Shown: positions 1 through 64,000 of the stretch, piece after piece | How positions within the stretch are numbered: the first letter of the stretch is position 1 | Layout: every line of letters starts with the position of its first letter | From: Pyrenula massariospora | Lineage: Eukaryota > Ascomycota > Eurotiomycetes > Pyrenulales > Pyrenulaceae | Direction of reading: 5' to 3' | Length of the DNA: 64,000 nucleotides | Assembly (NCBI GenBank): GCA_021030905.1 | Contig: JAGFMI010000005.1 | Location: 434,001-498,000 of the forward strand | The notes under the pieces: model-generated | What the model was told of the DNA's origin: nothing | Database searches by the model: none | The model's input: the letters and a program-made list of their open reading frames with translations, nothing else | Position numbers and translations under genes: made by a program

Positions 1-499
1 ACCACATCAGCCACCAGACACAAAACGCTCGATCCATCTATCAACCATGGGTTCGGAGGCTTGTTCCGTTGCAGTGGTAGCCTCCCATTGAAGCCATTAC
101 GCATATGGATACACTATTTTGCGATCCGTGCTATTCCAGATCGAGCAGCGTGCTGCGCAAGTACAGTACTACCACAGGTAGGTACTGACAATATTGAATC
201 AGCCTTGCCAGTATCTGCATCATGACGTGCAGTTTACTTGCGCGAATTGCTTCTTTCGAGTTCTCATAGCTCTTGCTCCATGATATTTGAACTTTTGTAT
301 CATTGCCTTCGTTCAAAACATTTAAACCCTGTTAGCAAGAACCGCCACCCATTACGTAGGTATTGTAAGGCCTTTTCCAGACCCATGACACTGTTTTGAA
401 AACCACCGAGTTTAGAATTCGACCACGTGGTACCTCTCTCTTACCCTCGTTACGGACCTTTCTTAGGTCTTGGAAGCTGCCACCACATTCTCGGCTGGA
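1..499. other. upstream region of the P450 gene
   Basis: No convincing coding exon is visible on either strand. The only open frame is a 61-codon minus-strand stretch at 131-316 without recognisable motifs. The right end is presumably the promoter and 5' UTR of the P450 gene that starts at 500. Confidence 0.4.
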
Positions 500-2140
500 A
501 TGCTGCAGGCTGTATCGGTCTCGCAGGTTTTACCTATCCTTGTCGTGATAGTCACCGGAGTTGGTAACCTCTCAACCTTAACAGTGAAGGCGTACATGGC
601 AACTGATCAGTTTCCAGTATCTTTGGCTAGCAGTAATCCATAATCTCTTTTTTCATGCTCTCTCTCGCTTTCCGGGCCCGCGACTTTGGGCCATATCACG
701 TGTTCCTTATGCCTGGACCCTGGCGAAAGGAGACTTGACGCAGCGGACTCAAGAACTACATGAACGCTATGGGCCGATCGTCCGTTTGGCTCCCAATGAG
801 CTCTCTTTCATCGAGGGGCAAGCTTGGCATGATGTATACGGTCACCATCAAGGAAACCCAAATTTCCCCAAAAATCCCCTCTGGATGGCGCCAGCTGAGA
901 ATGGTATTCACTCCATACTGAGTGCCAACGACGCAGATCACAGTCGCTATCGTCGCCTTCTATCTCATGCTTTCTCTGAGCGAGCTCTCATCCAACAAGA
1001 GCATTTGTTACACTCTTACATAGATCTCCTGATCAGTCGGCTGAGAGAGCGAGCCTCCTCATCAGATACGGCCGTGGTCAATCTCGTGCAGTGGTTCAAT
1101 TTCACCACCTTTGATATTGTTGGCGACCTTAGCCTAGGAGAACCATTTCATTGTCTTGAGGATTCTCGCTACCATGACTGGGTATCGATTTTGTTCTCTC
1201 AATTCAAATTTGCCGCTCTTTTTGTAGCGATCCGCTTCTTTGGGCTTGACAAGATAGTGAAAAGGCTGCTCCCAGCGAGCGCCCTTAAAAAAAGGAACGA
1301 TCATGGAAAAATGGCTGATGAGCGTATCCACCGTCGCCTCGACCAAGGTAAGGTAGCCGATGCGCAGAGACATGACTTCATGGCCTACATTCTCCGCTAC
1401 AATGACGAAAAAGGCATGACTATTCCTGAAATCGAACAAACACTCCGTGTGCTGGTGATCGCTGGTAGCGAAACGACAGCAACCGCTCTGTCCGGGATTG
1501 TAAGAAATCTCCTTGTGAATCAAAGTATTTCAAAGAAACTGGCTGCAGAGATACGGGGGTCCTTCCGACATGCGTCTGAGATCTGCGCACAACGGGTCAT
1601 GGCATTACCGTACCTTGGAGCCACCATCGAAGAAGGCCTCCGCTTGTGTCCTCCAGTCGCGTTAGGAATGCCTCGTGTAGTGCCTAACGGCGGCGCAGAG
1701 GTCTCTGGGCATTGGCTGCCAGGCGGCGTACGTGCACCTCTCTTTTACGCTTATTTTCCATACCAAAAAGCTAATAATATTTAAATCAGACCTTTGTTTC
1801 TGCATCGGGGTACTCCTCCAACCGCTCTCCTTTGAATTTCCCCGAATCTCCTTCTATCTTCGATCCCTCCCGCTGGTTGTCGAAACGATCGGACGGAGTG
1901 TCCGTTCTAACCTCCAAGTCCCCATCGGCGTTTAATCCCTTCTCTCTCGGCCCTCGTAATTGCCTAGGTCGAAATCTGGCCTACCTCGAAATGCGGCTAA
2001 TCCTTGCTCGGTTGCTCTGGGAATTTGACTTGGAAATCCCCAATGGTGCAGGAACAGAAGCTGTGGGGAGATGGGAAGAGCAGAAAAGCTGGATTCTCTG
2101 GGAGAAAAGGCCGCTGATGGTCAAGCTAAAGACCAGGTGA
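500..2140 (+). CDS. cytochrome P450 monooxygenase (CYP65/isotrichodermin C-15 hydroxylase-like)
   Basis: Heme-thiolate monooxygenase of about 502 residues, the usual length for a microsomal fungal P450. I read three exons: 500-563, 634-1727 and 1790-2140; both introns are GT-AG and keep frame. Exon 1 encodes a hydrophobic N-terminal anchor (MLQAVSVSQVLPILVVIV). Exon 2 opens with the hinge VIHNLFFHALS-FPGPRLWAIS. Landmarks are the I-helix AGSETT (O2 activation), ExxR in EEGLR, and the heme-binding loop FSLGPRNCLG with the Cys thiolate in exon 3. The N-terminal pattern and overall likeness suggest the CYP65-type family with trichothecene C-15 hydroxylase and benzoate hydroxylase-like members; the substrate cannot be told. 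No secondary-metabolite backbone gene lies nearby, so it stands alone here. Start choice: the first in-frame ATG that supplies the anchor and splices in frame. Confidence 0.9.
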
Positions 2141-2646
2141 TGGACTTCTCCTGGGAATAAAATCTTGAGTCTGGTATTTTGAAGTCGGCTGTCATGATTC
2201 TGCCATGGAAAGAGTCGATGTTAGAAGTGGAAGGTAGCCGTGACTGTTACCATAAGCGCTTGAGCCGGCTCTACCCGATACGCCGATGTTTGGCCGTCTT
2301 CCTCATGGCTGGCACCCAATCCTGCACTTTAAAATTTCAACGTGAACAAAACTATGGGAACTCGCGGGCCATCACCCCCCGAGACGCATGTTTAGTTGCC
2401 ATCACTGCCTTACGTCGGCAGGTGCTTCAGGATCACGTCCATCGGTAGGCGAACAAATGTACAACTCTTCGTTGTTAAACCACTGTCATTCTTTTACGCG
2501 CGGCATGTGTAGACTCACTACCTCCGAGAAAAGAGTTTTTATTTCGGCCAGGGTTGCGTGAATAGAGCAACAGTCACCCTTGGGACCTCAGTGCACCTGC
2601 TTCACACCGCTATTCTTATCACCCACTGTTTTTGTAGATTTCTACA
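2141..2646. other. intergenic, P450 to phosphoglycerate mutase
   Basis: Holds the 3' end of the P450 gene and the promoter of the next gene. An 89-codon frame at 2179-2448 has no recognisable motif and is probably chance. Confidence 0.4.
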
Positions 2647-3584
2647 ATGTCGCCCATGCTTCATTGTGTCCGCCACGCCCAGGTATGTAACAAGCATACT
2701 GTGACGAAGATTCCTCATATGGCGACTGACCTTTTGAACGCAATAGGGCTTCCACAACCTCTCGACTGCAAACCATGACATACTCGATCCTCTCCTCACT
2801 GAGCATGGCAAACAGCAATGCATCACCCTCTCCGAAATCTTTCCTCACCACTGCAATACTCAGCTCCTCCTTTCCTCTCCCCTCCGCCGCACTTTGTACA
2901 CTACCATACTCTCCTTCCAACCGGTCCTTAACAGCCACTCCGACCAGAAAGTCATCGCCCTACCCGAATTGCAAGAAACAAGCGACGTGCCCTGCGATAC
3001 TGGGTCCGATCTATCGGCGCTTAGACAAGAAATAGAGGATAATCGCCTCCCTGTTGATTTGAGTCTCGTTGGAGAGGACTGGACTGATAAGCGTATGGGG
3101 ACGAAATGGGCACCGAATAGCTCGGCGATCAAGGCTCGCGCGGCGGAGGCGAGAGAATGGATACGGGAGAAGATGAAGGGTCTTGATGGGGACGTGGTTC
3201 TGGTTTCGCATGGAGGATTCTTGCATTATTTCACCGAGGATTGGGAAGACAGTGGACTATATAACGGTAAGTAAATGCGCACCTGTTTGATGAGGTTTTT
3301 TTTGGAAGGACTACGGCAGCTCCCTATAGGAGGCACCCTGACCAAGTAATCCAGGCACCGGTTGGTCGAATACTGAGTTCCGCACCTTTACTTTCACAAA
3401 GGAACCAGGGGCTCATTTGACCGAGACACCAGAGTCGCGCGTACGGCGAGGCAAGTCCGCAGTTCCTCCGAGTCGAGACATGCAGGTCAAGTTCTTCGAG
3501 CTCGCGATGCAGGGCTGGGAGAATCAGGGCCTCCAGAATCCATCCAAAATGGGTATTGAGAAGCCGGCCAATGCTCGGTTTTGA
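2647..3584 (+). CDS. phosphoglycerate mutase (histidine phosphatase) family protein
   Basis: Cytosolic histidine-phosphatase-fold protein of 261 residues, from exons 2647-2682, 2747-3266 and 3355-3584. The first exon carries MSPMLHCVRHAQ, where RHA is the RHG-type catalytic motif with the phospho-accepting His. Exon 2 continues GFHNLS and SPLRRTLYTTILSF (phosphate-binding Arg pair), then LPELQETSDVPCDTGSD, a signature of the fungal branch. The second catalytic His is in VVLVSHGGFLHYF. Exon 3 restores GTGWSNTEFRTFTF. The donor at 3267 is a perfect GTAAGT. True glycolytic mutase activity is unlikely; members of this branch are of undefined phosphatase function. Introns are supported by the continuity of family motifs across junctions. 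Confidence 0.9.
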
Positions 3585-4468
3585 ACAAGCGTCGGATCCC
3601 AACCAGATGGGTGGATTGGAACCAAGTGAGATGGAGACGCCGTTTTCTTTTTTTACATGTTGCTTTGGATCAACACGGTGGGAATAGAAAGAACAATAAT
3701 GATTAATGGGGCGGGAAACGTGGAGAGAAGCGGACGTTATGATTTTAGACCCTTTGCATAAAGACGCCATGACAGACAAGCATGGAAGGATAGACTGGAG
3801 TACGGGGATGGACGAAGCATTCTTGTCGATGGCATTACCTCAGGCGATGAAGAACACGCCGGATACACCAATAGATTCTCAAAGAAGAAGCATTTCAATT
3901 CGTAACTTTCATTTAGTTGGTAGACCATAGCGAAGTCACTTCACATCTTCGATGCACAGCTGACGGACGTCATTCAGTTCCCCTCATCTCCAGAGCGTCT
4001 GATAAGATGTTCCCGTCTCAGTGGCCGACCTGGACGCGACAGCCGCCCCTGGACCCTGATCCCCCGCAAAAGGCAACGCTCCCCCAGGTCTGGCTGAAAG
4101 CTTGACGAAGCTTGATTCTTCTAGGCAATGCACTGTGACATGTAGATAGCTTGAGCCTGCGTCATTGGATAATCGCCGTTAGACGCAAGACACGGACGCG
4201 TGATTTGTGCTGAGCCCGAGCTGCGTCTTGTCGCATGGATACTTATTGCATTTGCGCAGACCATTTCATTCGTCCGACTAACATCCGCTCAGTCTGTCGA
4301 AAGATAACGTTTTCCCTACTTTCTCCTCGTCTGCGGCCAGTCCGTTCATAGTATTGCATTGCTTGCGTCGCTGTGAGTTGCCTCCGCTGCCTTCCTGCAG
4401 CTATTCTCCACCTACGTCGCCATCTTATCTCTGGTATAAATCACTCGAAATACTTCCGTCTTGCCCAA
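3585..4468. other. intergenic, mutase to DUF3602 gene
   Basis: No gene is supported. Short frames at 3706-3930 and 3917-4105 lack recognisable motifs. A direct repeat AAGCTTGA occurs near 4098-4114. The last 150 bases are pyrimidine-rich, as expected for the promoter/leader of the next gene. Confidence 0.4.
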
Positions 4469-5083
4469 ATGCGAAGATCTACAGCAACCCACACTTCCAC
4501 CCCGACCGCCAACCCTCACCCCACAACATCTGCAGTAACACATTCTGCAATCCTCTACTCTCAACCTCCCGACCGCGTCAACAGCGAAGAAAGCATCCAG
4601 CCTCTTATCCACCGCAGAGACCCCTCGCAGTCACATCAACAGGAACAACGACCTGGAGGAGGATCGGAGCCGAAAAGGTTCTACGTCAGCAGCACTACTG
4701 GGAACATTATCGAGGCACGAGTCTCCGAGAACGGGATTATGACGGGAACCGATGGGCATGAAGAGGCTGTCGTGGAGAGATGTGTGAGCTATGGGCGGGG
4801 AGGGGCTGGGAATCTCAGTTAGTCTTTCTGCGCGCCCAGTTTCCGCCCTTTGCCTACGGCGGTGATCTAATTCTTTCTCATCACAGGGCGGCCATCCGTC
4901 GTTAAAGAAGTAGAGATAACCAAGGACACGGAGACCGGACAGGAGCTTCGTCGCAGCAGCGTCTGGTCGACTTCGAGCGCAGGGTCGCGCCGGGCTTCCA
5001 TTATCAAGCTTGCAAGCGGGCTCTTTGGCAGGAAGGGCTCTGTTTCAGACGCAGAACACCATGAATCAGTTTCAAAGGAGTAG
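4469..5083 (+). CDS. DUF3602 (PAR32-like) GRGGAGN-motif protein
   Basis: Small, mostly disordered protein of 181 residues, exons 4469-4817 and 4887-5083. The diagnostic feature is SYGRGGAGNL near residue 110, the conserved block of DUF3602/PAR32-Hbn1 proteins. The C-terminal exon has a basic Ser-rich stretch (RRSSVWSTSSAGSRRAS, SGLFGRKGS) that looks like phosphorylation sites. In yeast, Par32 is a rapamycin-responsive phosphoprotein that regulates ammonium transporters; whether this gene does so is inference. The start is the first ATG of the open frame; the frame extends upstream only through non-ATG codons. Donor GTTAGT and acceptor TCACAG are good. Confidence 0.75.
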
Positions 5084-5771
5084 TACGTGGGGAGACCTGT
5101 GGGACAGTGGAAGGATTGGAGCTCGAAATTGTTTTGTTGTATATCTGGCTGAATCTCCTTTTCGAGGTTGCCATGGACGACCACGACGGAAGTTTAAAGG
5201 GATTACATGGACGATTTGGCTGTGTGCTCATAATTGTATAATATCAATCCAAGTTTGTGAGATTTCAGTCTGTTCTATGCGTTACTGTTGGAGGCTCAAT
5301 TTGAAGGAACCAAGAAATTGCATATGCAAGCAATCGCCGGATTAGGTGAGGTATAATGGAGCCAATCCGATTGAAAAAAGATTCTGAAGCAGGCTTGACC
5401 TCATGCTGTTCATCATAATATCTTGGCAGTGCTGAAAGAAATGACAGATATTGAAAAAATGAGAAGTCACTGAAGGTTAGCAGGCGAGAGGAAAGTTTTT
5501 AGTTATAAAATATGTCGGCAAACCTGCCTAGCATGTCCCCAGGCGCCTCCTGAATATGTACTGTACCTTGAAATTGCTCACTCTGGAACATTTGTGTCAA
5601 TCTATAGGCTGCCTAAGCTCTTGAATAAACCATCTTCAGGGTCAAAAATTGGATATATCAATCGAGATAAGTACATCTTATCTCTGCCTTAATGGTGATT
5701 TCTCTTCGAAGCCGTCAGCTGCTCTAAGCTAGTGAGTTTCTTGACCTTAAAGTCAATCTTCGACGCTCAAT
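5084..5771. other. intergenic, DUF3602 gene to ISC1-like gene
   Basis: AT-richer sequence with no supported coding frame. It holds the 3' UTR of the DUF3602 gene and the promoter of the phospholipase gene. Confidence 0.4.
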
Positions 5772-7346
5772 ATGAGGATGAGTGACAACGTTCAAGGACC
5801 ACAGCGGCTAGCTGTGCTATCTTTGAATTGCTGGGGCTTAAAATACATTGCTAAGAATCGACGTGAGCGACTCACGGAGATCGGCAAGCTCTTAGCGACG
5901 AGTGACCCGCCGTTGGACATTGTTGGTCTCCAAGAGTGCTGGACTCAGGAAGATTACCAGTCAATACGCCAGCAAACCAAACACCTCCTACCGCATGGCA
6001 AGTTTTATTACAGTGGCATATTTGGAGGCGGTCTTGCGATTCTGTCAAAATGGCCCATCGAAGAGAGCTCAATGTTCAGGTATCCCTTGAATGGTCGTCC
6101 AACCGCATTTTTCAGAGGTGGTGAGTAGTATTCATAATTGCGCGGTGATACTCTACATTTTAAGCTTTCTTAATATTCCCTCGAATATGGAACACTGATT
6201 CGTAGTAAATTACTAGACTGGTTTGTGGGTAAAGGAGTCTCCTGTGCTAGGATTAGACTAGGCCCAAGAAATCGAGATGTCGCAGAAGTATTTTGTACCC
6301 ATCTTCATGCTCCATATGAGCGCGAGCCAAATGACTCTTACATTTGCCATCGTACCGCTCAGGCATGGGAAATTGCCAAGCTCATGAAAGGGGCAATCGA
6401 GAGAGGACATCTTGCCATTGGACTGGGTGATTTCAACATGATCCCCCTTTCATTCGCGCATCGATTGATCACTTCGCATGCCAAAGTGTTGGACGCTTGG
6501 AGGGTTCTCCATCCTGATTCTTCGCTCGGAGCTGCGAACGACGAGGCTGAGAAGCAACGGAAAGTACCAGTGCCGACAGCAGGATTTAATCTGACAGAAA
6601 ACGGCGCCACTTGCGATTGCGTGCTCAACACGTGGAGATGGTCCAAGGAAAGGAGCCGCGCACTGCAAAAAGGCCAAGACGTTCAAGTGCCCGATACCGA
6701 GAAAGATCCAAGGGCGAAAAGACTGGACTACATCTTCCTAGGGAACACTGCGCAAGATCCCGTTACTGCAGCACCTTTTCCACCTTGGCGAGTTGAGGCT
6801 ATCAAATTGACTATGACAGAGAGGCATCCCACCCTGAGATGCTCTCTGAGTGATCACTTTGCTGTACAAGCCACATTGGCGCTTCAGGAGCCCAATTCCC
6901 ACGGCCTCGAATCCCTCAAAGATCAGGAGGCAATCGAGACAAATGCGATTTCGCGAGCCTCCAAGAACGAGGATTCGACGACAACGGCGACCCAAGATGA
7001 TTCTATGGAGCTTTTCTCGAGCATTCTACCCATGATCTCAAAGTACACACTGCGTGAGCGCAAGCAGCGCAGGTGGCGCTTGTATCATTTCGTTGCTTCT
7101 GTTCTTATCTCAATTGGTTGTTTCGTAGCTATCTGGTGGTCGCCTCACAATTATGTGGCTTTCATTCTGAACGTACTTAGCACTTTGGGACTAGTCGCAG
7201 GCGTTGTTGATGGATTAATAGGAGGTCTTTTTGTTGGTTCAGAGCTGAGAGCGCTTAAGGAGTTTGAATGGGAGATCAGGAATGCCTTGCAACTAAGCGG
7301 CGGCGAAAAACAGGAAGATATCCCGCTTAAAGATTGGTACGATTAA
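5772..7346 (+). CDS. ISC1: inositol phosphosphingolipid phospholipase C (ISC1/neutral sphingomyelinase family)
   Basis: Hydrolyses inositol phosphosphingolipids to ceramides; family members sit in ER and mitochondrial membranes. It has 492 residues from exons 5772-6120 and 6217-7346. The domain is of the endonuclease/exonuclease/phosphatase type (DNase I-like): LSLNCWGLKYIA near residue 20, the metal-binding Glu in GLQECW near 55, GDFNM near 185, DYIFLG near 285 and the catalytic SDHFAV near 328. Two C-terminal hydrophobic spans lie at about 408-424 and 431-456, as in neutral sphingomyelinases. The intron uses the CTAG acceptor at 6215-6216, because only this rebuilds GDWFVGKG; the earlier CGTAG at 6204-6205 would break the frame. 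Confidence 0.92.
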
Positions 7347-7739
7347 TTTTCAAATCTAATGGTGGTTCTGACAGCAGTGGGCAAATGTTTGAATATCAGA
7401 GAATCAGCTATTGCTATCCGTTCCGCAATACGCCATTGTCTTAGAAATCTGAATTCAGCATAACAGTCTCGCGGCCATAATTTTGTAATACCGACATTGG
7501 GGACATAGAGTTGGTTTGCAGTGAGCATACGACCGACCCATGGTATGCTCACCGCTTTCATCAGAGTGACTCCGATTGGCCATTTTCTGCCGCCAATGTT
7601 TTGGTGACTTCCACCTGCAGAAGCTCGACAAGCTTCACAAAGGAATTGACTTCGTACGCTCAAGTCAGTGGGAATTGGATCAACATCTTCTCCTTTGAAT
7701 ATCAAATATGATCTCTACAAAAAGTCTAATAAGATCCTG
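7347..7739. other. intergenic, ISC1-like gene to WD40 gene
   Basis: No gene supported on either strand. It is the promoter region of the Swd3-like gene. Confidence 0.4.
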
Positions 7740-9204
7740 ATGTCCTCGCAAAGCCCATCCCCAGATCCCCTGCCAGAGGCCCGAAATAGCGACTCTCCGC
7801 AATTATCCCCCCTGCCCAGGCGCGACAGCTTAACAATCAGGCAAAAGGCCTACGACCAGCTCGATGGCACTCAAGATAATGATGAGCTTGATAGAGAAGA
7901 ATACGAACGGTGGCGACGGCGAAGATCCACCACCGGCTCCCGCAGTCGATCTCCGGGCCAACGTATGACACCTAGCGGCAGCAGGTCCAGCTATGATAGA
8001 TATGATTCAAGAAGCCCTAGACGAAGATCTCCCCGGCAATCGCCTCCTCATCGTGAACCAAAGCACCTGAAGTTTCAGCCGCTTGGCCCGCCACTTCAAG
8101 GCCACCTCCGGGGCGTTTCTGCAGTCAAATTTTCCCCTGACGGCACCAAGTTTGCAAGCTGCTGTGAGCACCCTCTCCATTTTCCCTCTCTCTTTCGTCA
8201 AATCACCATGACCAACTAACATCCTCTAAGCCGCCGACCAAACCCTCATCCTCTGGACACTCCGTCCTAGTCCCCAAATTCTACACACCTTCGAGGGCCA
8301 CCTAGCTGGCCTTTCTACTGTCTCCTGGTCCCCAGACTCCCGCAGTCTAGCCACCGGCTCCGACGACAAATGCATTCGCCTCTGGGACGTCCCGAGCCTG
8401 ACTCCGCATCCTCACCCTCTGATCGGTCATCACAACTACGTTTACTCCCTCGCCTTCTCGCCAAAGGGCAACATGCTCGTTTCAGGCTCCTTCGACGAAG
8501 CCGTCTTCCTCTGGGATGCGCGCTCAGGCCGCGTGATGCGGTCCCTCCCGGCCCACAGCGACCCAGTCGGCGGCGTGGGCTTCAGCCGCGACGGGACGAT
8601 GGTGTGCAGTTGCGCGGGGGACGGATTAATACGGATCTGGGATACTCAGACGGGGCAATGTCTCAAGACGTTGGTCCACGAGGATCGGAAACCGGTCACG
8701 AGCGTGCAGTTTGTGCCTAATTCGAGATTTGTGCTGGCCTGGACGCTGGATTCGTGTGTCCGGCTCTGGGACTATGCGGCGGGGAAGTGTGTCAAGACGT
8801 ACCAGGGGCATGAGAACACGAGATATAGTCTTTCGGGGGCGGTCGGAAGGTACAGGGAAGGCGGGAGAGATGCGTTTGTGGTTTCGGGTAGTGAGGATGG
8901 GAGTTTGTTGGCGTGGGATGTGAGCAGTAAGGAGGTGCTGTGGAGAGCGGATGGGGCACATGAGGGGCCAGTGCTTGGGGTGGATATCTGGAGGGGAGAG
9001 GACGGCGAAAGAGCGTGGTTGGTCTCGTGTGGGCTAGACAAGACGGTTAGGGTGTGGAGGGAGGTTGGTGAGAATGGAGAGGAGGAATCGCTCGTCAATG
9101 GGAACGGCGCTGGCGAGATGGATGTAGATGGCACTGGTTCTGGTCAGGTGAAAACAGAGCCTGAGGATACGATCATGGAGACGGTTGAGGAGTTTCATGG
9201 ATGA
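7740..9204 (+). CDS. WD40 protein, Swd3/WDR5-like (COMPASS subunit candidate)
   Basis: 465 residues from exons 7740-8163 and 8231-9204. The N-terminal 120 residues are disordered and rich in Ser/Arg/Pro (SRSRSPG, SPRRRSPRQSP). From about residue 122 come seven WD40 blades: GHLRGVSAVKFSPDG, LILWTLRP, GSDDKCIRLWDV, GSFDEAVFLWDA, GDGLIRIWDT, DSCVRLWDY and CGLDKTVRVW. The order and wording resemble WDR5/Swd3, the propeller subunit of the Set1 H3K4 methyltransferase complex in the nucleus. The C-terminus is acidic with a possible sumoylation-like VKTEPE. The SR-rich N-terminal extension is longer than in animal WDR5. It could instead be another WD40 scaffold; I favour Swd3. It converges with PFS2, with 198 bases between the stops. 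Confidence 0.8.
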
Positions 9205-9402
9205 CGGTTCAGCTGCAACTACATGATACCCTGGGCAGGTTAGAGCATTAAAGTGAGGTTTTGAATTGAGTATAATTTCTACATTGCAAAACAAGCTTAC
9301 TGTTTCAATTTTTCAATATGTTTGTACTAAAACATCACTTACGTGCTAGAGAAGAAAGCTAGAAGCCAGCTCCAAACAATTGCGGTTGATTTGGTATCTA
9401 AT

Positions 9403-11295
9403 TCACCTAGCATGCCTATACTTCCCCTTCTTCTGCTCCGCTTTCAGACTTTCCTGCTGACTTGGTAATGGTGCCCGCTTCCTGACCGAGCCTCCACTAC
9501 CACCACCGGTAGCAGCCCCATTACCATTCGTCTCTGGGCCTCTGCCAAGTCCGGGAAGTCCGGGGAGACCGCCAGCCTGCACCGCACCGGGCGGGGGCGG
9601 CGGCGGCGGCGGCGGCGGAGGGAAGCCAGCGGGCAGCTGAAACCCGGGCGGTAACTGAAGCTTGGAGAAGTCGAAATCTGGTGGCAGACCCCCGGGGGGA
9701 GGTGGTGGGGGAACGAAACCCGGCGGCGGGGGAGCACCCTGCTTGCCGCTGGCCTGAGCAAGGAACTGGACGAGTTGCGACGGATCGAGGGGCGGAGGTG
9801 GAGGGTTTGCAACAGCTGGTGCTGGGGCCAAGCCTGGGAGGGACGGCGCTTGCTGAACCGCGCCGGGAAGACCGGGTATCGGGAGCCCAGGGATACTGAA
9901 CGGTGGCTGTTGTTGCCTGGCGGCTTTGTCCTGGTCGATGAGCCCCTCGGCTTCGTCTTCGGATTCTTGTTCTTCTTGCTCCCGTTTCTGGCGGAGACCG
10001 CGGCGGGCGTCCCAGGTTCCCTGTGCTTCAGCGCCTTCTTCGCCGAGATGGAACTGGTCTTTAAAGCAAGTTATCTCGCCGGGACGGGCGCGAGACCAGA
10101 AGCGGGTAAAGTGATCGTTGGAGCCCGAGGCAAGGATGTGGCCAAGGGGATGCCAATCGAGCGACCAGATGCTTGATTCGTGGGCGTGAGATATACGATG
10201 GGCGGGGTAGACGGACTGGGCGGGAACAGTGTCGGGATCAGAGGCATTATAGGGGGAGATCTCTGTGGTAGAGACGCCGATTGGGGGATTGGGTTCGTCG
10301 AGGAGGTAGCTGTGAATGGCGCCGTCTTCGCTACCAGTAGCTAGAAGATTAGGGTGGAAAGGATGCCATGATATGGCCGTAACGCCTTTTTCGTTACCCC
10401 TTAGGAGACAGACGTCACGCATCATTCGGAGGTCGAAGACTCGAGCGATATTGTCGCGGCCTGCTGTTGCAAGCAGCTGGTCGCGGAGTCGGGAGAAAGA
10501 AGTTTGGGTAATGGCATTTTTGTGGGTATGGAGAGTAGTGAGATTGCGAGCAGTACGAGGATCCCACAGTTTGATGGTGTGGTCTTTTGAACCTGATACG
10601 ATCAATCCTTTTGTTGGATGCCAATCACAGGCTTTTGCATCCCAGCCGTGACCGGAAAGTGTTGCTTCACAATTGAGAGAAGCAAAATCAAAAATCTTAA
10701 GATTTGAATCATCTGAAGCAGTGACAAATTTGGCGTCTGAGGGAGCAAATGCTACGTCTCGGACAGGCATATCATGAGCGTCGAAGCGCTTGACCTCTTG
10801 CAAATTTGGCTGCCATATCCTGACAATACCCTCATCGTCTGCTGAGAGAAGCCAGTCACGTGCATTGGACCACTCTGCTGCTCTGATAGGGGAGAAACCA
10901 GAGGCAGCCATGACTGTCTCGAAATTGAAAGCCATTCCATTCCACAGCATGAATTCCCCATTGTGTACTCCGGCTAATAATCGTCGTCCTTCTGGCATCC
11001 ATCTCACTACTGTTATAGGCTTCTTGGACTTTCCAAGGGAAGTATGAAGATGTCGAGTGGGTATAGAATCAGCCGGGTTGTCAAGATTGGCGGCTGGGGG
11101 TAGCATGTCTACCACATAGCTTGCGCTTGGTCTTTCTGCCTCCAATCTATGAGATCCTTTGTATCTTGGGCGCCTCGAGCGCATCCACTGAACGAGCGAG
11201 GAACCATAGTCAGTGACTGGGCGCGGCCGTCTTCTAGCAAGCCCGCCAGCTCGTCCGCCTCCATAGCCTTCGGTAGGAAGGTCCTCGTAAGACAT
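9403..11295 (-). CDS. PFS2: polyadenylation factor subunit 2 (Pfs2/WDR33 family)
   Basis: Component of the cleavage and polyadenylation factor in the nucleus; a WD40 scaffold that links mRNA 3'-end factors. It is intronless, 630 residues. The N-terminus contains [26 protein letters not shown], typical of Pfs2, and seven WD repeats span about residues 85-400 ([74 protein letters not shown]). The C-terminal 200 residues are Pro/Gly-rich with an 11-proline run, as in the WDR33 branch rather than short yeast Pfs2. It is divergent from the DGAT1-like gene (636 bases between ATGs). Confidence 0.93.
9590..9622. repeat. GGC/CGG trinucleotide microsatellite in the PFS2 polyproline tract
   Basis: A near-perfect run of CGG/GGC units. 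On the minus strand it encodes consecutive prolines of PFS2 (CCG codons). It is likely length-variable between strains. Confidence 0.8.
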
Positions 11296-11931
11296 GACTC
11301 GAGATCCTTCTCATTGGGTTTGATGCGACTCTATGGTGTTCAGGGCAGGTTGTACAGCAGGCGAGGTCGAGTAAAGCTCGAGGTGTCAAAGGAAAAGCAG
11401 TACATGGAGATTGCAGTGGAGGAATGTCACACTCTGCGCTCAGGTGAGTCCTGGTGAATGTGGGTGAATGTCAGTGAATTGTGGACATCAGCGACCAGAT
11501 CGCATTTATTCGGCTTGTCATCGAAGTGTAAAAAAGATGTCGCGTAACTGCTAACGATTCATGATCCCCCCTGGCTGCACATCACTTTTAGCTCTGCGGC
11601 TATGGTCCCGCCCGGAAGCTTCCGATCCTTTCCCCCCGCCGCTCTCGAGAGTTTCCAATTGCCTCCTCCCCCAACAATCAACCAAGCTCGATGGAGTTCC
11701 CGCCGACACCAAAACTTCTCGGTCCATCTCACCTCAACAGAGCTAGAGCGCAGACTTGCTTTCACCCATTGTCTGCACGATTCTGGGCTCTTCACAATGG
11801 TCTTGTTCGAGGGAAAGGTGTCTTTCCTCGTCCTCAGGCTTGGTGCATCTTTCAATTGGGTCCTTCCTGGCCGTCCCTGATCTTCTCTCCTACGTTCCTG
11901 GACAGACCTTAACAAATCTACCCCAGAAAGA
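11296..11931. promoter_or_regulatory. divergent promoter region between PFS2 and the DGAT1-like gene
   Basis: 636 bases between two head-to-head ATGs, so it must serve both genes. Overlapping frames (for example 11559-11915 on minus, several on plus) have no recognisable motifs and probably reflect a pyrimidine-rich leader. Confidence 0.5.
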
Positions 11932-13404
11932 ATGGCTGAACAGCACTCGTATCACACGTCTGCCTCTAGCGACGGACACATAGGGCAGTCTTCGAACCCT
12001 ATAGCACCAGAAAGCCAAAGGCCTGCATCGAGGAAGAAAAAATATCGACATGTTGCCGCTCCCCATTCAAAGTCTCGCAGCTCTTGTCTTAGTCACGATG
12101 CTGACTCAACGCCCAGCTTTATTGGCTTCAGGAACCTCATGGTGCTGGTTCTGATCGTCATGAACCTTAGGCTGGTCATGGAGAACTTCATGAAATATGG
12201 GGTGCTTATCTGCATTGGTTGCCACGAATATCGGAGACAAGACATTGTACTGGGCGTATTTCTCTACTCATGTGTGCCAATCCACCTTTTCGTGGCTTAT
12301 TTGGTGGAACTGGTCGCCGCCAAACAAGCGTTGGGGGTCATTGGCCGAAGAAAGAAGACAGATACAATCAACAAAAAGCAAGAGAAGAGAGCCTTCTTGA
12401 CGACATGGCGTCTGATTGCCTCGGTGCATACTCTGAATGTAACCCTCTGTCTGTCGGTGTCAAGCTACTTGGTATTTTACTACATCCACCATCCCGGCAT
12501 TGGCACTATGTGCGAGATCCATGCGGTAGTAGTTTGGCTCAAGATCTGCAGCTATGCCTTCACGAACCGCGACCTACGTCACGCAATGCTTTATCCTGGT
12601 CCAGATTCAGATGTCCCAGAGTTATATGATCAATGTCCATACCCACGCAACATCACTATCCAGAATTTGACGTATTTTTGGTGGGCTCCAACGCTAGTAT
12701 ACCAGCCAGTATATCCTCGGACTACACACATTCGGTGGGGATTCCTGCTAAAACGATTGTTAGAGACAACCGGTCTCTCAGTTTTTATCTGGCTCGCTTC
12801 GGCACAGTACGCTGCCCCGCTGCTGCAGAACTCTGTAGGAATCATCGCGCGGCTGAATGTGGTTAGTATCCTCGAGCGGCTAATGAAGCTATCTACCATA
12901 TCCCTTGTGATTTGGCTCGCAGGTTTCTTCGCTCTATTTCAGTCTTTCTTGAACGCGTTGGCAGAAATCATGCGCTTCGGTGACCGGAATTTCTATGACG
13001 ACTGGTGGAATAGCACAGATCTTAAGCAATATTGGTCGACGTGGAACAAACCTGTTTATTTTTTCATGAGGAGACATGTCTTTTCACCACTAGTTGGGCG
13101 CGGCTGGGGTACTAAGAAAGCAGCTGCCGCTGTATTTATTCTGTCAGGCTTTCTACATGAACTGTTGGTCGGGATACCAACACACAATATACTGGGAGTT
13201 GCTTTTGGCGGCATGGTCTTTCAACTCCTGCTGATAGCTGGTACTGAGCCTCTTAGACGGCTGGAAAATAATACCGGCAAAATCGTTGGGAATTGCATTT
13301 TTTGGGCCAGCTTTTGCTTCGTTGGACAACCAGCTGGGGCACTGATGTATTTCTTCGCTTGGCAGGCGAAGTTCGGTAGTGTAAGTAAGGATCTGCATGA
13401 ATAG
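11932..13404 (+). CDS. diacylglycerol O-acyltransferase 1-like MBOAT enzyme (DGAT1/ARE family)
   Basis: ER membrane acyltransferase that esterifies diacylglycerol (or sterol) with acyl-CoA to make storage lipid. It is a single exon of 490 residues, with about 8-10 hydrophobic segments starting near residue 62. Family marks are APTLVYQPVYPRT near residue 250, the FYDDWWNS motif near 350 (FYxDWWN) and the MBOAT active-site region SGFLHELLVGIP near 405, where His is the catalytic base. DGAT1 and sterol acyltransferases share these; FYDDWWNS and the length lean towards DGAT1. The N-terminus is a hydrophilic, Ser-rich cytosolic tail ending KKKYRHVAAPHSKSRSS. Confidence 0.88.
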   Translation: MAEQHSYHTSASSDGHIGQSSNPIAPESQRPASRKKKYRHVAAPHSKSRSSCLSHDADSTPSFIGFRNLMVLVLIVMNLRLVMENFMKYGVLICIGCHEYRRQDIVLGVFLYSCVPIHLFVAYLVELVAAKQALGVIGRRKKTDTINKKQEKRAFLTTWRLIASVHTLNVTLCLSVSSYLVFYYIHHPGIGTMCEIHAVVVWLKICSYAFTNRDLRHAMLYPGPDSDVPELYDQCPYPRNITIQNLTYFWWAPTLVYQPVYPRTTHIRWGFLLKRLLETTGLSVFIWLASAQYAAPLLQNSVGIIARLNVVSILERLMKLSTISLVIWLAGFFALFQSFLNALAEIMRFGDRNFYDDWWNSTDLKQYWSTWNKPVYFFMRRHVFSPLVGRGWGTKKAAAAVFILSGFLHELLVGIPTHNILGVAFGGMVFQLLLIAGTEPLRRLENNTGKIVGNCIFWASFCFVGQPAGALMYFFAWQAKFGSVSKDLHE

Positions 13405-14008
13405 AGTAACGTCATGTTATACACATATTCCATCTTCGACAAACCTGCAATTAGATACCGACTTAATCGCGCAATTCCTCATTGACCACACGTCTTGAAA
13501 TCCTATTGCTGTGGACTTTAACGCCGAAGCTCGAGCCGCCACACTCTTAGTAAGGGGATCCAAGGCGGTAGCATCAACAGGGACATGAATTGTGGGCCTT
13601 GAACATCTATATTATACCAATCGAGGCTCTCATTAAATATTGTAAAGCTATCAAATGGTCATCTTAGAGACCCTGAACGAGTGCAAGAGAAGAAAAATGG
13701 TGAGCCGAGCCATGTCATGCCAAATCAGATCAGAACAAGCCGTCCAAAAGAGTGCTCTTGCGGCATTTAAGAGTCGCAAACATGAATTTAGATCTGTGCC
13801 GGGTAGAAAGAGATGGTATCAAAGACAAAAGGAGTCAGGACACAATACCGACAACACCAGGCCGCTGAAAGATATCGTACATGTTTCCTGCTGACTTGTA
13901 AAGAATGGATATGCCACCAACGCCCTGCTACATAACCAAGATGCCTCGCCCATTCGAACCCCGAACAGCTGGCTTTGAAGTCCGCCGACCCCTATTTCCT
14001 GCCTCGGA
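13405..14008. other. intergenic, DGAT1-like gene to orphan gene A
   Basis: Contains two convergent 3' ends. A 79-codon plus-strand frame at 13655-13894 has no motif, and I see nothing else. Confidence 0.4.
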
Positions 14009-14464
14009 TCAGTCAGTGTCACTTGATCGATCCAGACGATTTTCTTTTCGAAACTTCTTCTCTTCTATCTCTATGTTTTCGACCATTGTATCCAATTGGA
14101 AAGCGACGATGTTCGGAATCTGTGGCCAATCTCCATTTACGGCCCAATCATCCCAACTTTCGATCAGAACGTCGGCAAGGTCCACGAGATACATACCACC
14201 ATCTGCTACACTCTTCGCGGCAATCAGGATCTTTCTAAGCTCTTTCGCCTCCGCGTTCTCCGGGTCCGGATTCTTACTTCCAAAGTCTGTTGGGGCTTTC
14301 CGGTAGCGCTGCTTGAAGCCACGGATGCGTGTCTTCAGGCTTTTAATGACGTCGAGTCGTACATCAGAACCCAGAAGACCATCCACTTCGTCCCTGTTCT
14401 CGGGAAGCCAATAGTCTCTCTCAAGTTCTTCCAGAGGTGGAAGCTCGACTTCTGCCGCGGTCAT
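14009..14464 (-). CDS. orphan hypothetical protein A (151 aa)
   Basis: I do not recognise the family. The predicted soluble protein is acidic/basic mixed and helix-rich, with no signal peptide or membrane span. Visible features are LPPLEELERDYWLP near the N-terminus, then a basic TRIRGFKQRYRK, ELRKIL, AD-rich helices and a Trp pair (SWDDW, NGDW). A TATA-like TATAAATT lies about 200 bases upstream of the ATG (14664-14671 on this strand), which supports an expressed gene. The same spacing of RxRxFKxR, ELxK, AD and W/DW residues occurs in the neighbouring gene at 15186-15674, so the two look like diverged tandem paralogs. No function is proposed. Confidence 0.5.
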   Translation of the reverse strand: MTAAEVELPPLEELERDYWLPENRDEVDGLLGSDVRLDVIKSLKTRIRGFKQRYRKAPTDFGSKNPDPENAEAKELRKILIAAKSVADGGMYLVDLADVLIESWDDWAVNGDWPQIPNIVAFQLDTMVENIEIEEKKFRKENRLDRSSDTD

Positions 14465-15185
14465 GTTGATTGTCAGTCAAAGTACTGGCTTGGGCGCTTG
14501 CCGGATTCGGAAGTGAGCAAGGTCGACTAATTGGTTCGTCTAATAAAGACGTTTTTGGGAACTAGAAGTAGGAGAAAGTTGATAGAATGTTGGGTAAGCA
14601 CGGTGAACAGATAGTAGGGTTTGATGAAGACGAGACCAGAGTTTCTTGCGTGTGTAGAAGTAGAATTTATATCTTCGACGCATCCTCGATGACTCTTCGG
14701 GGACCTTGGAGACTGTCATCAAGACTGCTGTCGTGAATGCCGCCGTCAACGATAGAGCATTGAACGCAACCATCGAAGTGACCAAAAGCATGCAGGACGA
14801 CGCCATCAGAAAGCATCCGCGCAGACTTGAAGATCAATAGAGCAGCAAAGATGCTTGCAATGAGCAGGAAACAACATGAAGGTTCAAGGTCATGCCCGAA
14901 TTGAATAAAAATGGGACGCAGCTGACTTCCTGCGCTTAGGGACCAGGTTCCTCGTGAAGACGTTGCATGTGAAGCAAGAGAGAAGATTCATACTTAGCTA
15001 TTTGCACACGACTAAACTCCGAGAAGTCACGTCTTCCGTGAAGCAAGTAGGGACATTCGAGTCTTCCAAGTGCAATTTAAGTCACGTAGAGGAATGAGAG
15101 TCATCAAGTCACCGAAACCAAAACCTTCCTCCAGGGAAAAAGCCACCGATGAGGTCCCACCCAGTCAGTTCCAAAGCCCACCCTT
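14465..15185. other. intergenic between the orphan genes A and B
   Basis: Holds the promoter of gene A with a TATAAATT box on the minus strand (14664-14671). An 88-codon minus frame (14540-14806) starts with a hydrophobic stretch, but it overlaps the promoter and I do not accept it as a gene. Confidence 0.4.
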
Positions 15186-15674
15186 TCAGCGTTCAACTTT
15201 CTGGGTGCTTGCTGTTGTGATTACGTCGTGCCCATCACTGCCAGTCAACCATGAACCGTTCTCCACCTTGTCTAGTCTGTCGTGGAGGGCTTCGATCTTC
15301 ATAAGCTCATTCTTAACATTTTTGACATTCCACTTCCAGTCTTTGGATCCGACTGACACTTCATACCATTTCGACGGATAGAATTCCCTATTAATATCGT
15401 CGGCGATATCTTTCATATCGTAAGCGTCGGCCAGCTGTTCGAGATTGTACCAATATTTCTTGAGCTCCTCCCGATCCAGACGCTCATCGACCTTTCCATC
15501 GACATTGCCAGTCATCAGGCGGTATTTGAAGTTTCTGAAGCGCATCTGGAGATTATGAAGATAGGAGCCTCGACGTGTAGGGTGGCGACTAAGAAGCGTC
15601 AAGTGGTTTTCGGCGTAGTCGTCGTCCAGGATAGGGTACGTTGCTTCAAACGCTCGTCGAGCTTCTGAAGGCAT
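15186..15674 (-). CDS. orphan hypothetical protein B (162 aa)
   Basis: Unrecognised soluble protein, helix-rich and charged. Features: LLSRHPTRRGSYLHNL, a basic MRFRNFKYRL, ELKKYWYNLEQLADAYD, ADDINREFYPSKWY, KDWKWNVKNVKNELMKIE. The start is the ATG of MPSEARRAF; the frame upstream of it lacks an ATG. A pyrimidine-rich CACTCTAG just before the ATG could be a 3' splice site, so a short upstream exon cannot be excluded. It shares motif spacing with gene A 720 bases away (RxRxFKxR, then ELxK, AD, W and DW positions), suggesting tandem duplication followed by strong divergence. Confidence 0.5.
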   Translation of the reverse strand: MPSEARRAFEATYPILDDDYAENHLTLLSRHPTRRGSYLHNLQMRFRNFKYRLMTGNVDGKVDERLDREELKKYWYNLEQLADAYDMKDIADDINREFYPSKWYEVSVGSKDWKWNVKNVKNELMKIEALHDRLDKVENGSWLTGSDGHDVITTASTQKVER

Positions 15675-16767
15675 ACAGGCTAGAGTGCGGAACAGAAATG
15701 TGTTTAAGCAAGTCAGCCTATCCAACGAGTGCAAGTTGATGGAAATAGGTAGCCAAAATAAGCAAGATCAGGAATGAAATTTAGAGGTTTTCATTGCCAG
15801 CAAGAGCGTTCAATCGCTAAGGGGTGATAGCTTTAGCCAGATTCTACGGAGGAGCAGATATCTATAGGCATTGCAAGTCACGTTTAAAAAATCACCACGA
15901 CAGTCATGTGCCCAATAGCGACAAAACGAGTGATCTCTCAAATAGCTCGCAAAGATCAGCAGCATGATCATTCCTGACCATGATGGTCTCCAGACAGGGA
16001 GGTTCGCCAGTGAAGACAGACGAAATCACCGACTTCTCTTTGTCGCATATCCTCGTTGCGCCATCGGCACAGCGTCACTCCTGAATAGTGAGCAATAAAG
16101 GTAGCGAAAATACTTTGATTCCAAAGATTGTCCGAGCCTCACTCATTAAGCCGTACACCTGTTGTTCCTTTATTTGAGTAGCGTGCATACTGCCCTCGTG
16201 TTGCAGAGACAGGGAGATCCAGACTGTGGACTTCAATCTTCCTCTGCACATGATACTTCAATTTAAAAAGATTCAAAAGCTTGGGATTTTAAAGACTGGA
16301 ATACCTGTAGCCGAGTATCAATTAATAGGATCGTTTGCAGCTCTCCACCAAGATGGCGTGCTTGCCAAGACCGGCGTCTAGCAGCGCTTACGGCGCTGAA
16401 GGAAGCCACCAGGTTGCCGTTTCTACATAAATCTTTTGCGGCTTTTGCCGGATGTTGCCGGTGTTTCTTTCTTTCTTGAATCTCGCGCTTTATTCTCTAT
16501 CTAGAAATCTCGTACATTTGGATTGGGAAGAGTGATCCTTGTGTCTGCAAACGAGCAATAATGTGACGCACTAACGGGAAGATTTACCTCCCGAACTCCG
16601 GCTGTTTCGTCCGATTTTTCCTACGTTGCCTTCCCCGTTCACCGACTTGAGCATTGCTTTTCTTCTTTCAAAAGTTCCCTTTCTCTCTTTAGATCTCCTC
16701 GCCATCGTACCCGCAGTGCTCTTTGACCTTTGCATTGCCATTCTCTATCCAGGCGTCCCTCACCAAG
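15675..16767. other. long intergenic region upstream of the MGST3-like gene
   Basis: About 1.1 kb without a supported gene. It holds the promoter of orphan gene B at its left and of the MAPEG gene at its right; the last 150 bases are strongly pyrimidine-rich. TTGCCG recurs three times around 16410-16462. Confidence 0.4.
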
Positions 16768-17415
16768 ATGTCAATTCAGATCTCTGTTCCGCCGCAGTAT
16801 GGGTACGTAACAAAACCCGATAGTTCTATCCTATGTCCCCAAGAGTGAAGTACAAGCTCTATGGGCAATTTTCCAAGCCACTTAAGCTAGCCACTTTTCT
16901 CTTGCCCGCAGCAAGCTCTACCTTCATCTCCTTAGGCCTCCCTCCAGTCAGCAACAAATCTAACCTCGTTCGTCTGCCCCAACAGATACGTCCTCGGCCT
17001 CTGTACTATCGGCTTTCCTCTCCTCGGCCAATTCCACGCCACCACAGTTGGCCGCTTGCGTGGCCCAGCTAAAGTTCCCTATCCAAACGCCTACGCCACG
17101 CCCGATCAGGTCAAGGCCTCCGCCGAGGCTTACAAGTTCAACTGCGCTCAGCGAGCCCATGGACAATTGCTGGAGCGTATGCCCCATACCATGGCGATGA
17201 TGTTGGTCGCGGGGCTGAAGTATCCGGTTGTCACCACGGGCCTGGGTGCCGCGTGGATGTTCTTTAGGGCGCTGTATGCCTATGGATACATAACAAGCCA
17301 GCCCGGAACCAAAGGTGGGGCAAGGAGAATGGGGACGCCGTATTACTTTGCGGAAATCGGCTTGATGATTCTTTGTGGGATGACGGCTTATGGGATTGCG
17401 ATAGGGGGTACTTAA
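16768..17415 (+). CDS. MAPEG family protein, microsomal glutathione S-transferase 3-like
   Basis: Integral membrane enzyme of the MAPEG family; MGST3-type members conjugate glutathione or reduce lipid peroxides in ER/outer mitochondrial membranes. 154 residues, exons 16768-16802 and 16986-17415. The junction rebuilds PPQYGYVLGL, which is the conserved start of MGST3-like proteins. Marks: four hydrophobic segments, AEAYKFNCAQRAHGQLLE near residue 55 (the FNCxQRAHQ signature), RALYAYGY near 110 and a C-terminal FAEIGLMILCGMTAYG. The 183-nt intron is the longest coding intron I accepted in the window. The usual length of the family is 140-160. Confidence 0.88.
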
Positions 17416-18165
17416 CGAAGTCAATGGTTGAAGTATAGATATGGGAAGAGTGGTTTAATGAGCTGGGAAGGACCGTATAGATGGAAAATTTGATATTGGG
17501 TGTAGCGAAACTCCGTCGTCTAAAGATAGGCCACTAGTCAGATCATCCAAACTGCAGTCGCTATGCCGTCACACCTCCCAAGCCTTGCGCTGTAATGCTG
17601 CAAAGAATTATCTATCTCGAGACTTAAGGCAAGCCGGAAAAGCATTTGCTTTTTCGAGACGTGCTCAATTTTAGCGTGTGCCAGCGCCGAAAAGCAGCGG
17701 CCGCCAGGAGTCGCACGACCGCGAGTTGAGCCCTGAGAAGGACCGCTCCACTCAAGTGAGCAAGTCACTAGCCTTATTCAGCCGTGTCCATAATCGCCAT
17801 CCACCAGAGGCATTTCCGGGTGGCCCGCCAGATCCTTTAGCGCATGAAAGACTGGCCTCTGAGAAACTGCCCGACTTTGTTCGCCCCCTACGGCCTACGG
17901 ATGGGATGGGTCTGGTCGGCTGTGGCCCACCATCTGATGCGAAACGTTCGGTACGACTACTGCAAGGCATGCTAGGATTTGATTGTGCGGATTTAAACCC
18001 CGTGAGCATCAAAGCTTTCCATTTTGATCTATAGTGCGGCACGTTCTACGGCTATGCAGATGCAGATGCAGCTCCCCATGCGCCTGGCCATAGGTGCTTT
18101 TTCTCACCAAATGAAAGAGTACACTTTTTCTGAACAAGATCCCGAAATGAGTTTCAATGCAAAGT
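17416..18165. other. convergent intergenic region, MGST3-like gene and GMPPA-like gene
   Basis: 750 bases between two converging stop codons. Frames at 17678-18034 (+) and 17752-18042 (-) overlap each other and lack motifs. Nothing else is seen. Confidence 0.4.
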
Positions 18166-19646
18166 CTACATGATGACCTCGTTGGCAACATCCTGTGCAC
18201 AGCGTCAGACGTTCCAATGGAAAATAGATCAATGAGGAACTTACCCTCTTCAGCTCCTTGTTCGGCAAACAAACGCAATTCTGCACGCGCACCTCGTCCG
18301 CGACGCCGCATTCCTTCCCAAGGATGGTGATGCTTTGCACCTTGACACCATTTTTGATGATGCTGGTCGTGTGGGAGCTAACAGGAGTTGGAGTACCCTC
18401 CACTCTCGCCCAGGCCCCAACTTGACTGTTCCATCCAATGATTGAATGCAAAACGCAGGCATCGTGCTTGATCTCCGAGTCTTCAAGGACGATCGAGTCT
18501 TTCACACGTGCGCCTGCACCGACGATAGCTCTAGGGCCTATGGACACGTTCGGGCCCAGTTTAGCGGTTGGGTCGACCTCGGCTGTCGGATGGATGTACA
18601 CCGGGGGTACAATAGTAGCAGAAGGTGCAGCGAGCTCTTCGGACTGAGATTGGAACGCTTTCTGGAGGTAGAGGGCATTTGCGGGGACGGCGGAGCCGGC
18701 AGTCTTGATCTGGCGCCAGAAGTCTTTCGTCTCGAGAACGTAGAATCTATTAGAGTCTGCGAGGTCAGACAGAATGTCTTGCTCCAGTCTTAGAATTTCG
18801 TTTCTTCGTCCCTCTTCATCCGGCTGCTCTGCGACGAAGGATGATTCAAGGTTTTCCGATGATGGATATGAAAGAATTCGAGGACGGTCAGTACGCCGAT
18901 TGATGGCGCTGCGGATGGAGGGGAAGATGCATTCGGTTGCGAAGAGGTATACACCACAATTTATGAGGTTGGAGATGTGTGATTCTGGCTTCTCCACGTA
19001 GTGGAGAACTCTCTTTGTTTCAGGGTCGGAGACCACACACCCAAAGTTGGTGGCGGCCTCGTTGCTGACGCGAGTTCCAAGAATGACTGCCTCTGCCTCC
19101 TTCTCTTCAAATAGCTTGAGCATTTCTGTAAGGGGAAATGAGCAGCAAACATCTGCATTGAGGACAAAAAATCGATCTGGCCGCCCCTTGAGAATGGCAT
19201 CGCGGAAGTGGTATAGACCCCCTGCAGTGCCCAGAGCTTTGTACTCGCGGAGGTACTGCAAGCGTATTTGGGGAAATTCTCTGGCTGAATCTTTTATGAA
19301 GTCTCGAAAGACGCTCTCTTCGTAGTAGCCGACCAATATGACCTCTTTGATTCCTGGCACCTTGGTCACGGCTTTTAAGCAGTGCCATATGATGGGGTGT
19401 CCAGCAACGTCGAATAGCGGCTAGAAAACAACGAAAGGTTAGATACGAGCTCGAGTTGAGGGACGCTGGCATTCTGCGCATACTTTAGGAACGTCAAGAG
19501 ATAATGGTCTGAACCTGGTTCCTCTCGAAGGGCCCCCGACCTATCGTATACATTAGCCATAGAGCTCGCTGGTGAGAAATTCTGCATACAAGAATGACAG
19601 CTTTCGTAGCGGCTTGAGCGCCATTGCGAACTGGAACTTGAAGCAT
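18166..19646 (-). CDS. mannose-1-phosphate guanylyltransferase alpha-like protein (GMPPA family)
   Basis: Sugar nucleotidyltransferase, cytosolic, of the branch that regulates or supports GDP-mannose synthesis for glycosylation and cell wall. 438 residues from four exons (in gene order): 19590-19646, 19484-19540, 18245-19420 and 18166-18192. Exons 1-3 join to give TKAVILVGGPSRGTRF and RPLSLDVPKPLF, the nucleotide-binding loop of GMPPA (its altered GGPSRGTRF differs from the GGxGTRL of catalytic GMPPB). Further marks are FVLNADVCCSFPL near 130 and a C-terminal left-handed beta-helix of hexapeptides (VYIHPTAEVDPTAKLGPNVSIG). The last exon is only 27 nt and restores the canonical end DVANEVIM. 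The N-terminal ATG is the one that keeps the frame; a further upstream exon is possible. Confidence 0.9.
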
Positions 19647-20871
19647 TTCTGGTACACTGCATAAAAATTCGACAATATTCGATACCTTCTTGACGGTTAG
19701 AAATATGAGAGAGCTTAAAGCCTTGTAAGAAAACCATGGGACAGCTGTAAGAAAGTCAGGTCCAACACGGGGTGGGGCCGGTTTTACGCGCCAAAAGACC
19801 AGAAAGAAATCTGGATCGACTTTATTCTACTTTAGGATCAACATGAGGCCGCTTCATGCTCAGCTGTATGATTTAATGTATATCCTAACACTTACGGTCG
19901 ATCTTAGTTATTTTAAAACGTAAATATTTTATTGCAGGACAAAGAATATAAGATACATGGGCTACCGTATCTATAACCGTCAGGATGGCGGAGGGCATCC
20001 TGCGACAACAAATTGTTATCAAGCCCGACTTATTCAATACACTTCAATATCATTGACATTGCTAAATTAAATTGCCTGCAAATTTCAGGGGAATCTTCGG
20101 CGATGATCGAGAGCAAATCCCTATCCTTAACGGAGATGGCACAGGTTGCTGGCTACAGTGCTCGATCGATCAGACGAGTTCGCTCAAACCTTCGCGCCTG
20201 CGAAGTGTCCAAGGCTCAAACAAATCGAGTGAGATGCCACCAATCGATCACAACGCTGATGCTCGACGCTTTCCGTGGCAGCTTGCTTGAATACCTAGAA
20301 CAATAATACCTGGGAGAGATAGGAGCCTCCTTGCGAAACAACTTCGATATCGAGGTGGCTAGGTCGAAAATCAGTAAGAGTCCTACTAGTCGGACCCATC
20401 AATTTCCCCTGTCATAAGAGATGAACGGACGGCCACGGGGGCCTGTACTCCTAAGGCAAGTTAGCCAGGCTCAACCAGGAAAAGACGCAGCATATGTCCC
20501 TATATGTTCGACCCATAAGACGGACTTGGGTACTGTCTTCTGCGCCGTTTGCTTGGTCGATGCAGAATACTCACAGCTTCCCCGCCTTCCGGTTCCTGAT
20601 GAGTCAGAAACCGAAAGCCATCTCGCTCTTAGCAGTAAGTCATGTATAACATAGCCGTTAAGCTAATTGAAGGACAGCGATCTGATATGGCGCCTTATTG
20701 GGACTGGAAGTGTGATACATCTGACACCAGAAATGAGCCATAGAATTTGAGTTCGATCTCTGCCTGTCCCGTTCTATGATGTGTATTTAGGATATTCCCT
20801 TGCTATGTATCGGCCTCTTAGAGCTGACGGAGAGGCAAACTTAGCCGCGTTAGAGGATCTTCCTTACAAAC
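19647..20871. other. AT-rich intergenic region between GMPPA-like and thioesterase genes
   Basis: About 1.2 kb. The stretch 19870-20080 is AT-rich. A 97-codon plus frame at 20013-20306 has no motif. A possible two-exon small gene at 20421-20743 is listed separately. Confidence 0.4.
20421..20743 (+). CDS. possible small hypothetical protein (two exons, 94 aa)
   Basis: Low-confidence model: exons 20421-20634 and 20673-20743, joined across a 38-nt GTAAGT...AG intron with a GCTAAT branch-like site. The product contains a Cys cluster (ICSTHKTDLGTVFCAVCLVD) but matches no family I know. An intron of 38 nt is short even for fungi, and the gene could equally be chance. Confidence 0.2.
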
Positions 20872-21686
20872 TCATATCTTTGACTCCACGGGCCTTTTAT
20901 CACCTTTAGACCTTGGATGCTCGCGATCCCACTTTTCCTTTGACATCCTCGCAGTCTCCGACTTCTTCGTGAAACCATCGTATAGCCTCTGCCAACCGCC
21001 CCCGACTGTGCGGATATCGATCCGTCGACCGGTTTTAGCATCCATGTACACTGAGAAACCCTTTACCTCAGCGACAATAGCCTGCTGCTTGAGTGAAAAG
21101 AGAGATGTTGTCCCATTATTGCGATCGGGATCAATGTGATCCTGTCGATATGCCGCAATAAGCTAGTTCTCAATCAGCAAATCCGCCCATATAACGTAAG
21201 TTGCTCTCGCTCAGTTCGTTGTCTATTACTTGTCCCACCCCAAATGAACTACTGCTCACGATTGAGGAAGCGAAGAAAACTCACCGAGTCGGGATACTTA
21301 ACCTGCCGCTTAATGTCCAGCTCATATTTACGGACCACTGGCATCACGCTCTTACCGAGAATCATGTCGTTGTACTCCTGCTCGTTCAGAAAACCGTCAT
21401 AACTCTCCATGACCCGGTGGAAGGCGGTGCCGAGAAATTGCATGTATTTGGAATGCGTGACGTGGTTGAATGGATCCTGATCCTCAGCCCAGAGTACTCC
21501 GTGCTCAACCATAGTGGCTGGGTCGTAGCCCATAGCTTCGAGGGTAGATAGGGCACGAGCGCGGAGAGGCGCATATGGGTCTGTATTGGGATGGGGGCTA
21601 GGAGCTCCGGTGCGCGAATAAGGGGAGTTGTAGGCCGACTCGGCCAGGCGAGAGGGAGAACATTTGGCAGATTGGTCGTTGGCCAT
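20872..21686 (-). CDS. hotdog-fold thioesterase family protein
   Basis: Predicted acyl-CoA thioesterase of the 4-hydroxybenzoyl-CoA thioesterase type, 230 residues; exons in gene order 21285-21686 and 20872-21162. The hotdog core begins with EHGVLWAEDQDPFNHVTHS, where the DxxxHVTH element follows the active-site Asp pattern, then KYMQFLGTAFHRVME (central helix). The splice junction rebuilds KYPDSLIAAYRQDHIDPDRN, as in fungal homologs. The C-terminal part has QQAIVAEVKGFSVYMDAKTG and GGGWQRLYDGF. The N-terminal 50 residues could be a mitochondrial presequence (Ser/Arg-rich), but this is not clear. I chose the ATG of MANDQS; upstream in-frame codons include no ATG. Confidence 0.85.
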
Positions 21687-22321
21687 TGATGAGAGCAGCA
21701 CCTATGCTCGGTATTCGGTTTGCAGCTGGCGATCCGGGTTGCTGCAAGTAGGCTCAACCTGGATGTTTGGTGACCAAGGGCGGAGAATATATGAAGACAT
21801 CGCCCTCAGATTATGTCTCAGTGATCAAACTAAATAATGACCAATGCATCGGCTAGCATTCTTCTGCTCCAAGAGCGTCTCGCCGACGCGGCGGCCTTGG
21901 CACTTGTATATGTTTTATTTCTGCGTAACATATGGGAAGGGAGAGACTGTAATTCCTAGTATTCTCTTTATCGGAAGGAAACGGATCACGATACAGCTTG
22001 TGTGCTGCAGAAACCTCCTTAGAGATTGCTACTAGAAGTTTGTCACATACTTACCTCCCTACCTACCTAGGTGTAGAGGGTCTATTTTGTAGGAAGATAC
22101 CGACATCCCTCATGACAATTTAACCGATAGTAGAAAGGTGCGGGAGAAGTCCGCTTAACCATTCCAAGACAAGCGTATGCCATTATTGAGTCAGGTACCG
22201 CACAGTGCTGCAGCTCTCCGCGGGGAGCAAAGAAAGCGTGAGATGAGTCAACCCAAGGGGTAGAAATAGCTTTCAAGGCCGCCATCACCCTCTCAATCCT
22301 GTCTAAAACTCATTTGCAATC
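21687..22321. promoter_or_regulatory. divergent promoter region, thioesterase and lysyl-tRNA synthetase
   Basis: 635 bases between two head-to-head ATGs, serving both genes. A short CCTACCTACCTAGG run occurs near 22057-22071. No coding frame is supported. Confidence 0.5.
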
Positions 22322-24168
22322 ATGGCAGAATCTGGGGTGGCTCAAAATGCCACTAACATGCAGAATTTGCACTTGGATGAGGTCACTGGGGAGCGCGTGT
22401 CCAAATCTGAATTGAAGAAGCGGATCAAGGCGCGCGAACTTGAGGAAAAGAGGCGCAACAGGCTAACTACTAGTGCTCCTAAAGCTTCTAGTAATGATGT
22501 CCTGAGCGATTTAACTCCTAACGTAACAATATCTAGCCTGGCTAAGCTTTTTGCTAACAGCTACAGCAATATTTCGAAATTCGAAGCGCGAAAATCGACA
22601 GGCTACTGCAGACACAGCAGCCAAACCCGTACCCCCACAAGTTCCAAGTTACCGAGGACATACGAGATTTTGTCAAGAAATACGAATCGCTAAAGACGGG
22701 AGAGCACCAGAAAGAGACCATAGTCCAATTGGCAGGACGCATATATACCAAGCGCGCCTCGTCATCCAAGCTTGTGTTCTATGACATTCGAGCTAAGGGT
22801 GTCAAATTACAGGTCATGTGTCAGATTCAGGAAGCTTCTGGAGGCGTTCCATTTGAACAACAGCACGAGCATCTGCAGCGAGGAGACACCATAGGCGTCA
22901 TTGGCTTCCCAGGTCGGACATCTCCAAAGGGACGGCCAGATGGAGAACTATCAATCTTTGCACAGAATGTTATATTACTTACTCCTTGCCTACACCAGAT
23001 ACCATCAGAACACTACGGCCTACAAGATCAAGAAACCCGCTACCGTCAACGGTATCTTGATATGATTATGAACCCAAACTCGATCGATGTGATAAAGACT
23101 CGCAGCAAAATGCTAAAGTTCATTCGCCAATTCTTTGATGAACGAGAGTTTTTTGAAGTGGAAACGCCGATGATGAATGCCATAGCAGGCGGAGCAACCG
23201 CTAAGCCTTTCATTACACATCATAATGACCTCAACAAAGATCTCTTCATGCGGGTCGCTCCGGAGCTGTACCTCAAGATGCTGATTGTTGGTGGCCTTGA
23301 CAAGGTCTATGAATTAGGAAGACAATTCCGAAATGAAGGCATCGATTTGACTCACAACCCGGAATTCACCACCTGCGAGTTCTACTGGGCTTACGCCGAT
23401 GTACATGATGTGATGAAGCTTACAGAGGAACTCGTGTCAAGCCTGGTCAAATACATCACTGGAGGCACAGAGACCACCTACCATACTCTAACTGGTGATT
23501 CTTACCATGTGAACTGGGCTGCTCCATGGAAGCGAATTGAGATGATCCCAGCGCTGGAGGAAGCTGTCGGTGAGAGATTCCCGCCAGCCACAAAACTACA
23601 TACGAATGAGACAAACGAGTTCCTCAAGAGAATATTGAAGAAAGTTAATGTTGAGTGCACGCCGCCAATGACAAATGCACGGATGTTGGACAAGCTGGTG
23701 GGAGAGTTCATCGAAGAGAAGTGTATCAACCCGACTTTCATCATCAATCACCCTCAAATGATGTCGCCTTTGGCCAAGTACCATAGAGACTACCCTGGTC
23801 TTACGGAACGATGCGAAGCCTTTGTCTGCAAGAAGGAGATTGTCAATGCGTACACCGAGTTGAACAATCCCTTTGATCAACGACTGCGTTTCGAGGAACA
23901 AGCGAATCAAAAAGAACAAGGCGATGACGAGGCCCAACTAGTTGACGAGAATTTTTTAACAGCGCTAGAGTATGGTCTTCCACCTACTGGAGGGTGGGGC
24001 ATGGGAATTGATCGCCTTGTGATGTTCCTAACCGACAACTACTCAATCAAGGAGGTTTTAGCCTTCCCACTCATGAAGGATGACAGGCCGATTGGCAAGG
24101 ACAAAGAAACCGCAGCGGAAGTTGTCGGTGTTGAGCCTCAACCTGAGGAGGGTATTCCCCACAAGTGA
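22322..24168 (+). CDS. KRS1: lysyl-tRNA synthetase, cytosolic (class II)
   Basis: Charges tRNA-Lys with lysine in the cytosol. 600 residues, exons 22322-22522 and 22567-24168; the 44-nt intron is phase 0 and rebuilds LTPNQYFEIRS. The N-terminal basic helix ([19 protein letters not shown]) is typical of eukaryotic KRS. The anticodon-binding OB fold runs about residues 120-225 ([20 protein letters not shown]). Class II motif 2 is [20 protein letters not shown], and motif 3 is [17 protein letters not shown]. No mitochondrial presequence is visible, so this is the cytoplasmic form. Length agrees with yeast Krs1 (591). Confidence 0.97.
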
Positions 24169-24799
24169 ATGGTAGAAATAGAAGCAGTCGCGCCAACTGG
24201 GCTTCTACCCCAGTTCCGGAGAGGAGCTCGACTTGTCATGATAGTGAATGAGATACCCCCGTGGTGACAATCACCAGGTCATCGTTTCACTTTCGCACCA
24301 AGAAAGCAACGCGGTGAGACCAAACCTATCCGGTTTTTCTGAAATCCCCTTAACACCAAACAGTGAGCAATGCTCAGGTGCATCGATGATTTGTCGTAGT
24401 GAGTCCGCCACGGTCATTTACAACGATCTCCCACTAGAAAAATTGCGTTCCAAGGAGTTTGTTCACCAAGCTCACTGAAATGGTCACTACTCATCCTGGG
24501 ACCTGCTTCACCACGTCTCCTACCGATTTCAATCTAATGTAAACAACGCGTCCTCACTTTTAGTTGTACCTACTAGTATTTATATATTCATTTTTAGCTG
24601 GTCTCATTAATTTCTCTCAACTTTCGCTTTAAACACCACTTTGCACGTCTTTGAATTAGCTTCGAGACTTACATCGTCTATTCTGCAAACCCCCCACTGC
24701 ACTCATCCTAGAGACGCGTACGCGTCAACCTCTGACCAAGCGACTAATCTCTCGAAACATATCCTTTCCTCCCAGCAGACTTTCGAGCCTCTTACCACC
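24169..24799. other. intergenic, KRS1 to Zn-finger protein gene
   Basis: Promoter and leader of the next gene; a 76-codon frame at 24248-24478 lacks motifs. The 160 bases before 24800 are open in frame with the next gene but have no ATG. Confidence 0.4.
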
Positions 24800-26206
24800 A
24801 TGAGCCTTAACAAGAGGTCTCCTACCCGCGGCACTTCCCCTGATGACTATTTCTACTCCCCTGACTCCGATACTGGGCCTCAGAAACCTATGACACCTCC
24901 CGCTCGTCCCTCAAACAACGAACATAATACCAGGCAAGCCGTGAAAGACACGCCAGGCAACAATAACAAGCCCTCTAAACCAACCCATTCTCCAAACTCT
25001 AATTCTAGGGCTGACACACGACCGGATCCTTTGGCCAAGCTGCCAGTGCATCCTGGAATTGATATGAGCAGTCCAAGTCCCGCTCCGAGACTTAGGCCTG
25101 CATCGGCCGGTGCTGCTCCTGACCCCGGGAGTAGGAGGTCAAATGCTCTGAGGGATATTACGAATCTTTCCAAATCGTCAGTAGGCAAGAAGAAGCCGTC
25201 TTCAGCTGGCGTGAAGTCCACAGATACCAAGTTAAAAGTTCCCATTCCTGGTACTACCCCGGTGGGCTCCATCAAAGAACAGTCCAAAATTTACGAAGAT
25301 GGCACAAATAATAAGCCTTCTGTGACGAGATCCAACCAGCCGTCTGCTGAGGCCGGCGGGGCAAGTACCTCTCATGGAGCGACCAAGTCCTCCACACCAG
25401 CGGACTCTAGCTCCTTCCTAACAAAGCCCTCCGCAGACACAGACACCAATGCTGAACCCGCGTCACCTCCCGCCGCAGCTCCCCTCGCCTCTTCCAGCTC
25501 CGTCCCTCTCGCCGACTCCCTCTCAGACCCGCTGAAAGCCTTCCTTGCTCTCCCCCTCCCCGCCGTCGCCTCACCCTCCCACAACTCCTACCTCGAAATC
25601 CGCATCCGCACCGCCAAGTGCGACACCTGCGGGATCAAGAACACCGACCGCATCTACCGCTGCAAGACGTGTTCGGCGCAGATCTGCCGTAGCTGCGTTG
25701 CGGAGACTCTCGCCGAAGGCGACAATGGTGAGGTGGAGGAGAAGGCTCAGTGGAAAGACGAGATACATGAGAGTCTGCGCGAGTGGGTGAGCTGGGATGT
25801 GTGTCGGAAAGTGTTGATGGGTGAGAAGGGGCGTGATTTGGACGTGACGGATGGCTTGAAGATGCTGGGCGATGCGCCGGCGGAGATGGAACTGCAGGTT
25901 GTGTCTAGGGGAGGCACGGGGAAGGCAAAATCTGGCGTCAAGAGAAAGGCGAGTCAGGTTGATCGGGACGGCGAGGTAGGAATGAAGGGGTCAGGGAAGA
26001 AGAGAAAGAGGGCGGGGGAGAAGGGCACAGGCGCGGATGGAGAGAGTGACAATGGATCCATTGGCGCAGCAGAGAAGAGGACGATGGCGGAGCTAGAGGG
26101 AGAGAATGAAGACGGGGACAAGGCTATGGGTCTGGCGATCGGTGAACGGGGGATTGTAGACGATAACCTGGAGGATCGGGAAGAGAGTGGGACTCATCCT
26201 GGCTGA
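24800..26206 (+). CDS. hypothetical disordered protein with a Cys-rich zinc-finger-like module
   Basis: 468 residues, single exon, not assignable to a named family. The N-terminal 260 residues are Pro/Ser/Thr-rich and disordered. At about residues 271-300 sits CDTCGIKNTDRIYRCKTC followed by SAQICRSCVAE: Cys pairs spaced like a B-box or treble-clef zinc site. A conserved-looking block EIHESLREWVSWDVCRKVL follows, then a long charged tail with basic clusters (KKRKRAGEKG), perhaps nuclear localisation. Nuclear function is an inference from composition only. The start is the first ATG, MSLNKRSPTRG. Confidence 0.7.
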   Translation: MSLNKRSPTRGTSPDDYFYSPDSDTGPQKPMTPPARPSNNEHNTRQAVKDTPGNNNKPSKPTHSPNSNSRADTRPDPLAKLPVHPGIDMSSPSPAPRLRPASAGAAPDPGSRRSNALRDITNLSKSSVGKKKPSSAGVKSTDTKLKVPIPGTTPVGSIKEQSKIYEDGTNNKPSVTRSNQPSAEAGGASTSHGATKSSTPADSSSFLTKPSADTDTNAEPASPPAAAPLASSSSVPLADSLSDPLKAFLALPLPAVASPSHNSYLEIRIRTAKCDTCGIKNTDRIYRCKTCSAQICRSCVAETLAEGDNGEVEEKAQWKDEIHESLREWVSWDVCRKVLMGEKGRDLDVTDGLKMLGDAPAEMELQVVSRGGTGKAKSGVKRKASQVDRDGEVGMKGSGKKRKRAGEKGTGADGESDNGSIGAAEKRTMAELEGENEDGDKAMGLAIGERGIVDDNLEDREESGTHPG

Positions 26207-26935
26207 TGTCATGAATTGAGCTCTGTACGAAGTCCAGGATGATCATAGGGATATAAATTGCGATGTTGAATAACAATTCAGTTGGAAGTATGAGGAGTAG
26301 CACAGAAACGTTGAAAGCTGCGCATTAGCACCAAATATATCTTGATTGAAGCGGTAATTTGGCGTAGAGGCATGCGAGATCAGCTCAACTTTTCTGATGA
26401 CTCCTAGCCTAACGTCTTTGCGCATGGACAAGCTAGAAGTTCGGTGTTAGAGTAACAGGGAGGTTACTGAGGGATCATGATTTTTTTCCGATCCTGCTCT
26501 GGCAATTTTGCTGACGCTCTATAGATCACGCAAATGCTTCTGTGTTTATTAGCTGTAACAAGCTGAAAGTATATTTTTTAAATACATCCTTTCAGCAGCT
26601 GCCGAAGCGCCATGGCGAATCAAGGATATTTCGTGGCCCCTATTATGAAAGTTTCAAAAGGCTACACATTTTCTAACCCTGCTGAAAGGCGTGGAAGGCC
26701 GTTGTGTATAGCGCCAAATACTAACTTAGAGCATGACGCTAATTAAAGAACAAATAAGACATGCTTTCGAAGGCTGATACTAAGATGCTAAAGCAGATGC
26801 TCGAAGAAGTGATGTCACAGGTTTCACAAGCTCGAAGGAAGAGAATGGAACGGGAGCCTTGCACAAGGCCGAGGAGTTTTCGACGCCTCCTCTTTATGTC
26901 GAGTGAAGGAGGTGTGATTTCTATTTGGCAATCTA
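26207..26935. other. convergent intergenic region, Zn-finger gene and COX15
   Basis: 729 bases between converging stops, AT-rich in the middle (26480-26760). The 80-codon frame at 26761-27003 overlaps the COX15 3' end and is not supported. Confidence 0.4.
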
Positions 26936-28538
26936 TCATCCAACTGCCGGCTTACCTGCTTGGTAAGGCAACGGCATGCTGGGCCTGGCCCCGACTGGCA
27001 TGACGCTTTCAGAAGGAGACCCAAACTTTGCGGTGGTTCCGGATCGCTGACCGATAATTTTAGCAGCCCGTTGAGGAAACCGAATCCTCGATCCAAGCAC
27101 GATCGTCCAAGTTAGAAGCAACAAGCTACCAGCCTGGTGAGCGGATGCCAGCGGAATTGGAACTAGATAAAGCAGAGTACAGATCCCTAGGGCAGCCTGC
27201 ATCCACACAAAGCCTACGACGCCGTGAACGCCCTTTCTCGCCGCGGCAGGGAGAATAGTCTTGATCATCGGTGAAAGACGGGAATAGGCCCATAGAGCGT
27301 GGACAGCAGTAAAAGTAGTTGTAGCAAGAATTCTGTGATCAAGTTGAACCAGAGATGGGTTTTCGAGGAAATTGCGCCAGATAAGATCGCTTCGATCTGC
27401 TGTGCGCGAGTAGAAATCGGAAAACAGTTCACTTTTTGGCGGAGTGAGCCCGAGGCCCATTTGAGGAAATTCGTTGTAGATAAGCCCAGCATCTAGGCCA
27501 GCCACTAAACCTCCAGACATTGCTGTGATAAAAATCAGAAGACCTAAAGCAAGGACAGAGACCTTGAAGGGCCGGAGCGCTGGATCCGCAAGCTTTGAGA
27601 GGTAGGCAGTCGATGTTTCAACGGAAGCATTGAGGAGCTTGTTTGTCCTTAAAATCGAAAGCCCATTCCACAACATTGCCACATAGCATGCAAACGCTGT
27701 ACCCAGATGAGCAGTGAGCCGGTACTGGCTCACTCTTGGATGGCATCCAGGGGCAAATAGATCGTCCTTTAGTCCAGACTTCACCATCCACCAACCTATG
27801 AAACCTTGGAAGCCGATCAAGCCTGCGATTCCTCCGATCCGAAGAACTATTGGCTTTGACACTTTGCGCTTCACCATAAAGTAAGCGGCAGGGAGGATAA
27901 ATGAAATACCCACCACCCGTCCCCAGATGCGATGTATCCATTCCATCCAATAAATGGATTTAAACTCTTCAAGTGTCATTCGAGGATTCAATTTTTGGAA
28001 CTCTGGTGAGGCTCTGTACTTATCAAATTCGGACTGCCAGTGTGAATTGTTCGTTGGAGGAAGTGATCCGGTGACTGGGCGCCATTCGGTGATGCTCAGA
28101 CTGAAAAGACTATTAGGAGAGTTTGCATTCATTGCAGCAGCCTACTCACCCAGACTCCGTCAATCGAGTCAGTCCACCAAAGACCACAATACCAAAGACA
28201 CTAGCAGCGCTGCCCAAGAGCCAATATGCCACCACATTGGCACTTGTTTCCGGAAACCGCGAAGATTGCTCTGGCGCGGAGTTGTTTGTCCTTTTCCATG
28301 TCGATGTGCTGAATCGCATCGTAGAGCCATACTGTCTCCTCACAGCCTTTAGTTGTGTGGGCTTTCTCGCCGGTAACCCTTTGGATGACCACGGGACCCC
28401 GTTCGCTGACTTGATAGGAGCCCGAAGTGGTGTAAGTGTAGACAGTTTGGGCGAGTTTCGCTGGCACGCAAACAGCTGTTGCGAGAGTTTCGGAGCAGCT
28501 CTTCGCAGAAGGGCCATGAATGGGCTTTTCGCGGCCAT
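26936..28538 (-). CDS. COX15: heme A synthase Cox15
   Basis: Converts heme O to heme A in the mitochondrial inner membrane, needed for cytochrome c oxidase. 517 residues; exons in gene order 28150-28538 and 26936-28100. The N-terminal 80 residues are Arg/Ser-rich (mitochondrial presequence). About eight membrane spans follow. Heme-ligand histidines are visible in MEWIHRIWGRVVG, RLTAHLGTAFA, VQLDHRILATTT and SAHQAGSLLLL. The junction rebuilds GGLTRLTESGLSITEW, a hallmark of the family. It is divergent from the BTB gene. Confidence 0.96.
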
Positions 28539-29161
28539 CTTGTCTCAACGATCTCAAGACAAAATGTCGCAAAAGAGCAAAACCAGCGGAGAAGATTTTA
28601 GGTTACCGGAGTCGTTCCAGGGAAGACCCTGATCTGAAGTTGGGGGTTCAGAAGGGCCCACTGTAAATCCACGGCACGTCAAAGCTCGCACTCGAAGTGT
28701 TAGATGCAGCCCATCATGGCTTCACAATGATTTCCAGCTCCAGAGGTCTTCTCTTCACGGCGCCGAGCCTCATGGGAGGCGTGCCAGGCGTGACCGGTCG
28801 CAGCAAAGATCATCAGAACCCCCTGCGCTTTCTTCTCCGAGACGGCTGGAGAGGGGCAAGTCTCCCACCAACGCCGTATGGGTGATCAGATGGGCTCTGA
28901 CCAGATCATACAATCCTTTTCCACCCTACATCTCTTCTGCAGCGCCTGCGTCTCGTTGCAGCCAGAATCCAAAGCTATTCTGACGCCCCTGGATTATTGC
29001 TCAATCGACGCACAATCCGCTCTGTGCTCCTGCAACCCCACCCAACCACCAACCCCTCGAGTTATATCATCTGACGCCCACGCTACAGGTCGGCCGAAAC
29101 CTGGCCTTCATGATCTGATCAAGCTCCCCCCCACTGTCCCCCTTACATTGACTGACAAGTG
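28539..29161. promoter_or_regulatory. divergent promoter region, COX15 and BTB gene
   Basis: 623 bases between head-to-head ATGs. No supported coding frame. Confidence 0.5.
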
Positions 29162-32020
29162 ATGGCCACTGGCGGCCATGACGACGGAGACTCTGGGGGC
29201 ACCCTACGAGATATCCTGGCGGACTTGACGGCAGCTTCTAGTAGACGACCTGAATCACCACATGCCCCAGATCCTGTGTGGTCTTTCTCGTCTCGAAGCT
29301 CATCAAGTTCCACTCCCCGTCAAGCGCCAGCGCCAAATCCTCGCACTAGCTCAACTGGACGTCCATACCAGCAACAACGAGCCCTCTCTGGCGGTGTTGT
29401 ACCTTCACTCGCGCATGGGGATACGGTGCCTCAAAGCGGCTTGTTCAATACCCCTGGGAGGTCAATATTTGCATCTGGCCCTCCAACGTCCTCGATCTCC
29501 GCCAATACTGCCCAGGCCTCTATGAGCCCTGCCCTTCCTTCTTCCAGCATTGCCCGTCCCCTTTCAGTCTTATCTAGTCCGCATAGCAGTACATCGAGAA
29601 AAAATAGCTCTCGTGGAGGAGCAGAAGCATCTTCAGGGTCGCAGGCTCCGTTGAGGAGACGAACAATCCAAGTGTCTGAAAAAGATATTGACGATCCCGA
29701 CACCGTTACTTCAGCAGAGCAAGACGCCGCTCAGACCCCCGTACCGACAACGCTGTCGAAGCTGTTTGCTCCGCCAGAGCATCCTGGTCTCTCTCGACCC
29801 GTTTCGCATATTCGGTCGGGCAGCACGACTGCTACCGGGCGAATCGTGGCCGAACCAAGTAGTCTAACTTCCCACTTACTAAATCGCGGCTTACTCGATG
29901 GCCGACATTCGGACATCTTGGTTCACGCCTTCGCAAATAGCTATAAGCTTCATAAGATCATCTTGGATCGCGTCCCTTTCTTTAGGTCTGCATTCTCCGG
30001 TCCATGGGCTGAAAGCTCGGCGAAAGAGATGGCGCTTCATCCGGAGCAGGTTGATAACAATATCACCCGCAATGCCTTTGAACTGGCTTTGAAGCGAATA
30101 TATGGATCTAGTCTGCCCATGGAGGAAGATCAAGAAGCAATTGGGTTGTTTGCCACTGGTTGCTGGCTTGACATGGCTGACCTCATCGAATCGAGCTTGG
30201 ATGGGATCCTCCGACAATTGCACCCGAGTAAGCTTGGTGAAGTCATCAACATAGTAACGACCAATTATTACGGGAAGCCGGGTGAAAGGATCCTTGCATC
30301 TGCCAAAGCGGTCCTCTGTAGAGAAGGTTGGGAAATGCCCTACGAGTTCTGGGACGACATACCTGCAGACATTATACGAGAGGTCGTTGGCGGAGACCCT
30401 TTTTACGTACCAGGGGAGTGGGAGAGATGGTACTTAGCTGTACGATTGCTGAATCGCAGACTAAAGGCTAAAGCTGTGGATGCTGGCCTGATAGCCCCGG
30501 ACGGGCAATACATAAACCCAAAGCCCACCAGTCTTAAGTTTTTCGCTGTTCGCTTCGACACAGTCTATCGGAGAGATTCCATCATTGGCGGCCGAGCTGT
30601 GTCAGAAAGGGATGAGGCTTGGGTGTCGCTCTATACGCATCCAGAAATAGCTCCTCTACTTGTGTTGCTCGACGAAGGTATCCATTACGTTCATCTTCGT
30701 TTCGAACAGCTTCAGCAGATACGCGATCAGAAAGATATTTTTGGCATCCCGATCATCCCGGAGAAAGTCATTATGAATGCGCACTGGATGTCAATGGAGC
30801 TTAGACAACGAGTCGTCAACGCCTCAGAATCGGACTTTGAGCTGGGTCTCACACGCGAAGGGGAAGACTATTCACTTCAGGACCACTTAAACAAAATAGC
30901 TGATTCCAAGGGTAAAGAACCGGAGGATTCCACGGCGCGAGAGCAAACGGACGAAATGGCCTCTGGAAGTTGGGATGGAAACGGCAAACCCCGCAAATTC
31001 TGGATCCCTGGTACAGATTCGTCTTCCGTTATGGGTGGAACCAGTGAGGCATATATGACTTCAGCTGCTATGGCAACCTGGACGCCTCACATGGCGAGGC
31101 TGTCCAATTCATTCGAACCATCTGACGCCCTGTGGGCAACCGACCTGAGTGGTATTGAGCCAGGGAAGAGCCATTCTCGCGAGAGCAGTAATGAACAGAC
31201 CGCGCCGCAGTTCAGTCACTTTCCACCCTTTAGATTCTCCGCCGAGTTTCCGAATCCTAGGACTCTCAAAGAGAAGAAACGGGTATATTCGCAGACTGTA
31301 TGGTACGCTGGAAGCATGTGGAACCTCTACATACAGCGTATCAACACCTCTAAATCACACCAACTAGGGATCTACCTCCATCGAGCAAAGGAACGAGAAC
31401 CTGTCGACGATCCTCTAGCCCAGCTGACTCACACGCCAGTTCAAGAGCAAATTCGGCAAGTTGAGCGCGACATGAGAAAGAGTGAACGTCGCAGCCGAAA
31501 TTGGAACACCTTCAGTAGCGGTGGCGAGGCGGAAGCTGAAGATGAGAGTGGGTCAGGGGCAGACGTCGACGGAGGTATGTTCGGTGGCGAACCGCAAACC
31601 TCCACCCGCCTCTCTATGCTCAGACGATCGGAGGGTCTTGTCAAGCCACATAAGACTTCCGAGATTCCTCTTACTCCCCAGCAACTAGCTTCACGACCGC
31701 AGTCATCGGCATATGTTCTCGACTCGGATGAAGAAACGGAAGAACTCGCCAGGGCCAGCAAAAGATCCAGCGTTTCTGCAATGCCTCTGTACACAGATGC
31801 GAGACCAGCGATAAAAACGTATTTCAAAATATACTCACCAAGCAAAGCGGGCCGGATGCTCAGCATTTATGAGAGCGCGCCGGACCGTTTCAACTTCAGC
31901 CAATCCTGGGGCTGGAAGAGTTCGAGTTTTATTCTCGACGACGGAGCAGCAAGTCCAGAAGGCACCAAAGGAGGCAAAGATGGAAAGTTGCGGTACATGG
32001 TTGTGATTGGCAACGTGTAG
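29162..32020 (+). CDS. BTB/POZ domain protein (germ cell-less-like)
   Basis: 952 residues in a single exon. The first 230 residues are disordered, Ser/Pro-rich. The BTB fold spans about residues 240-350: LLDGRHSDILVHAFANSYKL, HKIILDRVPFFRSAF, and a BACK-like continuation with GYWLDMADLI-type text (CWLDMADLIESSLDGIL). The middle region (EFWDDIPADIIREVVGGDPF, WYLAVRLLNRR) resembles fungal homologs of germ cell-less. A C-terminal domain about 690-952 contains VWYAGSMWNLYIQRI and LGIYLHRAKE. Many BTB proteins act as Cullin-3 adaptors; whether this one does is inference. Start: first ATG (MATGGHDDGD). Confidence 0.87.
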   Translation: MATGGHDDGDSGGTLRDILADLTAASSRRPESPHAPDPVWSFSSRSSSSSTPRQAPAPNPRTSSTGRPYQQQRALSGGVVPSLAHGDTVPQSGLFNTPGRSIFASGPPTSSISANTAQASMSPALPSSSIARPLSVLSSPHSSTSRKNSSRGGAEASSGSQAPLRRRTIQVSEKDIDDPDTVTSAEQDAAQTPVPTTLSKLFAPPEHPGLSRPVSHIRSGSTTATGRIVAEPSSLTSHLLNRGLLDGRHSDILVHAFANSYKLHKIILDRVPFFRSAFSGPWAESSAKEMALHPEQVDNNITRNAFELALKRIYGSSLPMEEDQEAIGLFATGCWLDMADLIESSLDGILRQLHPSKLGEVINIVTTNYYGKPGERILASAKAVLCREGWEMPYEFWDDIPADIIREVVGGDPFYVPGEWERWYLAVRLLNRRLKAKAVDAGLIAPDGQYINPKPTSLKFFAVRFDTVYRRDSIIGGRAVSERDEAWVSLYTHPEIAPLLVLLDEGIHYVHLRFEQLQQIRDQKDIFGIPIIPEKVIMNAHWMSMELRQRVVNASESDFELGLTREGEDYSLQDHLNKIADSKGKEPEDSTAREQTDEMASGSWDGNGKPRKFWIPGTDSSSVMGGTSEAYMTSAAMATWTPHMARLSNSFEPSDALWATDLSGIEPGKSHSRESSNEQTAPQFSHFPPFRFSAEFPNPRTLKEKKRVYSQTVWYAGSMWNLYIQRINTSKSHQLGIYLHRAKEREPVDDPLAQLTHTPVQEQIRQVERDMRKSERRSRNWNTFSSGGEAEAEDESGSGADVDGGMFGGEPQTSTRLSMLRRSEGLVKPHKTSEIPLTPQQLASRPQSSAYVLDSDEETEELARASKRSSVSAMPLYTDARPAIKTYFKIYSPSKAGRMLSIYESAPDRFNFSQSWGWKSSSFILDDGAASPEGTKGGKDGKLRYMVVIGNV

Positions 32021-32942
32021 GTAGAAGCCTGATTATGGCACCGTGAGTAGGCCTCTTTGATAATCGTGTCCCTTAGCGGGTGGAGTTGGAAGGGGGCAAA
32101 GTCTTTAGTTTCGGGTGCATATTCTCCTGCAGTCGTAGATCTGACCGGGCCACACCTTAATATTTATAATCTTGCCTCTGCATGCAGCATTTCAAAGGCC
32201 TATCAAAGCCTCACACTCCATGCTTAGAATGATCACCACCGCATGCCTGCTCACTTCTCGAGCAGGCAACTCGAAGCGTCGCCATCCCCCATGCTCCATC
32301 AATATCGACATGACACTTGGCCGTCCCACCGCGCGGTTCAGCCGCCCTGTTTACTTTTCTTGTTGAAGCCGATCTTCACCCAGGTGAGAAAAGTGCTTGG
32401 TCCTTGCGAGTCTTTAGCTATGCAAATCACGACTGCGCCTATCTGATAGCTGAGGGTCAGCGCGTCGGCCCCGTCCCACTGACGACCCTTGCAGGCCTTG
32501 CCACCATCCTTGTCGAACCGGTCAGCCCCCGTTGGATGGCCTTGACCGGTACCCCAAAATTCAATGGACTCGGTCGAAGGCTTTCCTAAAGCAATTGCCT
32601 TTTGTCTAGGCAATGACCACGCTCCTTGCAAAGACACAGCGGCGTCGTCTGGCTCATGACGCCCGAAACACCGTGATCTAAAAGTCTAGGCCCGAGAAAA
32701 GACTTCATTCTCACCTTTCAGGTCTTTGAACTCCAACTCAGCTTTGGGTATTACGTTCGTATAGGATGAACATTTTGCTACAAGGGGCTTCTCGGTGGTT
32801 TGGTAGGCCCAATGCTTCAGATTATTCATCCTTTTGGGACCTCTCAAATCATGATACATCGCTTTTAAGTGGTCAATGTCATCCACGGAAGCAATTCTTG
32901 GCTTGCTCATCGTTGCGACGCAGATAGGTTACGGAAAAAGAT
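32021..32942. other. intergenic, BTB gene to transcription-factor-like gene
   Basis: 922 bases. Two minus-strand frames look somewhat protein-like (32686-32910 and 32338-32637) and are listed separately as one doubtful locus. No other feature is seen. Confidence 0.35.
32338..32910 (-). CDS. doubtful small hypothetical gene on the minus strand
   Basis: A 74-codon frame starts at ATG 32910 (MSKPRIASVDDIDHLKAM, later EKPLVAKCSSYTN and AELEFKDLKGENEVF) and is followed by a 99-codon frame 32637-32338 (TGADRFDKDGGKACKG, FLTWVKIGFNKKSK). They could be exons of one small gene, but I found no splice pair I trust. The ATG lies only 32 bases from the ATG of the opposite-strand gene at 32943, which argues against both being real as drawn. 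No family recognised. Confidence 0.2.
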
Positions 32943-34884
32943 ATGGACAATGCTTCCAAGGACTTTATCTTCGTTGGACCGAATATTTTCAGTGACCTTG
33001 ATCGGGGCACACAGAAAACAGCGATCGAAATTAGCAGAACACGGTCGCTATTCCTGTCGCTAGCAATCCGCAGGCGGAAGGCAGAGAATGCGCGACGGCT
33101 TCAAATCTCTGTGGATTCTGCGAACTCTCAGGCGCCTCGATCTTCCCGGCTCGCTCCTCCATCTTTAACTCCCCTCTCCCCAGGTCAGGGAAACAGGCAA
33201 GGCCATCAATTAAGCGCGACGCTACCATTGAACCTGACAACATCTTCGCCAATCTCTTCTACTAAAACATGTACCTGCTCCAAACTTTGGTGTACAAGGA
33301 GATGCGGCGCGGATTCCTCTTGTTCCTCGGCTATTTCGAACCCGTTGTCAAATGATACTCCTGATCCCGGTGTTCTAAACAACAGTCCAAGCCTGAAGCC
33401 GCCCCTTGACCTGGATCTCTGTTCTCGGGAACAATCTCTTCTCCTTGATTGTGGGGACCACCAACAGATAAATTCTTAACTACGTATTGGCTAATGACTC
33501 AATAGTCCAGCATCTTCGGTCTCGCCAACAATCAGCCTTCAAATTCTCTGACAACGATATCCATAAATTCAACCACCTTTGGCTGCTGAGCCAGGACTTT
33601 GACAACGCAGTCACCCTAACAACATGCCTCTTCATACTTCAGCTCAATAGTGACCGTCGACGTCTAGGTGGAGTCCTTGGTGCCCACAACAACCCAGTGA
33701 TGACGATGGACCAGTTGGCTTCGAAGCAAAGGGCTATACAAACCATTACTAACGCAATACAAGGCGTTTCTTCAGCGCTCTTGACAGCGACTCCTCGCAA
33801 TCTTCGTTTACTCTGCTTCAGCATCTTGCAAATCGCCTACGCTGAGGTAAGCTACATGCACATAAAGTTGATGAATTATCTGATCATTCTACAGGCTCTT
33901 GTTGATAGTCGTGAAGCATACGTGCATCTTCGCGGTCTGGGAGCGCTAATGAAGCGTCTTGGCGAAATAGATCAAGTGCCTTATTATCTGGTGTTTGCAT
34001 CCTCCTAGTGAGTATTACTCTATATAGTTCCTGGTTATCTTCTTCTTATTCCAAATAGCATCGCGTACAAGACAGGTCTTTATACAGAGCAGCCCCCTCC
34101 TCTTAAACCGATCCCACCGACACCAGTGCCTCTCGGATATAACATCTCCTTTGCACCGGATGTGTTTTCGCCACCTGGATGCGAAGCCCGCGTCCAAGAG
34201 ATGTGGGAGAAAGTGAACACCTACGTCAATTACTCTCGCTACCGAGCAGCAAACAGCCAGCAATTCTGGGACGGATCGCTCCAATACCACAGCGCCTTTG
34301 GTGCCCACCTAGAGGCGCGCATGGAATGCTACCTCGCCGAGGGACTGCCTGATACGCTTGCAGCGTGTATGCTTCTAAGCATTGCCTTGGTGCTTCACAC
34401 CGAGCGCTATACCCCAGAGACGATCCCGTCTATGCTATTCAAGACCTTGACCCAGCTAAAAGATCGCTTACAAGACTTTGAGCCGAATGCTGAGCTTTTA
34501 TGGATTGACCTTGTGGGCACATCACTCTCGAGAAACGACAGAAATTTCCAACATTTCTTCTCCTCACGGCTATCCAACTGCCTGAAGGTCTTGAACATCG
34601 CGACCTGGGAAGATTGCTTGGCGCAGATAGGGAGGATGCTTGGCGTTCAGGCGAGATTCAAGCCAGAGTTTGAAAAGGCCTTCCGCCGCGCACGATACGG
34701 CCAACCTACCGCTACGAGTCACGAACAAATAGACTCTTCGAAGATCAAGTTCAAAAATTCGACGCTCGAAGTTCCGCCGTTGGCTCGACCAAAGCGTCGC
34801 CGGTCCCCGTCGGATCAACCAAAACCACCAGCACCAAGCACATCGCCGCCGTTTTCAAAGATCAGCCGGAAAGAATCGGAATGA
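32943..34884 (+). CDS. fungal transcription-factor-domain (Fungal_trans_2-like) protein, N-terminal half unresolved
   Basis: The N-terminal exon starts at ATG 32943 with KDFIFVGPNIFSDLDRGTQK and a basic IRRRKAENARR, a layout seen in fungal proteins with a C-terminal Fungal_trans_2 domain and no clear Zn2Cys6 cluster. The C-terminal exons are well supported: about 33505-33846, 33895-34007 and 34059-34884, joined by a 48-nt and a 51-nt intron; the last junction rebuilds VFASSYIAYKTGLY. The exon/intron border between about 33200 and 33505 could not be fixed: the first frame ends at a stop at 33477-33479, and a plausible acceptor (GGCTAATGACTCAATAG) follows. The tail is basic (RPKRRRSPSDQ). It is likely a nuclear regulator; the target is unknown. 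Confidence 0.6.
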
Positions 34885-35790
34885 AGGAATTCCATAACGG
34901 TTTCGGAAAATATTTGCAAATTGAACTCATATGAGGCTGATGCCGCTAAACCTTATCTCTACCTTCCGAACGCTCGCCCATACCCGCGGCTCCCACCGCA
35001 TAGAGAAAACGGCGAATAATTCCCGATCAGAGCCAATATATCTGCACAAGAAGATCTCGAACGATGCCGATACTTCCGTCGGGACCCCTGTTGCATGCAA
35101 TGCATGTCAGCAAAATATAAGCACAAACGAAGCCCTCGGAACGTGGACGCTTCCCTCTGGAGTCCTTGATTGTCAACGAGCGAGGAAACAGTACGGAACG
35201 AGCGTGGCCGGAGCAAAAACGAATGCTGGTTGTGCAGGCAGGAGTGACGGCGGGCGGTGTAGCTTGGGTTATGCAGACGAGGGATATATTGCATCGGGAA
35301 ATGGGAGTGTTTCAATACCCGCCGGCCGCTTCGGGCATTCAAATGGGTCAACCCTTCTCCCTTTCTCCATGCTTGCTCGGGTTGTGCCCTTTCCTACGTT
35401 GCGTTGTGTCATTGGGTATGGAGTGAAGGTGCACATAAATTACAAAAAATAGCGTGAACGCAATTCTCAGCGAGGAAATGATCCGGTTGTTTGGCGCGTT
35501 AAGGGGAGACAATCAGATCTCATTAGTAAGGAAAGCTTCGCCCGTCTCGAGGCTTCCTCCGTCGCTAGATTAGATATTGCAGTTTGAAAAGCATCGATAG
35601 TAATCGAATAGCCCGCAGAGGGCGAAACAAATGGGAATCCAACAATAAGGTACCACGTCAAACAGAAAGAGAGAGGATGATTCATCACCTCAGACGACCG
35701 AGACTTCGAAGACCCGCGGCGTTAGACCTCCTTTCCTCATCCAGAGGAACCATCCATTCATGACCACATCATCGACAGCTGATGCGCGTC
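34885..35790. other. intergenic, transcription-factor-like gene to PIL1 3' end
   Basis: 906 bases; convergent 3' ends. Long overlapping frames at 34931-35452 (+) and 34959-35351 (-) have no motifs. A TGCATGCAATGCATG palindromic run lies near 35093-35107. Confidence 0.4.
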
Positions 35791-36925
35791 CTAAGCCACC
35801 GCCGCCGTCCCAAACTTCTCAACTTCTTTCTCCTGCGCCGCCTCCCTCTCTTCCACACTCAGTCCCTCCCCCGTCGCGGTCGTCGACCCCACACTCTTCG
35901 GGCTTAGAACCGTACTCCCCTCATCTGTGGCTAATGTCTTAGCCTCGGTGCTGACCCCCGTCCCCACCTCCTCCCCACCGGGCATCCCCGTCGTGCCCAG
36001 CTGGCCCGCCCTACTAACGACCGGCTCGAGCCGGGGCTCCCAGCTGCGCAGCTCCTCCTCGGCGTCGTTGAGGACCTGGCGCGCCTCGCTGCCGTACGCG
36101 AAGGGCTCGCGCGTGTCGCCGGGGACGACGGGGGTGTCGTCGAGGAGGTTGAGGAGGCGGCGCCCTTGCTTGGCGAGGATGATTTGTTTCTCGGCGCGCT
36201 CGATGGTGGCGGCGAATTGGATGTCGTAGGCTTCTTTGAGTTTTTGGCGGGTCTGGCTTTGTCATTAGTATGCTGTGTTCAAGAAGGAGTAGCGAGATGT
36301 AGAGAAAACTCACGATATTGGTCAATTGCGCTTCCGCAACCAAGTTCTGCGCCTCTGAACGCACCAGCTCCTGCTCCAGCTGTGGGAGCTTGGTGCTGCT
36401 CGGATCTTTGTACTTCAGCTTCGCAATCTCGTCCGCAACCTTGGCCTTGTGATCCCGGCTCGGCTGCACGCTGCTCTCCGTATTCCTAATCGCTTTCAAG
36501 ACAGATCGATACTCCTCCAGGTTCTGCGCAAAGATATCCTCTTGCTCCCCAATCTCACTCAGAAGCACGCCAATTTTGTCGGCGATTTCAGAGAGGGTAT
36601 CATCTTCGGTGCCCTCGCCCCAGTCGGAGAGCTGCGAGGCGATGGAGAGACGTTCCCGGCTGGCGGATTCATAGGCGCCGATGACGTGGTTTTCGGTTTT
36701 GATGAGTTTGAAGAGCTTCTTGGAGAGCTCGGGTTGGCGGGTGCCGCGCAGGGTCGAGACGGAGAAGGTGTGTTTGGGGGCTTCTTTGCTGGAGTCCTTT
36801 TTGTGGGAGCGGATGGATAGAGCGCGGTTCCTAGTCGAGGATCAGTCGTTCGGCGCCTCAGATGAGATTGGTGAAAGATGGCTTGAGGATGATCGAGGGT
36901 GGTGGAGATTCACAGGATGCTTACA
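35791..36925 (-). CDS. PIL1: eisosome core component, Pil1/Lsp1 family
   Basis: BAR-domain protein that coats plasma-membrane furrows (eisosomes). 326 residues; exons in gene order 36924-36925, 36314-36830 and 35791-36252. The first exon contributes only A and T of the start codon; the G comes from exon 2, so the ATG is split by a 93-nt GTAAGC...TAG intron. The protein then reads MNRALSIRSHKKDSSKEAP. Pil1 marks: SIASQLSDWGEGTEDDTLSE, SVQPSRDHKAKVADEIAKLK, YKDPSSTKLPQLEQELVR, LVAEAQLTNITRQKLKEAYD and LLDDTPVVPGDTR. The C-terminal 70 residues are an acidic disordered tail. Its 5' end faces the 3' end of THI4, both on minus. Confidence 0.93.
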
Positions 36926-37592
36926 TGTTGGCTTAACGTAGAGGTCTTCTATCTGAAACGACGATGGAGGGTTGCCAGCAGCTATGGTTCGGGTCAGTGC
37001 TAACCCCGCGATAGCTTAGATAGAGCGCAAGGCTGGATTAAAGACTCGCGTAATGTTAAACATACATGTCTTTGGAGGCTATTCTGTCGAATATTATGCG
37101 AACCAGTATGGATCTGTAGCTTGCTGATACACTGTAGGAGAGCTTGGTAAACAGGGATTGCTGCAGTTATCAAGTGCAGAGAAAGCAAAGAATGGGCTGA
37201 CTGTGACGTAGCAGGCGCCGAAGCTCCCGCTGTCTAGACCCAAAAGGAGCTGTCAGAAGACCTGCTTTGGGGAAGCAGTAACCAGAGTCTCTCTCCTAAA
37301 CAAGGCTGGAGGCTCTTCAATTATTCAAATACGTCAGAGGCTCTGATCAACCTTCTTTAAGTGTCTCTGCTCTCCATCGAAGGAATTGTACTAGAAATGA
37401 GGTAATCCATACCATCGTTGCAGATAAAATGAACGATATCATTATAGCAACTGAAGCAAGTTGGTGCCCTTAGGGTATTCTTCAACTCGTTTTATCAACG
37501 TATCGACGAATTTCAGAGCAACAGCAAAGGGTGATGAAAAGAGCGTCTATCTACACCTTTGCTGCCATCCTCGTCGGGTGTTGACATTCGTC
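36926..37592. promoter_or_regulatory. PIL1 promoter region and THI4 3' flank
   Basis: 667 bases on the minus strand between the THI4 stop and the split PIL1 start. No coding frame is supported. It must contain the PIL1 promoter and 5' UTR. Confidence 0.5.
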
Positions 37593-38649
<1,057 letters not shown>

Positions 38650-38656
38650 TGTAAAG

Positions 38657-38874
38657 CTAGTTCAGATTAGATATTATGTTGGCAGGGAGGAAGGCATGAT
38701 CCTTTCGCTGGTATTATCCAGATCAAGTTGAAACCGTATAATCTCAGAACGCTTTGGTATCATGGAAGTTGCCCATCTCTCTTCGAGAACTAGCTGCGAG
38801 AGGTGGATGGGCACGAAGCTTCCTGATGTGGAGGCAAAGCGAACACCGGTTCATGCGTGATTTTTGTAAAATAC
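38657..38874 (-). other. proximal 5'-UTR intron of THI4 (218 nt) containing the TPP aptamer
   Basis: Read on the minus strand. Donor GATCAAG|GTATTT at 38874-38873; acceptor TCTAATCTGAACTAG at 38658-38657, eight bases before the THI4 ATG and with a branch-like CTAAT. A second, distal donor GAG|GTACAT lies at 38939-38938; with the same acceptor it gives a 283-nt intron. The aptamer lies wholly inside both introns. Boundaries come from consensus only. Confidence 0.6.
38694..38856 (-). promoter_or_regulatory. TPP riboswitch aptamer (THI element) in the THI4 leader
   Basis: Sequence on the minus strand contains the nearly invariant TPP-binding blocks: TTCTGAGATTATACGG, then AACTTGATCTGG, then ATAATACCAGCGAAAGGA. 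Helices I can pair: P1 GCATGA (38856-38851) with TCATGC (38699-38694); P2 AACCG (38851-38847) with CGGTT (38736-38732); P3 CGCTTTG (38841-38835) with CAAAGCG (38756-38750). P3 is extended by a second stem, TGCCCATC/GATGGGCA, at 38813-38806 and 38777-38770, the long P3 typical of filamentous fungi. Thiamine pyrophosphate should bind and alter splicing of the surrounding leader intron. Confidence 0.93.
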
Positions 38875-38926
38875 CTTGATCATTCTGACAATCTGCCAAA
38901 CGAAATGGATGCATCCTTTCCATCAT
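38744..38926 (-). other. upstream ORF in the THI4 leader
   Basis: Two adjacent ATGs at 38926 and 38923 open a frame of 60 codons (MMERMHPFRLADCQN...) that runs into the aptamer and stops at 38744 in unspliced RNA. If the proximal donor at 38874 is used, the frame crosses the junction and ends inside the THI4 coding region near 38607 in another frame. If the distal donor at 38939 is used, the whole uORF is removed. It fits a repressive leader peptide role, not a functional protein. Confidence 0.55.
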
Positions 38927-38962
38927 TAGCGAGATGTACCTCAATTCGGTCGTGTTTGTTTT

Positions 38963-39023
38963 CTGTGTAGCAGTTAGTATTCTTGTAGATAAGTGGAGAG
39001 ACCGAGGGGCAAGCGATAGATAC
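38963..39023 (-). other. first 5'-UTR intron of THI4 (61 nt)
   Basis: Minus strand: donor TTG|GTATCT at 39023-39022; branch ATACTAAC and acceptor TGCTACACAG ending at 38963. The branch/acceptor pair is near-perfect fungal consensus, which also indicates that transcription starts upstream of 39024. Confidence 0.6.
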
Positions 39024-39024
39024 C

Positions 39025-39666
39025 AACGGCTGTGAGTTTCACGGAAGATATAGCGAAGGCAATTGATGAGAGAGAATTGAGTGAGGAATTTGGGAAGACG
39101 AAAACTCGAGTCAAATATCACAGCAGATGAGGGGCAGCAGACTTTTGGCGGGCGATGCGGGGCAGAGACGGTGGGGTGAAGCAACAGCCGGGGAAAAGCG
39201 GATGGAGAATGATCAGCATGAAATGCATGTCAACGCCGGTAGACGCTTCTCATTCGACAAAAAGCTAGAGAGTTTGCGACAGTGTCGCTTAAAGCTACAC
39301 AATCAAAGTCAATTGCGCTAGAATAGACCGACGATCCGGACGAGACACCCAGCCAACGTACTGAAGAGTTGCACAATCCTTCAGCAAAGCTCAAAGAATT
39401 TGAGTGGCCGTCGATCCGCACTGTCATACTATCAACAGACATCGTACGTACATCATTCGTAAAGAAACAGTCGCTGTAGACTTGACGAAATACCCATAAT
39501 AGTAAGCCGAATAATCCAATGGTCGACGCTTCTCGTGCTTCCAACCGAAAACCATGTCGACGGCGGTTGTGATTGAAGACCCGGCTGGCCGCTGCTCGCC
39601 AAACTGTACATCACCAGTCTCATGTAGGTCCAAGAACCAAACACCTGAACATTTGCGGAAGCCGGG
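39025..39666. promoter_or_regulatory. THI4 promoter region and 3' flank of the small basic gene
   Basis: About 640 bases with no convincing gene; several overlapping minus frames (39230-39644) have no motifs. Confidence 0.4.
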
Positions 39667-39903
39667 TCAAAAATAGCTTCTCCGCCGCGTTTCGGTGACG
39701 ACCCTCGTGCTGCTATGGCGTGGTTGGGTGCGAACCGTCGAGGTACTGAAGCGGGTACGTGAACGTCGATGGGGAGAGGTGACTGTGGTATAAGCCGGTG
39801 GAGAGGAGGTAAGGAAAACTGTGGAGTGGCGCCGTGGTCGACGTCTTCTCTCGTTGACGATCACGACCGCCGGTTCGCTGTCGTAGGATCCTCCGAAACA
39901 CAT
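39667..39903 (-). CDS. small Arg/Ser-rich hypothetical protein (78 aa)
   Basis: Starts MCFGGSYDSEPAVVIVNERR, then runs of Arg (RRRRPRRHST) and Ser/Thr/Arg-rich text to the stop. No signal peptide, no family recognised; the composition suggests a nucleic-acid or membrane-surface binding peptide, but this is speculation. Support for a real gene: a consensus TATATAAG box on the same strand at 40100-40107, about 200 bases upstream, and a CT-rich leader ending CCCTCTCCATC before the ATG. Confidence 0.5.
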   Translation of the reverse strand: MCFGGSYDSEPAVVIVNERRRRPRRHSTVFLTSSPPAYTTVTSPHRRSRTRFSTSTVRTQPRHSSTRVVTETRRRSYF

Positions 39904-40916
39904 GATGGAGAGGGATCAGCGTAACGGGACAAATATAGAGGTTAGGTGTGATTGTCCGACTTGGTAGAGGGAACCCCTGTTGTGAGCGAGGGACAACGCT
40001 TTGGGTGCTGAGAGCTACGACGATAGTGTGCTATAGAGTATCAACCAGACAGCCACCGAAGGAACGCACACATTCAACGCAACCGTGACCGGTCAGGCAC
40101 TTATATAGAAAGGATTGCGGCGCGGGAGGGGTTTGACAAGGCGGAAGGCTTTCGGGAGACCCCTGGCAGGACAGCCAAGGTCCGAGTCGAGATAATAGCG
40201 CCTTAGGCTCGATAACCAAGGCTGGTAGGCGTCCGAAAGCCAGGATTTCATACTATTCTCATGCTTCACCGGCTCTGATTTGATGACGCTTTTGCATCGG
40301 TCATTAGTGGGTCTTAGATTCTAGAGTCGTGGTGGCTGGGAGAACCATAGATCTTGCCAGGAACATGCTCGTCCCTGGCAGAGCCCAGCCACCATCTCCG
40401 TACCTATGATGCCACCGATTGACTCGACCTGCTTTGGACGATCAGAAGAACGGTTTCTTATGGACTAAAAGATTCTCGTACTTGTTTTGTAGTCATCAGC
40501 GCTGCCCACCAGAGGATTCTTCGCTAGATTGAATGCACTCCGCCAATCCGATCAGTGTAGTCCCTAGAGTAGCAATGGTATACGCGAATAAATCATCTAT
40601 TTGATACGAGCATTAATTTAGACTGGTCCTGGGAATCTCCAAACTAAGACATTCCTGCCTTCTACGGCTAATTTGTTCATAGACTTATCGGTTGTATTTA
40701 CATAGGTTCACAAAAAGTTGAAGATAAGTTAAATGTACATTGAAGTAGATGGCTGGAACCAAGAAACAATGCCTTGATCTTGATTCTCAGCGTACAGGCA
40801 CTTTCTCCAAACTCCCCTACTTTCTTCACTCCTGCTCTTCTCCTTCTCAGCAACTTTCTGTACGTGCCTTCCTCCCATCACATTCAAAATGAGTCCCCAT
40901 CTCTTTTTCCAACAAC
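39904..40916. other. intergenic region with TATA box and a nested inverted repeat
   Basis: TATATAAG on the minus strand at 40100-40107 serves the small gene at 39667-39903. A nested inverted repeat lies at 40330-40394. The rest shows no supported gene; it includes the 3' flank of the secreted-protein gene. Confidence 0.5.
40330..40394. repeat. nested inverted repeat / potential long hairpin
   Basis: Outer arms TGGTGGCTGGG (40330-40340) and CCCAGCCACCA (40384-40394) are perfect 11-base complements. Inner arms TGCCAGG (40355-40361) and CCTGGCA (40374-40380) are perfect 7-base complements. No gene is nearby, so it is not explained by coding constraints. Confidence 0.75.
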
Positions 40917-42153
40917 CTACAGGCCAGCAACACCTTGGTTGAAAGCATCTGCGCTTGCTTGCCCCGTCTGCGCCTCAGCCGCGGTTGCCGCGGATTGGCA
41001 CTGAGCCACCTGCGCAGCACTGGCCTTGCACTTATCCTGCAGCTGCTGGCAGATGAAATCTGCAACGACCTTGATGTTTAGTGCAGACCCATGGTTGAAG
41101 TTGGTGCTGTCATTCGGAGCGAACGCGGGTTGATCACGGCCGTCAAGACCATCGGCGAATTTGACGGTTGGGTCGGCGTTGGCGCAGGAGCCGAGGGTAG
41201 TTCCAGCGCTGGAGGATGCACCGCCAGCTGAGGCAGATCCTGTTGCTGCTGCAGCGCCGTTTCCGGAGGCTGCTGAGCCAGTTCCAGAAGCGACGACCGG
41301 GGCAGCCGCTTCGCAGGATGAAGCGTCCGCTCCACTAGCAGCGGCGGCACCATCGGCGGCGGTTCCGGACGAAGAGGCGGCGCCGGCAGCATTCGACGCC
41401 GCAGTACCGGTACCAGCGCTTGCAGTTGCACCGCCAGCTACAGCAGCGTTGATCTCATCAACGGTCGCATCCTCAACCAAGAGGTTCTGCGTGAAGATGC
41501 AACCGACGGGGTCGTTCTGGTCATCGCAGGAATTGCCCTTACCGGTGTTGTCGTTCGGGTCCCCAGGGGCAAACGTGCCAGCTTTAAGAGCAGTGGTCGG
41601 ATCACCGCCAACGCTAGCAATTTGCTGGGCGAGAGTCAAGGTAATTTGTTTGTTGGTAGCAGCAGCGTTGGCGGAGGCGGGATCCTGGTGCTGCTGGATG
41701 GCACCAATTTCAGGATTCGTGGCTTGGATGCTGGTGCACAGGGCGGAAGCTTGGCCGACTTTGCCAGTATTGCGCTCGAGAGCTGCGTAGACAAGGGCAT
41801 CGGTCATGCCCTGGACGTCGCCGGCCGCCTGAAAAAGAGAATTAGTCCCACGGATCTAGTATAAAAGTATGACTGTTAATCCTAACCTTAGCATTAGTAA
41901 AGGCTTGGTCTGCTGTCGCTTGGTGGAGACAAGCAACATCGGCAATGTTCCCTTGCCCCCCTGCGGCTGCTGCATCACCCAATAGACCAAACACGGGATC
42001 CTTGATACCATCTGGGTTGTTGACGTTCAAGGAGGTGCGGACCGAGGTCAGGAACTGCTCGTGGGAGTGTTCTTGAGGAACCTCACGCTTGAGAGGGCGG
42101 GCCGAAGCCGTAGCCATTAGGGCTAGAACATGGATAAGCTGTTGGGTCTTCAT
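40917..42153 (-). CDS. secreted Ala/Gly/Ser-rich cysteine-containing protein (cell-wall-like, unknown function)
   Basis: 392 residues; exons in gene order 41887-42153 and 40917-41828. A signal peptide is clear (MKTQQLIHVLALMATASARP) and is followed by a dibasic KR that could be a Kex2 site. The conserved-looking N-domain (residues 40-205) includes DVACLHQATADQAFTNAK, QASALCTSIQ and CDDQNDPVGCIFTQNLLVED. The centre (about 205-300) is low complexity A/G/S/T. The C-domain has FICQQLQDKCKASAAQVAQC. Nine Cys in all. I do not recognise a named family; it resembles widely conserved fungal secreted or wall proteins. Not a CFEM or hydrophobin by Cys pattern. A 209-codon opposite-strand frame inside it is a composition artefact. 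Confidence 0.82.
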
Positions 42154-43403
42154 TTCGATTCGTAAAGAGACTTCGTGAAAACTGGGTAGGTATGATAAGA
42201 CAGGTTGGTCAAATATAGAGTAGAAAGTGTAATGTTAAGAGACCAGCTCGGCCGTGATAGACAGACTTGCTGTGTATTTGGAAATAGAATAGTATACAAA
42301 CGAGTGAATGTGGAAAAGAATGAAGAGGCTAGCAATGCTTATGCTGAAAGATAGGAAAATCCAGAACGGAAGGAAACAAGTGGACAAGCAGGAAATATAT
42401 GGAATCGTGTGGACCGAGGTTTGCCTCTTGAAATGCAATTTGGCAGCTGTCATCTCGGCGCCAAAGTGGATGCGGCGTTTTGATCGCCAGGAGCATACAT
42501 TGTTGCTGCCGCATGATGCTGTTTGAAGGGGATGCCTGAGATTGAATGTTTTTAGCCGAAAGTGGGGGAAAGCATCCAGGCCAAGCCAGAGAGCCGCATT
42601 ACGACTGACAGAAGCTTGTCCGGGACCGATTTTGGATGTTCTGAAGCAGCCGGCGAGGTCATCATGGGTGAAGGAAAGTGGTGATGGTTGATGAGGCAGT
42701 TGATGTCTGAGATTCTGTCACAGAGTCCTGGCTCGGCAGCATCCGAGATCGATCTCCGCCCCGCAAAAGGCTTAGCGAACCCTATAGACCGAGCCTTTGG
42801 CCACTGGAACGACGACAAGCGAGATGCAGGTACACAAGACTTGAAATTGGGTAGCTCAAGAGCTGATCTAGACATGTGCATTCGATAACATTGTCCGAAA
42901 TGCAAACCACCATGGCGGCAGAAAATGTACGCAAACCTATCGTAAACCCCTTTTCCCGAAGCGCAATCCCTTTGTGACAAGATTCTAGCTAGACAGATCG
43001 CCAGTAGATGTGTGTACTTTCATCGTAGAGATTGCATGAGGGGCTTAAGCGGACTCATGTCCTCGAAAGGCTCCGACCTCCGAAAACTCCGCCATTAACC
43101 TCCACGGGAGCACCACATTCCCCTGAGAATCCCACATGTTTATGCCATTTCCTGAGCCGCATAACCTGTGCTTGCCCCAGGCCTGATAACCGCGATGACA
43201 TAATGTCCCCACAAAATCATAGAGACCTTGCGCCGGGCCACTTGGTGTTGCTTGATCCAAATTGGCCAACTTCCATTCCGAACTTCTCCGGCTGTGCAAC
43301 GCCTTTCCGTTGGGACGTTAGAATCCAAGCACGTCGTTATGACCCTCTCCGGACCTGAGAAAATCTCGTCGAATAAATTTTTACACAATGGCTTTGTTGA
43401 CTC
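42154..43403. other. intergenic, promoter of the secreted-protein gene and 3' flank of the membrane-protein gene
   Basis: 1.25 kb without a supported gene. Frames at 42552-42980 (-), 42688-42888 (+) and 43032-43358 (+) have no motifs. Confidence 0.4.
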
Positions 43404-44473
43404 TCAACTGCCTACCGGCTTGCGCCCTGGTTGTAGCAGACTTGGTGGTCGGTTGATCTCCGGCTCTAATGGAGGAGAAGGCGAGTGGTGAGCTGGTTGA
43501 TATGTTGATGGCTCATAAGCGGTACTGGTACTCTGAGAAGGCGCGTAAGAACGGTAACTAGGCTCAGACTGTGGCTGCGGCCTCAGCCCACCACTATATG
43601 GTTGCGGTGCTGGCTGGAAGAAATCTTGCGACTGATACGGCTTTGGAGGTTCGTGAAGCTGCTCTTGCGATTGGTATTGATATGGGTTTTCCTGAACTCG
43701 TGGAGGGTTGCCATAAACTCCCGCAGTTGCAGGAGTAGGGGCGGTTTGAGGTAGGGCGTCTCCATATCTTTGGGTCCCCAAATCAAACGCCGGATTTTCC
43801 GTGTCTGCTCCTCGGTAACTCTGCACATTCTCGCCATAGGGTGCGCTTGCACCACCTGAAAGTTCTTGATAACCACCTCTTCCGCTGCGGCCAGAGGCGG
43901 GTACGGCGCCTTGCGTATGACTTGAATCCAGTCGGCCCATCTCAACATCGTCTTGGGTTTGATCTTCAACCTTCCGGGTACTTGCATTGTCCCAACTTGG
44001 CATCGCAGGTAACGAGTCATCCTTTATCTTATCCCCTTTGCTAGGTGCGTCGAATTGTGCAAACCGTGGAGATGGGTCGTATTCGGGCTGAGCTGGAGGA
44101 GGTCGGTACCCACCATAACCACCACCGTAATTTGAAGGACCATCCGCGAATTTTGACCCTTTACTTCGTCTCGGTCCAGGACAGCAGCGGTTGAAACACG
44201 AGCATATACCACAGCAACATTCAAGACCGCAGCAAAGACAACGTGCACAACACCATATAATTGATATAACAATGATAGATCCGATCACAATGCCGATGAT
44301 TGCTGGCCATCTGGAAATAGGAAATGGTGTCAGTTTCAAAGGCCTCGATGTTAGAAAATGGCTTCATACTTGCAGTAGGCTTTGTGCATGCAGCTGTCCC
44401 AGCTAGAGAAGGTTTGCGGCGCGCCTTTGATATCGTCCACCGTGTTGCGCGCGATGATTGGCATTACACCCAT
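43404..44473 (-). CDS. single-pass membrane protein with Cys-rich juxtamembrane region and proline-rich tail (fibroin-3-related type)
   Basis: 336 residues; exons in gene order 44370-44473 and 43404-44310. The N-terminus reads IIARNTVDDIKGAPQTFSSW, DSCMHKAYCKWPAIIG; a single membrane span (IIGIVIGSIIVISIIWCC) at about 37-54 is followed by a Cys cluster (CCARCLCCGLECCCGICSC), probably palmitoylated or metal-binding. The remaining 260 residues are disordered and rich in Pro/Gln/Tyr/Ser. Fungal databases often call such proteins fibroin-3 related; function unknown. The splice junction was chosen to rebuild AYCKWPAIIG. Confidence 0.8.
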
Positions 44474-45162
44474 TTTGTTGACAGGCAACTCTCTGAGCAA
44501 GTTGTGCTTGATGTGATCAGTGGACTGCTTTTTCAAAAAGTTGACACAGGGTGTCTTTTTTGCAGTCCAAAGCCGGTGGGCCGGATCCAAAAATGGCTGA
44601 AGTGTTGGAACAAAGACAGCCAAGGCAGTCCGAAAGGCGCAGCAGATGGCTGACGTTTGATCAAAGACCCAGCCACAGTCGATCACGATGGTCGCCTTGG
44701 CTACCTCACCTGGCACTTGATTCGTGAGCACAGCGCAGTTTATAGAGCGAGCGACGAGAACGAGAGGGAGAAGCGCAGTTTGCTCGCTCTACACCGTCAT
44801 TGTCTTGGGCTTCCCTGAAAGGGGCGGCGAAGATGAAACGGCCGCCAAGGCCGTACGTCATCCGCCCAGCGAGCGTCACGCCACGTTGCAGGGGTTACAA
44901 TTGATCACCATTGTATAGAGCTCTAGTTGCAAGGAACATACCTGTTGATGCCGCTCTTTGATTCGCGAGTTCAAGACTCTCCACCAAATTTCGGATCCGA
45001 ATGACACATTCCCAAACAGTGCAAGAAAAACTGGACCGCGAGCTGCAGTCACGCCAACCTCGCTGCTATGAATCTTTTACTCCAGGAAGCTTACACACCT
45101 TGTTCAGCACAATGACAGTATCAAACCTTGATTCCCCGCTTCTGTGACAAGACAAAGTTCAC
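44474..45162. other. upstream region of the membrane-protein gene; permease 3' flank
   Basis: On minus this is the promoter/leader of the gene starting at 44473. It contains an inverted repeat at 44743-44791 and a direct repeat AGCGCAGTTT at about 44732-44741 and 44772-44781. No supported coding exon; the frame upstream of ATG 44473 is open but has no ATG. Confidence 0.45.
44743..44791. repeat. inverted repeat upstream of the membrane-protein gene
   Basis: Arms TAGAGCGAGC (44743-44752) and GCTCGCTCTA (44782-44791) are perfect 10-base complements with a purine-rich spacer. Copies of AGCGCAGTTT sit just left of the first arm and inside the spacer before the second. Confidence 0.7.
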
Positions 45163-47154
45163 TCAAAGCACATATCTAAAACCTGGCCCATAGTTCTCCG
45201 CCGCAAGCATCTGTGCGTCTTTTGGTCGTTCATCTGTGGATTGATCTCCCCCCTGAGCTTGCTCGCCTCGTTTACCGTACTTGGCATCAAGTTTACGATT
45301 CTCCCATTGTAGCAAAGTTCGCAAATTGAGAGCCAGGAAAGCGTTGAAGCCCATAAAGGCGGCGCAAATGGCCTGTCCCTTGATAAAACGCGGCCCATCG
45401 TCTTCAGGAAAGACTCGGGTCCCGAGGATGGGCCCAACCTGAGAATATCAATTAAGCACTGTGCAGTCAAAATGGATCTGGTGCTTTTACCTGACCGATC
45501 AAGTTGAGAATTACGATCCCCATGCCACGACGGGTGTCAGAGCCCTGTTTAGGGTTAGAAGAGACGTGTGACACCGTGAACTATGAATCTAAAAAGTCCC
45601 GTCACACATATTCGTGAACCTCTGTGCTTACCTGATTGTTAAGAACCCACGGTAGAATATTAGCTATGGCAGGAAATACACCAGCAGCCGCCAGGAACAC
45701 CCCGAAATATTTCGGTCCCACGGAGGTGCAGACAGCCAGGAGGATGTACCCGAGCATGCCGACCAGGCTCAAGAAGATTATCACCAGAGCACGCTGCTGT
45801 ATCCGGTCTGCGATGAAAGCAGAGCCAATGGTGATAAGAAAGCTCACAAAGTAAGGAGGGGCACTCAGACCTTGCGCGTTGATACTTGTAAAGCCCATTT
45901 CCTTAAGGATTGTTGGAAGAAATACAGGGAGAGAAGCGAAGCTGCTCCTGTATTAAGTAATGAGGTCGGGGTAACCGCGGAAGGGTATCTTACCTGACAT
46001 TGCAACTGAAATACATCAACTAAACGTGTGAGGCCATAATCACGTTGGTGGTAGAGATTTGGAACTTACAGAAGTTATCCAAGCCTTCAAGTCAAGTAAT
46101 GTACGGCCAATATCCTTCAGGTCAAGAGAGCCAACGCGCTCAATATCCCCAACCTGGCGGACGCCTCTTGCCTTGGCCACTAACTTCTCTTCCTCTGTGA
46201 GAAATTTTGCCTGGGCTGGTGTGTCAGGCAGGAAGAAGTAGGCTACCGGTGCGAATAGAAGGGTAGGTATCCCCTCGACCAGGAAAAGTAGCCTCCAGTT
46301 TGCAAGCTTCGAGTGACCACTGGTGATGCCGTATGCAAGCGCTCCAGCGAAGGTGTTCGCTAGTGGCGCTGCAGATAGGAAGATACCACATCGAAGACCC
46401 ACTTCCGCCCGTAAATAGAAGAAACTTAGCAAGAACGGGACTCCTGGTCCGTATCCAGCCTCGAATAGACCCATTAGGAACCGCAAGGCCATCTCCCCAC
46501 TCCAGGTCTGCACGGCAGCTTGGCAAACCGCAATGATACCCCTAGCATCCCGCATCAGTTTCATTCGAAAGGACTCAGATTGAGCACATGCTGAGGCAGC
46601 GGTCCTTACCATGCAGTGATGATCATGGAAGCCCAAAGATGCGGTGGGACAATCTTCCAGCAAAGTCCTTGCACCTGGCCAATGATGTACGAAACTATGA
46701 ATAGAATATCGTTAAGAAGGGGATAAGAATTGACAAAAGAGCTTAAGCCTGTGAAAGACGTTGCAGCTGCTGGACTCACTATAAAATATTGTTAGAAACC
46801 AGTCATAGTTGTCCCCTAAGCATGTATTAGCAGCTATTGCAGCCTAGTGTCGAGCGCGATACCCTTGAGCTTGAGATCCTTAGTCATGCCGGCAATCCGA
46901 GCGTTTCCGATGTTTGAACGGTCCAAGAAAGCCAGGAGATAACCGGCAGCAACAAGGACAGGAACTCTCTTGTCCAATTTCGAGACAACTCGACGTTCGA
47001 CCTCTGGGTGCAGGTGTGCAGTGGGTTGGGTCGGGTTCTCATCACCAAGTGCAGCGGCTTTCTCTGGGTCTGATGCCGCCGTCGGATCGTCGGAAAGACT
47101 CTCTACGTAGTTGGTTGCCGTGGGAGGTTCTGCTTTTTTACTAAAGAGTCCCAT
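45163..47154 (-). CDS. MFS permease of the Dal5/Tna1 (anion:cation symporter) family
   Basis: Plasma-membrane transporter of 518 residues with about 12 membrane spans; family substrates include allantoate, nicotinate and other carboxylates. Eight exons in gene order: 46863-47154, 46780-46815, 46610-46694, 46070-46541, 45994-46019, 45632-45947, 45491-45544, 45163-45438; all are GT-AG and keep one frame. Motifs: LLAFLDRSNIGNARIAGM in span 1, GDNYDWFLTIFYISY after junctions 1-2, SMIITAWGIIAVCQAAV after junction 3, FLMGLFEAGYGPGVPF, WITSLMYFSCNVRSSFASLP across the 26-nt exon, and NYGPGFRYVL at the end. Four of the eight exons are under 100 nt. The specific substrate cannot be told. Confidence 0.9.
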
Positions 47155-48237
47155 GATGTCCACGCAATGATATTAGATATCCACAAAAGTGAGAGTTACT
47201 TGTTCGGATCACGTTCCGAGTGTCAACACATCAAGACAGGGAAGATTCAAGCTCGTAAAGAGAATCGTGCAACAATGCACTCAACAAACGGAGTAAGAGA
47301 TTTGGAAAATCGTGGAAGGTTACACTTCATATCGCATTTATGTATTGCGGCGTTTGTGGCGTTTAGGGGCCTGCTCCATAGAAGAACGAGAGGCTTTCCT
47401 CGGGTAGGAGAACACACACATGGCCCCGGGGGATTCCCGCCTGGAAGCGTCATGGAGCCGCTCCAAGATGGGAGAATAATGGACGAATGGGGGGTCGCAT
47501 CCACGCGTCGTTCTCCCGACAACGCTCCGCTCGCTCTCCTATGTCCGCCGACTCCGACCAAGAGAGTGAAGATCCTACCCACTAGGAAAGACTCTCCAGA
47601 CATCGGATGGAAGGAATCGTTGACCACTTGTGGGGGAAAGGCTCCGGCCCTCCTCCAAAACAAGAAGAAGGTCGGGGTCAACATAAAATTAAACGCTGTG
47701 AGAAAATGAAACGTTTGCTGACATGGTCCGATATCGGCGCCGTTCTAGTTTCAGGCGTCCAACAAGAACAACCTCATGGTCTAACGGTACAACCCACCTG
47801 CCAGTATAGTTCATATAACATGGACAACTATTCACTACCGCTCTGAAGATTGTCATCTGCAACTAGTGAAGACGGATGATCGAGGGTGAATCCTGACAGG
47901 TCAAAAACATAGCAGCTAACTGTCTCCAGTCCCTAGTCGCACCAGCGTCTAATATCCACGGTGAAGACATAGTCGTTTGATGGTGGTCGTCGCCTCGACC
48001 TCAAAAACCTAAACCTACTAAGCGTAAGGTAGTACTAGACCAGTCTAGTGTCAGAGGTCGTGGCACATCCAGGTATCGGCCGGATGGGAACCAGCACTAA
48101 CAATCATATGCACCACGACTTCTGATACTCAATCTTGAAAGAGGTAGCCTCTCATCTGCGAACTGTTGGGATCTGCTTGTAATGTCTAATTTTTACAGTA
48201 ATACAAACGAGGACTAGCATGTCGAGTGACTGTCATT
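47155..48237. other. intergenic, permease promoter and RTG2-like 3' flank
   Basis: 1.08 kb. Overlapping opposite-strand frames at 47167-47709 (+) and 47247-47684 (-) have no motifs and are rejected. A weak tRNA A-box-like TGGTCTAACGG at 47778-47788 has no matching B box. Confidence 0.4.
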
Positions 48238-49983
48238 TTAACGATTCTTGCCCCCAGCGTTTGACTGATCCACATCCGTTTCTCGTTCTTTCTTTTCAGG
48301 ACTTCTGCACCTTACTTGTATCTTGAACCCATAACGCTCTTTCTCTCCGACCCAATTTTTCTTCTTTCCCAGTTTCTCAACATTCTCCATCAACGGCAGA
48401 AACACTTTCTCGCCGCTCATAATTTCATCTGCCTCGACAAGCGCGACTTGCAGCTCTATGCTTATTCCAATGTCTTTTCTGACCCATGACGAACGAAATG
48501 TAATTCTCACAGAATCCGCCCTCCCAGCAGGGTAGACTGCCCCGATTATGGCTGCCACACGGCCAAAGTACCTTGTCCACCACTGCTCTGCAGGACTGAT
48601 TAGTTTTCCAAGATCACTTTGGAATCTTTGATCCCCTGGAGGCAGCTCGTCATCCCATCGCTCACAAAGTGCTATAGCCAGCCGTGCTCTGTCCTCGTGC
48701 GTGAGACCATGCGCTGATGCTAACACGCCGGTAGCCGTTAGATGTAGCGCCGCCGGCGAACTAATGCCCTTGGGATATTCCGAATGGAAGTACATCATAT
48801 TTGCTAGAGAAGAGAAGAATGATTGGTCGAAGCATTTAGGTATTTGAACTCTTGTGGGTTCAATGCCTGGGTTGCGTGGCATGGAATCAAATAGCAGATT
48901 ACTGAACTCCAGCGGAGACTCCGGAGCATAGCGGGCAGTGGCCGCGACAAGAGGATGCATCTTCTTTGAAGATTGACTGAGCAATCGAGAAAGATTACCT
49001 TCACGGACACCTCCTTGGCAGAAGCGAACATCGTCGATCAGCGGCAATGCCTTGACAACGTTCTGCACAAGAAAAGCCACAGCCGGGACTTGTGCAGCGC
49101 GTCTTTTTGAAACGCGGAACACCTTTTCCTCCTTGACAACATTCTGGACAGCAGACACCTGCTGAAATTGTTCCGATCTGACCCGGAAGCCGTTGATAAT
49201 TGGGATAGGATAAGGCGAAACCTCAGACTGGCTCATGAGGATGAACCCGTAGCCACGATATCCTCCGCCGGAAAGGTATAGTGTCATCCCACCTCTCTCC
49301 TCCGCTCGCGAGATCATCTCATGCGGAATCTCCAGATCCTCGTACGCCTTGCGAAAATTCTCCTGTACCTCAGAAGCAAGCTTAGTCTCCGCCATGGAAC
49401 CCCCCTTCCTCGCCTCCTCCAACCTCCTCGTCAACGCCGCAGCCCCATACGGAAAACTAAACGACCCCTTCGGGCTCGTCTTCACCTCTCCCTCTCTAGA
49501 AACCATCCACGTAATCTGCGTACTCCCACCCCCGAGATCCATCACCAGCCCATCCACCTCCCCCAGACTACTCGCCACGCCCAACGCGCCCACCCTCCCC
49601 TCCTCCTCTTTCCCCAGCACCTCCACCTCCCACCCCACCCTCTCCCGCACGCTCGCAAGAAACCCCGCCGCGTTCACCGCCTGCCGCGTCGCCTCGGTGG
49701 CGAGCACGTGCGCGCTCCCCGCCGGGACCCGGAAGTCCGCACACACGGTCTTGAAGTGCAGTAAGGACTGGACCACGGCGTCGATGGTGGAGGGCGGGAT
49801 GGGGACTTTGGCGCCAGAGGAGGACGAGTACTGGGCGTCGTAGAGGGAGATCGGGGAGCGGGATTGGAAGAGAGTGGGGAGGCAGCGGGCGGTGGGTGGG
49901 GAGAGGTTGGTGATGGAGAAGCGGATGCCGTTGCTGCCCATGTCGACGACGGCGTGGAGGTGTTGGGGGTCTGGGGGAGACAT
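48238..49983 (-). CDS. RTG2: retrograde regulation protein 2-like PPX/GppA phosphatase family protein
   Basis: 581 residues, single exon. Actin/Hsp70-fold PPX/GppA domain: phosphate-1 loop AVVDMGSNGIRFSITN near residue 11, LATEATRQAVN near 100, and phosphate-2 VMDLGGGSTQITW near 147. The C-terminal half with ARLAIALCERWDDELPPGDQ matches fungal Rtg2-like proteins. In yeast Rtg2 signals mitochondrial dysfunction to Rtg1/3; the filamentous-fungal homolog may instead act in exopolyphosphate or nucleotide metabolism. I chose the ATG of MSPPDPQHLHAVVD; the upstream open frame has no ATG. Confidence 0.87.
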   Translation of the reverse strand: MSPPDPQHLHAVVDMGSNGIRFSITNLSPPTARCLPTLFQSRSPISLYDAQYSSSSGAKVPIPPSTIDAVVQSLLHFKTVCADFRVPAGSAHVLATEATRQAVNAAGFLASVRERVGWEVEVLGKEEEGRVGALGVASSLGEVDGLVMDLGGGSTQITWMVSREGEVKTSPKGSFSFPYGAAALTRRLEEARKGGSMAETKLASEVQENFRKAYEDLEIPHEMISRAEERGGMTLYLSGGGYRGYGFILMSQSEVSPYPIPIINGFRVRSEQFQQVSAVQNVVKEEKVFRVSKRRAAQVPAVAFLVQNVVKALPLIDDVRFCQGGVREGNLSRLLSQSSKKMHPLVAATARYAPESPLEFSNLLFDSMPRNPGIEPTRVQIPKCFDQSFFSSLANMMYFHSEYPKGISSPAALHLTATGVLASAHGLTHEDRARLAIALCERWDDELPPGDQRFQSDLGKLISPAEQWWTRYFGRVAAIIGAVYPAGRADSVRITFRSSWVRKDIGISIELQVALVEADEIMSGEKVFLPLMENVEKLGKKKNWVGEKERYGFKIQVRCRSPEKKERETDVDQSNAGGKNR

Positions 49984-50725
49984 TGTGGGTGATGACGGGG
50001 TTGGTAGATGTGGCTTCTCAGAAAGGAGAGTCTTGGTGGTGTTTTTGAGCAGGTCGGGACACAAGACTCTTTAATGTGTATTAATTCATAGGTTTTGCAA
50101 AATTCAGGCCCAGTATTATTGTCAAGCGAGAAATAGTGAGATTTAGGTTGACCAGTTTTCGCTTTGACGATTCGCTTAGGTGACTTTTCATGAATTGATT
50201 CAGAACCAACAAAAGTCAAAGAAACGTTATAAAGAGCAAGCGAGTTGAAATAAAAGAGCCGCAGAAGTAGGGATGCTTGCAAACTTCAAGACAAAAGAGA
50301 AAGTACTTACCCCAAAGCCTACAGAAGAGTTGAGCATTTTTTCACACGTGTGGCTGCCGTGGTTCAGAAAGTTGGAGACAGAAGCGACTCGGGAAAATGG
50401 CTATCAGCGTACTTTCTGGAGAGAAAACTACACAGAACTATTCTTCGAGAATATAATCACTATTGAGAGTAAAGCTTAGAGGGATTTAGGGGATATAGAT
50501 CCTTGTATTTCGCCCAACTCAATCTGCTGTCCCCAAGCGCCTGTAGCATGCATGCAACGGAAACCGAGCTAAATTACATGAGAAATACAGAGCCAGAACC
50601 TGTTTCATGCATGTCTCTGAGTCTAACATGACTTTCAGCTTGGGCTCGACGAATCTTCATATGCATTCTCCCATCCTCAAGCTTGCCTTGATCTCCTTCC
50701 GCGTCTCATCTCGGCTGTAGCTTCT
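49984..50725. other. intergenic, RTG2-like promoter and PRE2 3' flank
   Basis: 742 bases; no supported gene. Plus-strand frame 50273-50479 is motif-free. Confidence 0.4.
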
Positions 50726-51691
50726 TTATATCAACTCGCTCGTAACATTCGAAAACTCGCCCTTCTCCAGCTTCGTCTTCCAGAAGATTGGGTTCGTATC
50801 ACTGAACCCATGCTTCACCCATCCTTCCTCCTTGACATGATAGAGGTTGATAAAGCCACCTGAGAATGCATCACGATGTGTCGCGGCGAGGATACTTCTT
50901 CTTCCCAGCTCCAACGCCTCCTCATCCTCCAGATCATACTTGTACTCTGCATCTAGCACGCCATAGGCAAAAGTCTGTCCTGAGCCGACACAAAACAGGT
51001 TGCCCGCCAACCGGGTGCCGTCACTGTCGATGTAGTAGAGCGCTGGTCCTTCTTGGGGAGTAACGCCAGCGCACATGGTGCCCATGGAGAGACCCATGCC
51101 TTTGTAGGAGTAGACGAGGTTAGCGAGGATTTTGGAAGCGGCGGAGACGGATATGCGGTGTTTATGTCGGAGTTCGTGGAGGCGGCATTGGATGCCTAAG
51201 TAGGCGAGCCAATATTGACAGTCCTGGTTACACGAGTCAGAGTAGGGATAAATTCGAAGCAAGATAAGGTGTCTACTTACGGCAGCGCCTCCAGCCATCG
51301 TCCCTAATAAGCAGTCGTTGATTTCGATTACTTTCTTGACTGTTTGACTAGCTATCCAGTTTCCGGCTGTGGCTCGTGAATCTGTCGCGACGATGATGCC
51401 GCCTTTGAATCGAAAGGCTAAAGTTGTTGTACCATGCGCGAGTTTGATTGGGCAGTTAGGATTCGAATAGTCGTCGGTTGTTGCACGGAGGAACGCAGAG
51501 GGCTGAATGCATGTCAATTTCATGCCGCTGCATTGTAGCAAAAGACGCTATGTAAAACTTACTCGAGCGATTGGCGGTAATGAGAATTTCAACGATAGTG
51601 GTGGTAATGAGGCTGTAAGATCCTGTTCTTCCGTAGAATACGCTTCATCCTCGAAGGCAGGGCGACTGTACCGCGCAACTAGCGTGTCCAT
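50726..51691 (-). CDS. PRE2: proteasome subunit beta type-5 (Pre2)
   Basis: Chymotrypsin-like catalytic subunit of the 20S proteasome. 282 residues as precursor; exons in gene order 51563-51691, 51281-51502 and 50726-51223. The propeptide is removed at [10 protein letters not shown], making Thr68 the catalytic Thr1. Asp17 and Lys33 of the mature enzyme are in [14 protein letters not shown] and SQTVKK. Further marks: [15 protein letters not shown] across the second junction, [25 protein letters not shown]. The second intron is 57 nt, a multiple of three with no stop, so retention would add 19 residues; splicing matches the family. Confidence 0.97.
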
Positions 51692-52391
51692 CTTAAAGAA
51701 GCTGAGAAGATAGACAAGGAAAAGAAGTTATGGTGGAAGGCTGTTATACAGAGGAAAAGAGGAAAAGGTGAGGCAGTAGTACACAGATGAGTCTTTCAGA
51801 AGCCGGACTGTGTAAAGAGGTTGCTCCTAAAGCTTACCAAAAGCTTGGGGCTTGCGCTCGTCACCAGTGAAGCCTAGGCAATGATCACGTGATCGCTGCA
51901 GCCACTGTCGCTACCAGTACCGTCGATTTTTATTTGATGTCGAAATTCACACAACATATTTACCTCCCTAGGCCAGAACGTTCTGGACGATGGAGAAAGT
52001 CTACTTGTGCAAAATGACGAAGCTCATATTGACATGGAAACGCAGGACATTCTACCTAAATTCAGTCGGAAGGAATAGCTGGACGACGGGCTCGCCTAGA
52101 CGAGGTAATCATCACATCATAAATATGTAGATGTTCGCGGAAAGATGATCAGTATTGAAAATTTATTGGCTTTCACGCCCGGTCACACCTGATAGATCCC
52201 TTGCTTGTATGTCTCCTGAAACAGTTTCAAGAGGCCACTTTTTCGTATAGTAAAAGGAGCTCGAAGGTAGAAATGAATGCAATAAAATATGTACTTCTTC
52301 CCGGTACAACTATCGCCCAGCCTGCAATCACTGTCCCGCGCAGAACCCCATGAACGCCTTGCCGCATCATCAGATATCGCAAAACGGCTCC
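51692..52391. other. intergenic, PRE2 promoter and RCR gene 3' flank
   Basis: 700 bases with no supported gene. The first 200 bases should contain the PRE2 promoter; no proteasome box could be assigned with confidence. Confidence 0.4.
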
Positions 52392-52867
52392 CTATTTCTT
52401 TCCTGGCGGTGGCCCAGCAGGCGGGTTATACACGTTATCCCCACCTTGGTATGAGTGCGGCGGTTGCTGCAGCTCGACGTTCTGACCACCAAAGTAACCT
52501 TGGTTCTGACCACCATAATATCCTGCATTCGGAGTGGACGAATACTGTGGCGGACCACCGTATTGGGCATTTTGATTGGCACCGTATTCCGGGTTGTATT
52601 GTGCTTGGCCGTGGGCGAACGGAACCCAACCTGTTCCTCGGTAGGGATTGCGGCCCATTCGTCGACGACGGCGAGCGGAGATGACGCTATACCAGAAGTC
52701 AGTGACCTATTGAATGAGGGACGGCGTAGAGTGTTGGCTTACGCAAAACTGAAGAAGAGGAGAAACGCAGCGATGAGGATAACTGCTAACGCAACCCAGC
52801 GGCCCCAGTCAGACCAGCCACGATTGCAATTGTAGACGCGACCGAAGCTGTCGTAACACCTGGCCAT
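52392..52867 (-). CDS. RCR family protein (chitin synthesis regulation, Congo red resistance)
   Basis: 139 residues; exons in gene order 52743-52867 and 52392-52686. N-terminus MARCYDSFGRVYNCNRGWSD, one membrane span (WVALAVILIAAFLLFFSF) at about 26-44, then a basic stop-transfer SARRRRRMGRNPYRGTGW, typical of RCR proteins. The cytosolic tail is rich in Tyr/Gly/Pro/Gln with repeated GYYGGQNQ/GYFGGQN, likely ubiquitin-ligase or endocytic-sorting sites. Yeast Rcr1/Rcr2 affect chitin deposition and vacuolar sorting; the same role here is inference. Confidence 0.87.
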
Positions 52868-54169
52868 GACGAAGAAAGGTTAGAGGAGTTTTCACTGAGC
52901 ACTTAAGATTCTTTGGTTTATGGAGATGTGATGGACGAGTTTGAAGAGAGCGGAGAGAAGAGCGCGTCGAAATATAGATCTAGAAGACAGAGAACACCGC
53001 CCTGGAGATTTGGAAGGATGGACGGTCTAGGTAAGGGATGGCGTAACGTTGGGAAGAGTGCTTACAAGTATCTAGGTTGTAGGCCCGCCATTGCTCTTGC
53101 AATCCACACGTAATCTCTTCAATGATTTGTATGACGTTGACCAGGCCTGCCAAGTAGAGTGTCGGGCCGGTGCAGCTCGGAAGATGGTTGTGGCAATGTA
53201 GCGACAAGCGCAGGGATTGGATGATGGAGAAGAGAGATGGTCGTAGCTGGTCGAGAGGTTTCCAAATCACAGGGTTCGGTGGATGAGCAGTGGATTAAGA
53301 AGTCTTGGTGAAGCGGCACAGGCAGGGAGTACTCACTGCACGAGATGAGGGAAACGGGGCGGTGCAGCCACGGCTAACTGCTTACCTCCGTTTGGTTAGG
53401 CGGAGCGTTAACCCGGATATCGTAGTCAAAAGATTCAACTATCCAATCACGTCTTGTTGACCGCGGACATACGAGAAACTTAAGCAGAGACTGTTTTCTG
53501 AATGCTACTCCTAAACGACATTGCTAGCCTTCACATTGTGCCCACGCCGCGCTTGGTGAACTACTCGTCGCATAGCAACTCGGGTTGTGGTCTCACGAAC
53601 CCGAAAGGTTCCTGGGACTGTGAGAGCGGCCCTTGCGGCGCTGAATGCCGCGCTTGGAGCTTGGCATCTTACTGCGCCTCGGGTCCAGCGTCATCCGCCC
53701 TCCAAAAGTCCATGCGCAAATTAATCCTGCGCGAAGGCGCACTCTGGGCGGCGTATATTGCCTGGATTAAATTATAACCCTGGAGACGCTGAGCAATATA
53801 CCATTCTCCTTTTCCATGTACAGGTTCGACGCCATATTGGTCTGTGGCTATCACCCGGACCTCACCAAGCGTTCGCAATAATAGCCTTATCTTGTGGGCA
53901 TTGCACCCACCTTTCCCTCCTCGAGGCGACATTTCGCCTCATCACGTCTCGGTCGGCATTTTCAATGTTTGGTAGCTGTGCAACTTCGCCTTCACGGCTT
54001 CAGCCCACTATTTGGCGATATTGGCAGCGCCGTACAAGATTGAGACCTTCACTCTAGAGGCGCACTGAAGGCAGCACCCTCTGAGCGAAACCAAACAGCA
54101 AGTACTTGGTTCTTCCGAAGACGGACTTGCCTGATCGTTAGAGAAGTGTCGATTTTGCCGTCGTGGAAG
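52868..54169. other. intergenic, RCR gene promoter to ARL8 3' end
   Basis: 1.3 kb. An 87-codon minus-strand frame with an ATG at 53932 (to 53669; MSPRGGKGGCNAHKIRLLL...) looks mildly protein-like but has no recognised motif or splice support; I give it about 0.15. GCCGCGCTTGG occurs twice (near 53537 and 53649). Confidence 0.35.
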
Positions 54170-55033
54170 TCATCGAGAAGAGCGAGCGATGAGCCACTGC
54201 AACACTGCATCCAGATTTGTTTCTTCTTTAGCACTGATCCCATAACAGCTGATCTCCCGATGCGTGATGCTCTTGAGATTGAGCTTCTCAATCAAATCAT
54301 CCACAGGGAGCTTGTTTGGAAGGTCAGATTTGTTCCCAAGGACCAACAACGGCGTGTTCTCCAAGCTCGGCTTTGACAGAAGCATGTGGAGCTCTTCTCG
54401 GGCTACGGGCAATGCTTCTTTATCAGCAGCATCTACCACAAACCTGTGAATCTCAGTGAAGAATTTCCCAAATCGCTGCAAGTCTCTTACACGATCGCAT
54501 TCACATCTCTGCAGTATCGCTCCCACATAGATCTAAACCTTGGTTGACCGCCTAGGTCCCAACTAGAACAAGATAAGTAGATGAGCGACACAGGATACTA
54601 CACGCATATCCTACCAGACAAGAGTAACGTGGCCTTTCTGAACCTTCTTTTGGCCCACACCGATAGTGGGGATGGTGCTGTGAAGATGTCAGTGAGATGG
54701 GCAGCGCAGATTCTCTTTTGCTCAAAACGTACTCAATTGTGAACTCACCCCCCTCATCGCTTGTGATTAGTATGATAGACTCCCGTTTTCGAGTAGGTAA
54801 CTTCACTCACAGACATCACCCTTAAAAGAGATGTTTTCCCTGCATTCTGAAGGCCAACGATCGTAATGTTTAACTCAGTCGACCTTATGCCAAAACAAAT
54901 CTTAGATCATCGCCATGGAAAGCATGGGTAGAAAACCCGGCGAGTTCAGCCTGTATGTGGCTGGCAGATCCAAGGTCGCTTACCAGAATAGTTTCAAGAA
55001 AAAATCGTAAATCCAACGAAAAAAAGATGCCAT
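54170..55033 (-). CDS. Arf-like small GTPase Arl8
   Basis: Lysosome/vacuole-associated Arf-like GTPase, 183 residues. Six exons in gene order: 54984-55033, 54811-54883, 54733-54752, 54615-54677, 54491-54562, 54170-54443. N-terminal amphipathic [17 protein letters not shown] (no Gly2, so not myristoylated, as in Arl8). P-loop [14 protein letters not shown] spans exon 2; the 20-nt exon 3 supplies GGEFTI, switch 1 is TIPTIG; switch 2 region [21 protein letters not shown] in [30 protein letters not shown] at the end is the Arl8 signature. The switch 1 text [15 protein letters not shown] is slightly unlike the usual GFNMKRV. Divergent from the Pol I gene. Confidence 0.93.
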
Positions 55034-55549
55034 TCTCAAAGTATGATATTGAACGAGCAACTTATGGAAGGAATGCGGCTCCTCGACAGAAATTCAGCGG
55101 TCAAACAGGTATTGCAAGATTTCTTTTAATCTTTCATGTTTCTGCTCCAGGATTTAACTCTTCTATAGATATTTTTGAAAATGAAAGTCCCGTAGCGATA
55201 AAATGATGAGGGGAAGACAGGAACTTTGTTGGAGTCGGTATGCAGGCTGCAGATGATCGTCAGAAGTCTCACTGGCCTGTGCTTTAGCGGAGAAGCGCTC
55301 GGCGGCCTTTGCCGTTCTAGGTCATTCTAATCATCACGTGCCGATAAATAAAAAGTGGATCCTTTTAGATATTTTGCGCCGAATGAACGTCCCTAGTGTG
55401 CAAGACCATCGTAATTGCAACCAAAGAATCCCAGCCTAACTAGGGCCTCCTAGTGGACTTCTTACCCATCATAATTCTCTCATAATCTACACCCAGAGGA
55501 TTTGCCCTGAAATTGCCTAGCTCTCCTTGACCATGCATTTGCAGACGCC
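55034..55549. promoter_or_regulatory. divergent promoter region, ARL8 and Pol I RPA2 genes
   Basis: 516 bases between head-to-head ATGs. An upstream ATG at 55533, 17 bases before the RPA2 ATG and out of frame, opens a 62-codon overlapping frame. Confidence 0.5.
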
Positions 55550-58500
55550 ATGCCTTCCACTACAAGTACGCAATGGTCAGTGGAGTATGATACACTTCGA
55601 CGGCAAAAACTATTCTCAGAACCACCGAATGACGGTACAGCATATCCTGCCCTTGCACAGACCATCAAACCTCACGTTGAGTCTTTCAACGCTCTCTTCG
55701 AAGACGCGAAGACATTAAACGCTGGTCTTCAGGACATAGGGACGTACATTGTTACAGATGGAGACATTAAAAATGCAGCTGGAGAAGTGGAGTCTAAGAA
55801 CAGATTGTCTTTGCGGCTGCGAGAAGTTACCCTCGAGAGACCTACAATACCACCTTCCAACAAGTTTACGACGACGAACCGCAATATCTATCCTGCAGAA
55901 TGCCGAGAACGCCATGTCACGTATCGTGGAAAATTACGCGCGAGACTTGAGTATCAGGTCAATCATGGTCCATGGAAAGAATCGATCCGGGAATTAGGAC
56001 AAATGCCGATCATGTTGAGATCGAATCGGTGTCACCTGGAGAATTTAACTCCACATCAGCTCGTTCAACGCAAAGAAGAAACGGAAGAGCTCGGTGGCTA
56101 CTTTGTCATCAACGGGAATGAGAAGTTAATTAGATTGCTGGTTGTCTCGAAGAGAAATTATCCTTTAGCAATTAGTCGTAACGCGTTCTCAAAAAGAGGG
56201 CCCGGGTTCACGAGCTATGGCGTACAGATTCGGTCTGTGAGACCGGATCAGACATCTCAAACTAATGTACTCCATTACCTTAGTGATGGAAATGTGACTT
56301 TCAGGTTTTCATGGAGGAAGGCTGAATATCTGGTCCCTGTCGCCATGATCTTGAATGCCCTTATCGAAACAAACGACAGAGAGATCTTTGAGAATCTTGT
56401 GGGCTCTGCATCGTCAAGTGGCGCCAAAAACACATTCGTAACCGATCGAGTTGAGCTGCTCCTCAGAACATACAAGGCATATGGACTCAAAGGGAGCGCA
56501 CAGACAAGAGCTTATCTAGGAGAAAAATTCCGGCCAGTGTTGGGTGTTCCGTCTAACATGCCTTTTCAAGAAGCAGGAGGGGAGTTCTTACGACGAGTTG
56601 TGCTTCCACATCTAGGCAATCAGGACGTTACAGACGAGCAAGATCGAGACAAATTCAATCTGTTACTCTTCATGATTCGCAAATTGTATACAGTGGCTGC
56701 TGGTGATTGTTCGGTAGACAATGCGGATGCCGTCGCAAATCAAGAAGTTTTGCTAGGGGGTTTCTTGTACGGCATGATCCTCAAGGAAAAGATTCAAGAA
56801 TATTTGTCGACCGTTGGGGCTCAGGCAAGGCAATGGTCAATACAAAAAAATGGTCTACGATTCTCGGACCCTGCATTTGACAAAGATTTTCTGCCCCGAA
56901 TAGTTCGTAGGACGAATGAGAATATTGGCGGAGCGCTCGAATATTTTCTATCGACGGGCAATTTGAACAGCCCATCAGGGTTGGATTTACAACAAGTTTC
57001 AGGTTTTACGGTTGTTGCCGAGAAAATCAATTTCTATCGATTTATTAGTCATTTCCGGATGATTCACAGAGGCAGCTTCTTCGCTGAATTAAAGACAACC
57101 ACAGTTAGAAAACTCCTTCCCGAAAGCTGGGGATTTCTTTGCCCTGTACATACACCTGATGGTGCTCCTTGTGGATTGCTCAACCATCTCGCCCACCAAT
57201 GCAGAGTACAAGTGAGAGCAATTGATGTTTCGAAAGTGGAGACTGCGCTCAGGAGGCTTGAGCTTTCTTCCTCGCCTTCCGTTGATATGGACGAGAGCGT
57301 TTCAGTACAGCTAGATGGTAGGATCCTCGGATACTGCAGCCCTCATCAAGCACGATTTATGGCCCATACACTCCGATTCTGGAAGGTGAAAGGAGAAAAC
57401 GAAATCCCGTTAGAATTGGAAATTGGGTATGTACCCAATTCCAACGGTGGACAATTTCCAGGGCTATATCTATTCTCGGAGCCAGCGAGAATGCTTCGGC
57501 CCGTCAACTTCCTACCACTTGACAGGGTTGATTTGGTAGGTCCCTTTGAGCAACCTTACATGGAAATAGCGTGCCTACCGCAAGACATCATCTCCGCCGT
57601 AACAACCCATATCGAGGTCGAGCCTACCAATATTCTCTCTATTCTTGCAAATATGACCCCATTCTCAAATTTCAACCAATCCCCTCGAAATATGTATCAA
57701 TGCCAAATGAGCAAGCAAGCCATGGGCACACCAGGGGCCGCAATGGAATACAGAACGGACAATAAAGCCTACAGATTGCAAACTGGCCAGACGCCTATAG
57801 TTCGACCTCCTATGTACAATCAATATGGCCTTGACAATTTCCCCAACGGCATGAACGCAGTCGTAGCTGTGATTTCGTATACTGGGTATGACATGGACGA
57901 CGCGATGATCATCAACAAATCTTCTCACGAGCGTGGGTTCGGTGACGGTACGATTTTCAAGACGAAAGTGTATCCTCTGGAGGAGAAAACTCGAGCAAGA
58001 AATACGAAGACAGACATCAAAAAGCTATTTGGCTTTGCTCCAGGCGGACTTATTGAGAGCAGATGGCGTAACTCTCTAGACGAAGACGGCCTGCCCTATA
58101 TTGGAAATCAGGTGAAAGACGGCGATATTGTCGCTGCTTTTCACAATGTTATGTTCGATCCGGAGAAGAATAAGTATATCAATCTAGATGGGCGAACCCA
58201 ATTTCTCAGGTACAAGGACAATGAGGAGGGCTACATCGACCAGGTGCGGCTGCTCGGCGCAGAGACCGGCACTGATCCCTGTCAAGTCATCAGTATCAAA
58301 TACCGTATACCTCGACGACCCGTTATCGGCGACAAATTTTCTTCACGCCATGGTCAGAAAGGAGTTTGCTCCCAGCTGTGGCCCGCCATCGATATGCCAT
58401 TCTCTGAGTCTGGCATTCAACCTGATGTCATTATTAATCCTCATGCCTTCCCTTCTCGAATGACAATCGGAATGTTTATTGAATCTCTTGCCGGAAAGGC

Positions 58501-59197
58501 TGGGGCTTTGCATGGCCTTGCTCAAGACTCTACGCCGTTTCGCTTCACCGAAGACGACACGGCAGCAGACTATTTCGGCCATCAGCTTAAGACCGCAGGC
58601 TTTAATTTCCATGGCAATGAGCCTATGTACAGCGGCATTACAGGCCAGGAATTCGCTGCTGATATTTATCTAGGTGTTGTCTTCTATCAGCGCCTACGCC
58701 ACATGGTGAACGACAAATTCCAAGTTCGTACCACTGGGCCAGTGAACGCTCAGACAGGTCAGCCGGTCAAGGGTCGTGCGAAGGGAGGGGGAATTCGCGT
58801 TGGTGAAATGGAGCGCGACTCACTTCTCGCACATGGCACTGTATACCTCCTGCAGGATCGACTGATGAATTGCTCCGACGCAACAAAGGCTTGGATTTGC
58901 AGAGCGTGTGGTAGCTTTCTCAGCACCCAAGCGGCGGTCACTGGATTCAATATGAGTATCCAGAATCGACGAGGCGGAGCAAGAGGTATGCTTCCGAGCA
59001 GCATTGTGAGGTGCAGAGCCTGTGCGAGAGAGGCAGGGTACAGTGACTCTAAGGCTAGCGTGTGGGAGGATGGGCTAGGGAGAAAATATGTCGGTGGCGA
59101 GGACACGACGGTCGTGACAGTGCCAGGAGTATTAAAGTATCTAGACGTGGAATTGTCATCTATGGGAGTGAAGATGAAATTTGGCATTTCGCCGTAA
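55550..59197 (+). CDS. RPA2: DNA-directed RNA polymerase I second-largest subunit (Rpa2/RPA135)
   Basis: Transcribes 35S rRNA in the nucleolus as part of Pol I. 1,215 residues in one exon, the family's usual length. Domains in order: protrusion (SVEYDTLRRQKLF at the start, LRARLEYQVNHGPW), lobe/fork (GGYFVINGNEKLIRLL, FRMIHRGSFFAELKTTTVRKL, PESWGFLCPVHTPDGAPCGL), hybrid-binding domain (GYDMDDAMIINKSSHERGF, GDKFSSRHGQKGVCSQLWP near residue 925) and the C-terminal Zn site (CRACGSFLSTQ and VRCRACARE). The FRMIHRGSFF text marks Pol I rather than Pol II or III. Confidence 0.97.
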   Translation: MPSTTSTQWSVEYDTLRRQKLFSEPPNDGTAYPALAQTIKPHVESFNALFEDAKTLNAGLQDIGTYIVTDGDIKNAAGEVESKNRLSLRLREVTLERPTIPPSNKFTTTNRNIYPAECRERHVTYRGKLRARLEYQVNHGPWKESIRELGQMPIMLRSNRCHLENLTPHQLVQRKEETEELGGYFVINGNEKLIRLLVVSKRNYPLAISRNAFSKRGPGFTSYGVQIRSVRPDQTSQTNVLHYLSDGNVTFRFSWRKAEYLVPVAMILNALIETNDREIFENLVGSASSSGAKNTFVTDRVELLLRTYKAYGLKGSAQTRAYLGEKFRPVLGVPSNMPFQEAGGEFLRRVVLPHLGNQDVTDEQDRDKFNLLLFMIRKLYTVAAGDCSVDNADAVANQEVLLGGFLYGMILKEKIQEYLSTVGAQARQWSIQKNGLRFSDPAFDKDFLPRIVRRTNENIGGALEYFLSTGNLNSPSGLDLQQVSGFTVVAEKINFYRFISHFRMIHRGSFFAELKTTTVRKLLPESWGFLCPVHTPDGAPCGLLNHLAHQCRVQVRAIDVSKVETALRRLELSSSPSVDMDESVSVQLDGRILGYCSPHQARFMAHTLRFWKVKGENEIPLELEIGYVPNSNGGQFPGLYLFSEPARMLRPVNFLPLDRVDLVGPFEQPYMEIACLPQDIISAVTTHIEVEPTNILSILANMTPFSNFNQSPRNMYQCQMSKQAMGTPGAAMEYRTDNKAYRLQTGQTPIVRPPMYNQYGLDNFPNGMNAVVAVISYTGYDMDDAMIINKSSHERGFGDGTIFKTKVYPLEEKTRARNTKTDIKKLFGFAPGGLIESRWRNSLDEDGLPYIGNQVKDGDIVAAFHNVMFDPEKNKYINLDGRTQFLRYKDNEEGYIDQVRLLGAETGTDPCQVISIKYRIPRRPVIGDKFSSRHGQKGVCSQLWPAIDMPFSESGIQPDVIINPHAFPSRMTIGMFIESLAGKAGALHGLAQDSTPFRFTEDDTAADYFGHQLKTAGFNFHGNEPMYSGITGQEFAADIYLGVVFYQRLRHMVNDKFQVRTTGPVNAQTGQPVKGRAKGGGIRVGEMERDSLLAHGTVYLLQDRLMNCSDATKAWICRACGSFLSTQAAVTGFNMSIQNRRGGARGMLPSSIVRCRACAREAGYSDSKASVWEDGLGRKYVGGEDTTVVTVPGVLKYLDVELSSMGVKMKFGISP

Positions 59198-59866
59198 AAA
59201 AAAATAACAAAAGCTTTCGAAAGTTCTATTGTCTACAAAATTTTGATTCGAAGGGTGAAGTAAGGAATTGGTGTTCGCTTTGCACATGAGCATTACAAGC
59301 CCGACTAAGAACCAGAATTAACATTGAGAGTCATAAGAACAGTGTACAGCACAAGTTGCAATTCTCTCTCAGGTTTTTGTGCCATTCTGGCGCCTTCCTG
59401 CGAGGAAAGCATATGCAAAGTGGATTTTGTAGACCTGCTAATAAGGTGACGGCCGCTCGTGCACGATATCGTGCCAACGGAACATGAATTTTTTTTTTAT
59501 TTGCACGACCCGATAGTCTTTTCGGAAGAATTAGAGTTTCTAAAAGTTCGGTAAGAAATTAAACAAAGATAGGCCAGATTGGAAACTGGAGGTACTATAT
59601 CACGCTATACCTATTAACAGGAAGCAAAATAGTATTTCCGCTCCGATGCGGAACACCTTTAAGGTACTGCGCGCTCAATACAAGCCTGCGCGTCGACAGG
59701 TATTGCAGGAGCCAATATGCACCAGACGAGCCCGAGGCAACTCAACTTGCTTGGATCGACGTTGCTTCAAGATACCGATCTGATTGCCGTGTGATTACCC
59801 TCCATTCTTTAATTGCTCCGAGATGAATACCTGAAATAGCGAACTTGACTCCACCAACCTATCATC
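59198..59866. other. intergenic, RPA2 to SSR4
   Basis: 669 bases, AT-rich, with a T run near 59490. No gene supported. Confidence 0.4.
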
Positions 59867-62050
59867 ATGCAAAACATGGCAGATCCAGCGGCAGGAGTAG
59901 CGCAACAGCTAGTAAGATAATCTTAAGCAAGCCATGGTGTAAATCTGCTAACATGTGGCTAGCTTCCGCACGTACATCTAGTCTCAAAGTATCGCTATCC
60001 AACCATCAACGCCCCTTCCATCGAAACGATCGTGAAATACCTCTCTGAAGCGCCAAAGATTGTTAATCTCCAGCCTATGTACTGGACGTACCTTGATGCA
60101 CCTGCAGATGGAACATTGATGCTGGTCTGGCAGCCCTTGAATTATCTTAGTACGAATTTTGCAAGTGACGGTTATATTTGGGGCGACGTTGAGCAAGCCT
60201 TTTCCTCAGAGTCTCAGGGTTACGTGAGTGAAGTCTTTCGAAAGGACCTGTCAGTGAAGGCTCTAACTTATGTCCAACAGACCGTAGAGCTCTACGCGCA
60301 TCGCTCAGGGTTTCGACCTGGCGAAACGGAAGCTACTCATTCCCGCAAACGTTATCGCTTAACCCCCAAAAGCGACAGGCCCCCATGCGATCCTTCCCTC
60401 TGGCTAATACACTACTCCCGAGCCGACCCACGAGATCACACGCTCGCGAATAGAATACCCATCTTGCCGCCGGTGCAAGCCATCCTTTCTCATCGCAGGA
60501 CACTCCAGCAACACGGCAGCCTTCCCCGCAAAGAATTTATGTTTAACGACAAGAGCAATTGGCCAGTCATCAACATGCCAACGGGTTTGAGTGGCCAAGC
60601 ATTTCCTCAACTCAATAATATGGCGAACACGTTACGCCAACAACAGCAGGCTTTCATGAACCAAAGTGATAATTCTGCCATGACTGGCCCCTCCCCTAAT
60701 AGACCCGGCGCTATCCGAAATCATCTGCGCGGACCCAGTGCCAGCATGCCTGCTGCAATCGAGGTGTCCCTTGAAGAGGAGGAGGATGTTTCGAGGGGAG
60801 ACATAATGGATTTTATGACGCCAAGGGATATCGCTCTTACAAGGTACAAGCAGCATCACGAATGGATGGAGGAGATATTTGCATCGCCCTACTCCACCAA
60901 ATCAATCGTACCTACTGATCTCGGTCTTGGCCGAAAAGGTGAACTTGAAGGCTTCACGAGAGGTTTCTTTCATGCACCGGCCTCACGAGACGCAACCTCC
61001 ACCAGTGATCAATTAGGAGCAGATGGAGAGACTACTGCTTGGGTGAAAGTAGGGAAGATGAAAGATGGAAAAGCAGAAGAATTTGGAAAGCGGGCCGATG
61101 ACCTGCTTGCGAATACGCAAGTGGAAATCAAGAGAATGAATGAAGCTCATGAGCGACGAATAAGGAAGCTCAAAAAGTCTGACTTCTTTGTGACTGCAGC
61201 GAAAAAGCTTGAGTCTGCGCCATTCGCAGCAGAGAAGTCTACTGGTGATGATCGTGAGACATACGAGGATATAGTTAAACAGGTCGAAGATTTTTATGAT
61301 GTTAAGGTCTTTCCGCTCGACGAACTTGACCCTGTGATGATCCAAAAAGGCGGTTCGCTTGACAATCCTGTCGAGTTCTCTACTCCAAACGGCGACGCTG
61401 AGAATGGCGATGATGGAGTCAAAGTTCCTGATGCCGTAATGGATGGCATGGGCGAAACATTCGCGGAAGAACCACAGCCACCGCAACAAGAAGAACCACA
61501 ACCTCCAGCAGAACCCAACGTCTCCACCCCACAGGCAGACGTTGCGATCGAAGCTGACAGCACTATACCCTTACTCGAAGACCAATTGGCAGGAGATGCC
61601 GAAATGACGGGGCTCGATATTACGCCTACAAACGACCAATCCGCCGCTCTAGTAGATGATTGGGTTCTCGTCAATGACAGCCCTTCCAAGCCATCCTCAA
61701 ACCACCAAACGCCTACTGCAGAAGCACTTCAAGATCAGCAAGAAGAACCGCCAACTCAACTACCACCGGCCGAAAGCACTCCGCAACCAACAGCCATCAC
61801 TGGTCTCACCCCGACTGCAACTGGTCTGACCCCTACCGCGACTGGAGAGCAAACAGACACCACGCCAGCGGAGCTAGGCGCGGATTTTGACATTAGCGCC
61901 AATTTCGACTCAGCGGGAGATGCTTTAGATGCGTATGGACAGGAGCATGGTGGAGACCATGCCGACTTGGAGTTGGATGACATCGGCATGGGCGATTTGG
62001 ATGATTCGGCGTTTGGGCAGGCGTTTCATCCGCCGGAGGAGGAAGGTTGA
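59867..62050 (+). CDS. SSR4: SWI/SNF and RSC complexes subunit Ssr4
   Basis: Chromatin-remodelling subunit, nuclear. 710 residues, exons 59867-59911 and 59963-62050. Exon 1 (MQNMADPAAGVAQQL) joins LPHVHLVSKYRYPTINAP, and the N-terminal Ssr4 domain continues with VNLQPMYWTYLDAPADGTLM, VWQPL and GYIWGDVEQAF. A conserved C-terminal block near 270-320 has GDIMDFMTPRDIALTRYKQH, HEWMEEIFASPYS and PTDLGLGRKGELEG. The last 250 residues are acidic, Pro/Gln-rich and disordered, with a short tandem TGLTPTA repeat near residue 628. No paralog in the window. Confidence 0.92.
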
Positions 62051-62689
62051 CCCACGGGAGGACTTATACACGTTGTTTAGTCAAAATCGTTTTGAGATTA
62101 TTAGCATATGCGGCGTTTTGCAAATACCTTTCTTTGACATTTTTGATCAGGATGAGTTCATGTAAGCCGTCTAGGGAAAGAGCAATGCTGGCTTGCAAAA
62201 TGGAAGAACGGCATCTATTTTAGCGCTCGGATACTATCCGGTTAGGAGGTCTAACTGTGCTGGCAAGGTCCATGAGCTAGATATATGAATGGTCAGAGCA
62301 TGATATGATACAGACAATGGATCAGAGCGATTTGCGTCTGCTTCTCGGCCCGGGCTTGATTGTAATAGGGGAAAGGCGACCAGGCGCCAACAGCGCGCCT
62401 ACGGTGAAGCCCACACCGCAAAATCGAAAGGCCATCATGGGCAACCCCCATCAACTAATAGGGGCATGGAGCGAATCCCCCAGATCAGCCTACTATCTAG
62501 GGTTAGTGAGTCCGGAGCCCGAAAGTTCTTCGGTTCTCTGTGCTCCCTGGGTTAGCCCCTGGGCATGGCCGCTTGGGTGTAGCCGCCTAGATGCTCCCCT
62601 GCCAGCAGGTACAATTTTCCAGACGTAACCGGCTGCAGAGTAGCCTCACGTTTGATAATAACCCCTTAGTGAGTATTGAATTAGAGATG
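62051..62689. other. convergent intergenic region, SSR4 and SDR gene
   Basis: 639 bases between converging stop codons. The 107-codon frame at 62305-62628 has no motif. Confidence 0.4.
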
Positions 62690-63791
62690 CTAAGTACTAT
62701 TCCTCCGCCCACAGATGCGTTCAAAGGTATCAACCGTATGCTTCCATACCAGCTCCCCTACACCGTCCTTCATGTATTCATCTAGTATTGCTCGGTTTCC
62801 GGTAGGGTTTCCATTCCAGTCCAAAAGATAACCACCGCTCCCTTTGACACCATCACTCCCGGGTGCAGATGCGCTGTTCATAGCCCCCCTCGCCGAGTAT
62901 ACCTCGCTTGTTGCCGCAAACAGATGTCTCTGTCCACTTTCTTCGATTGGGATGACCCATGGTCTCAACAGTACGTACGCTAAGTTCATGAGCGGACGCG
63001 AGAAGAAACCAAGTCCCTGCGAGATATTCGTGTGCACCCAGCCTGGAAACGCGTGCACAAACCCAACATTGGGGTGCTTGGTTGCAAGATAGCCAACCAT
63101 GAGACTGTTCATTGTCGTCGCATGGTCATGAGCGTGGCGCAGCGTGTAATTGCTCTCCTTCTTCAAGCTTAAATCGTCCAGGATCAGCTTACCTTCTTTG
63201 CCAGCGCTTAGGACAGACAGCACGCGGGCGGTCTGTCCACTCGCCGCAGCTGTCTGCAACAGAGGTAACAGATTCGTCACAAAACGCCAGCGGGAGTAAA
63301 AGTTGAGGGCGAGCTTCTTGTCGAGCCCTTCAGGAGTTTCATCGCGTCCGCGCGTACTTAGAAAGCCTGCACTGAGGCAGAGTACGTTGACCTTGCTCTC
63401 CTGAGCACAGATGTCGGTGCATACCTCGTCCACATTTTTCAGTATCGTAAAATCTCGAGCGATATGTCTGATAAAGCTGGATGGGTTGATCGAGCGCAGC
63501 TCAGCTGCCACCCTCGCCGCACGTTCATCCTGCCGTCCTATAATGTAGATCCTTGGCGAGACCGTGTGTCGTGCAAACTCTCTAGCAGTTGTCTCCCCGA
63601 TGCCACTGCTAGCGCCGACTGGGCGAAAGTCGTCATTACTAAGTCATTCCAGTAGATGAAAGAATAAGGAGGTGCAACAGGCTCGGTGAAAACAAACGCT
63701 TACCAAACACACCGACAAGCCCTGGACCGACATCTTTGAGTCTAGCGTTTGAAGTTCGGATGAAATCAAGAGAAAGTGGTTTCGGTGCCAT
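62690..63791 (-). CDS. short-chain dehydrogenase/reductase family protein (atypical, no YxxxK)
   Basis: 338 residues; exons in gene order 63704-63791 and 62690-63618. The N-terminal Rossmann motif is rebuilt across the junction as GLVGVFVGASSGIGETTARE (GASSGIG for NAD(P)), followed by PRIYIIGRQDERAARV and VNVLCLSAGFLS, the NAG-like strand 4. VLSVLSAGKEGKL carries the usual Ser. The catalytic YxxxK is not visible: the matching stretch reads HAHDHATTMNSLMVGYLA, then a typical HAFPGWVHTNIS. So it may be a divergent reductase, or no longer a classical dehydrogenase. No clustering with pathway genes inside the window, though its upstream side is cut by the window end. Confidence 0.85.
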
Positions 63792-64000
63792 CAGGAATAT
63801 AGAGCCTACAGCTTCAACTCGACCATGCGATTCAAGCAGAAATGTATAACGATGCTTTCATCTAAATGTGATGCAGGTCTGGTAGACAGTGTCATACCAG
63901 CTGCAGGACCTTCGGACTGAGGCCAGGCCGCTCCTCGCCGCTCCGACTCCGCGTAGGCCATGCTTGCTTATAGCGCAAGTTACTCTATTAAACCACAGAG

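Follow-up and report, generated by a model that had tools for sequence, protein, structure and literature searches.

The THI4 locus

The 64,000-nt stretch of DNA analysed here (the window, whose positions are used throughout) carries on its minus strand a THI4 gene, encoding thiazole synthase, together with its leader. Coding exon 1 (38295..38649, ATG at 38649) matches Pfam Thi4, and coding exon 2 (37593..38242) matches both Pfam Thi4 and NCBIfam TIGR00292, in agreement with a previous sequence-only reading of this DNA, which had named the gene THI4. The exons are separated by a 52-nt intron (38243..38294), and the joined two-exon protein aligns through the junction with 3jsk (CyPBP37; E 3.4e-128), the N. 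crassa homologue of THI4 (PMC11900860), as well as with other thiazole synthases. The donor of the coding intron, CAG/GTGAAG, is weak, scoring 3.7 bits in the donor matrix described below, and the hexamer GTACAT, identical to that of the distal leader donor, also begins at the sixth base of this intron (38289). Four further Thi4 matches in the genome score 22.8-29 bits, one of them above the Pfam cut-off of 26.2, and are not comparable with the gene described here, whose two exons score 267 and 76 bits. A scan of viral and genome contigs for THI4 relatives with the exon-2 protein (214 aa) gave 6 and 59 pattern matches, respectively, none of which was confirmed.

On the minus strand, the leader contains in order a distal 5' splice site (D1), a proximal 5' splice site (D2), a TPP aptamer, a candidate branch site CTAAT (38666..38670), an acceptor AG and the THI4 ATG. 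The putative upstream leader, taken as exon 1 (38940..39218), lacks ATG over its 279 nt.

TPP aptamer

By Rfam match and helix pairing, the THI4 leader carries a complete TPP aptamer, P1 to P5 (38694..38856, minus strand), which would be expected to bind TPP. P1 (GCAUGA, 38856-38851 / UCAUGC, 38699-38694) forms six of six pairs, P2 (ACCG/CGGU) four of four and P3 (CGCUUUG/CAAAGCG) seven of seven, and the P3 arm (38750..38841) is lengthened by an 8-bp stem (UGCCCAUC/GAUGGGCA; 38813-38806 / 38777-38770). P4 (CUU/AAG) contributes three pairs and P5 (CUGG/CCAG) four, both within 38702..38727, and the J3-2 junction CUGAGA (38742..38747) is intact in the sequence. All helices are pairable in sequence, with P2 and P4 weak in ligand-free folds. 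The presence of every aptamer block in the minus-strand leader and the extended P3, both asserted in the sequence-only reading, are thus confirmed.

That reading also proposed a covariance search with the Rfam TPP family as a check, and here the outcome was divided. A search of the window at the gathering level (54.3) returned no TPP match, whereas under permissive settings RF00059 matched 38683..38787 on the minus strand with 37.4 bits (E 1e-5 in a 601-base search; E 1.5e-4 in a whole-genome search); the match is present but stays under the gathering score. In the Rfam alignment, P1 and P2 have their 5' strands placed within the extended P3 arm; moving the 5' half of the aptamer further upstream (38856-38694) yields the full helices. 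Fungal TPP elements with an extended P3 have been described as missed by RF00059 (PMC11683625). The low score of the THI4 element fits its long P3 arm, a published cause of such misses (PMC11683625). Neither of the two TPP matches in the whole-genome search exceeded the gathering cut-off, so that both are overlooked when the Rfam TPP model is applied to this genome at that score.

The second of these matches (35.4 bits) lies on the minus strand at 2337-2247 of locus L013 (G000:C24:38500-44500), by a sodium:solute-symporter-like gene (Pfam SSF E 3e-4, under the cut-off). An exact 12-nt complement of the 3' flank of this second aptamer is found approximately 380 nt upstream (L013 2646-2635, minus strand) and contains the RGCGGYRRY alpha motif of the published Type II switches. 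Judged by these features, the second match resembles a putative Type II switch, which the THI4 element does not. In two NMT1/THI5-like loci of 3.4-3.6 kb (L011, G000:C1:1296400-1299800; L012, C28:133200-136800), no TPP match was detected at E values up to 1.

Splice sites of the leader intron

D1 (GAG/GTACAT, 38934..38942, intron from 38939) and D2 (AAG/GTATTT, 38869..38877, intron from 38874) both lie upstream of the aptamer, exactly where they had been proposed. They share the acceptor AG at 38657..38658 (ACTAG, ending at 38657), which is the sole AG between the aptamer end and the THI4 ATG and lies seven bases before the latter. The resulting introns of 283 nt (D1) and 218 nt (D2) differ by the 65 nt (38875..38939) that the sequence-only reading had assigned to an alternative segment. 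The putative branch sequence CTAAT recurs in L044, an inferred native intron, where it occupies the branch position.

A donor matrix was built from 16 inferred introns, comprising the THI4 coding intron and 15 others that homology predicts in genes for small GTPases and ubiquitin-conjugating enzymes. Twenty junctions were fetched, 18 of which had at least one frame-keeping solution, and 15 were kept by eye; L042, L050 and L053 were left out as doubtful and L035 and L038 for having no solution, and some of the kept introns (L036, L040, L049) have no branch motif of the searched form. D2 ranks top of the 14 leader GTs (39190-38857) with 7.8 bits and D1 second with 6.7 bits; 0.95% and 2.2%, respectively, of the minus-strand GTs in the window (n=3457) score as high. 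GTACAT is itself the inferred native donor of a ubiquitin-conjugating-enzyme gene in the same genome (L052), and when this intron is removed from the matrix D1 drops to 6.0 bits and to third place of 14, after 39142 (6.5). By these scores D1 and D2 resemble inferred native donors, and both are predicted to be used. An unsupervised donor matrix, started from 125 branch/acceptor anchors in 264 kb (the window and L014-L033, both strands), did not converge and gave no clear donor consensus.

Upstream start codons

After joining from D1, the nearest ATG before the THI4 start is the one at 39219, whereas joining from D2 adds four (38926, 38923, 38914 and 38883). Three of these share a frame and the fourth lies in a second one. 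The two frames, both out of register with THI4, terminate 43 and 62 nt downstream of the A of the THI4 ATG. A favourable start-codon context has A at -3 and G at +4; three of the four ATGs in the 65-nt segment have A at -3, and one of these also has G at +4. A 279-nt leader with no ATG arises in 1.1% of dinucleotide shuffles, a share that climbs to 17-43% for transcript starts assumed at or after 39100. Among shuffles of the 65-nt segment, 25% contain four ATGs and 19% have two trapped frames. The start-codon layout fits a regulatory role of the segment but is weak evidence by itself, because shuffles often match it.

Pairing between the alternative exon and the aptamer

The 65-nt alternative exon also contains a strand that could pair with the aptamer. 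The seven bases with which it ends before D2, GATCAAG (38881-38875), can pair without mismatch to CUUGAUC (38727-38721), the strand running from P4 into P5; a 7-nt perfect complement to the 5' strand of P4/P5 occurs near 15 of 3456 minus-strand GTs in the window. In ligand-free folds of four lengths, this anti-helix has a mean pair probability of 0.89-0.98 and P1, P4 and P5 have 0.00-0.04; P3 (0.87-0.95) and its 8-bp stem (0.98) persist in these four folds as well as in three folds of the truncated aptamer. In the minimum-energy fold of the 283-nt intron, the inter-donor segment pairs with 38727-38682 through 39 base pairs. The duplex of the 65-nt segment with the 3' half of the aptamer reaches -35.2 vs -19.8 +/- 3.6 kcal/mol, with 2 of 2000 shuffles as stable; for the 283-nt intron as a whole, 5 of 200 shuffles fold as well and the other 195 less well. 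Taken by itself, the 20-nt donor stretch does not stand out in energy (577 of 2000 shuffles; 390 of 5000 against the P4/P5 strand alone). Shuffled segments fairly often disrupt the aptamer too: of 300, 18 do so as fully as the native one, 37 leave P5 at 0.05 or less, and 63 reach an ensemble energy as low as native.

Constraining the aptamer to form places the ensemble 7.5-8.4 kcal/mol above the ligand-free ensemble at the four lengths and opens the exon side of D2, where the unpaired probability of the last exon G rises from 0.01-0.02 to 0.82-0.84. Pairing at U+2 of D2 increases, its opening dropping from 0.41 to 0.23, and the mean opening of D2 rises only from 0.34 to 0.50. Cut free of the upstream segment, the aptamer forms P1 (0.56-0.99) and P5 (0.53-0.79) in three truncations, with P2 (0.01-0.14) and P4 (0.09-0.16) low; a 5' end at 38880 already lowers P1 to 0.10.

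Among ten transcript 3' ends that were folded, the anti-helix weakens only at 38706 (0.62) and 38701 (0.40), where P5 and P4 have just been made and P5 reaches 0.36 and 0.49, respectively; three bases later the anti-helix is back to 0.96. A decision during transcription is suggested, because P4/P5 rivals the anti-helix only at these two ends. For NMT1, TPP binding in the course of transcription has been put forward in a modelling study cited in a review (PMC7404189). We tentatively propose, while considering it somewhat less probable than not, that the alternative exon as a whole acts as the anti-aptamer, with most of its 65 nt in a 39-bp imperfect duplex with P5, P4, the 3' strand of P1 and beyond, that the decision is kinetic and that the exon serves as a two-frame start-codon trap.

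Proposed mechanism and alternatives

Computation places the aptamer, both donors, the common acceptor, the complementarity and the upstream start codons within one leader. On this basis the locus very probably represents a TPP riboswitch of a fungal THI4 gene that acts by 5' splice-site choice, with TPP binding, two splice forms and repression as its predicted consequences. At low TPP, CUUGAUC and the rest of the aptamer 3' half would pair with the 65-nt inter-donor segment and cover the exon side of the proximal donor at 38874, so that the spliceosome would take the distal donor at 38939; 283 nt would be removed, leaving a leader free of upstream start codons from which THI4 could be made. 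With TPP bound, P1, P4 and P5 would close, the inter-donor segment would be released and the proximal donor used. The 65 nt would then be kept in the mRNA, and translation from the retained start codons, in two frames that read past the THI4 start, would suppress THI4. The donor choice by TPP that had been read from the layout is therefore supported as a prediction by the published order of elements, the P4/P5 complement at D2 and the confinement of start codons to the 65 bases, the last two being features that the sequence-only reading had not mentioned.

Alternatively, TPP might act mainly by preventing the leader intron from being spliced out, the mode described for thiA of Aspergillus oryzae (PMC10226581), with no choice between donors. 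Retention of the full 283-nt intron would bring eight upstream start codons, all eight ORFs of which end before the THI4 ATG, and D1 opening under the aptamer constraint falls from 0.46-0.53 to 0.22-0.33, being lower at all four lengths. However, retention needs no second donor, and the position of the high-scoring D2 is precisely one at which its exon side can be masked by P4/P5; we consider this alternative unlikely. Slightly less probable still is that a different GT serves as the upstream donor, for instance TTG/GTATCT at 39023, which also precedes the aptamer, would use the common acceptor and would lengthen the alternative segment from 65 to 149 nt. The non-converged matrix speaks against D1, because it ranks 39023 (7.6) above both D1 (3.2) and D2 (6.2), with 38889 at 7.0. 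In the homology-based matrix, by contrast, 39023 scores 3.3 bits vs 6.7 for D1 and 7.8 for D2, and 20% of the minus-strand GTs in the window score equally well. That the aptamer is a decayed relic in a constitutively spliced intron, as its sub-gathering Rfam score and the weak P2 and P4 of the truncated folds might suggest, is highly improbable, given that P1, P2, P3, P5 and CUGAGA are intact in sequence, that a long P3 explains low scores in print (PMC11683625) and that the other TPP match of this genome has a complementary element upstream of it.

Splice-site choice between D1 and D2 remains the preferred reading, and it provides base-level predictions for a fungal THI4 switch, namely the bases masking D2, the start codons that would silence the gene and the transcript length at which the decision may fall.

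Comparison with known fungal switches

Type I fungal TPP riboswitches, with Neurospora crassa NMT1 as the model, are described as residing in an intron of the 5'UTR, in THI4, NMT1 or transporter genes; one donor precedes and the other follows the upstream start codon(s), a single acceptor is used, and P4/P5 is complementary to sequence around the proximal donor (PMC5882874). The locus described here shares the aptamer in a THI4 leader intron, which is predicted to be spliced, the two donors flanking upstream start codons and the single acceptor before the coding exon. The P4/P5 complementarity to the proximal-donor region is likewise shared, being exact over 7 nt here and not exceptional by energy alone. 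In the general Type I model as outlined in that source, a short uORF lies between the donors, whereas the uORFs predicted here cross the splice junction and pass the THI4 start (PMC5882874). Furthermore, the predicted ligand-free pairing spans most of the 65-nt segment and reaches past P1, unlike in the Type I model as outlined there. Two features may be unusual, namely how long the anti-aptamer is and that the uORFs overlap the main start.

For N. crassa THI4, thiamine is reported to alter splicing, with excess TPP giving a longer mRNA according to earlier work cited there, and for the THI4 riboswitch of Botrytis cinerea an inhibitor alters splicing through an alternative 5' splice site (PMC11900860). 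By description, these leaders resemble the present locus in the splicing change predicted for it, and the same paper, from 2025, calls the THI4 mechanism not fully studied (PMC11900860). A. oryzae thiA, a thiamine gene repressed by thiamine, likewise has a TPP element in a leader intron, yet inhibited splicing is described there, in contrast to the donor choice proposed here (PMC10226581).

Type II switches carry the aptamer in a long (650-900 nt) internal intron of urea-transporter family genes such as N. crassa NCU01977 (PMC5882874), whereas the element described here lies in a THI4 leader intron of 283 or 218 nt. They are similar in that splicing control relies on base-pairing between one aptamer strand and sequence close to the donors, but use the P1' strand and a distant alpha element (PMC5882874). 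The THI4 leader therefore has the published Type I arrangement, a kind of switch already known from other fungi, and the earlier interpretation is supported because the locus fits each testable Type I point of that description (PMC5882874).
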